Assembly: GCA_001683735.1 (NCBI GenBank)
Contig: LUGG01000023.1
Location: forward strand, 434,001-498,000
Source: Grifola frondosa
Lineage: Eukaryota > Basidiomycota > Agaricomycetes > Polyporales > Grifolaceae
Direction of reading: 5' to 3'
DNA length: 64,000 nucleotides
Shown: piece by piece, positions 1-64,000 of the stretch
Numbering within the stretch: position 1 is the stretch's first letter
Layout: every line of letters begins with the position of its first letter
Translations under genes and position numbers: made by a program
Notes under the pieces: model-generated
Told to the model about the DNA's origin: nothing
Seen by the model: the letters and a program-made list of their open reading frames with translations, nothing else
Databases searched by the model: none

Positions 1-161
1 TGTTATTCAGGGGAAGACACCACAATAAGCACAAATAGGGATGCGGTGCGTAATTTAGGAGGTATCGCTGCATTCGAACCTGTTGACATCCTCACAACAA
101 GGTGAGTAATTATCGTCTAAATGAGTGAACACCAGGACTTACGTCCTATGCAGCACCCAAT

Positions 162-1450
162 ATGTCCGAACATATCTTCCCCGATGTAGAATATCGCTCC
201 GATTCGAGTCAGTCGTCCACCCCAACACATTCTGACGAGGCGTTCACTGCCAGCGTTCTTGCAATAATGAATAGTCCGACACAAACTACCAAGCTGGTGT
301 GCATAGCTCGCGCCGCTCTCAGGGCCTTCGAACTGTCTGGAATGAATAGGCAAATTGGTGTCCCCGGATGTTCCATTGATGTGTATCGGCTTGTCAATGC
401 AATGTTAGAAGGGGCCAAGATATCCGGCGGCGAGCGATACACTGTGTCCGCTATCATCGCTGCTGCGGGGTGTCATGGAGGTATTCACAACCTTACCATT
501 TTGGCTCAGGAGTGGTTATTTTGTCTGCTGTGGCCTAGTGGGTCGGTTGTCTCTCCCGAATGCCTATTCTCACCTGTTGTAACCCCTAAGTCAAGAAAGC
601 ATTCAAGAACACGGAGCATGATGCCTTTGAACTCATCAGACCCATATTCCACGATGCAGAGGTGGGCCGACGCATTTTCTTCCGAGATGCGGTATGTATT
701 TCAGTTTATAATTTCTTCTTGTATTCATATCTGTCCTTTAGGTCGCCGAGCGGGACGGTCATCAGTGTGTGATGACACATCTATGGGACATAGAATACAA
801 ATATGCACCAAAGATTGAAAATCCCGAATATACTTGCCTTGATGCCGCTCGTATTCTTCGGAGGTCCATTGTGAGTGACGAAGACGGGAAGCTATTCCTG
901 ACGATTCCATGAACTTTCTCTAAAGACGATATTCAGAGTACGCTTCCGGCAACTCTGGATCTCCTCAGGCATTTTGCTGCTCTCCCAAAGGACCTCGTAG
1001 ACGATTTCTCAGCTCAGTTGGACGCACCCGAGAACGGTATGATGCTTCGAGTGGAATTGCATATCGCCTACGATCGCTTCTGGTTCTGTCTACTAGCAAC
1101 GGTGTGTTACACGTCCTCTATCATTTATATTATCATTCGAAACCATTCGCCTACAGGAGGAGATAAACGTATACACAATCCGTTGGTTCAGTGACGTGCC
1201 GACCGCGGCTGCCGGTGTCCGGGAAGTCAGGTTCACAAACCACTCTCGTCATGGGACACCTCTTCCCAATCCCAAGTTCATAGCCATTCACGCTGCGATC
1301 GCCCACGTGCTACATCTCAGTGGGGCGGGCGAAGTCATCGATGCCGTCATCGACAGATTTTTCGAAAATGGAGTAGTGCCAGCTGATAGGGTCGCGGATG
1401 ATGATGATATGGCACTGAGGATGTCGCTTTTGGATATAGATACGCACTAG
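162..1450 (+). pseudogene. HNH-nuclease family protein, decayed copy A
   Basis: The spliced product would be an HNH-nuclease family protein of the kind greatly expanded in basidiomycetes. After an intron ending near 743, the segment RDGHQCVMTHLWD fits the start of an HNH core (RDG-x-x-CV-x-T), followed by LDAARILRRS where the family usually has an A-A-H-I motif. The C-terminal part (about 1200-1450), with PNPKFIAIHAAIAHVLHLSG, also fits the family. The histidine of the AAHI motif is arginine here, so a metal/catalytic ligand is missing. Frame breaks occur around 480-600 and a stop lies near 910. A second copy lies at 5274-6600; copy B has ATG where the aligned codon in copy A is ACG (about 141). 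I infer a non-functional gene. Family membership comes from motif recall, not a search. Confidence 0.55.
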
Positions 1451-1569
1451 TATCCTCACTCTCCTACGGCATGAATTCGAACATCGGACAAAGAAAATGC
1501 ACAATGCTATGTTTTCCGTGCACATTGGCGTTCATGATGTGACTCCATCGAAGAGTGCAGGCGCTGCCC

Positions 1570-1970
1570 TCGGGCACTCCACCGGGGCGGGGAGCAACAA
1601 GAGCGACGTACGTATGGACTTGGCTGCTGTGCGCTCCACTGTAGAGGGAAGCCGTGAGGTGCAGCATCGTTAACGAGCATGAAGCATCGAAGGACGTCGT
1701 TTGTACTATTATTTCCGGCGAATGTAAGATGTCTTGCTGCGTTATTTTATTTCCACCTCGACCGGGGGTAACATCTCGTTCGATTCAACTGTCCGGGCTG
1801 TGAACGTGGCCGGCAGCACACAAGTACGAAACCTGAAATTTGGATATCGAGCAAGGGCATACAAACTGCATATCTAAATGCTACATAATGGGAGTGGATA
1901 TGGACAATAGAAGGGACAGAACAGCTCTTGTGGCGGATACATCGTCCGCACACACGAGTCGCACACAGCG
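1570..1970 (+). repeat. 3' fragment of the small membrane-protein gene (direct repeat of 47860-48245)
   Basis: This stretch matches the last exon and 3' flank of the small gene at 47608-47931. It preserves a GSNKSD-like coding tail, then similar non-coding sequence through 'cgttaacgagcatg', 'ggcagcacacaagtacgaaac' and 'agcaagggcatacaaac'. The upstream exons, including the transmembrane segment, are absent, so only the 3' portion was duplicated. The same orientation is kept 46 kb away. Both coding and flanking sequence are shared, which points to a DNA-level duplication rather than a processed transcript. Confidence 0.7.
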
Positions 1971-1999
1971 GCACCGGGAAGTTATAAGGTCCTAAAAGA

Positions 2000-4900
2000 C
2001 CCCAGCGTCTAACATCCAGATTCAGATTCAGATCGGGATCAAGCAAATCGGGTTGGTGACTTGAAAAACCCAACGTAGAGACCTGTAGAGACTCGAAACC
2101 GCGCGTGGCTTTCGCCTGAGCCCAAGTTATCACCGTGGTATAGCGCGTCAGCCATACATCGAAGAGGCTAATCTTCGTCCCCTCAGTTTTATCCTTCTAT
2201 GCCACTGTCGCACCCTTGTCAAATAGTCTCTCGTAGACATACCACAAAGCGCGTTATATCCCTTAGACGGGAAGGCACGCGTGCGTTGCGTTTACGTATC
2301 TCCATATGTTATCCACAGCTTCAGTTCCAAGCACGCTTTTGCTTGTTTTGCTCCGGTCGGGCTCCTCAGTTTCGTTCACGTCAATGCATGAATTTGCTGT
2401 GGCAGTTACCGCATACAACCTACATAAAAACTGAGATAACAGTATTTGTGATACTCTCAGGATTCAATCCTTGGTAAGATCATCTCCTCGCCTGCTTATC
2501 CAATCCTTACTCTACCCAGTGACAATTCATTTCTTCTCCTCGGAGGCTTGACTTTCGTAGCGGCGACTGTCTGGTGGAGCGTGTCCACGACACAAGACTT
2601 ATATCCTACATGCAACAGAACGAACAATATCCAGTGGTATCTTGATACGAATCGCTTATACCATAGTCACATACGCCCTAATGTGCGCTCACAAAAGCGA
2701 AACCGGACACGATCCGCGTGATGCCTCCTCACACATCAGCGCAGAGTGTGCTCGCCTGAGACGTTTTGACGGTGTCTGTCTCCACGGTGCGAGTTCTGAA
2801 GAGACTATTCAGCTCAGATGTATAACATGCGGGAGCACCGCTCACATATGGACCATAGGCACCAGACCCCCGTTCGGGCTCCTGCGGACTGCGGTCGACT
2901 GCGACGTTCTGCAGCTGCCGCCGAGATTGACATCGACAACACTACGAATGTCATTCGGTAAGCTGTCTTAAGCTGTCTGGAAGGGTAGGTTCGCCGAGTA
3001 CTCACACTTGACCCGAATTCGCGAATTCGTAGAGACTACGGTGCATTCGCGTCGAGCATATCGTCCTGCAACAATATTGAGTGCACCACTTCGAGGGAGG
3101 ATGACGGTGTCTGCTCACATCGATACGCCTGCGGGTGTGTCAGATAAACACGACTTGCATGAGATGACTGAAGTACGCACTAACTGGAGTTTGGAAGAGC
3201 TGCTCGAGACGCGGACTGTGAGTGATAATGGAAACTGTAAAAATATCTCTCGTACCATATTCATGGCATCTGCGCAGAAGATGAGCTCGGCATTCGGTCA
3301 AAGCCAGAATGAGGTTAGGCGTACCGTTGAGGTTCAGTGATATGAGCACCTAGACAACTTATCATATGAGATTGTGCATACCATCGAAACGAACTTCACT
3401 GACAATAAGTGGAACGGTGAAAAGAATGGCACAAGAACCCAGATGAGACCCTGCATATTAAGCACTCAAACTTCAGAGACTGTGTCTCGTTGTGAAGGTG
3501 GTATGAAGTGGACATACTTGACGAATGACCAGCCTCCAAAGGTTTCCCGATCCTCTTTTCAGCCATATCCCGAGCAGCATGACGAGTAACATGAGCACGT
3601 CAGCCATAAAGGTGATGATGATATTCATTCTGTCCCTGACAGTATTCGTGACCACACATCCGCCGAGTACCGGGTCCCACACGGAATCACTGACTCGTAT
3701 CAATGCTTGAAGGTATTGTTCAGCGCGACAATCGTAATACTAACTAAATGGAAAGACCCACTGTAGAGCAGGCTGCCTACGTTAATCAGAACGGCTGCGG
3801 TAACGAACAGCACTACCCATAGTTTCCGATTCCAGATAGCGACGCTAAATATCTGCACTTAGCGATAGATGAAGACTTCGTCAAGTACGACCACGTACAT
3901 CCGAACAGCGATCAAAGTGGATGTTAGTGAGACACCCACATAACCAAAGCCCTAGAGAGAACGTTGCAGCTCTGTACACGCAAAATATTCGCTGCAAATA
4001 GAGCGCACCATTACTGCATGCCACAACACCTGCGCGGGAGATCAGCACAACGTCGCCGCGTTGCCGAAGAATAAACCTACATTTACATCTGGAAGGGGCT
4101 TTAAAGATTATATATCGTGAACTGTGTAACCACGTGGCAACCGTGGTAATTCTAGTGAGTATGTATACCTTGGGATTGCTCCATATGTTAATAGAATTTG
4201 TATGGGAGAAGAGCACCTTACAAATGTGGGCCATTTCCATTCTCTCCTATCGATTGATATCAATCTCCAGTCGAAGTACAACGTATTGAGCCAGTCCCAT
4301 CTAAATTGTAATGAGGATGTGCTCTGTGATGAAGGGTATGACTTACAGAAAAATGCCGCACGAAATTTGAGCTAAGTTTATGAATGATCCTAGCGAAAAA
4401 TGAGGTGTGAGCGGAATCCAACGACAATAGCTGTAAAGGATAAACATACTATATCCTTGAGCAATAGTTTCCGGGTCCTTCCAATTAACCATGGTGCTAG
4501 ATTTGCGCAGATTCCGTACTGTCGTAGGATGCGGAGAGGGAAAGCAGGGGACGATACATCATATTCTATATGTATGTGAATCGCAAAGCATTCAACAAAG
4601 CACGTAGAGAAAACAAGGAGGAGATCTAGACATCTATCAAGCTGAAAATTAGTTCTTCCTAAGTGGCGACTGTTCTGGAGAACAGCTTGGATGTATCCGT
4701 CGCATGTCTGACTCGAAATATAGTGCTGGATGTGAATAGTTAGTGGCCTACCTGGCACGTCCAGTCGGTTAGTTCAGTGCATAAATGACAAGTTGATAGT
4801 ATCCTAAACTGCAGAAATGTATCCTTCGCGTCTGCATGTCCACGCTGTGAATTACAGCACGACATCAATGGTGATGAAGCCATTGTGAGGATCGGGCAAG

Positions 4901-5270
4901 TATCGAGGGAGGATATCACCGTGTCCTCCGTTCGTATACAATCAAGGACTCATCAACAATATTATCAGTCGGAAGACAATACTACAAGACATCAGGGGTA
5001 ATGGCTGGCGGTGGCAGAAATTTTCCAGATCTGATCTCGCTTGCGATAAGCAAGTACTTGACTAGTGCGAGAGACACCAGGAAATAGCATAATCCTGAGG
5101 CCAAAATGAGTTGTAAATGTTACAGAAACTTTGGAAGAGACTCGTCGCTGCTGCACCGCGCGCTTATGGATCGACAAGTTGGTCACAGGAGGTCACAGCT
5201 CCCGTTCAATCAGGACTCTTCCGTCGCGGCGCTCGCAACAAACTATCTTCACGCATTCAACATAGAAGGA
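2000..5270. other. Gene-poor stretch
   Basis: I recognise no gene in these 3.2 kb. Open frames are all below about 130 codons, overlap on both strands and show no family motif. The stretch separates the two HNH copies and may be decayed material from their duplication. Confidence 0.5.
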
Positions 5271-5273
5271 ATT

Positions 5274-6600
5274 ATGTCTTATGCAGCACCCAATATGTCC
5301 GAACATATCCATCTCAGATGTGGAATATCACTCCGATTGGGCCAATCATCCGACTTAACACGTTCTGACGGGGCGTTCACTGCCAGCGTTCTTGCAATGA
5401 TGAATAGTCCGACGCAAACTACGGAGCTGGTTTCCCTAGCTCGCACTGCGCTCAAGATCTTTAACTGTCTGGAATGGATCAGCAAGTTGGTGTCCCCGGA
5501 CATTCAATTGACGTGCATCGGCTTCTCAATGCGATGTTGAAAGGGGCTAAGATATCTGGCGGCGAGCGATACACTGCGTCCGCCATCATTGCCGCTGCAG
5601 AGCATGATGGATGCATTAAACCTAGTCAATTTGGCCCAAAACTGGTTGTTTTGTCTGCTGTTGCCCAGTGGGTCAGTTCTCTCTCCCGAATGTCTATCCT
5701 CATAAGTTATGACCCCGAAGTTAAGCAAGCATTCAAGAACGAGGACTATAATACCCGTGATCTCATCAAACCCATAATCCACAATACAGAGGTGGACCGA
5801 CTCATTTTCTTCCGAGATACGGTATGTGATTCAGTTTACAATTTCTTCCTGTGGTCATGCCTGTCCATTAGGTCGCTGATCGGGATGGTCATCGGTGCGT
5901 GATGACACATCTGTGGGACATGAATTACGAAGTGCCAATCCAAAATGCCAAGTGTATTGAGGTTGTGGCCGCTCATATTCTTCGGAGATCCATCATGTGT
6001 GGCCAGGGCACGGGAATAAATGTAAGCTCATTCGTGACGGTTCTGTCAACTCTCTCTGAAGGCGGTATTTAGGACACACTTCCTAACTGGATATCCTCAG
6101 ACATTATGCTGCTCTCCCAAATGCCCTCGTCGACGATTTCACTGCTTGGTCGGACGCAACCGAGAATGGTATGATGCTAGATGCAGTGTTGCATATCGCG
6201 TATGACGACTTCAGGTTCTGTCTAATGGCTACGGTGTGTTACACGCTCTCTATTATTTATATTATCGTTTGAAACCGTTCGCCTTACAGGAGGAAGTAAA
6301 TAAGTATACGGTCCATTGGTTCGGTAATGTGGTACCATACGTAGCCGCCGACGTCCGAGAAGTCAGGTTCACAGATCACTCTCTTGCGGGACACCTCTTC
6401 CCAATCCCAAGTTCATAGCGATCCATGCTGCGATCGCCCACGTTCTACATCTCAGTGGGGCAGGCGAACTCATCGATGCCGTTATTGACAGATTTTTCGA
6501 AAATGGAGTGGTACCAGCTTGCAGGGCCGCAGATGATGACTCTGACATGGCATTGAGGATGTCATTGATGGAACTTGAGGACAATATTCGCCGCCTGTGA
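5274..6600 (+). pseudogene. HNH-nuclease family protein, decayed copy B
   Basis: Second copy of the HNH-family gene, clearly homologous to 162-1450 in N-terminal, HNH and C-terminal parts and with the intron at the same place (about 5822-5872). This copy keeps RDGHRCVMTHLWD and a downstream VAAHILRRS, so the AAHI histidine that copy A lost is present. The N-terminal half is broken by at least two frame changes (near 5460-5480 and 5610-5640) and the C-terminal exon by another near 6410. The middle part, FKNEDYNTRDLIKPI, is better preserved than in A. The two copies have different lesions, so they decayed independently after duplication. Probably not functional. Confidence 0.55.
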
Positions 6601-6788
6601 CTCGATTTTGCAAGAATATCTATGTGATTCCAACATACGTCCGGTGATTCTGAAATGGTCTTTAATTTCGAGATGGTACGTACTAAGTTATGTACATACA
6701 ATGCGAATTTGCGGCGTGATCAAATGATTTTGATTGATCGAGCGATCTTGACTTAAGTATTGATATTGGCCTCCCAACGTCTACCTCA

Positions 6789-8051
6789 ATGTCGCCAGCT
6801 ATGACAACCTCCACGGGTACAAAGACATTGCTCATCGCTATAGTCGGCGTCGGGCTCGTAGGCGGGGAGTTTATCAACCAGCTCTTTTCCTTCCCCGCGC
6901 CAAGCCCCTTCCGCATCGTCTCCATCTCCTCTTCCAAGTCTTCCTTAATCTCGCCCGGCGGACTCTCCATCTCCGCGGCTACTTGGAAGGAAGCTCTCGC
7001 AAGCTCCGCGCAGAAGCCGGATTTGCTCTCTTGCGACAGCTCTCGGCGTTGGTACGACCCGGGCAAGATGTCGTCCTAGTCGACAACACGTCTTCGAACG
7101 AGGTCGCCGCGCTCTACCCGCAGTTCCTCGGTGCAGGCATCAACGTGATCACTCCGAACAAGAAGGCGTTTTCTGCGGGGCTAGATCTTTATGAGCGCAT
7201 ATTGGCCGCGAGCTTGGAGAGCGGCGCGCGGTTCTTGAACGAAGCGACGGTCGTGCTGGCTTGCCGATCATCTCGACGCTCAAGACCTCTTGACAGGGAC
7301 AAGGTAGAGAATGGTCTGATTTGAGGGATGCGACGGTGCGTTTATAATATACGTGTATTGCTTTAGGTCGTCAAGATCGAGGGTGTATTTCCGGGACGAT
7401 GAGCTACATCTTCAATGAGTTCTCCAGCGGAAAGGAGGGCGGCCCTAGCTTCTCGTCCGTTGTGCGTGTGGCACGGGAGAAGGGATACACCGTGCGCTGC
7501 GCGCTATGTTTATTGTTGCATGACTCTCAATAGCTCATGCAGGAGCCTCACCCCGCGGATGATCTCAACGGCGCAGATGTCGCACGCAAACTCACTATAC
7601 TCTCTCGTTACATCCCTTCCCTCCGTTCGGCGCTAGCGGATGGATACCAGTCTGTCAACACTAATATTTCCGCGCCGAGCTGGATGGATCGCGACCGGAA
7701 TGAATTCATGAAGCGGCTCCCCGAATTCGACGCTCACTTTGACAAGATGCGTTCAGACGCGTTCAAGGAGAATAACGTGCTGCGTTTTGTGGGCGTTGTG
7801 GATGTCAACGCCGGAGTGATCAAGGCGGACTTGGAAAAGTGAGTACATGTTCAGACAAGACATCATATATGTGCTAAGTAGCGGTCCAGATCCCGTGACA
7901 CATCCATTTGCGACCGTACTTGGGGATCTGATAATATTATCATGTTCCACACGGAGCGGTATGGCGCAAGGCCGTTGGTAGTTCAGGGTGCTGGAGCCGG
8001 CGCAGCGGTCACTGCCATGGTGTCATGAGTGATCTGCTAAAGCTTGTATGA
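6789..8051 (+). CDS. HOM6: Homoserine dehydrogenase, multiply frameshifted
   Basis: Homoserine dehydrogenase reduces aspartate semialdehyde to homoserine in threonine/methionine synthesis. The N-terminal Rossmann motif GVGLVGGEFINQL, the segment DVVLVDNTSS, the catalytic-domain sequences NVITPNKKAFS, FLNEAT and GTMSYIFNEFSSGKEGG, and the C-terminal GSDNIIMFHTERYG...GAGAGAAVTAM all match the short fungal enzyme without an ACT domain. Introns lie near 7300-7366, 7498-7541 and 7842-7890. The frame is broken at least six times, near 7030, 7252, 7280, 7390, 7923 and 8020. Nearly all are one missing base in a G or T run, and adding one base restores the conserved sequence each time. Either this is a recent pseudogene or the consensus is faulty. 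As the enzyme is normally single-copy and needed for prototrophy, I lean to the latter. Confidence 0.8.
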
Positions 8052-8752
8052 CCAAAAACTTCCGCAGCCAACGCTTCTATGCGCTGAAAATGTAACTGTA
8101 AAGGTGAGTGTTTGGACCGTCCAAGTTTGTTATTCTGGCTTTGATAGATTTGCACAATTTAGTGTCTGTTAGATTGTTAGACTGCGAGGCCGGGAAAATA
8201 TACAACATCTTCAGGATTCTTTACATGGATAATTATCTGTGCTTCGATACTGATAAGAAGTTGGAAGACCAGCTGTGGTTTGAATTCAAGGATGGTTTTG
8301 GCTTGAGGATCTCGCCTGCCTGGTTCGGCGCTCTGCTACCTCGCCATTACCCATGGCCCATCCTCATCTTCAACTGTCTAGCCCTCGTATACCTGCATAT
8401 ACCCATACAGCATACGCTTAGTAGGTCCCCGTTACGACAATGCCGTGTACTCCTAATCCCATTTGTGCTTTGCTCAACATGGAATGTGGATCGTAGAATG
8501 AAGATGTCCCGGCATCAACTACAAGTTGTGCTTCGATGCGTTATAACGAGTTGAGGCTTAGTTTTGAGGTGTGATACCGTGTATGATAGAGATAGCGAAT
8601 ACAACGCAAACGTGTGATGATTATACGTAGATGGTTCATTGCAATGAGCATTATCGTAATATAAGACATGATAACATGCATAATTATGTCATGACGTACA
8701 AGTGTACCGCGCATATAGCAAAACACACGGGGCAGATAGAAGTCTAGCATAC
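8052..8752. other. Intergenic between convergent genes
   Basis: 700 bp between the 3' end of homoserine dehydrogenase and the 3' end of the minus-strand WD40 gene. A 148-codon open frame at 8108-8554 (+) has no recognisable domain, no intron logic and unusual composition, so I treat it as chance. No other structure seen. Confidence 0.45.
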
Positions 8753-11700
8753 CTACGACGCGTCCGTGAAAGCTACGGCTTTGCCGGCGCGCTGAGAGTT
8801 TGCCCGTTCAAGCTGTGCAGGGACTGGGACGTCTCCGCCTACTAGTGGAGATTCCGACAGCACTGTCGCAGGGCTATCCGTGAGGTACTCGGTGTCGTAT
8901 GGCAATGGAGATATAGTTCTGGCGTGTTAACAGCATTGGTTGATGCACGGCTCGACGAAGAAGAGGTGTCGTCTGGACCGGCAGGTCGTCGTCCATATCC
9001 TGACGCCACCGTCATGCTCCTGTGGCGAACATGAACGGGTCGACAGCGTGGTTCCATGCTATACAAGTGAGGTCGCCGCCGACTACTTCGCGGACGTGGT
9101 GCAGAAGTGCCGCCGATTCTCGGTCCCAGATATGATCCCGCTGTTGGGCCGGCATTAATGGATATAAAAGACGAGTGCGGGAAAGGCTAACCTTTGCCGG
9201 CGCATAGCGACCGATTAGCCTCCATAATTGTGGTGGTGCCTTTTGATAGGTGTGAGCAAGGATTATAGAAAGACGTGTATGGAACGTCCCACCTTGTTTT
9301 CGTAACTGACTAATGCTACCTGGTCATTACGTGCAATGTGATATCACGAACTTCATGCAGTACCGGAACGCGACTACGGACAGACTGAAAGTGAGTGGAA
9401 TACAATATTTTCATGATAATGTAACACACTTTTCAATTTCTTGCTTATCCATGTTGTATACTAGAACCGAATGTAAATAGACAGATGAGGACGCGTGTCC
9501 AAAACATACCTATGATTTGTTTCTCCGCCCTACTCTTACTAGGGTGAAATCCGTCACTAGACGCTGTTAGTGTCCCAACACAGACCATGCGTCGACTATC
9601 CTGTGTGACCGCAACATCATGCAACACCATGCGCTCGAAGTGGTATGTTCCTAAACACTGGAAGGAGTACGTTCAAATCGATCACAGGCCCTGTGTATAT
9701 TATACTCACTGTCCCGGTGAGATCCTGTGTAGCAATGAGTTCGTAACAAAGTGATCACAAGCGCTGGAATCATACATCCTTCGACTGAGAGGAAGGCTGG
9801 GCACAGCCATAAAATAAGCAATGTGACGCGTGGATTTGAAATGAGGTAGTACCTTCGCCGCCGGCACCACGCTGGATTGTACACTCCGTCGGCGATCAAT
9901 TGTTTTCTTGCACACGCCGTCCTATTGGGAATTCAAGAGACATATAAGATGAATCAGAATAGGTTGGTAACATCCACACGTCTTCTGTTATGACTCACCT
10001 CCGTCCATACCTTGACACCACGATTGAGCTTTGTGAGGATATGTGACCGCTCGGAGACCTGGAAACGTCATGTATAAGTTGGTGTCAGTCCTTTGATCAC
10101 AAGGATGCCTCACCAAGCAACCTGTCCAACAAAGCCCTGCGGGTGTGCGAGAGTCCTATGCGAGATGAAGGGATCCTGGGACTGATGTCGGTCGCCTTGT
10201 AAATGGTGGTCAATCGCGCAACTTACGCCAACTTTGAAGATCACCGATGTCCTATCCCAACTAGAATCAATCACACCGGTGAGCTCGCGTTCGCCCCTTC
10301 CCTGTAGCATGGACTCACCTCGACGTTGCTAGGAATTTCCCATTTGGCGAGAATTGCAGATGTCTTACTAGTGCCTGGTGCGCAGCAAGATCGTGCGTGG
10401 TCAAACTCCGTAACTTTGGCACCAGTGCGGCGACCCTGGAGCTTTTGAGCACGCTAATGGGTTCCGCAGGATCGCCGTTTCCACCTTGGCCGTCGGAAGA
10501 CATTGTCCTTTGCCGCCGAGCATTGCGCTCGGGACCCGGGAACGCTGCGGATGCCGCACGAAGCTGGATGACCGACCGCACCGCGTTGGCGAAGCGGCCC
10601 TTGCCCGACACGGGTTGCCGATTCTGGGCGAAGCTCACCTCGCTAGCAGCGGTGTCGCCCTCGCCGTCCAGGGATGTCGCAACAGTGGACGTGCGTATCT
10701 CTGAGATAGGGAGCAGGGGCCCGATGTCCGACATGCGCTGTCTAAGAGGAGAACTAGGCTCAGGGCTTGTGCAAGTAGGGGTTGAAGGCTGCCCGTTCTC
10801 ATTCTCTTCCAGTTTCTCGTCGCTCGGCCCGAATGCACTTAAACGAGTCAGGTGCGGCTGCTCATGTTTGCGAGACTGTTACTCGCCCGGCGCCATTGTC
10901 GCCGACCCCAATGCGAGACGTCCCATGCCCAGGCGCGCGGCTCGTAGACCAGCCATTTGATTCCAGGCATAGAGTACACCTTCACCTTTGTCTCTGAGAG
11001 CACGTCCGCGAGCCATTTCTGACCATTGTGGCGAGAGAACGTCCATCGTTCTGAGGCGAACCACACGGATACCGCGGCAAGACCGAAACAGCTGCACGCA
11101 GAGAAGGCGGTGGTGAGGGTGGACGTGATCCTATGCTAGGAGCAATCGATATTGAACTCGTAGTCCGTATCAGGTCAGAGATGAAGAAAGTACGAATTAC
11201 CTGACCAGATGAGTACGCGAAGACTACGAGACCATGGAAAAGCATGCTACAGATAGAACCAAGAACACAAGCGGTGACCGTTTGATCCAGATCAATACCC
11301 ACCAAGGAACACGATGACCAGGAGAACGGCTGCGTTTGTTAAGTGATTAACTGTGGTACTACATCCGCATATATCGGAACTTACTACATAGCTTGCTTCC
11401 ACGTCAATCCGAGGAGACTATTTACGGCGGCCCCGATACTAAAGACTAGAGATGTGAACCAGAATGCGTTCACAGCATCTGCGAGAGGAGTGCCAGTCGT
11501 ATTGAATGAGAATTGCAACTTGTCGCAGTGACTGCGCTGAAGAATGTCGCCACTGTACTAAGATTGAGAAGGTTCTGACTGGCGTGTTTCTGTGCAAAAC
11601 GAATTGTAGGGACACCTATAAAAGGAGATTGAGGTTATCACAAAATTGGGTTCAAGGAAAATCAATATGAGCTCAAAAGACGGACCAATCTCGATGAAAC

Positions 11701-12931
11701 GGACAGCGATGATGTGATGCTGTCGATGTGGTCACCCATTTCCGAACTTAAGTCATGGAGATACCTTCGAACAGCAGGATAGCGGAATTGGCCTAGACAA
11801 CAAGCACACATTAACACACGGTTACAGTGCCTCCAATGGTAACAAATTACCCTCGTACGCCTTCAGACATGATGCCCAATACTGCATAACCATTGGATTG
11901 AATATAGCATTTTGAATAAGTTGAATGAAATGGAAATGATACCTTCAAATCACCCTCGAGAGATAATATCGATGTATTGACGGCTTCGTCAGTGAATTCA
12001 GGAAATTCATTAAGGCAATCAAGAAAGGTCGTGACATCGCGTGCAAACATCTGCAGTTGTTCTGGAAAATCTTCTGGGTCCAATTTTTCCATCACTATTG
12101 TATTGTGGACATGGGGAGGCGTATGACGGTGTTTCTTGCCCTTTCGCCAGTGATAGTTTGGGTTCACTAGCGACTCTTGTGTTTGCCCGAGAACCTTACG
12201 AGGGAATAGATCTGCTGCATTCTCGCGGAACAAGAACAAAATTTGCGCCAGACGCTCTCGAAGGTGGTATGACGAGGACAGGATGCCAACAGAACTTCCC
12301 AGTTGACGAGCGGCATTCGCGAAGTTTCGCAGCTGGAAAGAAGGCAATTTAGTCCGAAGTACTGGCTGGATTATAGACGATATACCTCCTTGTCTAGATT
12401 AGTAATTCGCCTGCCGGTGGTTGTGTCAACTCGCAGTCAATATGTTGAAAAACAACCTACCTCTGAAACTTGTTGAAGGCATCTGCTCCTACTTTCTGAA
12501 GATGCTCATCGACGGTAGCTGAAAAGATACGCAACTTATTATTGTATCCATTCCAACACTCAAAAGAGCGCGGGATTTACTTACGAACGTCTCTGTCATC
12601 TTCGAAACTGGGCTGCTGGTTGGTCGCTGACAATTTGGTGTATCAATATGCTGGCGGCAAGTGCCGATGCAGAGAGCAACATACATGATACGTCTAGCTC
12701 CTCATCCTTGCTCAACTCGGCCAAAGCATCCAAGAGACTGATCAGTGTCTGCTTCCGCTTTGTGTTACTACCCGTTCGACTGCCTCCGACGGGTGCTGAT
12801 GCTGAACTGGAAAGGGCAGTCAAGTCGTTGGGATTGGTCGCAGCCTCAGTAAGAGGTACACCTATGGTGTCATGAGTATCTTGCTGCGATTGCGGACTTG
12901 AAGCCTCGTGCGAATACTCACCTCGCCCCAT
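8753..12931 (-). CDS. Membrane-anchored WD40-repeat protein
   Basis: Large multi-exon minus-strand gene of a conserved basidiomycete family. From the N-terminus: a Ser/Thr-rich leader with LLDALAELSKDEELDVS (near 12750), a helical region SFQLRNFANAARQLGSSVGILSS (12340), EFPEFTDEAVNTSILSLEGDL (11960), hydrophobic membrane-like segments (11280-11060), the juxtamembrane WFASERWTFSRHNGQKWL (11060), a low-complexity linker, then WD40 blades starting at LAAHQALVRHLQFSPNGKFLATS (10360). Later blades include CKKTIDRRRSVQS (9910), LHDVAVTQDSRRM (9620), HIWDRESAALLHHV (9130) and NHAVDPFMFATGA (9050). The C-terminus ends near the VAFTD tail at 8753. Function is unknown; a scaffold role at a membrane is inference. 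Several exons carry one-base frame breaks (for example near 9030 and 10390). The start at 12931 is the first ATG in the N-terminal frame. Confidence 0.65.
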
Positions 12932-13542
12932 GTTTCACGTGTATAGATCGAAAATATATGAATCCAGTGCTAATGACAGTATTGACGTCCATCAGAATTA
13001 ACACTCTCAAATGAAAGCCATGCTCACAATCGTCAAAGGTCGTGTTTTCGTGAAGATATGCACAGAGAAGGGTGGACAGAGGAGAAGACGTTGTAGTGAA
13101 ACGATGGGCCTCTATTGAGGGCGTCTATGAGCATTCCTGATGGTGATATCCAACCGATGCCTGTAGGCTCGCCTCGTGGCCGGCGCCGGCACCAACGGCA
13201 TTTTGCTAGCCCACAATGTACACGATGACCTCCGTTTCCAAGATGTTTGGCTGCAACATGTGCTGAAAGATGTCGCACTGCGTGTTGTTTGTCTTCCGAA
13301 ACGGCTAACAGGTCTTATATGTCCGAAGTGAGAGTTTGAGAGTGCGTGTAGTCGGACACACTTTCTAAATCGATCGTGATCGACTTGATTAAAGAATATT
13401 ATAAGCTTGATGGCCGATAGTCTAACAAAATAATAAGCGGAGTTTAAAGCATAATTAATCCGACTATGCAATGCGGTAAACTAAGTAAATTGTTCGATAA
13501 TAGTGCTCGAATCTAATCACCTCCACGTCTTCCAGTGCTCTC
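12932..13542. promoter_or_regulatory. Divergent intergenic region, WD40 gene / golgin gene
   Basis: 610 bp between the start of the minus-strand WD40 gene and the start of the plus-strand golgin. It must hold both promoters by position. AT-rich tracts occur at 13380-13510. I see no clear TATA element at a set distance or other defined motif. Confidence 0.4.
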
Positions 13543-15348
13543 ATGGCATCTCCCCCGCTCTCTGCACCCGCAAGCCAGAACGGAACGACCCCTCGTTCTT
13601 CCTTTGACGGCGAAAGACTCCTAGCTTCCCCATTGCCTACTCCTGTACTGAATGGCTCAGCGAACGGTCTATCTCATGACGACTCCGATGACCTGGACCC
13701 TATACAACGGCTGCAGCGCGAACTGGAACGAACCAAGGAGGAGAAGGATGCGCTCGCTACTCAGTACCGCAACCTGCTTGCAAAGCTCACCGCTATGCGA
13801 ACCACTCTTGGTAACAAACTGAAGCAGGACGCCGTACGTGCATCATTTCCCCCGCAGTCTGTGGCGACGTTACGACTAGCGCATGCATAGGAAGAACTCG
13901 ACCGTCAGGAGCAGCTTGTGCAACAGCTCACAGCGCAGAACGACGACCTTGCTGCAACGGTGGAGACTCTCAAGTCAGAGCTCATCGCGTCTAACGAAGA
14001 GTCAGAGCGCGCCTCAAAGGAACTGGAGACAATGCGCAGTCGTGCTCTGCAGGAAAATGCGCAGGAAGCATATCTGAGGGAACGAGAATTGCGTGAGGTG
14101 CAGAGCGACCTTGAGCAATGTCGAATAGAGAGAGACGAATGGGAGCAGAAGGCGCTGCAGGAGCATGTCTCGGCAGACGAGACACGGACTAACTTGGACG
14201 CTCTCCGACGAGATTTTGAAGTCGAACGGGAAGCCAAAGAGCAAGCGTTAGCGGCTCTTGAGGAAGAACGAGGGAAATCGACCAACCTTCAATCCGTGTT
14301 GGAAGATTTTCAGGCCGGTAAGCTTAACTCAAAGTAGTTCTGATGTATATTGAACTTGCAACAGCAAAGGACCATGATCTGAAGCAAGCTGTAGGCGACT
14401 ATGAGTCCCGGCTCTTCCAGGTGACTCAATCTCTCGCAGAGTTCAAGCATCGGGCATTGAACGCTGAGGTCAGTTTCTTTCTGCTTTGCGATGCGAACAT
14501 CTTTCACGAAGTTTCCCTATTAGCTGCAACTAGAAGAGTTGTCTACAAACAACTCTCGTACCTTGGAGCTGGAGAAGGAAGTCAAGGAAAAGAACTTGCT
14601 CATTGGCAAGCTACGACACGAAGGTGAGAGCTCCAGGTAAGAATGTTCTGCGTGTTCTTGCTCATTTCTTGAATAGCTGTGATCATGAACGAACATTTGA
14701 TGGAAGCACTTCGCCGGTTACGACGCTCGTCATCTGATACCAACGTCGACAGGCGTCTCGTTACGAATGTCCTTCTTTCCTTCCTGACCACTCCCCGTGC
14801 AGACTCCAAGCGTTTCGAGATGCTTTCCTTACTCTCAACCATCCTCTCATGGAGTGATGACGAGCGCGAAAAACGGGTCTTCAGCGCAGTGGCAGCGGCG
14901 TCACGAGTTCGTCGTCATCGTCAGTATCGTCTCTTTGGGGGAAGTCCTCTCCGAACAAGGGAAAGGGAATGGAACTGGACAAGACTGACGAAACCGAAGT
15001 GCGTATCATTCGGCGATTAGCTTACATCGAAGCGGGGCTAACGCGTTCTCTGCTTACCCCATATTTTAGTCATTTTCCCGTCTGTGGGTAGAGTTCCTCC
15101 TCACCGAGGCAGCTGCGGGAGAAGGATCTCCGCCACCAATAAAATCACCCTCTCGCGCGAATTCCTCGCTCCCGCCCACTCCGACGCGCCATTCGCATCA
15201 GACAATTCATCTTTCGCCAACAGGGACGAAAGGTGGGAAGCGCTTGCCATCGTTCACGGCGTCTGCGATGGCGAGCTCGCCAGATCTGATGCTGGCGTCT
15301 CCACCGAGGAAAGGGAAAGAGAGGGCCACTGCATCCCCGGATTCATGA
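13543..15348 (+). CDS. RUD3: GRAB-domain golgin (Rud3/GMAP-210-like)
   Basis: Golgi matrix coiled-coil protein; relatives bind Arf1 through a C-terminal GRAB domain and tether vesicles at the cis-Golgi. Exons 13543-13833, 13891-14317, 14365-14468, 14524-14623, 14677-14998 and 15070-15348 splice to about 507 aa. Residues ~50-300 are a continuous coiled coil rich in E, Q, R and L. Residues ~308-380 form the GRAB region (MNEHLMEALRRLRR, RRLVTNVLLSFLTTPR, RFEMLSLLSTILSW), followed by a Ser/Pro-rich tail containing SFSRLWVEFLLTEA. One frame break occurs at about 14871-14876, next to an A run; one extra base there restores both the conserved downstream reading and the total length as a multiple of three. 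The gene is otherwise intact and divergent from the WD40 gene. Confidence 0.8.
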
Positions 15349-15601
15349 GCTATTCTGCCTGTTGCATCTCATGTATTTATTTCAACTCATCATCGGATTT
15401 CCACGCAATACCACCTCAGCATTACTGTACGAAGAATTAATGGACTGGGTTGGGTGCCCAGCAGGTCATCACCTAACACATATGTACTTCCCCGTTACTT
15501 TACATTCCCTTTCAATATATCATATTCGGGAACTGTCACGTAATAGACGCAGATGACCTGAACGTATTTCGTTGAGTACGCGCCCACGTCACTCCATCAA
15601 A

Positions 15602-17236
15602 ATGAACCTGCTTCGTTCCTTCAAGTTCAGGCCTGCTACACTCCTTTTCACTGCTGTACGCCGTGTTCCGCATGATGTTCGTTTGATGTCAGTCTCAGCC
15701 ACCGCCTGGCAATTTGAAGAGGATGGTGGCAGCACATGCAAACAAGACATGTACCTTACAGCCTCGGTCGGCGATGTCCTCGGTTCGCGTTATGTTGTTA
15801 AGAGAAAACTCGGGTGGGGCATCTATTCCAATGTTTGGATGGTGGAAGATACCAAGAGGTACGTGGAAATTTATTTTACAGGTCCTTACTGACACTTTTA
15901 TTGAAGAAATAATACTCACCTCGCCTTGAAGGCATTAACATGTATGTTTTCGTGCCGTGTACCAGCTATTGTAGTCATCTAACTTATAATATTATTTCTT
16001 GTAGCACTTGCCACATTATCCCCACAAATCCATGAGCTTGAATACATGGAACGTATTCAACATGCAGAGCCATCTCACCGTGGATTCCCACATGTCGTCC
16101 ATTTGTGTGATCATTTCGCGCATGATGGCCCACATGGTGATTCTCATCTCTGCCTTGTTATGGAACTGATGGGAGAGTCACCGAGCACATTTGCTACCCG
16201 CTGCGCTAACGGCCGTTTGCCACCCCGACTTGCAAAGCGTATCACCAAGGAAGTGATTCTAGGCCTAGATTACCTTCACAATGCATGCAATATCATCCAC
16301 ACCGGTTGTAGACTGCTCATCTTTGTCCTATCTTTCTTCCTCCCTTTCTAATCCAGGTTATAACAATTTTTCATGCTTTGTGTAGACATCAAGACATCAA
16401 ATATTCTTCTCACTTGTAAAGATCCCAACAGACTTCTCGACAGCATAGATCCCATTGAGTACACTGAAGTCGAAGGGAGCGAGCCAGCCCTTCGATCTCA
16501 GCCAATCACTTTGTCTCATCTCGCAAAGGCTGATCCTGATCTGCAGCAAGCAGACATACATGCCAAACTAATTGATATTGGTATCGGTGAGTACATGTAC
16601 ATATTTTCACATCAAATCGGGGTCTCATTTCACATTTTTTGTTCCATCAGCATGCTGGGGCAATAAAGTGGATGAACACTTCACAGATATCATCCAGAGC
16701 ACTGCGCTTCGAGCACCAGAGGTCTCTGTTGGTGCAGGATGGGGTAAACCGGCTGATATCTGGAGCCTAGGATGCACGGTACGGCTGAACCATTGTCTCC
16801 TGGCCACCAGTACATCCTTTACTCATACCACCATAATATCCACAGGTCTATGAGCTTGTGATGGGGGATTCACTGTTCCCACCAGATGCATCGGACCACG
16901 CTATACCCATTATGCAGACAGTCGTCTTCGGGGATTTCCCTCCGCACATGCTAGAGCGTGGCAAGCACACATCAATACACTACAATCCAAATGGTCAGAT
17001 ATTGTGTTGTGGATAACTCGGATCTGTATACTGATGAACCATGTGAGCCAGGTACACTGAAGGTCGATCTGGGAGTAAGGCTGCCATTGGAGGAGTCTAT
17101 CAAGGAGCAGGCGGCTCCTCCTGATGTTGATGTATTTGTCGATTTCTTGAAGCTGATGCTGACGCTGGACCCAGAGCAGCGGGCGTCCTTGGATGAGCTA
17201 TTGGAACACGAGTGGCTGCGTGAGGTTGAGATGTGA
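15602..17236 (+). CDS. SRPK-like serine/threonine protein kinase 1
   Basis: Seven exons (15602-15858, 15907-15941, 16005-16304, 16386-16586, 16651-16778, 16846-16993, 17052-17236) give 1254 nt, or 417 aa, with no frame problem. Kinase motifs in order: glycine loop KLGWGIYSNVW, the ATP-binding lysine in HLALKAL, the catalytic loop HTDIKTSNILL (H-T-D in place of HRD, usual in SRPK-type kinases), a degenerate metal motif IDIG in place of DFG, then LRAPEV and ADIWSLGC. The large insert between the catalytic loop and the activation segment is typical of SRPKs. The N-terminus is basic and amphipathic (MNLLRSFKFRPATLLF), which could be a mitochondrial presequence; this is common in fungal members and unproven. 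The 3' neighbour on the other strand is convergent. Confidence 0.85.
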
Positions 17237-17882
17237 ATGTGATCCGCAACATGTCGTTGTCTAGCCCAGTCGCACTTGCGCTGGTACTCTCCACTCAATC
17301 TATACTATTGACGGACCGGATACAATATTATGACCCGAGCGTTGCGTTCACAATAGTACACGTATCGACATGGCGACTATCAAAACGACAGACTCATGTT
17401 GAGCAATTCTCCTTCGTCAGCGATGCTCAGCAGCCCGTCACGAATTGGCACGTCTTTCATTTCACTCGTTCTCGGTGGTGTTTATATTTACGTGTCGAGA
17501 CACAGACTTGCAAATACAAATGCTTTTGGATTTGAAGTCTACGAAAGAGTCCAAACCAAAATTGTCGAACATGATACATTGATGCAGTGCTATGGTTAGA
17601 CATTTACCATACTGGAAGTCTTCCCGGATAGTTATTCCATAAATTGTGATACCACGGGGATGCAAGTGGAAGACCCTGTGTCGCTCTGACTTCGAAAGAT
17701 CTGTCAATGACAGCATCGAGGGATTCAGTCGGTCGTAGAAATCCGGTGATGAGGCCGAATACACATAGAGGAGGCAATGTTCGAAGCTGATCATGCATTC
17801 TGTGGCATGCCAACCTTCGAAATCACAAAAAAGTGAACGAGAGGCAAGCACGGCTTGTGGGTGACCTAGAAATCGTAAGAGA

Positions 17883-18422
17883 TTAGTGGCGCAAGCTAAT
17901 TAGTGGATTGGGAAAGAGGGGACCTTCATAATTCAGCGACAAGGCGAGCGAGAACCTGGAGGTCTTCGAAGGATGCTTGATCATGGTAGTGTGATGCCAG
18001 CCGATGAGCGGCTTCGGATCCTTTCCTTCGTCTCCGCTCTCGCCATACCTCCAATGCGGCCCAATAGCCGTAATCCAATACACCTTTGTATGTGCCGTGC
18101 CCGCGAACGCGGCATCGGTTTGTCTAGCAATCTGTCGCTGAAGAGCAACGATTCCGGACTCCCAATGCTGTGTGTTCCTGATCTTGACAATAAGAACAGT
18201 CCGGAAGGAAAGCGGCGAGAAAGATAATTTGACGACCTCGAGGACAAGATCTGGAGTATGGCTTTCGGGGACGCGATGTTGAGGAGTGACGACGTATCCC
18301 TCGATAGAAGGGAAAAGAGTAACGAGGATGGTCGTCCAAGGCCCATACCATGCATCCTCAGTAGTGGGTGGGTAAGCAGTGTAATGCTCGAGGACTGTAC
18401 GAACGATAATGTCAAAAGGCAT
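17883..18422 (-). CDS. Uncharacterised protein, possible PD-(D/E)XK fold
   Basis: Intact 179-codon frame of a family I have seen repeatedly in basidiomycetes but cannot name. It contains YGPWTTILVTLFP, then SHTPDLVLEVVKL, then RTVLIVKIRNTQHWESGI and TAHTKVYWITAIGPHWRYG. The spacing of an acidic residue in PDLVLEV followed by a hydrophobic strand and V-x-I-K/R resembles a PD-(D/E)XK nuclease core, but the second acidic position reads K (VLIVKIR where VLIVEIK would be expected), which would abolish catalysis. The nuclease link is inference only. Convergent with the kinase at 15602-17236. Confidence 0.5.
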   Translation of the reverse strand: MPFDIIVRTVLEHYTAYPPTTEDAWYGPWTTILVTLFPSIEGYVVTPQHRVPESHTPDLVLEVVKLSFSPLSFRTVLIVKIRNTQHWESGIVALQRQIARQTDAAFAGTAHTKVYWITAIGPHWRYGESGDEGKDPKPLIGWHHTTMIKHPSKTSRFSLALSLNYEGPLFPNPLISLRH

Positions 18423-18894
18423 TACTGCGATGTGTATATGTCGTCGACCGAGCTCTTGATTGTTCTTCCTATTTCACTTGGGACGTCTAAGCTGAGCCTG
18501 CGAAGTCAAATCCCTCTCTTTTTGTACAATACCCAACACAGCAGGTGGAGGAGGTGCGAATATGATATCGAATACACGGAATGAGCCAAAGTCGTTAGTG
18601 CAGAACGGTAGATAAGGATCGGAGTTACAATTGTATTACACCTGAATCTGCCTGAATCTGTTGCTATTCATGAAACTTGTAAGAGCCGGTGTTCAGGTCT
18701 CGAGCCTGGGTAGTTAATATTGCATACGGGGTGCACCTGGGGTCGTCTACATTTTCTTGATTCTCCTGGATGCTCTCGAGAGTGAACGGTGCAGAAAGGT
18801 CTTAATTTAAACTCCGCCAGATGGTGCACAACTCGGAGGCATCTCTTGTAGCGAATCTCTCGCAAGCTTTCTCTCGAACCACCATCGGCGTAGG

Positions 18895-20884
18895 ATGGCA
18901 ACACTTGTGAGGACACGGCCGACGACAGGAAGAGAGGCACTCGACCTCGGTTCTCGTACGCTCAACCTGGACATTCCGAAGCCATTCCCTAGTCGAGCGG
19001 AACGAGAGCAAGACGAACTACTCGAGGCACTCGCTGCTGAGGAACTCAGGCTGGACGACATGGAGTGTGTTCGACCAACGGGTTTGCCTGCGCCGTTAGT
19101 AGGTTATGCAACGGGGAGTGCGGCGGGCGTGGCCACCTCTGTAAGTTCATCGCACCAAGCCTGTGCGTCGTTGATGGTATGCAGTGTTGACATTTTTGAT
19201 GTCTCCCAGGACGAGCTCATCTCCTCCATCGCAAACGTACAAAAGTCTTGCATAACAATGCTCAACGATTTACTTTCCACCTCTTCCAACTGGCGACCCA
19301 TCATCCCTGACCGCCGCCATTCGATGCCCTCTCCGCACTCTTCTTTCTCGATACCCCCTTCTTCGTCGCTGTCTTCCAATGCCGCCTCCTCATCCTGCCT
19401 CCACTCTGCCCTCCAGACCCTCGTTCTCAACCTGCGTGCACAGGACACTTCCATGTCCGAGACTGCCGACCTCTTCGATGAGGCGGCGCTGATCTATGAG
19501 CTGCAAAAGCGCGTAGCGGCCGCCCGTCTGCCCCCGCACGACGCGGCGTTTGCGCGCTCGCTCGCTTCGTTAGCAGCCCTCTTTCACCGCCTGGCCGAGC
19601 TCCATCCCTCTTCACAGCGTCCGCCCACGGCTGCGCGCACGATCTCCTGGGCCGCGAGTCCGACGGAAAATCGGGCACCATCTGGGGATCCACTCGTGCA
19701 ACTGCAGCGGCAGCTGAGTGACCTGCAATTGGAGCGGAATGCGCGCGGAGAGGAGGCGTATGCGTCCACGCCGCCCGTGCTCGCGGTGGAGACGGCGCTG
19801 CTCTGGACGCGGGTAGATGAGGAGTTCGAGCAGGTGCTCGTGCTGTGCAGGGAGGACACGCAGGGCATCACGGACCAGTCGCCTCCGAAGTACGAAGCGG
19901 GCGAGTACGAGGACGCGTTCGGATGGGAGGGCGACGCGGATGGGCTGCCGCGGTACGAAGCGCGCCATTCGGGGGACGCCAAGGGCGAGCTGTCAAAGCC
20001 GCACGAACTCATCTCTCCTATGACAGGCCCATTGCTGGGTGGGAGCGCGGCCGGTGACAAGAGGCGGATGGACTTGGAGGCCGTTATGCTTGCGATTGAT
20101 CGGCTGTGCCTCGTCGCGCCGCAGCTGCACAACCAGCGCGTAGAGCTGAAGAAATCGAAGCGGGAGCAGATGGAGAGGGCGAGGCTGGCGGGGTCATCGG
20201 AGGAAAGGACAGGGGTGAGGGAGGAGAAGGGGAAGGCAAGGGACACGGGGGATCTGGAAAAGATGGTGGATCTGATTGGCAAGGCGTCAGAGCGGAAACT
20301 GATGGATCAGGTGGTCGTCTTGGACGGGGACATGAAGGCAAAACTGGAGCTGGCACGGCAGCAGGACATGGAGAAGGTATGTGGGACATGTCATGCGGTG
20401 AAATTTACTGACATCTTACCAGCGGAACGCATTCGTGACGCGTCTCGCTCGCCATTCCGATGCGGGTCGCCTGCACTCGCAAGAGGCCGCGTTTCTGCCG
20501 CCTTGCGTGTCGCGGGTCAAGGACCCGGAGGCACTGCTGTCCTTGCCGGAATTTATTCGCGAGAGTGTACCTGAGTCAGTACAGCTCAAAATGCAGTTGG
20601 AGGACCCTACTGCGTTGTTGAGCCTGCCAGAGTTCGTGATGGAGCCCGTACCCGAAGGCGTGATGAATCCTATGCCGCAGCCGCCTCCACTCTCGCGGCG
20701 GAAGTCGTCTAAGGGCGTTCGTAGTAGGAGCATGTCTGCACCACTACCGGCATGGCTGCTGTCGTCATCATCCTCCAGATCATCATCACCTATAATCGGC
20801 TTGGATTCCAAAAAGCCAAAGGCGAGCAAGATTCGCAGACCCGGTTCTTCCGGAGGGCTGTTGCCGATACTGCAAGGTAGGTAA
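18895..20884 (+). CDS. Conserved protein of unknown function, possibly fused to the downstream HECT_2 gene
   Basis: Two main exons (18895-20375 with a probable internal in-frame intron 19141-19209, and 20423-20884). I do not recognise the family. The N-terminus has an acidic helix (REQDELLEALAAEELRLDDME). The middle is Ser/Pro-rich. A helical segment near 20070-20160 (MDLEAVMLAIDRLCLVAP) and a charged coiled segment precede the second exon, which holds two similar motifs, DPEALLSLPEFIRESVPE and DPTALLSLPEFVMEPVPE, an internal repeat. The frame ends at 20884, but the sequence around 20876 is a good donor (gtaggtaa) whose acceptor at 20927 joins in phase to the HECT_2 sequence, so one fused protein is possible. 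Confidence 0.6.
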
Positions 20885-20927
20885 TCTTTGCATAGCGCGG
20901 ATATTCCGGTCTCTGACGTGTTTGCAG

Positions 20928-22649
20928 CCGGGCTCGATGTGCGGTATGTAGCGGAGTACCACGAAAATCTCCAACACATACGAGTGTTCTTGACCGTCTC
21001 CGGAATGATCGCTGGTACCAATCTGGAAGCAGAAGTAGTACCTCCTTCGGAATTACCTTTCGGTGAACAGAGCTACTTATTTTTGAAGAGCGGGACTGCC
21101 TCCTCATCTCCGCTCAGCCTTCCGGCTCCTGTAGTTCCGGGTGTCAAGGAAGTCAAAGTCAGCGGCCAATTCCATGAAATCAAACTTGCCGTTACACCAC
21201 ACACGTCACTAGAATGTTTGCTTTCTTCCTCATCCACACCGCTTCTGGACGCCACACAACTCCTTGCATCACATCCTACCGCTTTTATCTGTCCCTCATG
21301 CTCGCTTCCTCTCGTACAATCTTCTAGAATAAATGACTACAAGGATCTGCCATCTGAACACTGGGCGGAGCTCGTGGATGCGTGGATGTGTCACTCTGAC
21401 CAAAAGCTCCACGAGCACGTCAAGAAGCATTCGAGCGAGGGCTTTTGGCCTACAAAGGACCAAGCATTGGTCGGCGGGAGCTATATCCTCTTTGACGAAT
21501 CTGCGATCGTGAAGAACAACTTCTGGCCAGGTTGAAGAGGAAACGAAGGTATGTAATATTCTTTTTTGTGTGTTTATTCGGGACAGGACAAAAAGAAGGC
21601 CGTCGTTGGGTAATTCACCAATGGTCGTTGACCTTGTTTGTCGGCCGGCCCTGAGTGCTCGTGCTCGAAGCCCTCGCAGGTTTTGTGCATCGTGCTGGGT
21701 GCTGTGTTGGTTTGCGAGGTTGCGGCAGGAAACTTTCCTTCGGTTGATACAAAACGTCCGATATCAATAGGTCAATGTGCCTAGCTGCTCGCTCAAACAA
21801 CTCTCATGTCGATGAGGTACACGTCTCGGGAGCTACCAGCAAGAGTACATTTTTCTTCATCTATTTATTTATTTTCCCTCTTTTATTCTTCCTCCGTTTT
21901 CTGACACGACCATAAAGCATGATGCCGACTGGTGCCGAGTTCGATGCATCTGTGGTTCAATTGTGGGGCGTTGCCAGGAGCACGAGTTCAAGGATGGTCC
22001 GTCTTCCGTGATCTATCGTCTGGCAAAGTATGCTATCCGCCCTGTGAGCGCGACCGCAGAGTATGTGCTCCACTCCAGTTTTCTAAAGTAGCATCTTGTT
22101 GACATCGCTGTTCTTCAGACCGTCTCGGGTTCCTTTATCAGCGTTCATTGCTGAAGACATGGACGAGTTTGTCCATGCACATGCCACTTATCGCTTTGTA
22201 ATCCTCGACGAGGAAGAAGAGCGGCCGCGTATCCTTGTATGTCCCTTTACCATTATTGCGGAACTCCGTCATGTTGATGCCTTTTTCTAGATATGGCTAT
22301 TCAAGCCTAGCATACGTCTAGCTTACGCCATCCCGACGCACTACGTGATACCTAAGAGCGGGTCCATCCACGCTGCGAAGGTACTCTTCAAGACCCTCGG
22401 ACCGACCACTGCATACTCTGATCTCCAAACGTGAGTCATTTATGTGTGACTTTTCGTGCACTTCTAACGGTTCAATTTCATAGATTGCTGAAACGGTATC
22501 CCGGGTTCCCGCAGGCGGAGCACTTGTACTACCCTCGCGATATCTGCCGCAGGCTGGCGGGCCTACTCAGGGAGAGCAACACGGCCTACCCTGAGAACAT
22601 GCGCACAATGACCGGGCTTGACGTTGGTTGGCTGCAGCGCGCATCTTGA
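20928..22649 (+). CDS. HECT-like E2-binding ubiquitin ligase (UBE3D family), middle disrupted
   Basis: Family proteins (Pfam HECT_2) bind ubiquitin-conjugating enzymes and can act as E3 ligases. The first exon begins in frame at VRYVAEYHENLQHIRV and contains ICPSCSLPLV, LPSEHWAELVDAWMCHSDQKL and the signature GGSYILFDESAIVKNN. The C-terminal part continues with RVRCICGSIVGRCQEHE (about 21930-22060), HATYRFVILDEEEERPRIL, WLFKPSIRLAYAIPT, LLKRYPGFPQAEHLYYP and MTGLDVGWL. Introns lie near 22062-22120, 22237-22290 and 22431-22483. Between about 21535 and 21915 the frame is open only in short pieces with several stops, so either an intron is longer than I can place or this part has decayed. The start is unresolved because no ATG precedes the conserved N-terminus except in the upstream gene. 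Confidence 0.7.
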
Positions 22650-23208
22650 TGATCATTGCTGGTATCTACTCACACTTATCCTTGCGCATTTTATCTCTAT
22701 TCTTCATAGATATCTCTCATGTTTTGTTGTTTCTATTTCTTGCACAAGTACTCGTCGACCGGGTACCTGGTCCCACGCATCTATCCTCTCTGCATTTGCA
22801 ATATTTCCTTGGATATGTATCTCACGCAGCACTCGTAGTATTTAATCTACATCAACTAGAAGATTATTCTTGGAATGTCATTTGATGATGCGACAGACCT
22901 GTTCGGAGATCGCGGGTGTTTATAAGCGTGCGGTGTGGTTCCACCCCCGGGAATAAATTTGTATCACAGTACTACCCTGCGAGTTATTGAGACTGCACTT
23001 TCCGTTGCGCGAGTACTTATGAGGATATCATGTTGGCCATAGTGCTAGTAGCACTTGTAGTGCTTGTCACCTGAGGAAGCGTCGCGACTCCTGATTGTGT
23101 GCGCGTTAGGTCGTCCCGTACGTGGCCCATACTGCCAAGGCCGCAAGGTGGCGCAGTCACTTCAAGTTCCCTTCTGCCAGTGTAACCCGTCTAATTAGAA
23201 CATTATTC
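22650..23208. other. Intergenic
   Basis: 560 bp between the UBE3D-like gene and the second kinase. No gene or repeat recognised. Confidence 0.4.
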
Positions 23209-24872
23209 ATGATCTCTACCCTGCTTAAAAGACAATCAAGGGCTACGCTGCGCTCCTTCCATCGCCCAAATCATCTGTTTATTCTTCACCGTCTTTGTTC
23301 TACCGCCCCTCAGTCTCACTCCATATCCGTGCAGAACTTAGACTCTCAAGTGGGCGTCGATCATGCATCACCCATCGCGATCAAGTTGAGGTCGTCGTCG
23401 AGCACTGACAATGAGCAAGAGTTTGATGAGGAGCCTATCACGTTGACCGTCTCAGACACCTTTGGCTATGTGCAAATCCGGTTCGGCGATAGGTTCGAAG
23501 ACGGTCGGTATGAGATTGTTCGCAAACTCGGTTGGGGAGTACATGGTAGTGTGTGGCTTGCGAAGGACAACCTGTTAGTAAAATCAGATGCTTTTCATGA
23601 TTGTACCACGCTGAACTACAACACGCTGTAGTACTCAGACCTATCGCGCGCTCAAGTTCCTCACCGCGTACGCCACGCACCTTGTCCGTGGAGAGATTTT
23701 GCCGAAGATGAATGAGCTGGACATACTGCGTCGCATGGCGGAGCCCTCTGAGCACATCGGCTGCCTCAAAGTGCCCATCCTCGTTGACCACTTTTACACA
23801 ACGCGTGAAACAGGCCAGCACCTCTGTCTCGTAACTCAAGTATTGAGCATGGGCCTGGACGGCATCCGAGGACATCCTGCAGTCAACGGCCTCATGAATG
23901 TGCGTTTAGTAAAGGGCATCGTTCGACAAATATGCCAAGGACTCGATTACATCCACAGCGAGTGCCGGGTGGTGCACACTGGTCAATGATCGTTCACCAT
24001 TCAGGAATGCGCACTGATGTTGTCGTAGACCTAAAGCCCGATAACTTGATGTTCTCCTTTAGTATGGCCGATACTATGACACTGATCAGATTGGCGGAAC
24101 AATTCAGGCCTGCAGAATATTATCCGACTCGTGTAATTGATGGAAAGGAGGTCATCACGGCTGTCACGCAGCCGCTACCTCTTCCTGCAGATGACGGTTT
24201 GGACATCGCCGAATTCGACATATGCATTGGAGATTTTGGCTCAGGTACGTGATACTTTTTCGATAATTGCCTCGCTGTCTTCATGCTATCACTGCAGCCC
24301 GGTGGTTAGGCGAAAACAGAACAGAGCAATGTCAGCCCTTGCTCCTGCGCGCCCCAGAAGTAGTTATCGGCTATCCGTGGAATGAGAAGATCGATATCTG
24401 GTCTCTAGGTTGTTTGGTCGGTTCCCCTCCTTACCTCTTTGCCTCACACACTGATGTTACGTAGACGTTCGAGTTTTTGACAGGGTTCACTCTATTCTCT
24501 GCTCGCGCGGGCTCAACTTGGGGAGAGGAGGACCGTTTGCTAGGGAGCCATTTTGGCGTCACTGGAAGCCGATTTCCCGAAGACATAATGCGTGAAAGCG
24601 TGCGAGGAAACGACTTCCTTAACGAAGACGGTACGAGTATTGACGCACATCCGCTGCCAGCTTACATGAGCATATTACCAGGATCGCTTCGCCGCTGTCC
24701 TGCCGAGGCACAAGTGCTCAAGAATTTGCGTCGTCCGCTGAAAGACATCGCCAAGCTCGAGCCTAGCGAGCTCGAAAAGGCGTTCTCATTCCTTCGGGAT
24801 TGCGTGCAGATCGATCCGCGTCTTCGCCCGTCGGCAGTGGAACTCCTCAATCATCCTTGGCTGGCAGAATGA
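23209..24872 (+). CDS. SRPK-like serine/threonine protein kinase 2
   Basis: Five exons (23209-23573, 23632-23981, 24029-24244, 24298-24416, 24465-24872) total 1458 nt, 485 aa, without frame errors. Motifs: KLGWGVHGSVW glycine loop, YRALKFL with the ATP lysine, VVHTDLKPDNLM catalytic loop (again H-T-D), a canonical IGDFGSA metal motif, LLRAPEV, KIDIWSLGC, and the C-terminal RDCVQIDPRLRPSA...HPWL. The N-terminus (MISTLLKRQSRATLRSFHR) is basic and could target mitochondria. Unlike kinase 1, its DFG motif is intact. The start was chosen as the first ATG followed by this presequence-like stretch; an upstream in-frame ATG at 23122 exists. Confidence 0.85.
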
Positions 24873-26917
24873 ACAGGCCACGCTGGTCAACATCCAAACA
24901 ATTAATCTTGCTTTTCGCCGCTGTTTGTGTCCGTTGTCGTATATGTATGTGCTGCGGTTGCAGTCGTGATACCCCGTTTACGCGTCTCATCTCGCCCTTC
25001 CACCACATTCTCAGTCTCTATTCCCTGCTGATGGTATAAACAATATATTTTGGGGATTGTAACATGATTCCATGGAATTGCCACCACAGCGCAACCAGCC
25101 CGCAACGAAAGTAACTTTCTTCCAACTCGATCGCGACATAACTAAGGCCGGCCGGATTCGATGAGCTTAATTGAGCAAGGTGTAATGAATATTGTTATCA
25201 TCTATCTTACAATGGATCTAATCCATGCGCGGTTTTTGTGATAAATGGCACGCGAGCTGGGCAAACGAACATTCTGCAACCAGTGGATCCGGAGTTACCC
25301 GGGGCCTGTTATAAGCTGACTCTAGCTGAGTCGGACGCTGCTCTCGAATTTCCCTCATGAGGGCATCGCTACATCTGAGAGTACTGGACCATCTTGACTT
25401 GTCTGAATCTATCTGATGCTTCTGTGATATCTTTCAGTTCTTAAATTAAGATATTTCAGACAAATTCAAGTTTTATTGATGAATGCAACACGTTGAATGG
25501 GGAATGCCGACTCAAGACAAGCAGAAGCTGCTACGTTTCGCAGCTTGCTCGTTTGCCACCGTCAGTCGTTTCATACGCAATTACGGGAGCGAATTGGGCT
25601 GTCACTGTCGCCACATCTGAGTAGCGACTCTGCTCTGTTATAGCTGCTAGCAACTTTGGATCCATCTTCATCAGGGTGCAGGCACGGACAGGAATTGTCT
25701 GAGCACAAAAGGCATATGGAAAACATAACCTTCACCTCGGCGTGCCGCGTAACAGTTTGCGAAGCGGTTATCGCCGAAATCAAGGTTCGTTCAGTTACTT
25801 ACTGTATGTCACACGCGCTCCCGATAGACTTTTTTTGAGCGCCACGATGTTCAGGGTGTTTCCAAATTGCGTGTAGTTCTGATATCTGCTGGAATATGGG
25901 CTGTTCGTTCTTCACGAGAGCGCGTACGCCGGTGAATTTGGTGCTCCGTCTGCCTTTATTCGAGATTCCCCAAAGAGTCTTTACAGCGTGGAGAAGGCAT
26001 TCAGCTCGTTTGGACTCTATCTGCCAACACGGCGTCAATGCTCATCGCATCACTGTTGTTTACCCGAAACTCTTCCTTCGGCTCATTCGTATTCAGAGTC
26101 ATGTCAGCTATCTTGTATCGCTATCAAACGTTCGGGCCGTTCAACGTGACTCGATCAACGTCTAGCCCTCTGCGTTGTCTCGCAGGTTCCTCGCCCAGCT
26201 GAACAAAAAATTTCCATACATCACAGAAACGTCGCTCAGCGTTGACAATCTTCCACGAATCTGTCCACACCCCTCCAGCTGGTTCACATTTTGGTGCGCT
26301 CCTTCCGTTCTAACCGCTTGGCTCGGTTCCGACGGGCCTGACTCTCGGAGATTCGATAGAATTTGCGGCGTCGGTGCATCACCTCCAGATTCGCGAAAGA
26401 GCTGATGCGGCTGTCACCGCCCGCTGGATCGCCATTGGCGATAGGTTGGTCTGACGATAAGCTGAATGCTCTTCTCACGACACAATCTTCATATAACTAC
26501 GTCTTACTGATCTTTATAAGATATACCGATGCGTCGGCACTTTGTAACAACGAAGCGCATTACGAGGATCATGTGTGCGCTGAATGTCACAATGATCAGC
26601 TCCATTCATACCGGAGACAGCTCTCCGGTGCCCATCTAGTCTGCATTTCGCCACTTCTCGCACTCACGTTGTGTGCTTGGTGGGAATGTTCTTTTTTATC
26701 TGTTCTTCAGCTTCGCATGCCACGACTATCATGTGTTCGGACGGCTTCCTTCCGCGGCAGAATTCTATAAAGCAATTATCTGTGTCAATGTCTATTACCC
26801 AAAGACTTTCACGAGGTTTATATATGAAGCGATAAAGCAGATTCTCTATCTCATCCACAGTCTTTGCGGATTGCGAGCCCTTCTTCATTGTGACCTGATC
26901 TATCATATTCCCCATCC
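24873..26917. other. Gene-poor stretch
   Basis: About 2 kb with only short overlapping frames. The region around 25560-26170 reads plausibly in plus-strand pieces broken by stops, but matches no family I know. It may be the remnant of a gene or element. Nothing firm can be named. Confidence 0.4.
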
Positions 26918-29270
26918 ATGGCGCTGGATATACTCCTGGGAGTCTTGACTCTCGGTATAGCATGGCTCTCTTGGCGGCTGCTCCGGAACTACTTAATAAG
27001 GTCCCCGCTGGACGACATTCCGGGACCTGCATCTGCATCGTGGTATAAAGGTGAGCTGTTTCTGTACATCTGACAAAGAATTACCTATTGAACATAACGG
27101 CATATGTAGGTAACTTGGGCAACTCTTACATCGCCACAATGGCTGGACATTCGTTCGGGAAATATCTGAGAGGTATGGGCCTGTATCAAAGATCAATGGA
27201 CTGTTAGGCGTAAGCGAATGAAACTTGAATCCCAATATCAAGGCAATGAATTTAATCCTCTTTCGTAGGAGAAGTCCTCCATGTGTTCGACCCGAAGGCC
27301 ATGCACAGTATTATCGTGAAGGACCAGGAAACTATGACCATCCAACCTGGGTTTTAAAGTATGTAATTTATTCTCAGACGCATAACGCTTCGGCTGACAC
27401 TTGCGAAGGAGCAACAATGTACACTTCGGTCCTGGCAATTTTCTGTTACAGGTATTTGGTCCTTCGTACGATACTAAATTGCATGTTCTCACGTTTGTTC
27501 TTTCAGGCAATCATCACCGTAGACAGCGGAAGATGCTGAACCCTGTGTTCTCGGCTGCTCACTTGCGCCATATGGTACCTGTGTTTTACGGTATCACGCA
27601 CAAGGTTGGTCGACTATTGATACCGGTTGTATGAGGAAGAAGTTGTCCTTAGTATCCCTGCGTCCACAGCTCCGGGATGCCATGGCAAACAAGATACGTT
27701 CCGGTTCCGAAGAGATCGACGTTCTGAATTGGATGGGACGTACTGCACTGGAACTGATTGGACAATCCGGCCTCGGATATTCCTTCGACCCCTGATCGCG
27801 GATGTACCGAACGTACATGGAGAGGCCGTGAAGTCATTCGTGTTAGTGTGCTGTTCGATTCTCCGTTTCCCGGAACTTTTTATCTACCCGTAAAACAGCC
27901 CGGCTATTCATAAGTTCGTTATCCTCCAACGACTCTTCCCCAACATCACATCATATGGCACTCCAGGATTCCGCCGAGCTGCAATAGATGTCATTCCGTT
28001 CCAGCCGCTTCAGAGACTGAAGCACATTGTCGATACGATGCATGCGAAATCTATCGAGATATTCACTGCGAAGAAAACTGCCCTCGCCAAAGGAGACGAG
28101 GCTCTCGCTCTACAGGTTGGAGAAGGAAAGGATATTATGAGCATCCTGCGTGCGTCTTTTCAGAATGTTGAGACTAGCGGGTTTGATTAACTGTATGCAG
28201 TCAAAGCTAACATGTCGGCTTCCACGGAAGATAGGTTACCAGAAGATGAGCTCATTGCCCAGATGTCGTAAGTCTTGATATGCTCACATTCCTCGGGATC
28301 ATGCTCAACAAACGATTTCCCAGGAGCTTGATATTTGCCGCAATGGATACTACCTCGAATGCATTGTCTCGCATTCTGCATATCTTGGCGCAGCACCCTG
28401 ATGTCCAGGACAGGCTGCGAAAGGAGATATTGGACGCTCGCGATGGGAAGGATCTGGAGTACGATGACCTGGTCGACCTTCCGTATATGGACGCAGTGTG
28501 CAGAGAGACTTTGCGACTGTATGATTAGTCACGTTGAGTTTGCATTGAAGCTAATGGTATTTCCTACCAGCTTCCCCCCGGCCAGTTTGACGTTCCGAGA
28601 GTAAGTCCGGCGCCGTTCTCCTGCGTCGTTCTCGCCTTATCGACGTGTTCTATTTATCAATAGGGCGAAGAAGGACACAGTGCTTCCCCTCTCTGAACCT
28701 GTCCACGGACGTGACGGCTCGCTGATCTGTGAGATCCCAATCTCAAAGGGCACATCGATACTTGTCGGCGTGATGGGATCTAATACCAGCAAGGCGCTCT
28801 GGGCGAGGATGCCTGCGAGTGGAAACCTGACCGCTGGCTCTCTCCTCTGCCGCGCGCTCTCGAAGAGGCACGCATTCCCGGCGTATACTCCAATTTGTGA
28901 GTGCAATACAAGTAGGGATTATTGTCCCATCCATATTTTTGCTTTCAGGATGACCTTCTTTGGTGGCGGAAGATCTTGCATGTGAGCTCTTGTTTATTTA
29001 TCTGCACCACCTTGAGGCTGAGCACCATCTTTCAGTGGCTTCAAATTCTCTCAATTGGAAATGAGTGGGTAACCCACACTGTCTTCTATAAAGGTTACAG
29101 ATTGCATTTCAACAGAGGTCGTCTTATCTATTCTGATGGCAAACTTCACTTTCGAGCTAGCCGACAAGCCGATCCAGTGGAATCTCGCTGGAGTTAGTTA
29201 TCCGACGGCGGGGAAGGAGAGTAACAAACCAGAGATGCCAATGAAGGTGAAATTGTTTCAAGGATGTTGA
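26918..29270 (+). CDS. Cytochrome P450 monooxygenase (copy 1), frameshifted
   Basis: Heme-thiolate monooxygenase anchored in the ER by an N-terminal helix (LLGVLTLGIAWLSWRLL) and followed by the proline-rich hinge DDIPGPASASW. Further conserved parts: NHHRRQRKMLNPVFSAAHLR (C helix), MDTTSNALSRILHILAQHP (I helix), ETLRL (K helix, ExxR), the heme loop FFGGGRSCIGFKFSQLEM split by an intron after the cysteine (28981-29034), and a C-terminal strand ending in SYPTAGKESNKPEMP. About ten short introns. The frame is lost near 27171, 27335 and 27790 (a C run), each repairable by one or two bases. Best preserved of three P450 copies in the window; substrate unknown. Confidence 0.8.
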
Positions 29271-29911
29271 TTGTACTCGGTAACGTTCTATGTTGTTTAC
29301 CTCTTATATTTGCTACGTTCAGATATTTTGTCGAGTTCTTGCTCTCAGTGTATTTTGCTTATACCTGCTTCCTGAAATTAACATTCGAATTGAGAATCTT
29401 TCAGTGACAGGCTTCAGTTGTACATTAATGAGGTGTTCGAGTATGTACAATACCATGCAGTTGGACAGCCCGGTGCCATAAGTTTTGGTGGGCAGAGTTG
29501 GTCAACGCCGAGCGCTGAATGCTAAGCGCCGTATCGGGATCGGTGGTGGACGATCGATCATGGGTCTGCGCTATGTTCGTCGTCGACGCCGACGTTGGTT
29601 TCCTTGTTTGCGGACTCGGAATGGACTGGTGCACCACCGTCACGTCTATGTCTTTCTTGTCGGGGCACCTGTTCTATCTGTCTACGCTACCGCATGGGCC
29701 TGGGTGTGGCTTGGACCGCGCTTTCCACGTTCGAGCGCGTCTATGAAGCAAACTCCAGATTCAGGTGCGTTAGAATCATCAGACCACTAATGTCATCGGA
29801 AAATCGCGGTGTCTTTTGGCCTGTCGTGATTCGTCCGGTGTGACAGCTGGCTGGTGCGGACTTGCGATATAAGTAACTCGGGTAGAGGTCGGATTGATAC
29901 GCATACTTGAG
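29271..29911. other. Intergenic between P450 copies
   Basis: 640 bp. Short plus-strand frames at 29485-29790 lack any recognisable domain and overlap each other. Nothing supported. Confidence 0.4.
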
Positions 29912-30996
29912 ATGTCAGACGTCCCACTCATGGTGCTATCAGTGCTGAGCGAAAGTATTCTGTGTCTGAGTGCGTCGTGGATAGTCCGGCAGCTGTTTCG
30001 ACCTGTTCTCGTGAGATCTCCGTTGGATAATGTGCCCGGACCTCCGTCTCCATCTTGGTTAGCAGGTGTGTTGTTTGATCATGCATGAGATTCCGTGCGC
30101 GGAATTGAGATATGAATTTCAGGTAACCTGGGACAATTATCCCGTAGACATGAGGGATGGACATTCCTTCGAGAGCTGTCTGAGAACTACGGTCCTGTGA
30201 TGAAACTTAACGGACTGTTCGGCGTAAGTGATGTAGCGTCTGAATCGCGCTCTTGTGCTGATCGATAACAGGAACGATTCTTGTATGTTTTTGATCCGTT
30301 GGCGTTGCACAACGTCGTTATCAAAGACTACGAGACATATGAACATACGACTTGGGAGGTCGAGTAAGGTGCCATATATGCGCCGTTATCCTTCTTCTGA
30401 AAGCAATTTAAGGGGTAACGATGTATTGTTTGGCCCCGGCATCTTGGCAAGCACGGGTGAGTGAATGGTGGGATTACTCGGCATCTTTATCTCTTATCCC
30501 TGGCGCTCAGGTGAACGTCATCGGAAGCAGCGTAAAATGCTCAACCCTGTATTTTCTGCCAAACATATGCGGGACATGGTTCCCATTTTTCACGAAGTAT
30601 CACGCAAGGTCAGTCATGTTCCGTTCAGCTCCGGAATGCTGTCGTGGCGCAGGTTCGTAACGGTGCCGAGGAGATAGATATGCTCGGCTGGATGGGACGA
30701 ACCGTCCTTGAGCTAATCGGACAGTCTGGGCTTGGATATCCGTTCGACCCATTGACTGAGGACGTACCGAACGAATTCGGCGAAGCAGTGAAGTCTTTCA
30801 TGTCAGACCATTTAACGATGCTGTCATCCGACTTCGATGTTAACTATACAAACCTGCTCAGCAGACCTGTCTCCTCCGACTTCGTGGTTCATCGAATGCT
30901 GTTGCTGAATATAGCTTTGTATGGTCCACCATCATTCCGCAGAAAGATAGTGGAGATGATCCCAATAACAATTCTTAATTCCCAGAAGGGGCCGTG
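29912..30996 (+). pseudogene. Cytochrome P450 (copy 2), truncated
   Basis: Tandem paralogue of copy 1 in the same orientation. It has the membrane anchor (LSESILCLSASWIV), the hinge DNVPGPPSPSW, GNLGQ, the C-helix RHRKQRKMLNPVFSAKHMR, and WMGRTVLELIGQSGLGYPFDP, continuing to PPSFRRKIVEMIP. It then stops abruptly at about 30990, before the I helix, K helix and heme loop, where the inverted-repeat arm begins. The intron expected after EVSRK is reduced to about 20 nt (30609-30628), too short to splice. Without the heme cysteine it cannot be an active P450. Confidence 0.75.
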
Positions 30997-32590
30997 ATGC
31001 CACCTACAAATGTGCAAACACGGCTCTATAGCACATGCTAAGAGCAGGCCAAAATTATAGAGTGCAACGTACAAAAAGAGAAGGAAAATAAAAATGCCAC
31101 GGCATTAGAACAGCCCTTATAGCAAACCATCGTACAGCGACACACACTACATCATTCGCACACATCCCAGAGCGATCCGGCTATGCACGCGAACGCACTC
31201 ACTCCCACCGCCAATTTATCGCATCCAGGTGCCATTTCGGGCCTTTGTCCACGCGCAACAGCTCCCTCGTCCTCATGGTATACTCTGCGGGTGGGACGGT
31301 GTCGGACAACATGGTGTACTTATTGTACATGCAGACGACGAGACTGCCGTTGCACCTCAATGCCTACTTGAAGGGAAGATTCAAGTCGCCTCTTCTGATG
31401 TGAGGGTCATTGATGGTAGGCGGAAGCAATTTTGCAAATGAAAGTTTTGTAAGATCATGGTGGATGCGACTGCCAACAAAGCATCCAGATAAGAAACAGA
31501 TCAGATCAAGGGACCCTAGTTTGATCGGTGACTAAACCGATGCGTTCGTCGACTCAACGTTCAATGTTCAACGTTCAACCATCGCGGCGTCTGCAGTCCG
31601 GTAGCCTTGCCTCATCGCTGAGGTGTCAAAGTTCTACTTCGTTTGTTGCATTCTATGGATTGTTATTTATCAGAAGGCACGGCTGTCTTCCTGCTCAGAC
31701 ACTCAGGCAATCTCTCTGCTGACGCTTTTTCAGATAGGAAGCCTTACTATATTTCTTCTCCGCTGTCAAACTCCCTTGGGAGCTTGCACGCAATATTATT
31801 GTCGCACCGTGCTCCCAAACATCGTCTGCACGGTATTGTGCAGTCCTCAGGAACTTAGAAGGTATCCCGTACAATTCTAGCCTACTACGTGGTGGTACAT
31901 GTTGGGTGTGCGCGGAGGCCGAGAGCGGTAAGTCTTGTCTTAGCTTCCACGCTTCTGCGAGCCAGTGCTTCCTACTCTGCTGCAGTACTGCGATGACCAA
32001 GTAGGGCAACTTGTCGTCCTGATGTTCCCGCTTGAATATACCCATCGCAGACATCCGGATTCCTGCTCTTTCCAATCCTGCTCTCCTGTCTTCCAGCTGT
32101 GCTACAACACATATGGACAGACAGCACAAAAGGCGGTCAAAACCGAGGGGGATGGTCCCCACCACCACCACCCCGCCCACAACCTCCACTCGAATTTCCG
32201 CCACTGCATGATGTCCACCCCCGACCTCCTCACCAACTGCATCTACGCCTGCCTCTACGCGCACCAAGATGGCGGGCATGACTGGGCGCTCCTCTCCACC
32301 GGGCGCACGAGCACCAAGTCCAGCGTGCTCTACCGCGCCACGAACGAGGGCAGCAGCTCATGGCGCTTCGAGTGCAAAGACGAGCGCGTCACGCGCTCGT
32401 GCAACGTCCGCCTACTCGTCCATCTTCGGTACGCACCCATTTTATTTCATTTTTCGCTCCTGCTGACCTGGACGACCCGTGCAGGAAGTACGCAGGACGG
32501 CGCCGTGTCCTGGCTCCGTCTGTACGCGCTCCTGTGGTGCATCCCGCTGGACACGCCAGCGCGCGATGGCCAGGAGCGCTTCACGCCCGA
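30960..32590. repeat. Left arm of an inverted duplication (partner 56385-58257)
   Basis: Reading this stretch forward matches 58257-56385 read in reverse. Shared landmarks in order are 'attcttaatt', 'ggggccgtgatg', the line 'tgccacctacaaatgtgcaaacac', the family X tail, the tract around 31690-31870, and the family Y coding region ending near 32590. The right arm is about 200 bp longer. The left edge of the match starts within the tail of P450 copy 2, so the breakpoint coincides with its truncation. Confidence 0.75.
31211..31440 (-). pseudogene. Family X C-terminal fragment
   Basis: On the minus strand this encodes the characteristic tail GPKWHLDAINWRWE, preceded by a YTMRTRELL-like segment, as in the intact family member at 46445-47104. 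Upstream parts are interrupted by stops. It lies within the inverted-repeat arm and directly after the truncated P450 on the opposite strand. Confidence 0.6.
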
Positions 32591-32640
32591 ACATGGTACG
32601 TCTGTGGCGGCGCGCTTGACTGACCTTGCTCCATGCAGAA
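32207..32640 (+). pseudogene. Family Y protein, frameshifted copy
   Basis: Copy of the gene at 56224-56761. It begins MMSTPDLLTN and contains IYACLYA, GGHDWALLSTG and WRFECKDERVTRS, and the intron is kept at the same place (32429-32490). One extra C just before the donor (gtccatcttcg against gtcatcatcg in the partner) shifts the frame. After the intron the downstream exon is well kept (QDGAVSWLRLYALLWC), including a CCC run at 32543-32545 that reads CC in the partner. The 3' end diverges after about 32590. Confidence 0.6.
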
Positions 32641-33671
32641 TCACGTTCTCCGGAGTCTGGCGGCGCGAAAGCGTGCATGTGCATCTCTCTCGTTCTCATT
32701 GCCATGCAACGGCTACGTTCTGACCTTTCCACGCTTCGATTAGCGGGTACAAGTTCGTTCGTCCTGCTCAATCTGATATCTCTCCGCAGTCCCTTCTATA
32801 CTGAATGCATGCACAGAGTCAGCGCTGGCGAGTGTCGCCTTCGCGCTCCCCACCACGTAGTTTCCCACCGCAAGACGCAGCACGAAGGCGCGGATGCCGT
32901 TGAATCTGGTTCTGGTGCGCTACAGTGACGAGTCGACGACATATGTCCGTTCAGCCACAGACATCAGCAAAAGTCAAATGTACCTTTTTCGTCTTTTTCT
33001 GTCTTTTTCCGCCTGAAAAAAGGCAAAATAAGTATGAATAAGTTCTAAAGTAGATCCAATCGCTTTTTTGCTTAATTCACCTGTAGATAAGTTGTTCAGG
33101 CTTTGACAGTGAGTCAGGAGATATGACAAGCACAGTCTAAATGAAAATCAGCGGCGAAGTGTCGAAGCCGGCTTACAAAAAGTTCGCCACTCCCGCAGAG
33201 ACCCATCCATCTGACCATTCAGTAAAAAATAGAATCATTCACTCATAGACTAATTTGTGCAGCATTTTCCGGCACCAGTTTGCTAGTTGGACAGAAAATT
33301 AGCTGTTCAGTCACTCATCAAGTCATACAGCATTCAAAACAGTCAAATAAGCGTGTAATTGAAATGACAAACATGATTGCACTACGAACAGTGTCCGACA
33401 GGTCAAGACTAGCTCAGACAAGAAAGGATAAAAGACACAAATGACGGAAAGGCGTTTAAGAAGCAACCCGGTCAAGAAACTAAGCCTCCGACTCAGCCAG
33501 GCATCCAGTGCGCTCAGAAAGAAATAAGTTAAATACAGAGAAAAGTGCGCGCATAGAAAGCAGTGAGCAGCAGTTAAGACAATTATCAAGCAGCGGCTCA
33601 TATGCACCTGGTAAATGAGAAAATAGTAAATACAATGAACAGTGAGCTCATTAGGTTCTGCAGACATACCA
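32640..33671. other. AT-rich, gene-free left flank of the Plavaka/DUF6532 block
   Basis: No gene. From 32962 the sequence becomes AT-rich and carries scattered short motifs of the type TTCAGTCA or GAGTCA. This is what would be expected at the subterminal region of a DNA transposon. See the candidate element. Confidence 0.45.
32962..33047 (+). repeat. Putative left terminal inverted repeat
   Basis: Starts CATCAGCAAAAGTC, passes through CTTTTTCGTCTTTTTCTG and ends near AAAATAAGTATGAATAAG. It aligns, with many mismatches and one gap, to the reverse complement of 46037-46121. No other inverted partner was found in the window. Confidence 0.4.
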
Positions 33672-35971
33672 CTAGGTGTCCGTGGTGTAGTCCACAAGGA
33701 TCGCACGACACTCGTCTTCGTCTTCGCTGGACGAGACCACAACCGGCTGCTGGACTTTGTCGATTAGCTTGTTGATTGCGTCCGCCGTCAGTGTAGATGC
33801 CGATTGTGCATACTGCCGCGTCTTAGCGCTGTGCTTGTCAATGCTGAATTGGTGTTCGACTTGAGACTTCTGCCCGCCCTTCCGATTATCCGCCTTCTGC
33901 TTGCCCTTCCGATCATCCGCCTTCCCAACGCGGAGGCTGCCATCGCGGTTAACAGTGATCTGCCTTTTTTCGAACAGATGGAAGGCACGTTCAACCTGAG
34001 AACATAGTTAGATAGATTTCGCTCGAATAATGTGACTTACTGCGACGGCGGCAAGTGCGATGACGCCAACCGGCCTGTCATCCTTGTTGAAGAGGTCGGG
34101 TACAGAAACTGCGTGCCTCGTTGTATTGAAGTGATGGAAGAGTGCGCCAGTTACAAATTGAGAGCGAAAAAGCCCCCTGAACATCTGTAACGAAACATCA
34201 TGTAGCAAGTATGTAATTTTGATTTAAAAAAAAACTTCGCACTCACTCTTTTGTTTTCCTCCTTGAAAGGGGCAAGTTCATAGAGGAAGCGCATGTCCTC
34301 GAGCATCTTTTTTGAGTACTTGGCACGAGCAGCGAAGTCGTCCCGATATTTGGCGCTGGAGAGGAAGAGCTCGTGCACTAAGTCGATTGCATCGTTTCCG
34401 GTACGCGAGCGCCACTCGCAAAGAGCCTGGTTTGCCTGAGAAAGGGATGTATCAGACTTCAACATGCAAAACAAACTCGACTTACGTGAGGAACGTATAT
34501 TAACATGGACTTTGGCTTGATGACAGTTGTACCACCATACACGGCGTCAAAGATCTTCGAGATGACTTCCGCCACCTCTGCATCACTCCCAAGCGTCCAC
34601 GGCTGCATGCGAGTACCCGCGTATCGTTTGAGAGTCCCAAGGAATACCCGACTCCATACACCATTGTCCCTTGCACCGACAGGGACTGGCGTTTTCTTTC
34701 CGGACCTACTGTTTGGCGCCGATCTGGGCAAGACCTCCTCTTGGGTCTCTTCCTTGATCATTGATATGTCTATGTTCTCGTTCGTGGACTCGTCATTGAA
34801 GTTAACAATTGACTAGATTTTTCAAGAACCAAAAAAATATGAACGAAGCCTCAGGTGAGTCAAAAGAAGCAATACGCACGCTACTGGTAACTCTCTTCCC
34901 ATTCTTGATAGGGCTATTGACAGCGGCAGCACGCTCAACCTCCTCATCTTCACTGGAGAATCCACCACCTTCGGATACCTTCACCGGTGTCTTGTTCTTA
35001 CGTGCAGGTGTCTGATTTTTCTTACCCGTGGATTTGGCGGGAGTGGAAGTGCTGATCGGGACAATTGCAGAAGCAACGGAAAAGCTTGACGACGTCGTGC
35101 GACCACTGTTTGTGCTATTGGGCACAGTGGACTCCTGCCCGGGCTGATCAGGCTGAGTCTCACTGACGCTTCCAGCTGGCAGATTCCAATTGTCGATTAG
35201 TCCGGACACCGCTGCAACTGATGTTGCTTCCGGTGGCTTGCTGGAGGACCTAGTATACTAACTTAATTTCCAATCTAGCTTCACGGTGCAAGAAACACTC
35301 ACTTTTTCTTCGCAGCGGCCTTCGTGGTCTTCACCGCCGGTGCAGTCGTGCTTTTCGCAGTGCTCTTGTTCTTGCATATCTCCAAGATCTCTGGTTCAAC
35401 GGGCTCCTCGTTCTGGCCGGCTTGCGAATGAATTTGACCTCCTCGCGAAGACCCGTCTTCGCAACCTTCTTAGGTGGTACGACCTCAAGATCTGTAAGCT
35501 CTGACATCATCTCCCAGGCTCTGGAACCTCGAGCTACGTCCTCATCCTCTTCGTCGTCTCCGTCATCGTCTGATTCTTCGGCCACGGTGTCAATATCTTG
35601 CATCTCGGTGTCCTCGTGTCCAATCTCCTCGATGGAAGGAGACCGCCGTCGCTTCTTCGACAAATTCTTGGTCCTTTCGATTTCTTCCTCGTCTTCGATA
35701 TTGCTCAGGGCATAGGTACGCTCCAGCTTCGCATTCGTTTTTTCTTCGGCTTGATGACGCGATTCTCCTCCTGGCGGACATCAGCGTCAGCCATATCGTC
35801 CTCCATGTCGGCAATCTTCTGCACAGATTTTTTCTTCGCGGCTGCGGTCAACTGTTTGGCCTTCGCCTCAGCAGCTTTGTCTTCTTTTACTTGCAGAGAA
35901 GAACGGCGTGGAGCAGGAAGATCTGGGAGAGCCGGACGTTTAGTGGCATTTGAAGGCCGGGTTTTAGCCAT
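33672..35971 (-). CDS. DUF6532 protein, Plavaka-associated
   Basis: Six exons on the minus strand, approximately 35971-35303, 35249-34880, 34812-34486, 34435-34247, 34187-34041 and 33998-33672. The N-terminal half is lysine-rich and acidic (KRPALPDLPAPRR, then a DDDGDDEEDEDV tract), nuclear-looking. The C-terminal half has the DUF6532 pattern: WSRVFLGTLKRYAGTRMQPW, YVPHV, ANQALCEWRSRTGNDAI, FRSQFVTGALFHHF, RPVGVIALAAVAVERAF. The tail ends EDEDECRAILVDYTTDT. Two one-base losses break exon 1 (an A run at about 35741-35747, and near 35416). I know DUF6532 genes as frequent, poorly understood neighbours of KDZ-type transposons; a role in transposition or silencing is inference. Divergent from the transposase with a 253 bp gap. 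Confidence 0.75.
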
Positions 35972-36224
35972 TGAATGGACGAATTGAGAGTGAAGTAGCG
36001 GTTGAAAACTTGGGAGATGATATGGTAGGTTGCCACGCAATCCAGCGCCAAAAATTCACTCATTAATTTAGCTGCCAGACTTCGCGTCACATCAGGATTG
36101 GATGATCTAATCTGAGGTAGGCGCAACTTCAGATTTACGCGGACACAGTACTGATTTGATATATTTTTCTCCCCCACGTTCGTGCTCTAAACCTACCCAC
36201 CACCCCCAAGATCTTCCAATTCAA
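35972..36224. promoter_or_regulatory. Shared divergent promoter region, DUF6532 / Plavaka transposase
   Basis: 253 bp between the two start codons. It includes an AT-rich stretch with 'gatatatttttc' near 36157. By position it must drive both genes of the element. No defined factor site recognised. Confidence 0.5.
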
Positions 36225-39200
36225 ATGGTCCACAAATCGTCTTCACAGTCCGGTCGTCCTAGGCGACTGGTGACAGATCCCCTCCACTACCCATGTCTCG
36301 CCTCCACGTGCTCAAGGTGGTTCAGAAATCGGGCCGGCAGAACAAAACACATGAGGACGTACCACTGGAATGACGCTTGGCGACCTGCTGAGGATGAACC
36401 ACTCCGGATGGCCGAAGATGCAGGGGACACTACGGACACAGGGGAATATGCGAGCTCTGGTGAGTAGTAGTGTTAGTATGTTATGATGATTATACTGATA
36501 AAAAATCATTTTAAGATCTCGCAGGAATGATTCTTGTCGAAGAAGTCGAAGAAGTCGATGACGTACCTTCCAGAGAAGAACTTAGTGATGGCTATGAGGA
36601 AGATTGCCGAATGGAAGTAGACGTTCGAGGTGAGTCACGCGATTGAATTTAACGCGGCTGCCCGCATTGCTAATTTACCAATCCTGGAACAAGGCAGCGA
36701 CGAAGAAGAAGCAAACACAGACTTTGATAGCAGTAGCGAAGGTGGTCAAGCAGAAACGGAGGATGAATTTGAGGATGATGCTGCGGAACACCAGCCGGAC
36801 GACCACGAACCTGATGATCCCGATCCGGAAGGGATAATCAGAGAGTTCCACGAGGATATAGATGGTAAGAACCATCATTTTGTTGATCGCGTACTCACGC
36901 GTAGTTTGTGTTAGGAAGGCCCTGCGACAAAGATGGCATTTACTTACCTCCGGGAACACCTCCGACATTGCCACAGCCTCCATCCAAGGATGATTGGACC
37001 CCGTATCGCACACGCATCGAGTTTGAGATGGCGGAACTACTTTACAAGCGCGAACAAATGCCGGCTGGAAACATCAACGCTCTGTTGAATCTCTGGGCAG
37101 CCTTCGTTTTGAAATACAACGATCACCCCCCATTCGCAAATCATAAGGATTTGTATAAAACCATCGACTCTACAATCCTGGGCGACGTCAAATGGGAATC
37201 GTTCAAGATGAGATATTCAGGCAATTTACCTGACGGCGACATACCTCCATGGATGACCCAGACTCACGATGTGTGGTTCCGCGATCCTCATACCGTCGTT
37301 CAACATATGCTCGCAAACCCGGATTTTAACGGCGAGATGGACTACGCTCCTGTGCGCGAGTTTTATGATGGCCAGCGTAGGTTGAAGAATTTCATGTCTG
37401 GCGATTGGGTTTGGGATCAGGCGGTGAGTCGAAAAACTCGTTTGCATTTGAAACTGCTTAACTTCAGATGTTGCAGAACATAATTGCGGCTGATCCTCAA
37501 ACAAACGGCTCTGCGTTTGTGCCAATAATCCTTGGCAGTGACAAAACGACTGTATCCGTAGCGACAGGCCAAAACGAATACTACCCGTTGTATCTCTCCA
37601 TCGGGAATGTTCATAATAGCGTGCGTCGTGCCCATAGGAATGCGGTTGCTCTCATTGGCTTTCTCGCGATTCCGAAGAGTACGTCTAAGCTTTCATTACT
37701 TCTCAATTTATTAACAAATGTTAATCCGGACAGCTGACCGGGAGTATGCGAACGATGTAATGTTCCGAAAATTCCGCCGACAACTATTCCACTCATCTCT
37801 TGCACATATTCTGCGATCGCTCAAGCCCGGGATGACTACCCCCGAAGTTACACGCTGCGCTGACGGGCATTTCAGGCGCGTCATCTATGGTCTCGGCCCA
37901 TACATCGCCGACTATCCTGAGCAAGCTCTGCTTGCATGTATTGTCCAGGGCTGGTGCCCAAGGTCTGTCAGCTGTCATCTATTTTGCGACATTCACTGAT
38001 TTAACTTCCAGGTGTACTGCGAATAAAGATGATCTTGATGGCGCAGATGGTGGTCGTCGCTCGCGTGACCACACGGAAGAACTGGTGGCTGCTCACGAAC
38101 TGGGGGACCTGTGGGACGACTATGGACTTGTCGGAGATATTGTAGTGAGTTAGAATGAGGGGCTCATTGCGAACGTCCTCCGCACGCTACTAACACTTCA
38201 TTATCAGCCCTTTACCAACGATTTTCCTCGCGCGGACATCCATCAACTCATCGCACCCGATATTTTGCATCAACTCATCAAGGGCACGTTCAAGGACCAT
38301 CTTGTCGACTGGGTGGAGCAATACCTAGTCCAGACACACGGAAAAACGCGTGCGCAGGGCATCTTAGCTGATATTGATCGTCGGTGAGTGGTTTTTCAGT
38401 TCTGATTGTGCGCAAATTATAATAAAATCACTTCAGAATCGCTGTCGTACCTCCGTTCTCAAACCTGAGAAAATTCCACCAAGGTCGAGGGTTCAAACAA
38501 TGGACCGGAGATGATTCGAAAGCGCTGATGAAGGTAGCTATTGGAATTATTCTGTTATTAATATATGAGCTTATACTTTGACTACAGGTTTACCTTGCGG
38601 CAATCGTAGGCTATGTTCCTCGAGAAATGGTGCAGGCGATCCGCGCCTTTCTGGAGTTCTGTTACATTGTGCGGCGCGGCGTCCATACGCCGGAAACATT
38701 GGCCGCCCTCCAGGATGCTCTGCAATGCTTTCACAGGCACCGCGCCATCTTCCAGACGTCTGGCGTTCGCCCTGAAGGTTTCTCCCTTCCCAGGCAACAC
38801 TCTCTTGTCCATTACTACTCATTGATTTGGGCATTTGGTGCGCCCAATGGATTGTGTTCTTCCATCACAGAATCCAAGCACATCAAGGCTGTGAAGGAGC
38901 CGTGGCGACGCTCCAGTAGACACGAGGCTGAGGGGCAAATGCTCTTGACCAACCAGCGACTCGACAAGCTTGCTGCATCAAGAGTCGACTTTACTGAGCG
39001 AGGAATGCTCAAAGGGACTTGTCTTTTGGATGCTTTCCTTGCCTTGAGTAGGTTTCCCGTGTCATACGTGCATTTGATAGTGCTAACAATCTTCTACCAT
39101 CCAGACCCTGATGCGGACCCTTCCCTTTATGGCCTCCATGATTCGGACCCTCCAGATGCAACTGAGACTGTCAGTACTAAGCGACGAAAAGATGATGACG

Positions 39201-39969
39201 GAGCTGTAGAGGGCCGACGGTATTGTCATATGTGGTGTTGGCGGCCACAGTTCGTGAGTGCCAGCGCGTTTTTCTTTGAAGTATGTACTATGTGCTGATT
39301 CCGTGCATAGAAAGGCAGCATTCTCGTCATGCACATGCTCTTGGTGCCGAGATCAATCAACCTCGCCTACCGGAGCTTATTCGCCGGTTTCTATATGATA
39401 TGAAGCACCCTGAGAGCGAAGTTCCAGGACTAGAAGTAAGCATTGATGAATGTCCTGAGTTTCTTGGGCAACTCTCGGTGTTTTATTCAGCCGCAGCAAC
39501 CTACTACGCGCCTAGTGACCCCTCCGGAACTGGAGGGATGCACCGCGAGCACATTCGTGCGACGCCGCTATGGTGGAAGTCCGCACCACGATTTGACTGT
39601 GTTTTCGTTGAACGCTATCCTGAGATAGAAGGTTTTTTGGGGCTTGGCGTCGCACGGGTACTCCTTTTTTTCTCCTTCAAACATGAGGCATCTACATATC
39701 CGTGCGCCCTCGTTCGATGGTTCAAGCGTATTGCCGACGAACCAGACGAGGATACTGGGATGTATATCGTCAAACCGGAGACCAGACGCCGGTTACCTGT
39801 GGTCTCGGTGATTCATGTGGACTCAATTATCCGTGCTGCACACCTTATCGGTGTTTACGGAAATACACGCATACCAGTTGGTATGCGGGATTTCCATTCA
39901 CTTGATGCATTCCGCGCATTCTATGTGAATAAATTCGTGGACCATCATGCATTCGAAACAATATTCTAA
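36225..39969 (+). CDS. Plavaka transposase (KDZ superfamily)
   Basis: Twelve exons: 36225-36459, 36525-36629, 36694-36864, 36915-37423, 37477-37678, 37734-37962, 38012-38144, 38208-38383, 38437-38533, 38588-39047, 39105-39253, 39311-39969. They total 3125 nt; one extra base gives 1041 aa. The N-terminus has a C2H2-like finger (C-x4-C, H-x3-H in CLASTCSRWFRNRAGRTKHMRTYH), then an acidic linker. The core carries signature blocks ILGSDKTTVSVATGQNEYYPLYL, GNVHNSVRRAHRNAV, GWCPRCTANKDDLD, FTNDFPRADIHQLI, LLDAFLAL and the C-terminal SLDAFRAFYVNKFVDHHAFE. The catalytic core is RNase H-like in this superfamily. The only lesion is one missing C near 39214 (GGGCC where GGGCCC restores EGPTVLSYVVLAAT). 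A near-intact copy suggests recent activity. Confidence 0.88.
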
Positions 39970-40065
39970 TGCTCTCATACGTCGTTCAGTCTGTTAGCCA
40001 TTTGTACTTGCTAAACCTCGTTTCGCATAGCCTTCAAGTTTCTTTACCTACAGATAGCCTGTCTT

Positions 40066-40478
40066 CCTTGATTCTATCTTCTTTTTCTCGACTCCCGCAA
40101 CATGCATGCTCTCTCTCACTTCCTACCCCATCGCGGTCCGAGCGCCTCACGTGCTCGTTAATATTAACTGGCGTACTATGCCTCCAGTACCACGTTATCA
40201 TCAACCGCCACAAATCGTTCGCGCTTCCCTCCAGCAAATCTTAATATTCCAGTTCTGATTTTTAATACTCTGCTGTCTTGTCTCCTCCGATCTCCACTCG
40301 ATTCTGTCTTTTTTCCCTTGACTCCCGCAACATGCATGCCCTCTCTCACTCGCTACCTATCGCGGTCCGAGCGCCTCACGCGCTCGGGCCCGCTGACAAC
40401 CGTATGCCTCCAATATTACATTATCATCAACCACCACAGGCCCTTCGCGCTTCCCTCCAACATATCTCAATACTCCAG
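40066..40478 (+). repeat. Tandem duplication of about 185 bp
   Basis: Two copies, 40066-40252 and 40297-40478, offset about 230 bp. Both carry 'gactcccgcaacatgcatgc', 'atcgcggtccgagcgcctca', 'tatgcctcca' and 'ttatcatcaacc' in the same order. They lie just downstream of the transposase stop, inside the candidate element. Divergence of roughly 15-20% suggests an old duplication. Confidence 0.7.
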
Positions 40479-40829
40479 CTTCCTCTGTCACCTCTACGTC
40501 TCCATCGACCTTCTATATCAACCCTATATGCGAGGCCGCAGAATGGCTCAAATGCTTTTTTCAATCGTCGGTGTCAAATCCTCTGCGGATTCGCAGAAGG
40601 CGAGATATGTCACCAGACTTGTCAGTTAGTCCACTGTTCCTTTGCTTCTTTTTCATCTGGTATACATTGTTTGCCCCAGCTGTCCAGCTCGTCCTCGTCT
40701 GTGGCGAATCTACGCTGGGCAGCTGTGTCAGACAACCCCAATGCAGCGCATTGGAACACCGTCCACCCCTGTTGATAACCTGATCAAGGTTGACACTGGC
40801 CATCTATAGATCAGGCCGTTCAGTGTCTC

Positions 40830-41625
40830 TGCAAAATATGGCATCCCGATGACATCCCAGCCGCTTTCACTTGCCACGGGCGCGACGCGCTTTGCGCCCA
40901 GCCTACCTCGTCCTCCCAAGCTGCACCGCTAGTCGTTCAGCAAAAGCTCTTTGCGACTCGCAACACCCAATTACCCTCTTCCGTTACGCCTTCCATACAT
41001 CCCTCCCCTCCATGACCACTTTCCGATGCAGGCGATTCGACTAGGCTAGCATCCGATCTGGCTTCTGGCTGCAATCTCGTACCTATCAAGTGTTTTGTGC
41101 ACGAAGTTCTTCGCCGCTCTCGGACACCCACCGGTGTCCTCCAGACTACTCAGATATCTAGAGGCCGTCCGGGGGAAGATCACAGAGCTTATCCGAAAAG
41201 ATAAGACAGCGCCAGCGACCAGCGATTGCGTGCATGAAGATGCCGCTGCCGTATTGTTTGTGGTGAGCTATCTCATGATGAGATGCTTGGTTGCGATTTA
41301 ATGGATAGCGGACACCTCATCATAGAGCCGACGGTGTCGCATATCGTGAGATTGTGTGACTCACGTCTCCCACCTTCTCCGGATCCCTTCGAATCTCAAC
41401 GTGGTCCAGCAAACTTACCGTCTGCGAAAACCCAAGTCCCTCTCCCTCCTCTTCTTCCCCTTCCCTCCTCCCTCCTGTCCTCGTCGGGCACTCTTGGCAT
41501 GCCTTATCCTGGCTTCGAAGTTCATGCAAGATGGGTCCTATTCCAATCGGGCTTGGGCTAAACTGGCTGGATTTCCTCCGGGGGAGCCCGGGCGTTGCGA
41601 ACGCACACTCGGCCAAGCTCAGGCC
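40830..41625 (+). pseudogene. PCL/PHO80-type cyclin fragment
   Basis: Reads in pieces as an N-terminal and cyclin-box fragment. IWHPDDIPAAF-like sequence near 40840 is followed by HEVLRRSRTPTGVLQT (41100), LLRYLEAVRGKI (41148) and RRALLACLILASKFMQDGSYSNRAWAKLAG (41485-41570). The last block is the conserved cyclin core of Pcl-type cyclins, partners of Pho85-like kinases. The frame changes at least twice (near 41148 and 41400) and the box is cut off after RCERTLG, where clathrin sequence follows in the same frame. It cannot encode a complete cyclin. Family assignment is from motif recall. Confidence 0.6.
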
Positions 41626-44600
41626 GCAGCAAACTCACCGAGGGTGCGTTTGCATGTAGTAGCACCTACATGATATGAAATGACCTTTGTTTACTAGTAG
41701 GGGATTCTTCGTACCGCGCAAGTCATTAAGGCGTTTAAGCAGGCACCTGCTCCTCACGGTGGGCTATCTCCCATTCCACAATACTTCGATATTCTGGAGA
41801 AGGGCGAATTAAACCACCTGGAGTCTGTGGAACTTGCTCGACCGCTCCTGCCTGAGCAGGGTAGGAAACAATCGTTGGAGAACGGCTGAAGAAGAACCAG
41901 GAACAAGGTCAGCTTGCGCGGGTCCATGTTTTTCGGCTATTACTCACCTGTCTGAGCACAGCTCACATGCAGCAAGGAGCTCGGAGATATCGTCCGGCTG
42001 CATGATATGACCCAAGCACTCAGCGTGTACCTCAGGGCAAACATGCCGAACAAGTTTATCGCTTGCTTCGCGGAAACAGGTCAAACCGACAAAACGTGCT
42101 ATATGCGAAGAAAGTTGGTTACACCCAGACTTCGTCGGCCTCCTGCAACATATTACGCACACCAACCCAGAGAAAGCGCGGAATTTGCTACTCAGCTGGC
42201 CAACGATGAGGCAGGACTGCTTGTCGATATCGAGAGGGTAGTAGCCATTTTTTGTCGTCGTCTTTATCTAGTCGATCTGATGAATGTATTGCTAGGTGGT
42301 CGATATCTTCATGTCGCAGAACATGATCCAGCCCGCAACCTCGTTTTTGCTGGATGCTCTCAAAGATAACAAGCCGGAGCAGGGCCATCTGCAGACGCGT
42401 CTGCTGAGAATGAACTTGATTCACGCGCCGTAGGTCGCAGATGCTATCCTCTGGAACATTTAGGCTCTCGAGCACTACGAGTACCTTGCGGATATCAAGC
42501 GCGTCATCGTGCACACGACTGTCTTCCAGCCTGATGTGAGTGACATTACTATCAAGACCCAGCTTGCTCTCACAGTTTTGCATTAGTGGCTCGTCAACTA
42601 TTTCAGTCGTTTGACGACGGAGCAGTCGTTCGCGTGCATGCAAGAGATGCTCCGGATTAACATTAGGCAGAATCCGCAGATCGTTGTGCAAATCGCGACC
42701 AAATACTCTGATATTCTCGGACCTGTCAAGCTCATTGAAATGTTTGAATCGTTCAAGAGCTTCGAGGGTGCGTCCTTTCCGTATCTTGTATTGATATGGA
42801 AGCTGATCCCTGTGTATAGGTCTTTACTACTATCTCGGGTCGATTGTCAATCTCAGTCAAGACCCCAAAGTCCACCTCAAGTGTACCCAGGCCACTACCC
42901 GTACTGGTCAAATCCGCGAGGTGGAGCGTATTTGCCGAGAGAGCAATTTCTACAACTCCGAGAAGGTCAAGAACTTCCTTAAAGCAGTGAAGCTCGCCGA
43001 CCAGCTCCCCCTCATCATTGCTTGCGATCGTTTCGACTTCGTGCACGATCTTGTTCTCTACTTGTATCAGAACAGCTTGACGAACTTCATCGAGATGTAC
43101 GTCACTCGCGTCAACTCTGTCCGGACACTACAAGTCATTGGTGGGCTTCTAGATGTAGACTGTGACGAGACGACAATTAAGTCTTTATTGGTGTTGGTCC
43201 CGGCAACTTCCCAATTGACGAGCTCGTTCACGAGGTCGAAGCCAGGAATAGGCTGAAGTTGATCCTGCCATGGCTGGAGGCTCGTGTGCAGGCCGGGAGT
43301 CAGGATTCCGCGGTGTTCAATGCCCTCGCGAACATCTACATTGACTCGAACAACAACCCCGAACAACTCTTGGAAGAGAACAACGTAAGGTCATTCGATT
43401 GTTTGCCATCTGCCAATGCTGATATCATTTACACCAGCGTTATGAGCCGCTCGTTGTTGAAAAATTCTGCGAGGCCCGTGGTCCTTATTTGGCCTACATC
43501 GCATATGCGAAAGGCTTCTGTGATGACGAGCTCATTGCAATCACCAATGATAACTCTATGTTCAAGCAGCATGCTCGGTACCTTGTTCGGCGTCGTCAGC
43601 CTGAGCTATGGGCACAGGTCCTTCAGCCCGACAATATGCACAAATGCCAGCTCATCGATCAGGCAAGTCTCAATTAATTCTTTACCATACTAAAATGTTG
43701 ATCTTCAATATGTAGATCGTTGCGACTGCTCTCCCCGAGTGTACTGATCCGGACGACGTGTCGGTCACTGTCAAAGCGTTCCTGTCAGCGGATCTACCGA
43801 TTGAGCTTATCGAGCCCTCGAGAAGATCATCCTCGAACCGTCGTCGTTCACCGACAACCGGAACTTGCAGAACCTCATGTTACTGACCGCCATTCGCGCG
43901 GACAAGGGCAAAGTCGTGGGCTATATCGACAAGTTGCAGAACTACGACACAGCCGAGATTGCAAATATTGCTATTGAACATGGCCTCTACGAGGAAGCGT
44001 TCATGATCTACAAGTACGAGCAGCATGCCATGGCCATCAACGTTCTCGTCGAACATATCGTATCCCTGGACCGCGGCGTCGAGTATGCGAACAAGGTCAA
44101 CAAGCCGGTGGTTTGGAGCAGATTGGCTAAGGCACAGCTTGATGGTCTACGAATTAAGGATGCCATTGGTGAGTTTCTCAATATCCATCAAGATGCAATT
44201 CACCTCACACTCTCGCTTGTATAGAATCCTACATCACTGCTGAGGATCCCTCGAATTTCTTGGAGGTTATCGAAATCTCGAACCGCGCAGGCAAATTCGA
44301 CGATCTCGTCCGCTACCTCCAGATGGCTTGCAAGTCTCTCAGGGAACCGAAGATTGACACAGAGTTGGCGTACGCATATGCAAAGACGGATCGTCTGCAC
44401 GATATGGAGGATTTCCTGAGCATGACCAACGTAGTGGACATCTTGGAAGTGGGAGAAAAACGTTTCGAGAACGAACTCTATCAGGCTGCCAAACTGTTGT
44501 TTACAACCATTTCGAACTGGGCGTGTCTCGCGACTATCCTCATCTATCTCGGTGAGAACCAAGGTGCTGTTGAGAGTGCTCGGAAGGCTGCCAATACTCA

Positions 44601-45600
44601 GTGAGTGTCGTGTCTTCATTTACGTTAAACTCTGGGATCTGACAATGTTCCAGAGTATGGAAACAAGTTCATGCGGCATGCATAGAGAAGAGCGAAGGAT
44701 GACAACCCAATTCTGCTCCGCGCAAGGTCTAATCAGATTTCGCGCAAGGTGTGTGTCGGCTGTATCCTTCAAGATCTTGAATATACTATCACTTCCTTCT
44801 GAGCATCTTCAGTGCCTTGGCGGCGCCGCACCCATCGTTCTCTCTGCTGTTGCTGGTCTCATCGGTTATGGATTGTAGTCTTGACCGCATCCTATCCGGC
44901 ATTCATCAATCGGCCACTCAAATGTTCCATCAGTCAAAATTCCACGAGCACATTCCTTTCAAACATCTCTGCCACGCCTCCCACGATACCGCCGCTCGAC
45001 CTTCGCCCTAATTTCCAAAGTACCCTCACCGTTCCCACGTCGGGGGTGCCATGCAAGTCGCGTCTTGCCCCACCTACGCACCCAACTGTCATCGGCAGCC
45101 CTCGAACAAACAAAGTGTCCGTAATCTATGAGGATGGCTCCTCGGCACGTACCGCTAGCTTCGTCACCGCGCCTTCTGTGCCCACGTCTGAAGGGGATCC
45201 CCTTTTATCTCAGGGGACTATGCTGCATCAAATACCAGCGACGCAGACATCGAGGACGCAGAGGACATTCAAATGACAGGCGAGTTCTCTGAGGGACTAT
45301 ACGACATTGACCTCGGCGCGGAATCGCAGAGCAGTTTTACCAGTGTGCACAGCGTAGCAACACAGCTTTCATCGCTGACAGAGGCGTTTCTCCAGTGGCG
45401 CTAGCTGAAAGGCATGTCATTTAGCAGTGACTAGTTCGTCCAGCATCCAGTCCTACAAGAACAGCCAACGTTGCTCACGGATCTGCTAACAGTTCTCTTC
45501 CCCCGTATTGAGCACGCGCGTGTCGTCCGCGTGTTCCAGCAAATTGATCAGATTCCTCTCGTTCGCTCCTATCTCATCGCGGTGGTGTGTACTAGCTCTT
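41618..45600 (+). pseudogene. Clathrin heavy chain, internal fragment
   Basis: Clathrin heavy chain forms the legs of coat triskelia. This copy covers roughly residues 380-980 and a last piece near 1190-1215 of a ~1680-residue protein. It starts at AANSPR|GILRTAQVI and includes [82 protein letters not shown] and LTDLLTVLFPRIEHARVV (45490-45540). The N-terminal propeller and the C-terminal trimerisation domain are absent. Frame breaks are frequent (42124, 42176 and others), many being single-base run contractions. An unrelated ~0.7 kb insert lies at about 44715-45440. It begins in an open frame shared with the cyclin fragment. A complete functional copy must exist elsewhere in the genome. Confidence 0.85.
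44715..45440 (+). other. Non-clathrin insert inside the clathrin fragment
   Basis: Clathrin homology stops after VWKQVHAACIEK (about 44690) and resumes near 45445, with about 200 residues of clathrin missing in between. The insert ends with an open, stop-terminated acidic coding tail (DADIEDAEDIQMTGEFSEG, LSSLTEAFLQWR, stop at 45402-45404). This looks like the end of another gene that I cannot name. It may be a third captured fragment. Confidence 0.5.
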
Positions 45601-45670
45601 ACCTGTGCGGGTGGTGACTTGTGGCTGATGTATGCGTTGTAGTTGTGCAATCAAAGAAGGACACTCAGTA

Positions 45671-45861
45671 ATCACTCAAGTTCATCAGTCAGTCAACAAT
45701 CACGACCAAAATATTTGAAGCGCTTCAGCCGTAGGATGATCAACTGTATCAGATTGTAAGTCATTCATTTTTCAGTGCGAAAAGCTCGTTCAGCATCACT
45801 GAAGTTCAACAGTCGGTCATACAACCCAAAATATTTACAGTGCTTCAGCCGTAGGATAATT
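45671..45861. repeat. Two-copy subterminal repeat, about 70 bp each
   Basis: Copies at 45671-45741 and 45796-45861 share ATCACT(C/G)AAGTTCA, CAGTC(A/G)GTCA, CAAAATATTT and CTTCAGCCGTAGGAT. AT-rich and non-coding. Their place about 260-450 bp inside the putative right end is typical of subterminal transposase-binding repeats; that role is inference. Confidence 0.6.
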
Positions 45862-46036
45862 ACTTATTGAAGTTTTTTAACGGCCTGATGTGCTTGGAAA
45901 ATAGTGAAACAGCCACAAAAGGGAATTCAGAGACTTCAGACGTGGCGTCGAACTTTGCATATTTGTTTCTGATTTGCATCTTTTTCGGTGCTTAATGCTC
46001 TGTTTTGTCTGGAAAGCAGTTTGAAATAGTGATCTT

Positions 46037-46121
46037 ATGTGTCTTATGCATCTTAATTTACTTATTTTAAGACAAAAAGTGAGATAAAAGTGAGATAAGT
46101 GAAATCCGAGTTTTGCTGATG
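46037..46121 (-). repeat. Putative right terminal inverted repeat
   Basis: Reverse complement begins CATCAGCAAAACTC, then has CTCACTTTTATCTCACTTTTTG and AAAATAAGTAAATTAAG. It pairs with 32962-33047. The outermost 11 bases match exactly; the rest is diverged. No flanking duplication seen. Confidence 0.4.
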
Positions 46122-46444
46122 GACGCGATGACATGACATCAACGCGCGGGCTTGTGGCACTGAGAAAGTAAACGAGGTCGCTTTGGGCTATGCGGAAATA
46201 TCATCCTTCGAGAGAATATTGCACCTGAGCACGAGGTCCATGTGTAACAGAACTTAAAGAACTGTTCAACTGAACACAGACAGTATAGAAAATGCGTATC
46301 TAAAACTACATGATTTGAGCAAGTAAGGATGATAGAGTGGAGTAGAGATAGGAAAGATAAATGTCCGAGTACCATTGACAACAGTTCTCGTCGGGAACAC
46401 ATCGCACGCGGAGATAAAGGAGGATGCCTGATATACATGCACGA

Positions 46445-47104
46445 TCAAGGCTCCCACCGCCAATCTATAGCATCCAGGTGCCACTTTGGCTGGTCATTCG
46501 ACCTCAGCAGCTCCCCCATTCTCGCGATATACTCATCGGACGGAATGTCGCGGGGCAGAAGGTTGTAGTTGTTGTACATGCCCACAACGACACATGCCTT
46601 GCGCTGCAACAGGTAGCGCACAACCAATGAGGTATGCGGGAACTTCATTCCATGCTGTTCTGCCATATGGTGCACTGCAGCCGCCATTGTTGCCGTGCGG
46701 TTGCACGGACTGATCTTTGGCCCCCGATACTCATTGTTCGGGTTGTCGTCAACTTCTTCCTTATCCTTGTCCTCTTCGTCTTGCTCATCCTTGTCCTCCT
46801 CATCTGATGAGTACACAGTTTTCCGGAACATAACCATGAGGCCGTGTTCCTCTGCATAGGCGAGCAAGAATTTCGGCAAGACAACATAGCCGTAATGCAT
46901 CAAGGGCGGGTTTTCCAACTGATGCACCCGTGGAAGAAGACATCGGGGGAGGGTATCAAAAGGAGGAGTTGCTGCAATCCTGTATGCATCCTACATATGC
47001 TTGTCAGAGGGTGACACAGCATAAGTAAGAACTGAGATACGAACAGCGTGTCCCAATCTCTTGGCTGACCACTTGAACGGGGGTTCCAAGTCATCCCTAT
47101 TCAT
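46445..47104 (-). CDS. Family X protein (intact member)
   Basis: Two exons (47104-47045 and 46990-46445) with a 54 nt intron give 201 aa without frame errors. I do not recognise the family. It starts MNRDDLEPPFKWSAKRLGHA, contains HYGYVVLPKFLLAYAEEHGL, a highly acidic linker (DEEDKDEQDEEDKDKEEVDD), HMAEQHGMKFPHTSLVVRYLL, and ends PKWHLDAIDWRWEP. Copies or fragments with the same tail occur at 31211, 48312 and 57594 in this window. Three of the four lie next to P450 or family Y sequences. No signal peptide or membrane helix is seen. The function is unknown. Confidence 0.6.
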
Positions 47105-47607
47105 GTCGGGACCGTCGACAGTAGACGGAAGAACTTTGGGGCTAGAAATGTGCATGTAGAGTGGCATACTGGGTGTGGCAGACTAGGTTCGCTGACGAGT
47201 CTCTAGTACTAGGAAGAAAAGTTGTTGCCAGTGGCAGACGAGGTGAGAGAAGTGATCTCGTACGCCCCTGTAATATATACCTGTGCGGAAGGACCGACTT
47301 AGGAAATGTCTTCGGCAGCAACATATTTAAGACTCCCGCATGTGCAAGCACTCCTAATTATCGTCAGCGAGACTCATCCCAACTGCAGCGGGAGTTACGA
47401 GAAGAGCAGCTAGTTCACCTAGCTGGTCCGAGTACTTATTAGCGTCGTCGATTAGACTTGCTAAGTTAAAAGTCTAGTATTAATTGTCGCGTGACGTCAT
47501 GCGCGACTTGTGTAGAGCAAGCTTCCCACGCCGGCCCCTCGGTGCCAACAACGCTCACCACACCCAGTATACACACTTCTTTCCTTCCATAATATATCAC
47601 CACTAGT

Positions 47608-47931
47608 ATGAGTTCACTCGCCCGCAGCCGCCCAGCGGTGCGTGATTTCACCAATAACACCCAGCCTACTGACCCTCCAGGCCCCAGGCTATCGGCGCCG
47701 TCGTCGCGTCCGCCGCCACCCTCGGCTACATGTACGTCGCGGGCATGCAGACTAAGAAAGAGGAGGGGCCCGCCTCCATCTACAGTACGTCTCACTCTCT
47801 CGAAGCGTTCAGGGCGCTGACCTCGACACGACATCCCAGAGCAATCCACCGGGTTAGGAAGTAACAAGAGCGACGCGCGTATGGACTCGGCGGCCGTGCG
47901 CTCTGCCGTGCAGGGAGAGAGGAAGCCGTGA
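47608..47931 (+). CDS. Small single-pass membrane protein, 72 aa
   Basis: Three exons (47608-47637, 47688-47784, 47840-47931) total 219 nt and splice in phase. The protein starts MSSLARSRPA, has a hydrophobic stretch AIGAVVASAATLGYMYVAGM that fits one transmembrane helix, then a charged tail with QTKKEEGPASIY and GSNKSDARMDSAAV. Its size, basic N-terminus and small-residue-rich helix resemble inner mitochondrial membrane accessory proteins, but this is inference and I cannot name the family. A 3' fragment of the same gene lies at 1570-1970. The short first exon (10 codons) would be missed by simple frame searches. Confidence 0.6.
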
Positions 47932-48245
47932 GGCTGCAGCATCGTTAACGAGCATGGAGCATCGAAGGGCGCCGCTTGTACTATTATTCCCGGCGAATGC
48001 GATGTCGGGCTGCGTCATTTCGCACCTCGACCTTGTTCTTGTTCTGGACAGGAGATCAACATGGCGCACGCATATACGGGCAGCACACAAGTACGAAACT
48101 TGAAAATCGGACACAGAGCAAGGGCATACAAACCGCGTATCTAAACACTGCAGGATGGCTGCAGGCATAGATGATACAACGGACTCAGAGAAGGACAATG
48201 AATGCAACAGCATGCGGATACATCATCCGCACACTCGCATATAGG
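47860..48245 (+). repeat. Direct repeat partner of 1570-1970
   Basis: Last exon and 3' flank of the 72-aa gene. It shares several stretches of 15-25 bp with 1570-1970, in the same order and orientation. The intact gene is here, so this is probably the source copy. Confidence 0.7.
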
Positions 48246-48311
48246 GATATAGCAAACGCGGTATGTGCACGCGCGCGAGCTCACACCTGCTCACACCCAC
48301 TGCCAACTCAC

Positions 48312-48440
48312 CGCGGACAGGTGCCACTTCTGGCCTTCATCCGCATGCAACAGCTCCTCCATCTTCGCGACGTTGGCTTCGAACGCATCCTAATATGTAG
48401 CTGTCGTACATGCCCACGATGAGACGCGCATTCGTCTCGT
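48312..48440 (-). pseudogene. Family X C-terminal fragment
   Basis: On the minus strand, about 48361-48315 encodes EELLHADEGQKWHLSAVSWQW, a variant of the family X tail. No upstream part of the gene is seen. It sits head-to-head with a P450 fragment, as at 31211. Confidence 0.55.
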
Positions 48441-48461
48441 CTAAGTGCACACACGCAGCGA

Positions 48462-49667
48462 GTGCCATGGGAGGATTCAGATTCAGATCGAAACGGCGCG
48501 AAGACAGAGACGGTACTCCCGCTCTCCGCACCCTTCCGGGGGGTTGACGGCTCGCCGGTGGACGAGATCCCGATCGCGAAGGGCTCCACCATCTGCATCG
48601 GTGTGGCGGGCGCGAACTGCGACACGGCGCTCTGGGACGCGGACACATACGAGTGGAACCCCGACCGCTGGCTCGCGCACTGTAGCGCACCTGATCGCTG
48701 ACTTTGTGTGCAGGATGACGCTCCTCGGGGGCGCGCGCGCATGCATGTAGGTCCCCGCGCTCCCGCACTAGTCTTCGCGCTGACTAGTATCGTCCTTCAG
48801 CGGCTTCAAGCTCTCGGAGCTCGAGATGTTTTTTCAGAGGTCAGCTTACGTCGTGACCAGGCCCCACTCTTGACTCCCTCGGCAAAGCATGGAGGAACAC
48901 CCCAAGCAGTCTCCCTATGCCGCACACGATCATAGTCCAGTCCGTGTACTGGAACGATGCCGAAGAGCTCACGAAAAGCGTTGGTCACGCCGTCCTCGTG
49001 CTCCGGTGATGCCTGTCGATGACGGGGACATCCCTACCTTGGACGATCTGATGGAGGCAGCTGGGGCACCGCTGACAGAGCCACAGATAGGCTTTTTCAA
49101 GCTCGGCGACGGATCAAAGGAAATCGACAATGGCGAGTCCAGCCCTTGCGCATGTTGTGATCTGCTGGAGTTCACCAAGCCTTCCGCCAGTGCTCGATGT
49201 GTCCCTTTGCACGAATTTCCGGTCTCTGCGATTTCGGTCACCTGCAACATACCCTCTGCGTCGCAGCCTTAACTGGGATGAGACCTGCTGCATCATCGCA
49301 GGTTTTCTGGAGCACCTTGAAGAACTTTAGATCGAGCAAATCACCTTCAATCTCACTGAAGATGATACAGACGGGCTGCGATCATTCGCCTGGTGGCAGG
49401 ACGTCAAGTATTGCAATTCTCATGTCCCTACCGTTCTCGTCCCTAGGGCGGGTGATCTGCAGCATCGACCCGAGCTGCAGCGTGCCTGTGTGCATCCAAC
49501 TCCCGCGCCGCTCGTAGACGTCCTGCTGTCCCTCCTGCTGCCGCGTTTCTCATTCAAGCTGCCCGACAAACCCGTGGAACCAGGCGCCGATCAGCTACCC
49601 GACTGTCGGAAGGGAGAGCGACAAACTGGAGATGCGAATGAACGTGCGGTTGGTGCAAGAGCGTTGA
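48462..49667 (+). pseudogene. Cytochrome P450 (copy 3), C-terminal fragment with insert
   Basis: Begins at the segment DTVLPLSEP-like (here TETVLPLSAPFRG) and continues with VDEIPIAKGSTICIGVAGANCDTALW and an altered heme loop LLGGARACM|GFKLSELEM split by an intron like that of copy 1. The expected C-terminal strand reappears only at about 49510-49667 (LLPRFSFKLPDKP, APISYPTVGRESDKLEM). In between, 48840-49490 is unrelated sequence. The whole N-terminal two thirds is missing. G+C is clearly higher than in copies 1 and 2. Not functional. Confidence 0.7.
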
Positions 49668-50054
49668 GTGCATTTCCTGGGACACACATATAAGACAGTT
49701 TATACGTCATAGTAATGGGAAGGTATCCACCTAGTCTTCCAGTCCCATTGCCGTCATCGCCACCAAAAATCAGTAGGTTCATTGTGGATGCCGCTTGAAC
49801 ATCTTCGCCAATGCTACATTCTGAACTACAAATGCTTCGAGAAATTGAGTTGACATGATGCAAACGGGTCCGCATATTGGGAGAGACAGCATTAGCCACC
49901 AATCACACATGGAAAGATACACCAGAGAGATAGAGATTGAGAAAGATAAAAAACCGGATTACAATACAAGTCGATCTGCGCAATCACATACTCAAGAGAT
50001 ACAACACGATACCCGATCCACACCGCTCCTCTCACCGCCCAGGCCGCATTACAT
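49668..50054. other. Intergenic
   Basis: About 390 bp between the P450 fragment and the 3' end of H2B. No feature recognised. Confidence 0.4.
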
Positions 50055-50679
50055 TTACTTCGCTCCTGCACTTGAGAACTAACAACAAACTCGGATTAGC
50101 GACGGAGTGAGTAGATGTGAGTGCAATCTGACCTTGGTGACGGATTTGGTGCCCTCTGAGATGGCGTGCTTCGCAAGCTCTCCGGGGAGGATCAGGCGCA
50201 CAGCAGTCTGGATCTCGCGTGATGAGATCGTAGACTTCTTCGAGTACGATGCCAATTCTATAACACAACCTATCAGCAACCCATACTGACTGTGGCAGAG
50301 AAGGTACTCACTGGACGCCTCCGTCGCGATCCGCTCAAAAATATCGTTCACGAACGAGTTCAAGATAGCCATCGCCTTGTTGGAGATACCCGTATCCGGA
50401 TGCACCTGCTTCAACACTGCCGCCAACCGCGTATCAGCCCACGCTCAATCTTAGCATACACCAAACCAAAGGCAACGCACCTTTGTAAATGTAAGAAGAG
50501 TACGTTTCCTTGCGGGCCTTTCGGCGCTTCTTCTTGGTCTCATCGCCACCCGCACCGCCCGCTGCCTTCGCGGTCTTCTTGGCTGCCTTCGCGCCGCCCT
50601 CGCTGGTTGTTTTCGCGGGAGCCTTCGAGGCGGTGGATGCAGGAGCCTTGCCAGCTGTCGACGCGGGTTTCGGTGCCAT
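50055..50679 (-). CDS. HTB1: Histone H2B
   Basis: Core nucleosome histone. Exons 50679-50481, 50416-50312, 50257-50133 and 50078-50055 splice to 453 nt, 150 aa, intact. The Lys/Ala-rich tail ([15 protein letters not shown]) leads to [18 protein letters not shown], then [35 protein letters not shown], the helix [43 protein letters not shown] and the terminal SSAGAK. The lysine in GTKSVTK is the one ubiquitinated by Bre1 in yeast (K123). Divergent from H2A, so both can be S-phase controlled from one promoter. Confidence 0.97.
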
Positions 50680-51018
50680 TTCGCTACGGTAGTTTAGGTT
50701 GGTGGGTTGGGAGATGAGGAGATATACGCGAAGGGCGGGTGGTGGTATAAGAAGGCCTGGCGTGCGCGGGAGCGCGCGACTTTATAGCGCGGCGTGGTTG
50801 TATGCGCATATTTGGAGATGCGTATCACGTGCATACGCGTCGCGTTGATTGAGAATCAACAAGGTTCGCGTGCACGCGCGTCGGTGGCCCGCGCCGAACT
50901 ATTTAAGGCGCCGACTTCTCATCTTGTCGCGCTCATCTTACCTTCTTCCACCTCCCTAGCGCTCCTTTGTAAACACCCTCTCAACACCACAACACCTATA
51001 CTCCAACTCTAAGAAATC
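50680..51018. promoter_or_regulatory. Shared H2B/H2A bidirectional promoter
   Basis: 339 bp between the two start codons. TATA-like elements occur at suitable distances on each strand: TATAAAG on the minus strand at 50780-50786, about 100 bp from the H2B ATG, and CTATTTAAG on the plus strand at 50899-50907, about 110 bp from the H2A ATG. A GC-rich, CGCG-containing block lies between them. Confidence 0.65.
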
Positions 51019-51605
51019 ATGTCTGGAAAGGGCAGCGGCAAGTCGAAGTCGGGTAAGGCCTCAGGGGAGGTGGGCAAGTCGCAGTCGCGCTCGGCGAAGG
51101 CGGGCTTGCAGTTCCCTGTGGGTCGTGTGCACCGTTTGCTGAAGAAAGGCAACTACGCACAGCGCGTTGGTGCCGGGGCTCCAGGTGAGTTCTGCATTCC
51201 ATATTGCGAGGACGATGGATGCTGATAGAGTGGCGTGCAGTGTACCTTGCTGCCGTGCTGGAGTACTTGGCTGCGGAGATCTTGGAGCTTGCAGGGAACG
51301 CTGCGAGGGATAACAAGAAGCAGAGGATTGTTCCTAGGCATTTGCAGTTAGCGATCCGGAACGATGAGGAGTATGTGTCTGCGCCTTTGTTCCGAGTTTG
51401 CTGTGTTGCTGACTTGCCTTGCGTCAGGTTGAGCAAGCTGTTGGGTGATGTTGTGATCTCGCAGGGCGGTGTGGTGCCCTTCATCAACCCTGAGGTGCGT
51501 GATACAAATGATATTCATGCGAAGGCGTTTACTTATAATTTATTGTAGCTGTTGCCCACAAAGACTCAGAAAGGTCCCAAGGGCGGCAACGTTGAGGAAG
51601 TATAG
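51019..51605 (+). CDS. HTA1: Histone H2A
   Basis: Exons 51019-51184, 51241-51370, 51428-51494 and 51549-51605 splice to 420 nt, 139 aa, intact. The core is canonical H2[82 protein letters not shown]. It is not H2A.Z by its core. The C-terminus reads [14 protein letters not shown] and lacks the SQ(E/D)-hydrophobic motif phosphorylated at DNA breaks in most fungal H2A. Confidence 0.97.
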
Positions 51606-52320
51606 GGACTGTAGACGACGAGGGATTGGTCTGGGAGAGGGTTGTGGCGGTGTATCATCAGGTGTACCACTAATGTTCCGGATATCTTATTCTCTACGAA
51701 TTGTATCGAATTTTCTGCTGAAAGCGTGAGTACGCCCAGCGCGGTGATGACGTCAGGCGAGAAATGGGGTGGTTGATTGACACGGAGGCGTTGCAGGGTG
51801 CGCTCCCACACCATTCCCGAGGCTGGTTCTCGACGTCGGATGCTGCGGGGAGAGCCCGACTTGGCGAGCAAGCGCAGGATGTGTGGCGCACTGGAGCCCA
51901 AGATGAGCAGAACGCCCCGGGCAATGGGCGGACGGGAGGACGCCTGTAGTGCGTCACGCCTGGTAGCGGCTGGCGGATGACATCAGTTCACGTGAGGGAG
52001 TGCCGAAGCGCGGCGGTGGAGCAGAAAAGTTGGCTGGATACGACGCATGCTGTACCCGTCTTAGACTCTTCTAGTGTCCTCGACGCTCTCTACCACGTCT
52101 CTCTTGTTGTGGGCCTCTCTCAAGTCGCCCCGGCTCGTCGACATTCCTTTCGACTCCCCCTCATACCGTCAAATAAACCTCCAAAATTCCTCACTACGCG
52201 CGCAGCATATAATTGAAGACCGCCGGGACGCATACTGCGTGTCCTTCGCGCGGTGCGAGCGAATAAAATTGTATAAATTGGTCAAGCGGTCTGCATATCA
52301 GGGATTGCGTCGATCTCGCG
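51606..52320. other. Intergenic
   Basis: 715 bp between H2A and the RRM gene; likely H2A 3' region and the RRM gene promoter. Overlapping short frames only. No feature recognised. Confidence 0.4.
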
Positions 52321-55300
52321 ATGCCGCACCTCGCGCTCGTCCCATCCGTACGTCCTACCTCCTCTTATCCTCTACCAGTCTCATCCAACCATCTTCCTCT
52401 CCATGTCTGTCCTCCTATCCCCCCGCAGGACCCATCTAACAGACCATCCTCCGTTCCCAACTCTTCCGCCCACTCATCTAACTCCTCCGCCACCCCCGCC
52501 TCCGCGCATACATCCTCCTCGCCCAACTCCCTTACCACCAGTCTCTTCTCCCGGAGACTCTCTGCTACTTCTCCGCCTTCTGCACAAACTTCTACCTCCG
52601 GTCTTCCAGCGCGGGCGGCGCTGGTTCCGGTCCTACTAACGATGATATAGAAGCCGTCATTCAGATGGCTATGGCCTCCTCTCGCTCAGGCAATCCACCG
52701 CGTGACACCCGAACTCAGCTATTTGTCGGCAACGTACGTCCCTTTTTTCTCACTCAATATCTTGACTTGCTGATCACCCGAGCTGCTTATATGCTATTCT
52801 TCAACCACTCTCCCCGGTTTTGTAATTGTTAAATGTGCTTGCTTCGTATAAATCTCCTCTACCTGATCCTCTGCTCCCTTTCTATTCGCTATCCTCTGTA
52901 TAACTCCCGTGCCGGCTTGATTTCTCATTCTTGCGGTGTCTTTCTTCCTCACACCATTTGCTTTCCTCCTTGCGCTCATCCGATTCAACGCGATCCTAAC
53001 CTTCCTCCACGACGGCTTTGTTACGTGTCACGATCTGGTGACCTCTCACCTGCCATTCCGCCTGTCTCACATCATCGGGTTCCACGTTTGTATGCTGCTA
53101 TCTCGCTGGACTATCTGTCGCCCCGTTGCATATCTTCAGCTTCCATACCGCGTCCGCTGGCAAGATCTCAAAGACCTTTTCCGTCGCGCAGGCACGGTCC
53201 TGCGTGCCGACGTCTCCTTGGACCAGATAACCGCTCCCGCGGCTACGGCACAGTGCTTCTCGCAAGCGCAGAAGATGCCGGACGTGCAGTGGATATGTTC
53301 AACGGGTATTGCTGGCAAACACGTACGCTCGAAGTACGTCCGGATCGCATGGGAGAGGACATTGCGTCATTCCTTGCTCCTCCACCTGTGGCACCTACCA
53401 ACGGTGCGCCTGTCGTGTCTCTGGCATCTGCATCTACGGGGAATTCGCTCGCATCGCCTGCACCAAGGCGCGGTTCCCTACAAATCTATTTGGCGGATTG
53501 GGTGTTGGTGCCAATGAGGAAGACGTGCTGCTCGCCCAGGGTGGGTCCAGACCGGGCACTTGCGTGGGAGGGGGAGGTCCGAGCAAAAATCTATTTGTTG
53601 GTAATGTGAGTAACTTTTCTGTGATCTCGTTTACGTCTTGTGGATGCAGCCTTGTCGTTTGAGTTCTTCTTGTGTTCATCGTGATCCGCGATCGAAGATG
53701 CTCCATACACCTTGAAGTGTTTGGGCTCTAGTCATGGCGAGAGCAATTCCCGAGTGTCATCGAAGGTACGCTACTTCGTAAATGAAGCTGCGAGAATTAT
53801 AATCGTGCACCCCCGGCTCCTACATTCATTTCCGTGCATGCACATGAATCTGCGCCGTGAGCTCGGTGTCGCGAACACTTCGCGGCTCGCATCCAGTATC
53901 GCGCCTTCCGCTTTGTGATTCCTCTCGTTTTGATATGTGTGCCTGACCGGTTGTCTAACCATGCCTCTTCCCGGTGCCCCATCAAATTCTCCTCTTCTAA
54001 TCCCGCGCCCCAACGGTCCGCTTCGCCACAGCTTCCATTCCACATCCAATGGCAAGACCTGAAGGACCTCTTCCGGCAGGCGGGCGCGGTGCAGCGCGCG
54101 GACGTCGCGCTCGGGCCCGACGGGCGCTCGCGCGGGTTCGGGACGGTGAGCTTCGCAGGGGAGGCGGACGCGGAGCGCGCGGTGCGCATGTTCAATGGGT
54201 GCGTTGCGCGCGCGCCGAGCGGGGTGGAGTATGTCTGATCTTGTGTGCAGGTACGAGTACAATGGGCGCGTTGAAGGTGCACTTTCGACAAGTTTGCGGC
54301 GCCTGCGGCGACGGCGGCTCCAGTTGCGGGTGCGGGCGCGCTGCCGCACTCGCCCGCGGCGCTCGCGTTCGCGGCACAGACGTACGCAGCCGCACAGCAC
54401 GTCTTCCAGCAGCAGCAACAGCAGGCGGCCTTCGGGATGAACAGGCAGAATGCGGGCGCGTACGAGGAGCAGGGGTTCGAGCAGGAGCCCGCGCAACCGC
54501 ATCGGCCGACGCATATATCGATCCCGCAGTACAGAATGACGCAGTTCGAGTTCGTTGCGGCAGGCTCGGGGCCAAGCTCGCCGTACGAGGTGTACGATAC
54601 CGGGCTCAGCATGGGGTACGGCCTGCCGCAGTATCTGCAGCAGGCAGTGGAGGCGGCGTCGCCGCTCCCGCCGTTTGTGTCAGGCTACAGCACTGCTGCG
54701 AACGCGTCGGATTCTCCTGATGGCGTTGAGGGCGGTCCGGGCTCGGCTGGCGCGCAGGCTTCGTCTTCACAGCTGCCTTCCTCGGATGTTTCAACTCAGC
54801 CACTACCGCTATCACAACCACAACCGCAGACATCCCCTTCGGAGCGGCGCGCGCCAATGCAGCCGCAGGTCGTGTCCCCCACGAACTCCTCCCGGTCCGG
54901 CTCGACCCAGCACGCGCACCACCCCGCGCACCCAGGGCCCATCTCCCTGCCGCCGCCACCCCCCGTGTCCGCCTTCCCCGCGCCCCCGCCGCACACCCTC
55001 TCCCCATCCTACCCGTCTCCGCACCCGCACCCCGCGATGAGCCCACTCCACCACCCCATGCTCGGCATGCCCGCCGGCGTCACAATCACGCCACACGGGC
55101 TCCCGCCAATCACGCCGAGCATGCCCTCGTTCACATTCCTCCCGCAGCCGTCACCGGGCGCGCTCCCGCCGGACCCAGCCCCGCCGCCCGCGTTCGCGCC
55201 GTTCTCGCCGGGGGTGACGATGTCGCCCGGCGCGTTCTGGGGCCGCCCCGGGTCCGGCGCGGCGAACCCGTACATCAACGCGGCGGTCGGGGCGCCGGTG

Positions 55301-55842
55301 CATGCGTACTACTCGTATGTGCAGGCGCAGGTGGAGGAGGAGCAGAGGCAGCAGCTGTTGGCGCAGAACGAGTATTTCCCGCCGGTGCAGGTGTCGATGG
55401 CGATGGCGCAGGGCGCCGCGGCTGCGGTTGCGCGCGACGACCCCCGGGGTACTTCCCGTTCGTACCGCCGAAGGAGGGTGCTGAGGACGCACTGAAGGAG
55501 GGCAATGCAGCGGCGGAGGAAAAAGATAATCAGATGGAGGTGGAGACGCGGAAGCAGAAGCGCTCGCGGTCGGCGGCGAGCGAGGACATGGAGGAGAGTG
55601 CTTGCCAGTCGAGCTCGCGGGAGACGTCCTGGCATATGGGCGAGGAGTCCAGTATGCGGGAAGAGGCGCTTGTGCGGCGGACGGAGGCGCTCTCGCTTGC
55701 GGACGCGCCGGACGCGAAGCCCCGCGCGTGCTCGGCGGAGACGGCGGCGCCACCTGCGTTAGCCGCGCAGGCGCACCGCGCAGAGTCGGACCCGGCGCGC
55801 GGGGAGACCGGCAGGCTGGGGCTGGGGATCGCGGGCTCGTGA
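52321..55842 (+). CDS. Two-RRM RNA-binding protein (Gbp2/hnRNP M-like)
   Basis: Exons 52321-52347, 52429-52733, 53140-53605, 54032-54198 and 54251-55842; about 853 aa once frame breaks are allowed for. RRM1 spans the second intron: LFVGN|LPYRVRWQDLKDLFRRAG with RNP1 RSRGYGTVLL. RRM2 spans the third: LFVGN|LPFHIQWQDLKDLFRQAG with RNP1 RSRGFGTVSF. Both RRMs are split after LFVGN, suggesting they arose by exon duplication. The C-terminal ~500 residues are low-complexity Q/P/A-rich. One-base breaks lie near 52600, 53220, 53476 and 55447, plus a small change at 54270-54290. Each restores the conserved reading and exon phase. Such proteins act in mRNA export or translation control; the exact role here is unknown. 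Confidence 0.8.
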
Positions 55843-55990
55843 GGTGGTTTAACCTCTGGTCGGTTCTCATTGGCGTGATGAAAGTATCTTAGCTACTGCG
55901 GCATTTCCCCATTCAAGGTATTGCATTCGTTGGCGGTCTACTACGTTGTCGTTGCATTTTGGATCTAGTGTCTGTGCATGCATGCGTACT

Positions 55991-56010
55991 ACATACATAC
56001 ATACATACGT
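55991..56010. repeat. (CATA)n microsatellite
   Basis: Four to five tandem ACAT units in the 3' flank of the RRM gene. Short and common; potentially length-polymorphic. Confidence 0.8.
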
Positions 56011-56223
56011 ATATTCGTACATCCGTGTCGAGGGGTTTTTTTTTCACGACGTGTCTCGTGCTCGCTGTGTTGCTGATCATATTCCCGGTATATCATGTTT
56101 CGTTCCAGAAGAATGGCGTTGAAAGCCGTCTGGTGCGTCGTGGCAGTTGAACGGTTGGACACAATAGCATTGAAAGAATAAAGATAAAATGCAGACGCAA
56201 AGCTGACAGAACGTATGCACTAC

Positions 56224-56761
56224 TCATGCAGAACAAGAAGAGACCAAGACCCTGTACGCCCCGGCACAGCTGCTACAGCTATCGATGAACGTATCCAGCT
56301 CATCCTCGAGCGCGCGTATGTTCGAGCACTGAATGACGCCGGCATCGTCGAGCATGCGAATGGCCCGTCTCATCCACACGCGCGCCGTGAAGCGCTCCTG
56401 GCCATCGCGCGCTGGCGTCTCCAGCGGACGCACCACAAGAGCGCGTAAAGGCGGAGCCAGGACACCGCACCGTCCTGCATGTTCCCTGCGCGGGTCGTCC
56501 GCTTCAGCAGGGGCGAAAAATTAAATTAAACGGGTGCGTACCGATGATGACGAGCAGGCGCACGTTGCGCGAGCGCGTCACGCGCTCGTCTCTGCACTCA
56601 AAGCGCCATGAGCCGCCGCCGTCGTTCGTGGCGCGGTAGAGCACGCCGGACTTGGTGCTCGTGCTCCCGGTTGAGAGGAGCGCCCAGTCGTGCCCGCCGT
56701 CTTGGCGCGCGTAGAGGCAGGCGTAGATGCGGTTGGTGAGGAGGTCGGGGGTGGACATCAT
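56224..56761 (-). CDS. Family Y small protein (DUF6914-like)
   Basis: Two exons (56761-56542 and 56485-56224) total 482 nt; one extra base gives 160 aa. The pattern is RIYACLYARQDGGHDWALLSTG, SGVLYRATNDGGGSWRFECRDERVTRSRNVRLLVIIG, then SWLRLYALLWC, ARDGQERFTARVWMRRAIRML. The IY-x-ALY ... HWAL opening followed by a strand-rich body and a C-terminal W-R-A helix resembles small fungal proteins of the DUF6914 kind; that link is recalled, not searched. The break near 56426 is CC where the copy at 32543 has CCC. An upstream in-frame ATG at 56821 is possible. It lies within the right arm of the inverted duplication. Confidence 0.6.
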
Positions 56762-58257
56762 GCAGTGGCAAAAATTCGAGTGGAGGTTGTGGGCGAGGGT
56801 GGTGGTGGTGGTGGGGACCATCCCCTCGGTTTTGACCGCCTTTTATGCCTGTCTGTCTGTCTGTGCTGTAGGACAGCTGGAAGACAGGAGAGCAGGAGTG
56901 GAAAGAGCAAAAATCCGGATGTCCGCGATGGGTGTATTCGAGCTAGTCCATTAGTATGACAAGTTGCCCTGCTCAGCAATCGCAGTCGCAGTACAGCACA
57001 CTAGGAAGCACTGGCTTGCAGAAGCGTCGAAACTATGACAAGACTTACCGCTCTCGGCCTCCGCGCACAGCATCCCAACATGTGCCACCGCGTATTAGGC
57101 TAGAATTGCACGCACGCGACACCTTCTGAGTTCCTGAGGACTATGCAATACCGTGTAGATGATCTTTGGAAGCACGGTGCGACAATAATATTGCGTGCAA
57201 GCTCCCAAGGGAGTTTCACGACGGAGAAGAAATATGGTATGTAAGCGTTCCTGTCCGAAAAAGCGTCAACAGAGAGATCGCCTGTGTGTCTGAGCAGGAA
57301 GACAGTCGTGCCTTCTGATGAATGGTACATCCATGGAATGCAGCACATCAAGTAGAACTTTGGCACCTCAGCGATGGTGCAAGCAGACTGCAGCCGCCGC
57401 GATGGTTTAACGTTGACAAATATTGATCGTCAAGTCAACGAGTCGTTTTAGTCGCCGATCAAACGGTCCTTTGATCTCGATCTGTTTATTATCTGGATGA
57501 TGTTCGGGGTCCATGCCGGCAGTCGCATTTACTACCATCCACCATGCTATCTTACAAAACTTTCATTTGCAAAATTGCTTCCGCCTACCATCGATGGCCC
57601 TCACCTCAAAAGAGGCGACTTGAAGCCTCCCTTCAATTGGGCACTTAGGAGATTAGGATCCGCCGTTTGTATTCTTTGATTCTCAATGTCTCATTTGACA
57701 TGCGTGTGCAGGAAGTTTCCAGAGCTTTGGAAAGCGACGATGAAGTCGCCATCAACTCTCCAGACGTGTCTCCAGAGAAAGGCAAGAAGAAAGAAGCCAG
57801 CCATAGGACCACTTGGCGATAATGGCGGTTGATGGGACGAAGTTCCTTGCCAGTCATTGGATGTTACCTGATGAGGTGCAATGGCAGTCTCGTCGTCAGC
57901 ATGTACAAAAACTGCACCATGTTGTCCGACACCGTCCCACCGGCCAAGTATACCATGAGGACGAGGGAGCTGTTGCGGCGGACGAAGGCCCGAAATGGCA
58001 CCTGGATGCGATAAATTGGCGGTGGGAGTGAGCGCGCCGCGTGCGTAGCCGGATCGCTCTGGGTCTGTGTGCGAATGATGTGCGTTGTACGATGGTTTGC
58101 TATAGGGCTGTTCTAATGCTGTGGCATTTATTTTCCTTCTCTTTTTGTACGTTGCACTCTATAATTTTGGCCTGCTCTAAGCATGTGCTATAGAGCCGTG
58201 TTTGCACATTTGTAGGTGGCATCACGGCCCCTTCTGAGAATTAAGAATCGTTATGCG
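56385..58257. repeat. Right arm of the inverted duplication (partner 30960-32590)
   Basis: Reverse-complement match to 30960-32590, carrying families Y (minus) and X (plus) in mirror order. It is longer than the left arm because of extra sequence around 57480-57800. The arms enclose about 24 kb, including the Plavaka block, the histone pair and the RRM gene. Confidence 0.75.
57594..58031 (+). pseudogene. Family X copy, frameshifted
   Basis: Has the family X start region (RGDLKPPFNWALRRLGSAV), a SESDDEVAINSPDVS-like acidic middle that differs from the intact member, and the C-terminal tail PKWHLDAINWRWE at 57990-58028. Two or more frame changes separate these parts, so no complete protein is readable. 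Confidence 0.6.
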
Positions 58258-59439
58258 TACTCCCCTGTTAGGCCAATACTGCACTTGCCTAAAGTAGTAT
58301 ACGTTGAGCGCGCTTGCTCTCTATTTCTCACCTTACCTCTCCAGCTTTTCCAATTCTGATGTCTTCATTAAAACGGAGTGCATCTGCACCTCCTGGGTTG
58401 ATAGCCCGTCCGAGCGTATTCCACGCCTCCATCACCCCCACGAATCAACAGACGCTTCAAGTTCAGGCTCTGCGTTATGGCCGTCCAAACGGGTCAAAGT
58501 CTCGTCAGACGCGGACACGTCATCTTCTATAAAGGAGGCGGAAAGTGCATCTAGCACAACACCAAAGGCAGAACACCAGTCGAAGGCGCGAGTCGTGGTC
58601 ACTGAATTGCTGGTGGCTGCAAGCACTCCGACCACGGCCAAGGCCAATTGCATTCCATCTCCCCGGAAAGTGAAGCACATCCGAAACGCGTTAGATGTCC
58701 CACATCCAGCTCCCGCGCGCTGGCGCGAGGCCTATGATGCCATCAAGGAGATGCGCGCGCGAACTCCAGCACCGATAGACACGATGGGCTGCCAGCAGGC
58801 ACAGTTGGATGAGAAGGACCCGAAGGTAAGCCTCCATCGCAGCATATATGCGAACACACTGTTCTGACAAAACCTCATAGAACCAACGGTTCTCGACGCT
58901 GGTGTGGCTGATGCTGTCTTTGCAGACGAAGGACGAAGTGACGAATGCCGCGGTCATTGAGCTGCGCGAGGCTGTGGGCGGCTGCTTATCAGTGGACGCG
59001 TTCCTGCAGGCCAGCAAGTACGATATATACGACGCGATCTACAAAGTCAGGTTCTGGAAGAGGAAAACCCAGTAAGACATCCAGTGTGTCATATTGTCCG
59101 CATCAAAACTCAACGGGCTGCTAAAGCTACATCACGCTGACCGCAGAACGGCTCCGCGATGACTTTGACTCAGATGTCCCCAAGACGGTCGACGAGCTGT
59201 GCTCCCTGCCGGGTGTCGGGCCCAAGATTGCCTTCTTCACCTTGCAAGTCGCCTGGAAACTGTGCGCGTGCCTCTTTGCCTTCAACCAACACTCCTACCC
59301 ACACTGACTGCCCGCTCCACAGGAATGTCGGCATCGGCGTTGATATGCACGTCCACCGAATCACGAACAGGCTCGGCTGGCACGTGCCGCAGACCGAAAT
59401 GCCAGAACAGACCCGGTGCGTGCGCACATGCTGACCGCC

Positions 59440-61480
59440 CCGCGCGCTGTAAGGGGTTATTGACGTACGTGAGAGTTCCTGTCTGAGAATAAATTTCTAA
59501 CACAAGAATTTGTTCACAAAAGGATTTATTTTTCAAGCAAGGGGTTCAGTAAAACTGAATTATAAGCAGCAAGAAATTTAAAAGCCTTCAATACTTCAAT
59601 GTGCACCAAGCGTGACGGGTTTTCCTACTTTTCCGGTCAGAGGCTCAGCCGAGTCCGGAAATCCGAGATTTATTAAATATATAAGATTCAGGTACGTAGA
59701 TTCCAAATGAATGTCAGGGATATTACTTGCTAACACTTGCGACTTCAATTCCTGGTCTTGTGAGAGTGCTCAACCTAGCCTACTGTCCTGTAGGGTCCTT
59801 GAGTCTTCCTGCCTGGGTCTGTACTTTCAGAGCACTTGTCTGAACAGTCAAACAGCCCAAGAAACTTCTTGTCTCGAACTTAAACTTGCACTTTCCTTAC
59901 GCCGCAATCTGCTGTCTTGCTACTGAGAATATTCTACTGCAGAGTACTCAACCTATCCTACTTTCCTTGTAGGGTCCTTGAGATACTCTTCTTGGACTTG
60001 TACTACCAGAGCTCAGTCTGGTCAGGTGACAATCCAAGGTGAAATTCACAAAGAAGGAGAGGGCACACAGATGTCTGGGGTGAAAGTGGATAAAAACTAT
60101 ATTGCTCTCAGGGGGGCAGTTTGGCCTGCTTTTATACCCTGAGGAAATTCCAGAACATTCCATGGAAATGACTCACTCTGACTCCCCCTGACTCATTTCT
60201 GGGTTGCCTTACTAATCCACCTCAAATCCTGACTAATCACGACTGATCATGATTATCCATGGTCAATCCTGATTGGTCCTGACTTGGCTTTTCTGAATTA
60301 GTGCTGACAAATCAGAGTTCATCTGAGGTCATCTGATCATGTCTTAGTCATGGAACATTCTAAACTATGTTACAAAAGTATCAAAACTACGAATTCAGTA
60401 CAAAGTTTTCCTAACTAAGCTTATTTCTACACTAAATCTTTCAATTCTATTTATATCTCCTACTTTTCTCCTTATCTCCACATCTAGGCCTTGTCTAGAT
60501 GGTCTGGGCTCATGATCCAGGTGGTCATGTGATTGATCTGGACCTGTCCGGGCTTGCAAAATGGGGTTACAACTGATAACACTCCAAATTTGAGGGTGTC
60601 TTTTGACAAGCCTGGGTCGTATTGAGTTTCTTGACAAGGGCTAGGCCATTCTGGAACTTAGCTAGAACATGTAGACTGGTCTGGACCTTGTCTAGGTCCT
60701 TCCATTGTAACTTCTCAAGTCATGTAGTTCCTTCTTATAATCATTCTTATGTAATGTCCTTAACAAAAAATGCATATTTTGACTTGAAATAATGTGAGCT
60801 GAGTGCTGATTGGTGGGAAAATGGATACATTGTCATGTGACCTAATTCTTCCATCCATGTCCTTCATAGATCAACAGAAAGTCATCCATCAGTCTCGCAT
60901 CTCCTGCTTGCAGCATGTTCTTCGGCAATTCAACTATATCGCTGTTCGGCTTCAACATTCCTCTGCGATGAGCAATGTTCCGAACGATCCATGCATCCAA
61001 CCATTCAAATATGGCTAGAATGGAATAGGGAATGCCCACTGCAACTTCCTGGGTGCCTGTGTAATGCTCCACAGCAACAATGACTCGAGTCTCCTGAAAT
61101 TGAAGGATGCGGGTGATTCGTCCTGTAAACTCGGTGTTGGGTCCCAAAAGACGAAGGGGACCAGAAAAATAGATTGGGATAAGATGATCCTGGACTGGAT
61201 CGAGGATGAGGATATGTTTACGAGTCTGTCGATGCACCCGATAGTAGGGAACCTGAGTATCACAAAGGTACGAAATTGCCTGCATGATGGTGATGGACGG
61301 GAACAAGAATATCTGGAAATAGCCGAATGAAATTATGCTTTATTTATGAGTATAAGCACGTGACCACATTCCCGATTTGATGTCCCATGCCATATCATTT
61401 ACTGATGACAGGATGTGCAAAATTGATGTTATTTTGCCATGTCCAGGTACCAAACACTTTTGGTGCGTGACAGCGCTGAG
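59440..61480. mobile_element. AT-rich insertion within an NTH1 intron
   Basis: About 2 kb of markedly more AT-rich sequence between two in-phase NTH1 exons. It contains a diverged ~80 bp direct repeat (59762-59842 and 59942-60025, both with 'gtagggtccttgag' and 'ctcaacct') and a minus-strand frame at 60842-61306. No terminal repeats or target duplication found, so the element type is undetermined. Confidence 0.4.
60842..61306 (-). CDS. Hypothetical 154-codon frame in the insertion
   Basis: Intact frame with protein-like composition, including DPVQDHLIPIYFSGPLRLLG and AVGIPYSILAIFEWLDAWIV. No family recognised. Its presence within the AT-rich insertion suggests it belongs to a mobile element; it could also be a fragment of a larger gene. 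Confidence 0.35.
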   Translation of the reverse strand: MFPSITIMQAISYLCDTQVPYYRVHRQTRKHILILDPVQDHLIPIYFSGPLRLLGPNTEFTGRITRILQFQETRVIVAVEHYTGTQEVAVGIPYSILAIFEWLDAWIVRNIAHRRGMLKPNSDIVELPKNMLQAGDARLMDDFLLIYEGHGWKN

Positions 61481-61582
61481 CTGTTTTCCAGGCTGAACTT
61501 GCAATCCTGGCTACCCACCGAGCTGCACCCGGGAGCAGCTTCAGTTCGGCAGATGTATCCGCCACATCAGTCAAATGAGAAA

Positions 61583-62100
61583 TGGATGCATTGTCATGGA
61601 GGACAGATGCATCCGTTGTGTAGGGATGCATCTACCATGTATAGAAAACATGTTTACTTATGTACTATGTATTTAATCACATTTAAATGATGACGGATGC
61701 ATCCGTCAAGAGAAGGATGCATCCGTCGAGAAAAGCATGTCATTGACGACGGATGCATCCGTTGTGTAGGGACACATCTACCATGTAAAGAAAACATGCT
61801 TATATACTTAATTGCATTCAAACGATGACGGATGCATCCGTCGAGAAAAGGATGCAGCCGTCGAGAAAAGGATGCATCCGTCATGGGTACGGATGCATCC
61901 ATGTAAAAGTCTGTCGGAGGATGCATTGATTGCATCCTCCGACAGAGGGGATCTGTTCCCATGACGGATGCATCCATTCTCCAATGGATGCATCCGTCGA
62001 GGTACGGATACATGCATCCTTTCCTCAACAGACATCAGCACAATGGGTCGGATGCAGAATGCATCTGTTGGAGAACAGATGCATCCTACCTCCTTGCTTT
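61583..62100. repeat. Array of GGATGCATCC palindromes
   Basis: At least eight perfect copies of the 10 bp palindrome GGATGCATCC, several extended to GACGGATGCATCCGTC, between 61692 and 61995, with degenerate copies out to 62090. A larger direct repeat (61604-61738 and 61749-61870) contains several of them along with 'taccatgta...agaaaacatg'. The array starts directly where NTH1 homology ends. Confidence 0.85.
61910..61946. repeat. Perfect 16 bp stem, 5 nt loop hairpin
   Basis: Arms 61910-61925 and 61931-61946 are exact reverse complements around the loop TTGAT. The stem includes the GGATGCA half of the palindrome motif. Not followed by a T run, so not a terminator; it is part of the palindrome array. 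Confidence 0.8.
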
Positions 62101-62116
62101 GCAGCTGAGGCCGCCG

Positions 62117-62395
62117 CTGCGTGCCATGCTGCTGCGCGTTCACGGTGGAGGTCCGCTCGGGGTTCAAGCCGGACGCAGTGAGTTTCAGACGCAGCATTCA
62201 AGCCGGATGTAGCGAGGTTCAGGCGGGAGGAGGCGGTGATACAGTGTTTGCGGGTGGAAGGCGGTTCAGTCCGAGAAGAGCGCGACGAGTTAGAGGTAGT
62301 GAAGCTAGGACCGCCGGGCGTGCCATGCCGCTGCGCATTCGCAATGGAGGCCCGCTCAGAATTCAAGCTCGACGCGGTGAGCTTCAGGCGGCACG
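62117..62395 (+). repeat. Two-copy GC-rich repeat
   Basis: Copies at about 62118-62195 and 62317-62392 share 'cgtgccatgc', 'gctgcgc', 'ggaggtccgctc' and 'gtgagtttcag' with some differences. Offset about 200 bp. Non-coding as far as I can see. Confidence 0.6.
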
Positions 62396-62515
62396 AGGGC
62401 GAGTCGATTCGACACAAAAGTCATTGTTATTGTAGGCCTCGATAGATATAGAGCAATGCTAAAATACTTGTTAGGAGAAAGACACCAGCAGCAGATCAAA
62501 CACGCACCTATGTCG

Positions 62516-64000
62516 TCAAACAGCCTTCGCTTTACCCTTCCATAACTGAAACCTGGTAGTACCCGGCACGACCACTTCATCCGGAAGGGGCTTTCGTTCG
62601 TTGTATGCCTGAACAGTCTCAAACATCCACAGCTCCAACCCCAAGCACTTGCGCACATGGGGAAGTCGCAAGAGAATGGTATGACCGCTGGCTTTACTTA
62701 CCTCGATGTCCACCCATGAAGTCAACGCCCCCGCCACTGTGATATGTTACTATCCCACACCTCAAACCTTCCCAACGCAAATGTACTAATGACTTGAACA
62801 AAGCGAGGGATCTCGCTCACCGTGACCATCGTCCGTTGCCCCGGCTGCTCTTGAGCGACGATGGATCCGAATATAGGATGGCAATGTTCCTGTAAAATAT
62901 TAGTTGCTGCCGACAAATACACAGCATGAGCGGCGCACCTTCCACCACATGACGACATGGACCACAAAACCCCCTGGCTTGGACTGGGCTATAAGTTCAT
63001 CCTCTGCTTCAACCGGCTTCAAGAGCTCCTCACTACCACCAGCTGATTCTGCATGAGCCTTGCCAATTTGATCACCTACATTCGCCTCCATACTCCAACC
63101 ATCTGTAGCGAAAACTGCGTTGTCCATGGACGAAAGATCTGAGAGGTCGACATCCGAGCAAATGTCGACCACCTTGCGTCCACCAGGGCCTGTAGGAATG
63201 CGCGAAGAGTCATCCGAGAGGATCTCGATAACTTTACCGTCGTAGTCACGAACGTGGATGGAGGACACGGCGCTGTCGGAGTCGCTGATACTAATCACGT
63301 CGTCGGGAGTAGCCGCACGAATCTTGCGAGAGGATGGCGGGATGAGTGGTGCTGTTGCTGGTTGGGAAGGAGGAGGAGGTGTCGGAGTTGCCATAGGAAA
63401 TGGCCGCGGTACGAAAGGCTTGACACTGTGGAATTTGTTCAGGAGCGAGCGCACCTCCTGTTGTAGAGTTAGGTTAGCTATCTTGTATCACCTTGAGCCG
63501 CTGTACTTACCGGGCATTCAGACGAGGGTCCGCCATCCATGCCCACGTTCCCAGCCTGTACGGTTTGCAGTGAGCATCATTAATCAAATGAATTATGACC
63601 GGCATACCTGATGACCTGGCGTCCCTCCCGTGCTGCTCGGAGTGTCGGGCCCATTGAGCACCGTGAACGGAAGAGGCCTTGCGGCCTTCTTCTTCGGCTT
63701 CACTTGCTGATCACAGTGCCCTTCTTAGCGTCGGTGGCCTTCTTGGCGTCGGCCGCGACGGACTTCGCCGCGCCATCACTCCACCATGCCTCGTCATTCA
63801 ACAATTCCTCCAGAGACAATACAAGCTTGGAGGTCGTCCCGGCTGATGCAATGGGCGTTGCAGGGGGCGCCACGATCTGCGGTGAAGGGGAGGTCGCAAG
63901 GTTCCCGGGTGTAGCGAAAACGACCTCTTCTTGTGAAGAGGAGGTCGCAGGTTTCTCGGGTGTAGCGGGAACGAGCACGCGACCAAGAGGGAAGGACTTG
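62516..64000 (-). CDS. SIM-rich protein of unknown function, 5' end outside the window
   Basis: Minus-strand multi-exon gene running off the right edge. The readable part has a TPEKPATSSSQEE/ATPGNLATSPSP-type repeat-like leader, a basic segment, EVRSLLNKFHSVKPFVPRPFPM, then three motifs of SUMO-interaction type: DDVISISDSDS, KVIEILSDDSS and KVVDICSDVD. A C-terminal domain follows: PIFGSIVAQEQPGQRTMVTVSEIPRFVQVISTFALGRFEVWD and LELWMFETVQAYNERKPLPDE, ending KGKAKAV. Introns lie near 63560-63608, 63510-63455 and 62940-62890. One-base breaks are likely near 62740 and 63705. Family unknown; a nuclear SUMO-binding role is inference. Confidence 0.5.

Follow-up and report, generated by a model that had tools for sequence, protein, structure and literature searches.

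Does a 13 kb span in the genome of the basidiomycete Grifola frondosa, in which a Plavaka transposase is followed by truncated cyclin and clathrin sequences, represent one DNA transposon with captured host DNA, and if so, how was this cargo acquired and does it do anything? Mutator-like elements and Helitrons are known to capture host genes. Capture is also known for plant CACTA elements (PMC13317346), fungal hAT elements (PMC6710886) and elements bearing TET/JBP genes (PMC12730594), according to the parts of these papers available to us. Transduplication itself is already known, but no Plavaka family in which parts of several housekeeping genes are joined as cargo was found in the literature searched, some of it available in part, and the Grifola transposon literature held nothing on point by title.

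Here, we analyse a window of 64,000 nucleotides that corresponds to C20:434001-498000 in one assembly (39 Mb, 64 contigs); C-numbers are contig labels. BLAST rows of under 45, 40 or 150 columns, depending on the comparison, were dropped. Genome searches score the best candidates only, and locus counts are therefore to be read as at least the number given.

Results

One insertion unit with perfect inverted ends

Positions 32962-46121 of the window (plus strand, 13,160 bp) are one DNA transposon, inserted as a single unit. Its edges, located by motif search and in the alignments of relatives, are perfect 11-bp inverted repeats: CATCAGCAAAA at 32962-32972 on the plus strand and, in minus orientation, a repeat that reads TTTTGCTGATG on the plus strand at 46111-46121. 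Within the 64 kb window, the motif has one occurrence per orientation, 32962 and 46111 being their first positions, and in 60 first-order simulated windows the 11-mer averaged 0.1 occurrences with both strands taken together. An earlier sequence-only reading had proposed outward-facing repeats at both edges, which these are, together with similar inner sequence; the similarity is exact over 11 bp and only loose beyond them (25 of the 40 first bases match). The alignment of one relative, on C32, begins exactly at 32962, and the alignments of C32, of two places on C2 and of one on C3, four relatives in all, end exactly at 46121; the right terminal region (45665-46121, plus strand) is 83-84% identical to the C32 and C2 relatives. 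Copies with the same ends thus exist elsewhere in the genome, C32 sharing both the left and the right end, and C2 and C3 the right end.

At the insertion site, CACAGA is followed by CATCAG on the left and TGATG by GACGCG on the right, giving a GA duplication whose two copies, at 32960-32961 and 46122-46123, were placed by alignment of the joined flanks. A paralogous copy of these flanks lies on the same contig about 67 kb downstream (about C20:547.4-548.1 kb, 83% and 76% identical to the two flanks) and carries a single GA and no element. The joined flanks read GAGA, against one GA in the unoccupied copy, i.e. a 2-bp duplication. The ends, a 2-bp duplication identical on either side and an unoccupied paralogous site in which both flanks are joined all agree, and a single insertion is confirmed. 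Relatives, duplication and empty site, the last two having been named in advance as checks, bear out the proposal of a single Plavaka element of about 13 kb with the ends that the sequence-only reading had given. Related insertions have duplications of their own: CA stands on both sides of the C32 relative, and AC on both sides of a nested element of 9,958 bp within the C3 relative, which has similar ends (one mismatch at the left end) and for which native C19 is the empty site. Among the copies examined, none ended near 33.0 and 40.5 kb with different flanks, a pattern named beforehand as refuting a single element; in the C32 relative, cyclin and clathrin are included and the right end is the same. 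Nor was the joined cyclin/clathrin block found away from a transposon: it was found at three places (window, C32 and C2), each behind Plavaka transposase DNA.

The expected Plavaka transposase is present in the span as a gene of several open frames (36905-39969, plus strand), recognized by the Pfam profile PF18759 and delimited from open frames and homology. Four profile stretches without stops cover positions 1-243 and 286-325 of 325; positions 244-285 are unmatched. The DUF6532 partner that had been expected beside it was not detected in the element, either when five and then four minus-strand frames (E up to 10) were scanned against Pfam or in a genome-wide search with PF20149, which gave no match inside it. 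Open frames divergent from the transposase do occur (33672-36055, minus strand); they match no Pfam family above its cut-off and have DNA relatives only on C32 (68-70%). Helitrons have neither terminal inverted repeats nor a target duplication, and this element has both 11-bp inverted repeats and duplicated GA. As judged on termini, duplication and transposase family, it appears to fit PlavakaB, which is described with CATCA..TGATG termini and 2-3 bp duplications in the available part of PMC12730594: the ends read 5'-CATCA..TGATG-3', the duplication is GA here and AC or CA in relatives, and the transposase belongs to PF18759. The same source groups Plavaka with CACTA/EnSpm-like transposases, outside KDZ (Kyakuja, Dileera, Zisupton). 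With transposase frames that match PF18759 and a duplication of 2 bp, not the 8 bp of Zisupton, the earlier label Plavaka/KDZ has to be corrected to Plavaka.

Cargo copied from three host loci

Behind the transposase, 40067-45645 (5,579 bp, about 5.6 kb) derives by copying from one locus on each of three other contigs, C19, C26 and C3. The cyclin 5' region comes first, as a tandem copy (40067-40252, plus strand; C19:113040-112856, 81% identical to the source), and the main cyclin block begins after it at 40252 as the captured 5' part of a pas1-type cyclin gene (40252-41620, plus strand; C19:113085-111708, 89.5%). There follow the central part of a clathrin heavy chain gene (41621-44696, plus strand; C26:66047-62863, 88-93%), from which about 118 bp are deleted internally at 42457/42459, a piece of a third host locus (44697-45451; C3:732372-732184 and 731275-730696, 87%) and two clathrin 3' pieces (45452-45645, plus strand; C26:62056-61925 at 93% and C26:61346-61292 at 79%). 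The joins between the captured pieces are nearly blunt. Cyclin and clathrin are truncated and both sense to the transposase, as had been noticed from the letters; the third locus at 44697-45451 had been missed. Our genome-wide query covered the last ~150 bases of that piece.

The native cyclin source on C19 is an open frame of 554 aa that is contained in a database protein named G1/S-specific cyclin pas1 and matches the G. frondosa protein A0H81_11726. Named mushroom relatives stand at 38-52% identity among the best 120 of 591 matches, and the Pfam cyclin score of 19.2 bits is just below the cut-off of 21. C26 gave the best clathrin matches, with open frames along the whole gene; the native cyclin and clathrin genes thus lie on separate contigs. 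The clathrin segment 42459-44696 (2,238 bases) aligns with 2,244 C26 bases over 2,244 columns and shows no gap of intron size, despite changes of the native coding frame along the aligned region, which argues for copying at the DNA level. The cargo would accordingly consist of unspliced transduplicates of three host loci. Spliced, RNA-borne capture was rejected, as the clathrin copy aligns without gaps of intron size and no splice signal was seen by eye at the C19:112493 junction, the point at which the C32 and C38 cyclin copies both resume.

A family of elements with the cassette

A genome-wide search with 39900-41700 returned 33 rows, which resolve into at least 11 non-native cyclin loci including the window, the native C19 gene and a C26 row (the clathrin tail of the query) being set aside. 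At all 11, the cyclin DNA follows Plavaka transposase DNA and shares its strand, within about 2 kb at ten of them and at 11.9 kb at C5; at C2 and C36c, the match to the transposase region in the DNA compared was confined to its 3' end. Among the loci other than C16, C22 and C36c, cyclin is followed by clathrin DNA at three (window, C32 and C2) and by fatty-acid-synthase DNA at five (C5, two C36 copies, C38 and C3). Pfam FAS_I_H was matched in C5; the likely source is C8:896954-900353, with C2:3183728-3185529 as a second match (83%). Values of 70%, 95% and 83% were obtained for adjoining parts of the C5 copy. Judged from these loci, host-gene capture is a property of a family of elements and not of the window copy alone, and the varied cargo suggests that Plavaka relatives have acquired or exchanged fragments of host genes more than once.

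The transposase tree, drawn from the seven of 11 element loci with enough transposase DNA, comprises lineages A (window, C32), B (C36a, C38, C3) and C (C16, C22). A 10-bp filler, CGGTATTCCG or a close variant, stands at the tandem-duplication junction in C5, C36a, C36b, C16 and C22, while C36c has a similar tandem duplication without it. Since junction and filler are shared by lineages B and C, those cassettes would be related by descent and not by separate capture. The cyclin boundary C19:113085 is common to window, C38 and C5. Window and C2 have a nearly identical clathrin/C3-locus junction, which argues for common descent of that part. Within C32, two independent clathrin captures were considered and rejected, since 60 derived changes are common to both copies over 597 columns; on this count the two copies are an internal duplication, its second part of 170 columns being uninformative.

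Relative ages and fate of the pieces

In the 11 between-lineage pairs without C22, identity was 62-68% in the transposase core and 76-85% in cyclin. The five between-lineage pairs with C22 gave 66-70% and 45-74%, respectively; C22 shows no discordance because its cyclin is as diverged as its transposase, or more so, in most pairs. Within lineages, transposase and cyclin identities were 79% and 79% (A), 76-85% and 80-85% (B) and 76% and 70% (C). The inner branches of the transposase tree (A, B and their common stem) measure 0.19-0.30; when the cyclin tree is made to contain groups A and B, the stems of both have zero length. In the topology test, which used ten of 12 aligned sequences (C2 and C36b being left out), two full transposase-like cyclin topologies were rejected (AU p 0.0055 and 0.0001); A alone or B alone was not (AU 0.118 and 0.073). 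Deep nodes of the cyclin tree have weak support, and for six of the 11 cyclin copies the closest relative is the native gene. As the cyclin copies are more alike than the transposases, the cassette seems mostly younger than the transposase split, having been recaptured or exchanged.

The comparison of window and C32 extends to clathrin. Private clathrin changes number 320 in C32 against 118 in the window, and the C32/window ratio of private transposase changes is 1.09-1.30 over five outgroups, all of them distant, which pulls such a ratio towards 1. Hence, the window clathrin looks younger than that of C32, as if recaptured or refreshed. Private cyclin changes (89 in C32, 61 in the window) stand near the transposase ratio, in keeping with common descent of this piece, so recapture of cyclin in the window copy is not called for. 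Of the 55 coding sites at which window and C32 share a difference from native clathrin, 47 are synonymous, which points to a short shared captured history of the two. The C2 copy is strongly decayed, with 135 of 186 private changes being C-to-T or G-to-A.

Synonymous changes were counted in hand-picked native coding segments. For cyclin, 21 of 61 private changes in the window and 26 of 88 in C32 were synonymous (28% expected), and 13 of 27 in the window and 11 of 34 in C5 in a shorter comparison (again 28% expected); across these comparisons, the share was 30-48% against about 28%. For clathrin, the counts were 39 of 88 (window) and 97 of 237 (C32), with a share of 39-47% against a neutral 25-33%. 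Stop codons occur in both cyclin and clathrin copies. Retention of the captured proteins by selection was rejected, given cyclin changes near neutral, a weak bias in clathrin and the stops; the fragments look like passengers and not working proteins. The synonymous excess in clathrin may stem from a period of constraint, or from a source allele that had already diverged.

Discussion

The reading that we consider probable is that a PlavakaB element inserted as one unit with a GA duplication, carrying unspliced transduplicates of three loci, and that cyclin cassettes entered mostly diverged transposase lineages, the pieces being passengers. Capture may have taken place by imprecise repair after excision or by aberrant excision of neighbouring elements, either of which would have attached host DNA behind the transposase at joins of little or no homology. 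The second of these routes has been proposed for Pack-CACTA (PMC13317346, available part), and the extra right-end motifs near relatives (C36:56794 and 56961; C2:3152944, 3153240 and 3154549, three ends within C2:3152944-3154559) fit it without proving it. On the evidence of divergence, a cyclin cassette with clathrin or fatty-acid-synthase DNA downstream of it would have entered mostly already-diverged transposase lineages. One route could be transfer between elements, as the filler junction shared by lineages B and C suggests; re-copying from the native gene, as for clathrin in the window copy, could be a second, in its place or in addition.

Wholly independent cyclin captures in each Plavaka lineage, with the native locus as a preferred insertion or repair partner, would explain why the cyclin tree is star-like and has the native gene close to its centre, as well as a window clathrin that looks much younger than that of C32 although the transposase rates are alike. 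However, separate captures would not be expected to give lineages B and C the same filler junction, or window, C38 and C5 the same boundary at C19:113085, and we regard this alternative as unlikely.

A single ancient cyclin capture before the Plavaka lineages split, followed by vertical inheritance of a slowly evolving piece that perhaps serves the element (e.g. as a promoter), is in our view improbable. It would account for the same position and strand behind the transposase at all 11 loci and for the tandem-duplication filler of lineages B and C, and in the window, C5, C36a, C16 and C36c the ORF part does differ more from the native gene than the 5' non-coding part does. Nevertheless, no such extra conservation of the non-coding cyclin part is seen in C32, C38, C3 and C2, and the changes in the cyclin ORF look nearly neutral. 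The A and B stems that vanish on the constrained cyclin trees are long on the transposase tree, and the native gene is the nearest relative of over half of the copies. These observations favour the cassettes having entered mostly diverged lineages.

We hold with similarly little confidence that Plavaka selectively keeps and renews sense fragments of essential genes (cyclin, clathrin heavy chain and fatty acid synthase) behind its transposase, as a silencing shield or a captured promoter, the fragments being renewed when repair copies the native gene, or exchanged among lineages. If so, any silencing of the element by small RNAs or methylation would also strike vital host genes; in the promoter version, it is the cyclin 5' region that would act as promoter.

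A composite of a shorter Plavaka ending near 40 kb and an unrelated duplicated host block, with the right terminus supplied by another element, could draw on the extra right-end motifs near the C36 and C2 relatives; it is very improbable given that both ends carry the same 2-bp duplication, that the paralogous empty site joins the flanks and that C32 keeps the same left-to-right order with its own CA duplication. An assembly chimera or plain segmental duplication of host genes is hardly credible, even though the analysis rests on one assembly, since similar chimeras occur on other contigs as decayed, different copies and the pieces come from three contigs and lie inside transposon ends.

Comparison with known systems

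The following comparisons draw on the available parts of the papers cited. The element resembles PlavakaB of Agaricomycotina in its CATCA..TGATG termini, 2-bp duplication and Plavaka transposase (PMC12730594). Nevertheless, the cargo differs: that reported for PlavakaB is a TET/JBP dioxygenase gene, whereas in the present family cyclin, clathrin and fatty-acid-synthase fragments are found joined, together with a piece of another locus. TET/JBP genes occur across fungal DNA-transposon superfamilies, so that likewise the same gene is found in diverged lineages, sometimes in like position and orientation, and passive transfer or parallel capture has been discussed for their spread (PMC12730594). 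The whole TET/JBP gene is thought to aid escape from silencing, whereas here the pieces of host genes are truncated.

The definition of transduplication, partial or complete gene copies between termini that are amplified in the genome, describes the present case (PMC6710886). In the hAT histone H3 transduplication of Dothideomycetes, a housekeeping gene is likewise amplified inside a fungal DNA transposon; the differences are that a spliced transcript of one gene was captured there and unspliced DNA of several genes here, in another superfamily and phylum (PMC6710886). The giant Plavaka repeats of Amoebidium, tens of kb in length, also link a Plavaka transposase to extra genes, but many of these are tyrosine recombinases in tandem clusters and not host-gene fragments (PMC11244446). 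Plant Pack-CACTA elements, which are CACTA-like as well, also incorporate genomic sequence of their hosts (PMC13317346). Pack-TYPE elements are non-autonomous (PMC8903248), whereas the window element has a transposase gene, which may be active. With source genes, copies that differ in age, their junctions, a filler and an empty site to be seen side by side in a single genome of 39 Mb, this family offers a workable test of how CACTA-like elements acquire and exchange cargo.

DUF6532 and other Plavaka elements in the genome

DUF6532, which the sequence-only reading had given the window element as a partner gene, was not detected there. Among the Plavaka matches listed genome-wide, at least 16 of 18 DUF6532 loci lie no more than 5 kb from a Plavaka transposase match, and all 16 of these are divergent from the neighbouring transposase match. 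None of the 16 coincides with any of the 11 loci that carry a non-native cyclin copy behind Plavaka transposase DNA, again among the matches listed; thus, DUF6532 seems to mark a different set of Plavaka elements from the cyclin-bearing ones.

Plavaka matches with equal or almost equal scores occur in sets, namely at 249-255 kb and 330-336 kb of contig C28, at C12:1337-1340 kb and C41:24-27 kb, and on C7, C37 and C39. Some of them are inverted, and the sets suggest recent duplication or unmerged haplotypes.

Relatives of the window element

On C32, a 38.8 kb relative (C32:235666-274442) is flanked by a CA target duplication; about 20 kb of additional DNA separates its left part from the transposase. 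A Plavaka-like element of 9,958 bp (C3:1329643-1339600; AC target duplication) lies nested within the cyclin copy that a different Plavaka element has captured. A 213 bp element at C20:543513-543725, with perfect ends CATCAGCAAAA/TTTTGCTGATG and GA on both sides, is probably a related non-autonomous element of miniature size.

On C26, the reading frame of the native clathrin heavy chain gene apparently changes near position 65585 with no space for an intron, perhaps through an assembly error. In the decayed relative at C2:3475000-3490000, 135 of the 186 private clathrin changes are C-to-T or G-to-A, a substitution bias that methylation or RIP-like decay would be expected to leave.
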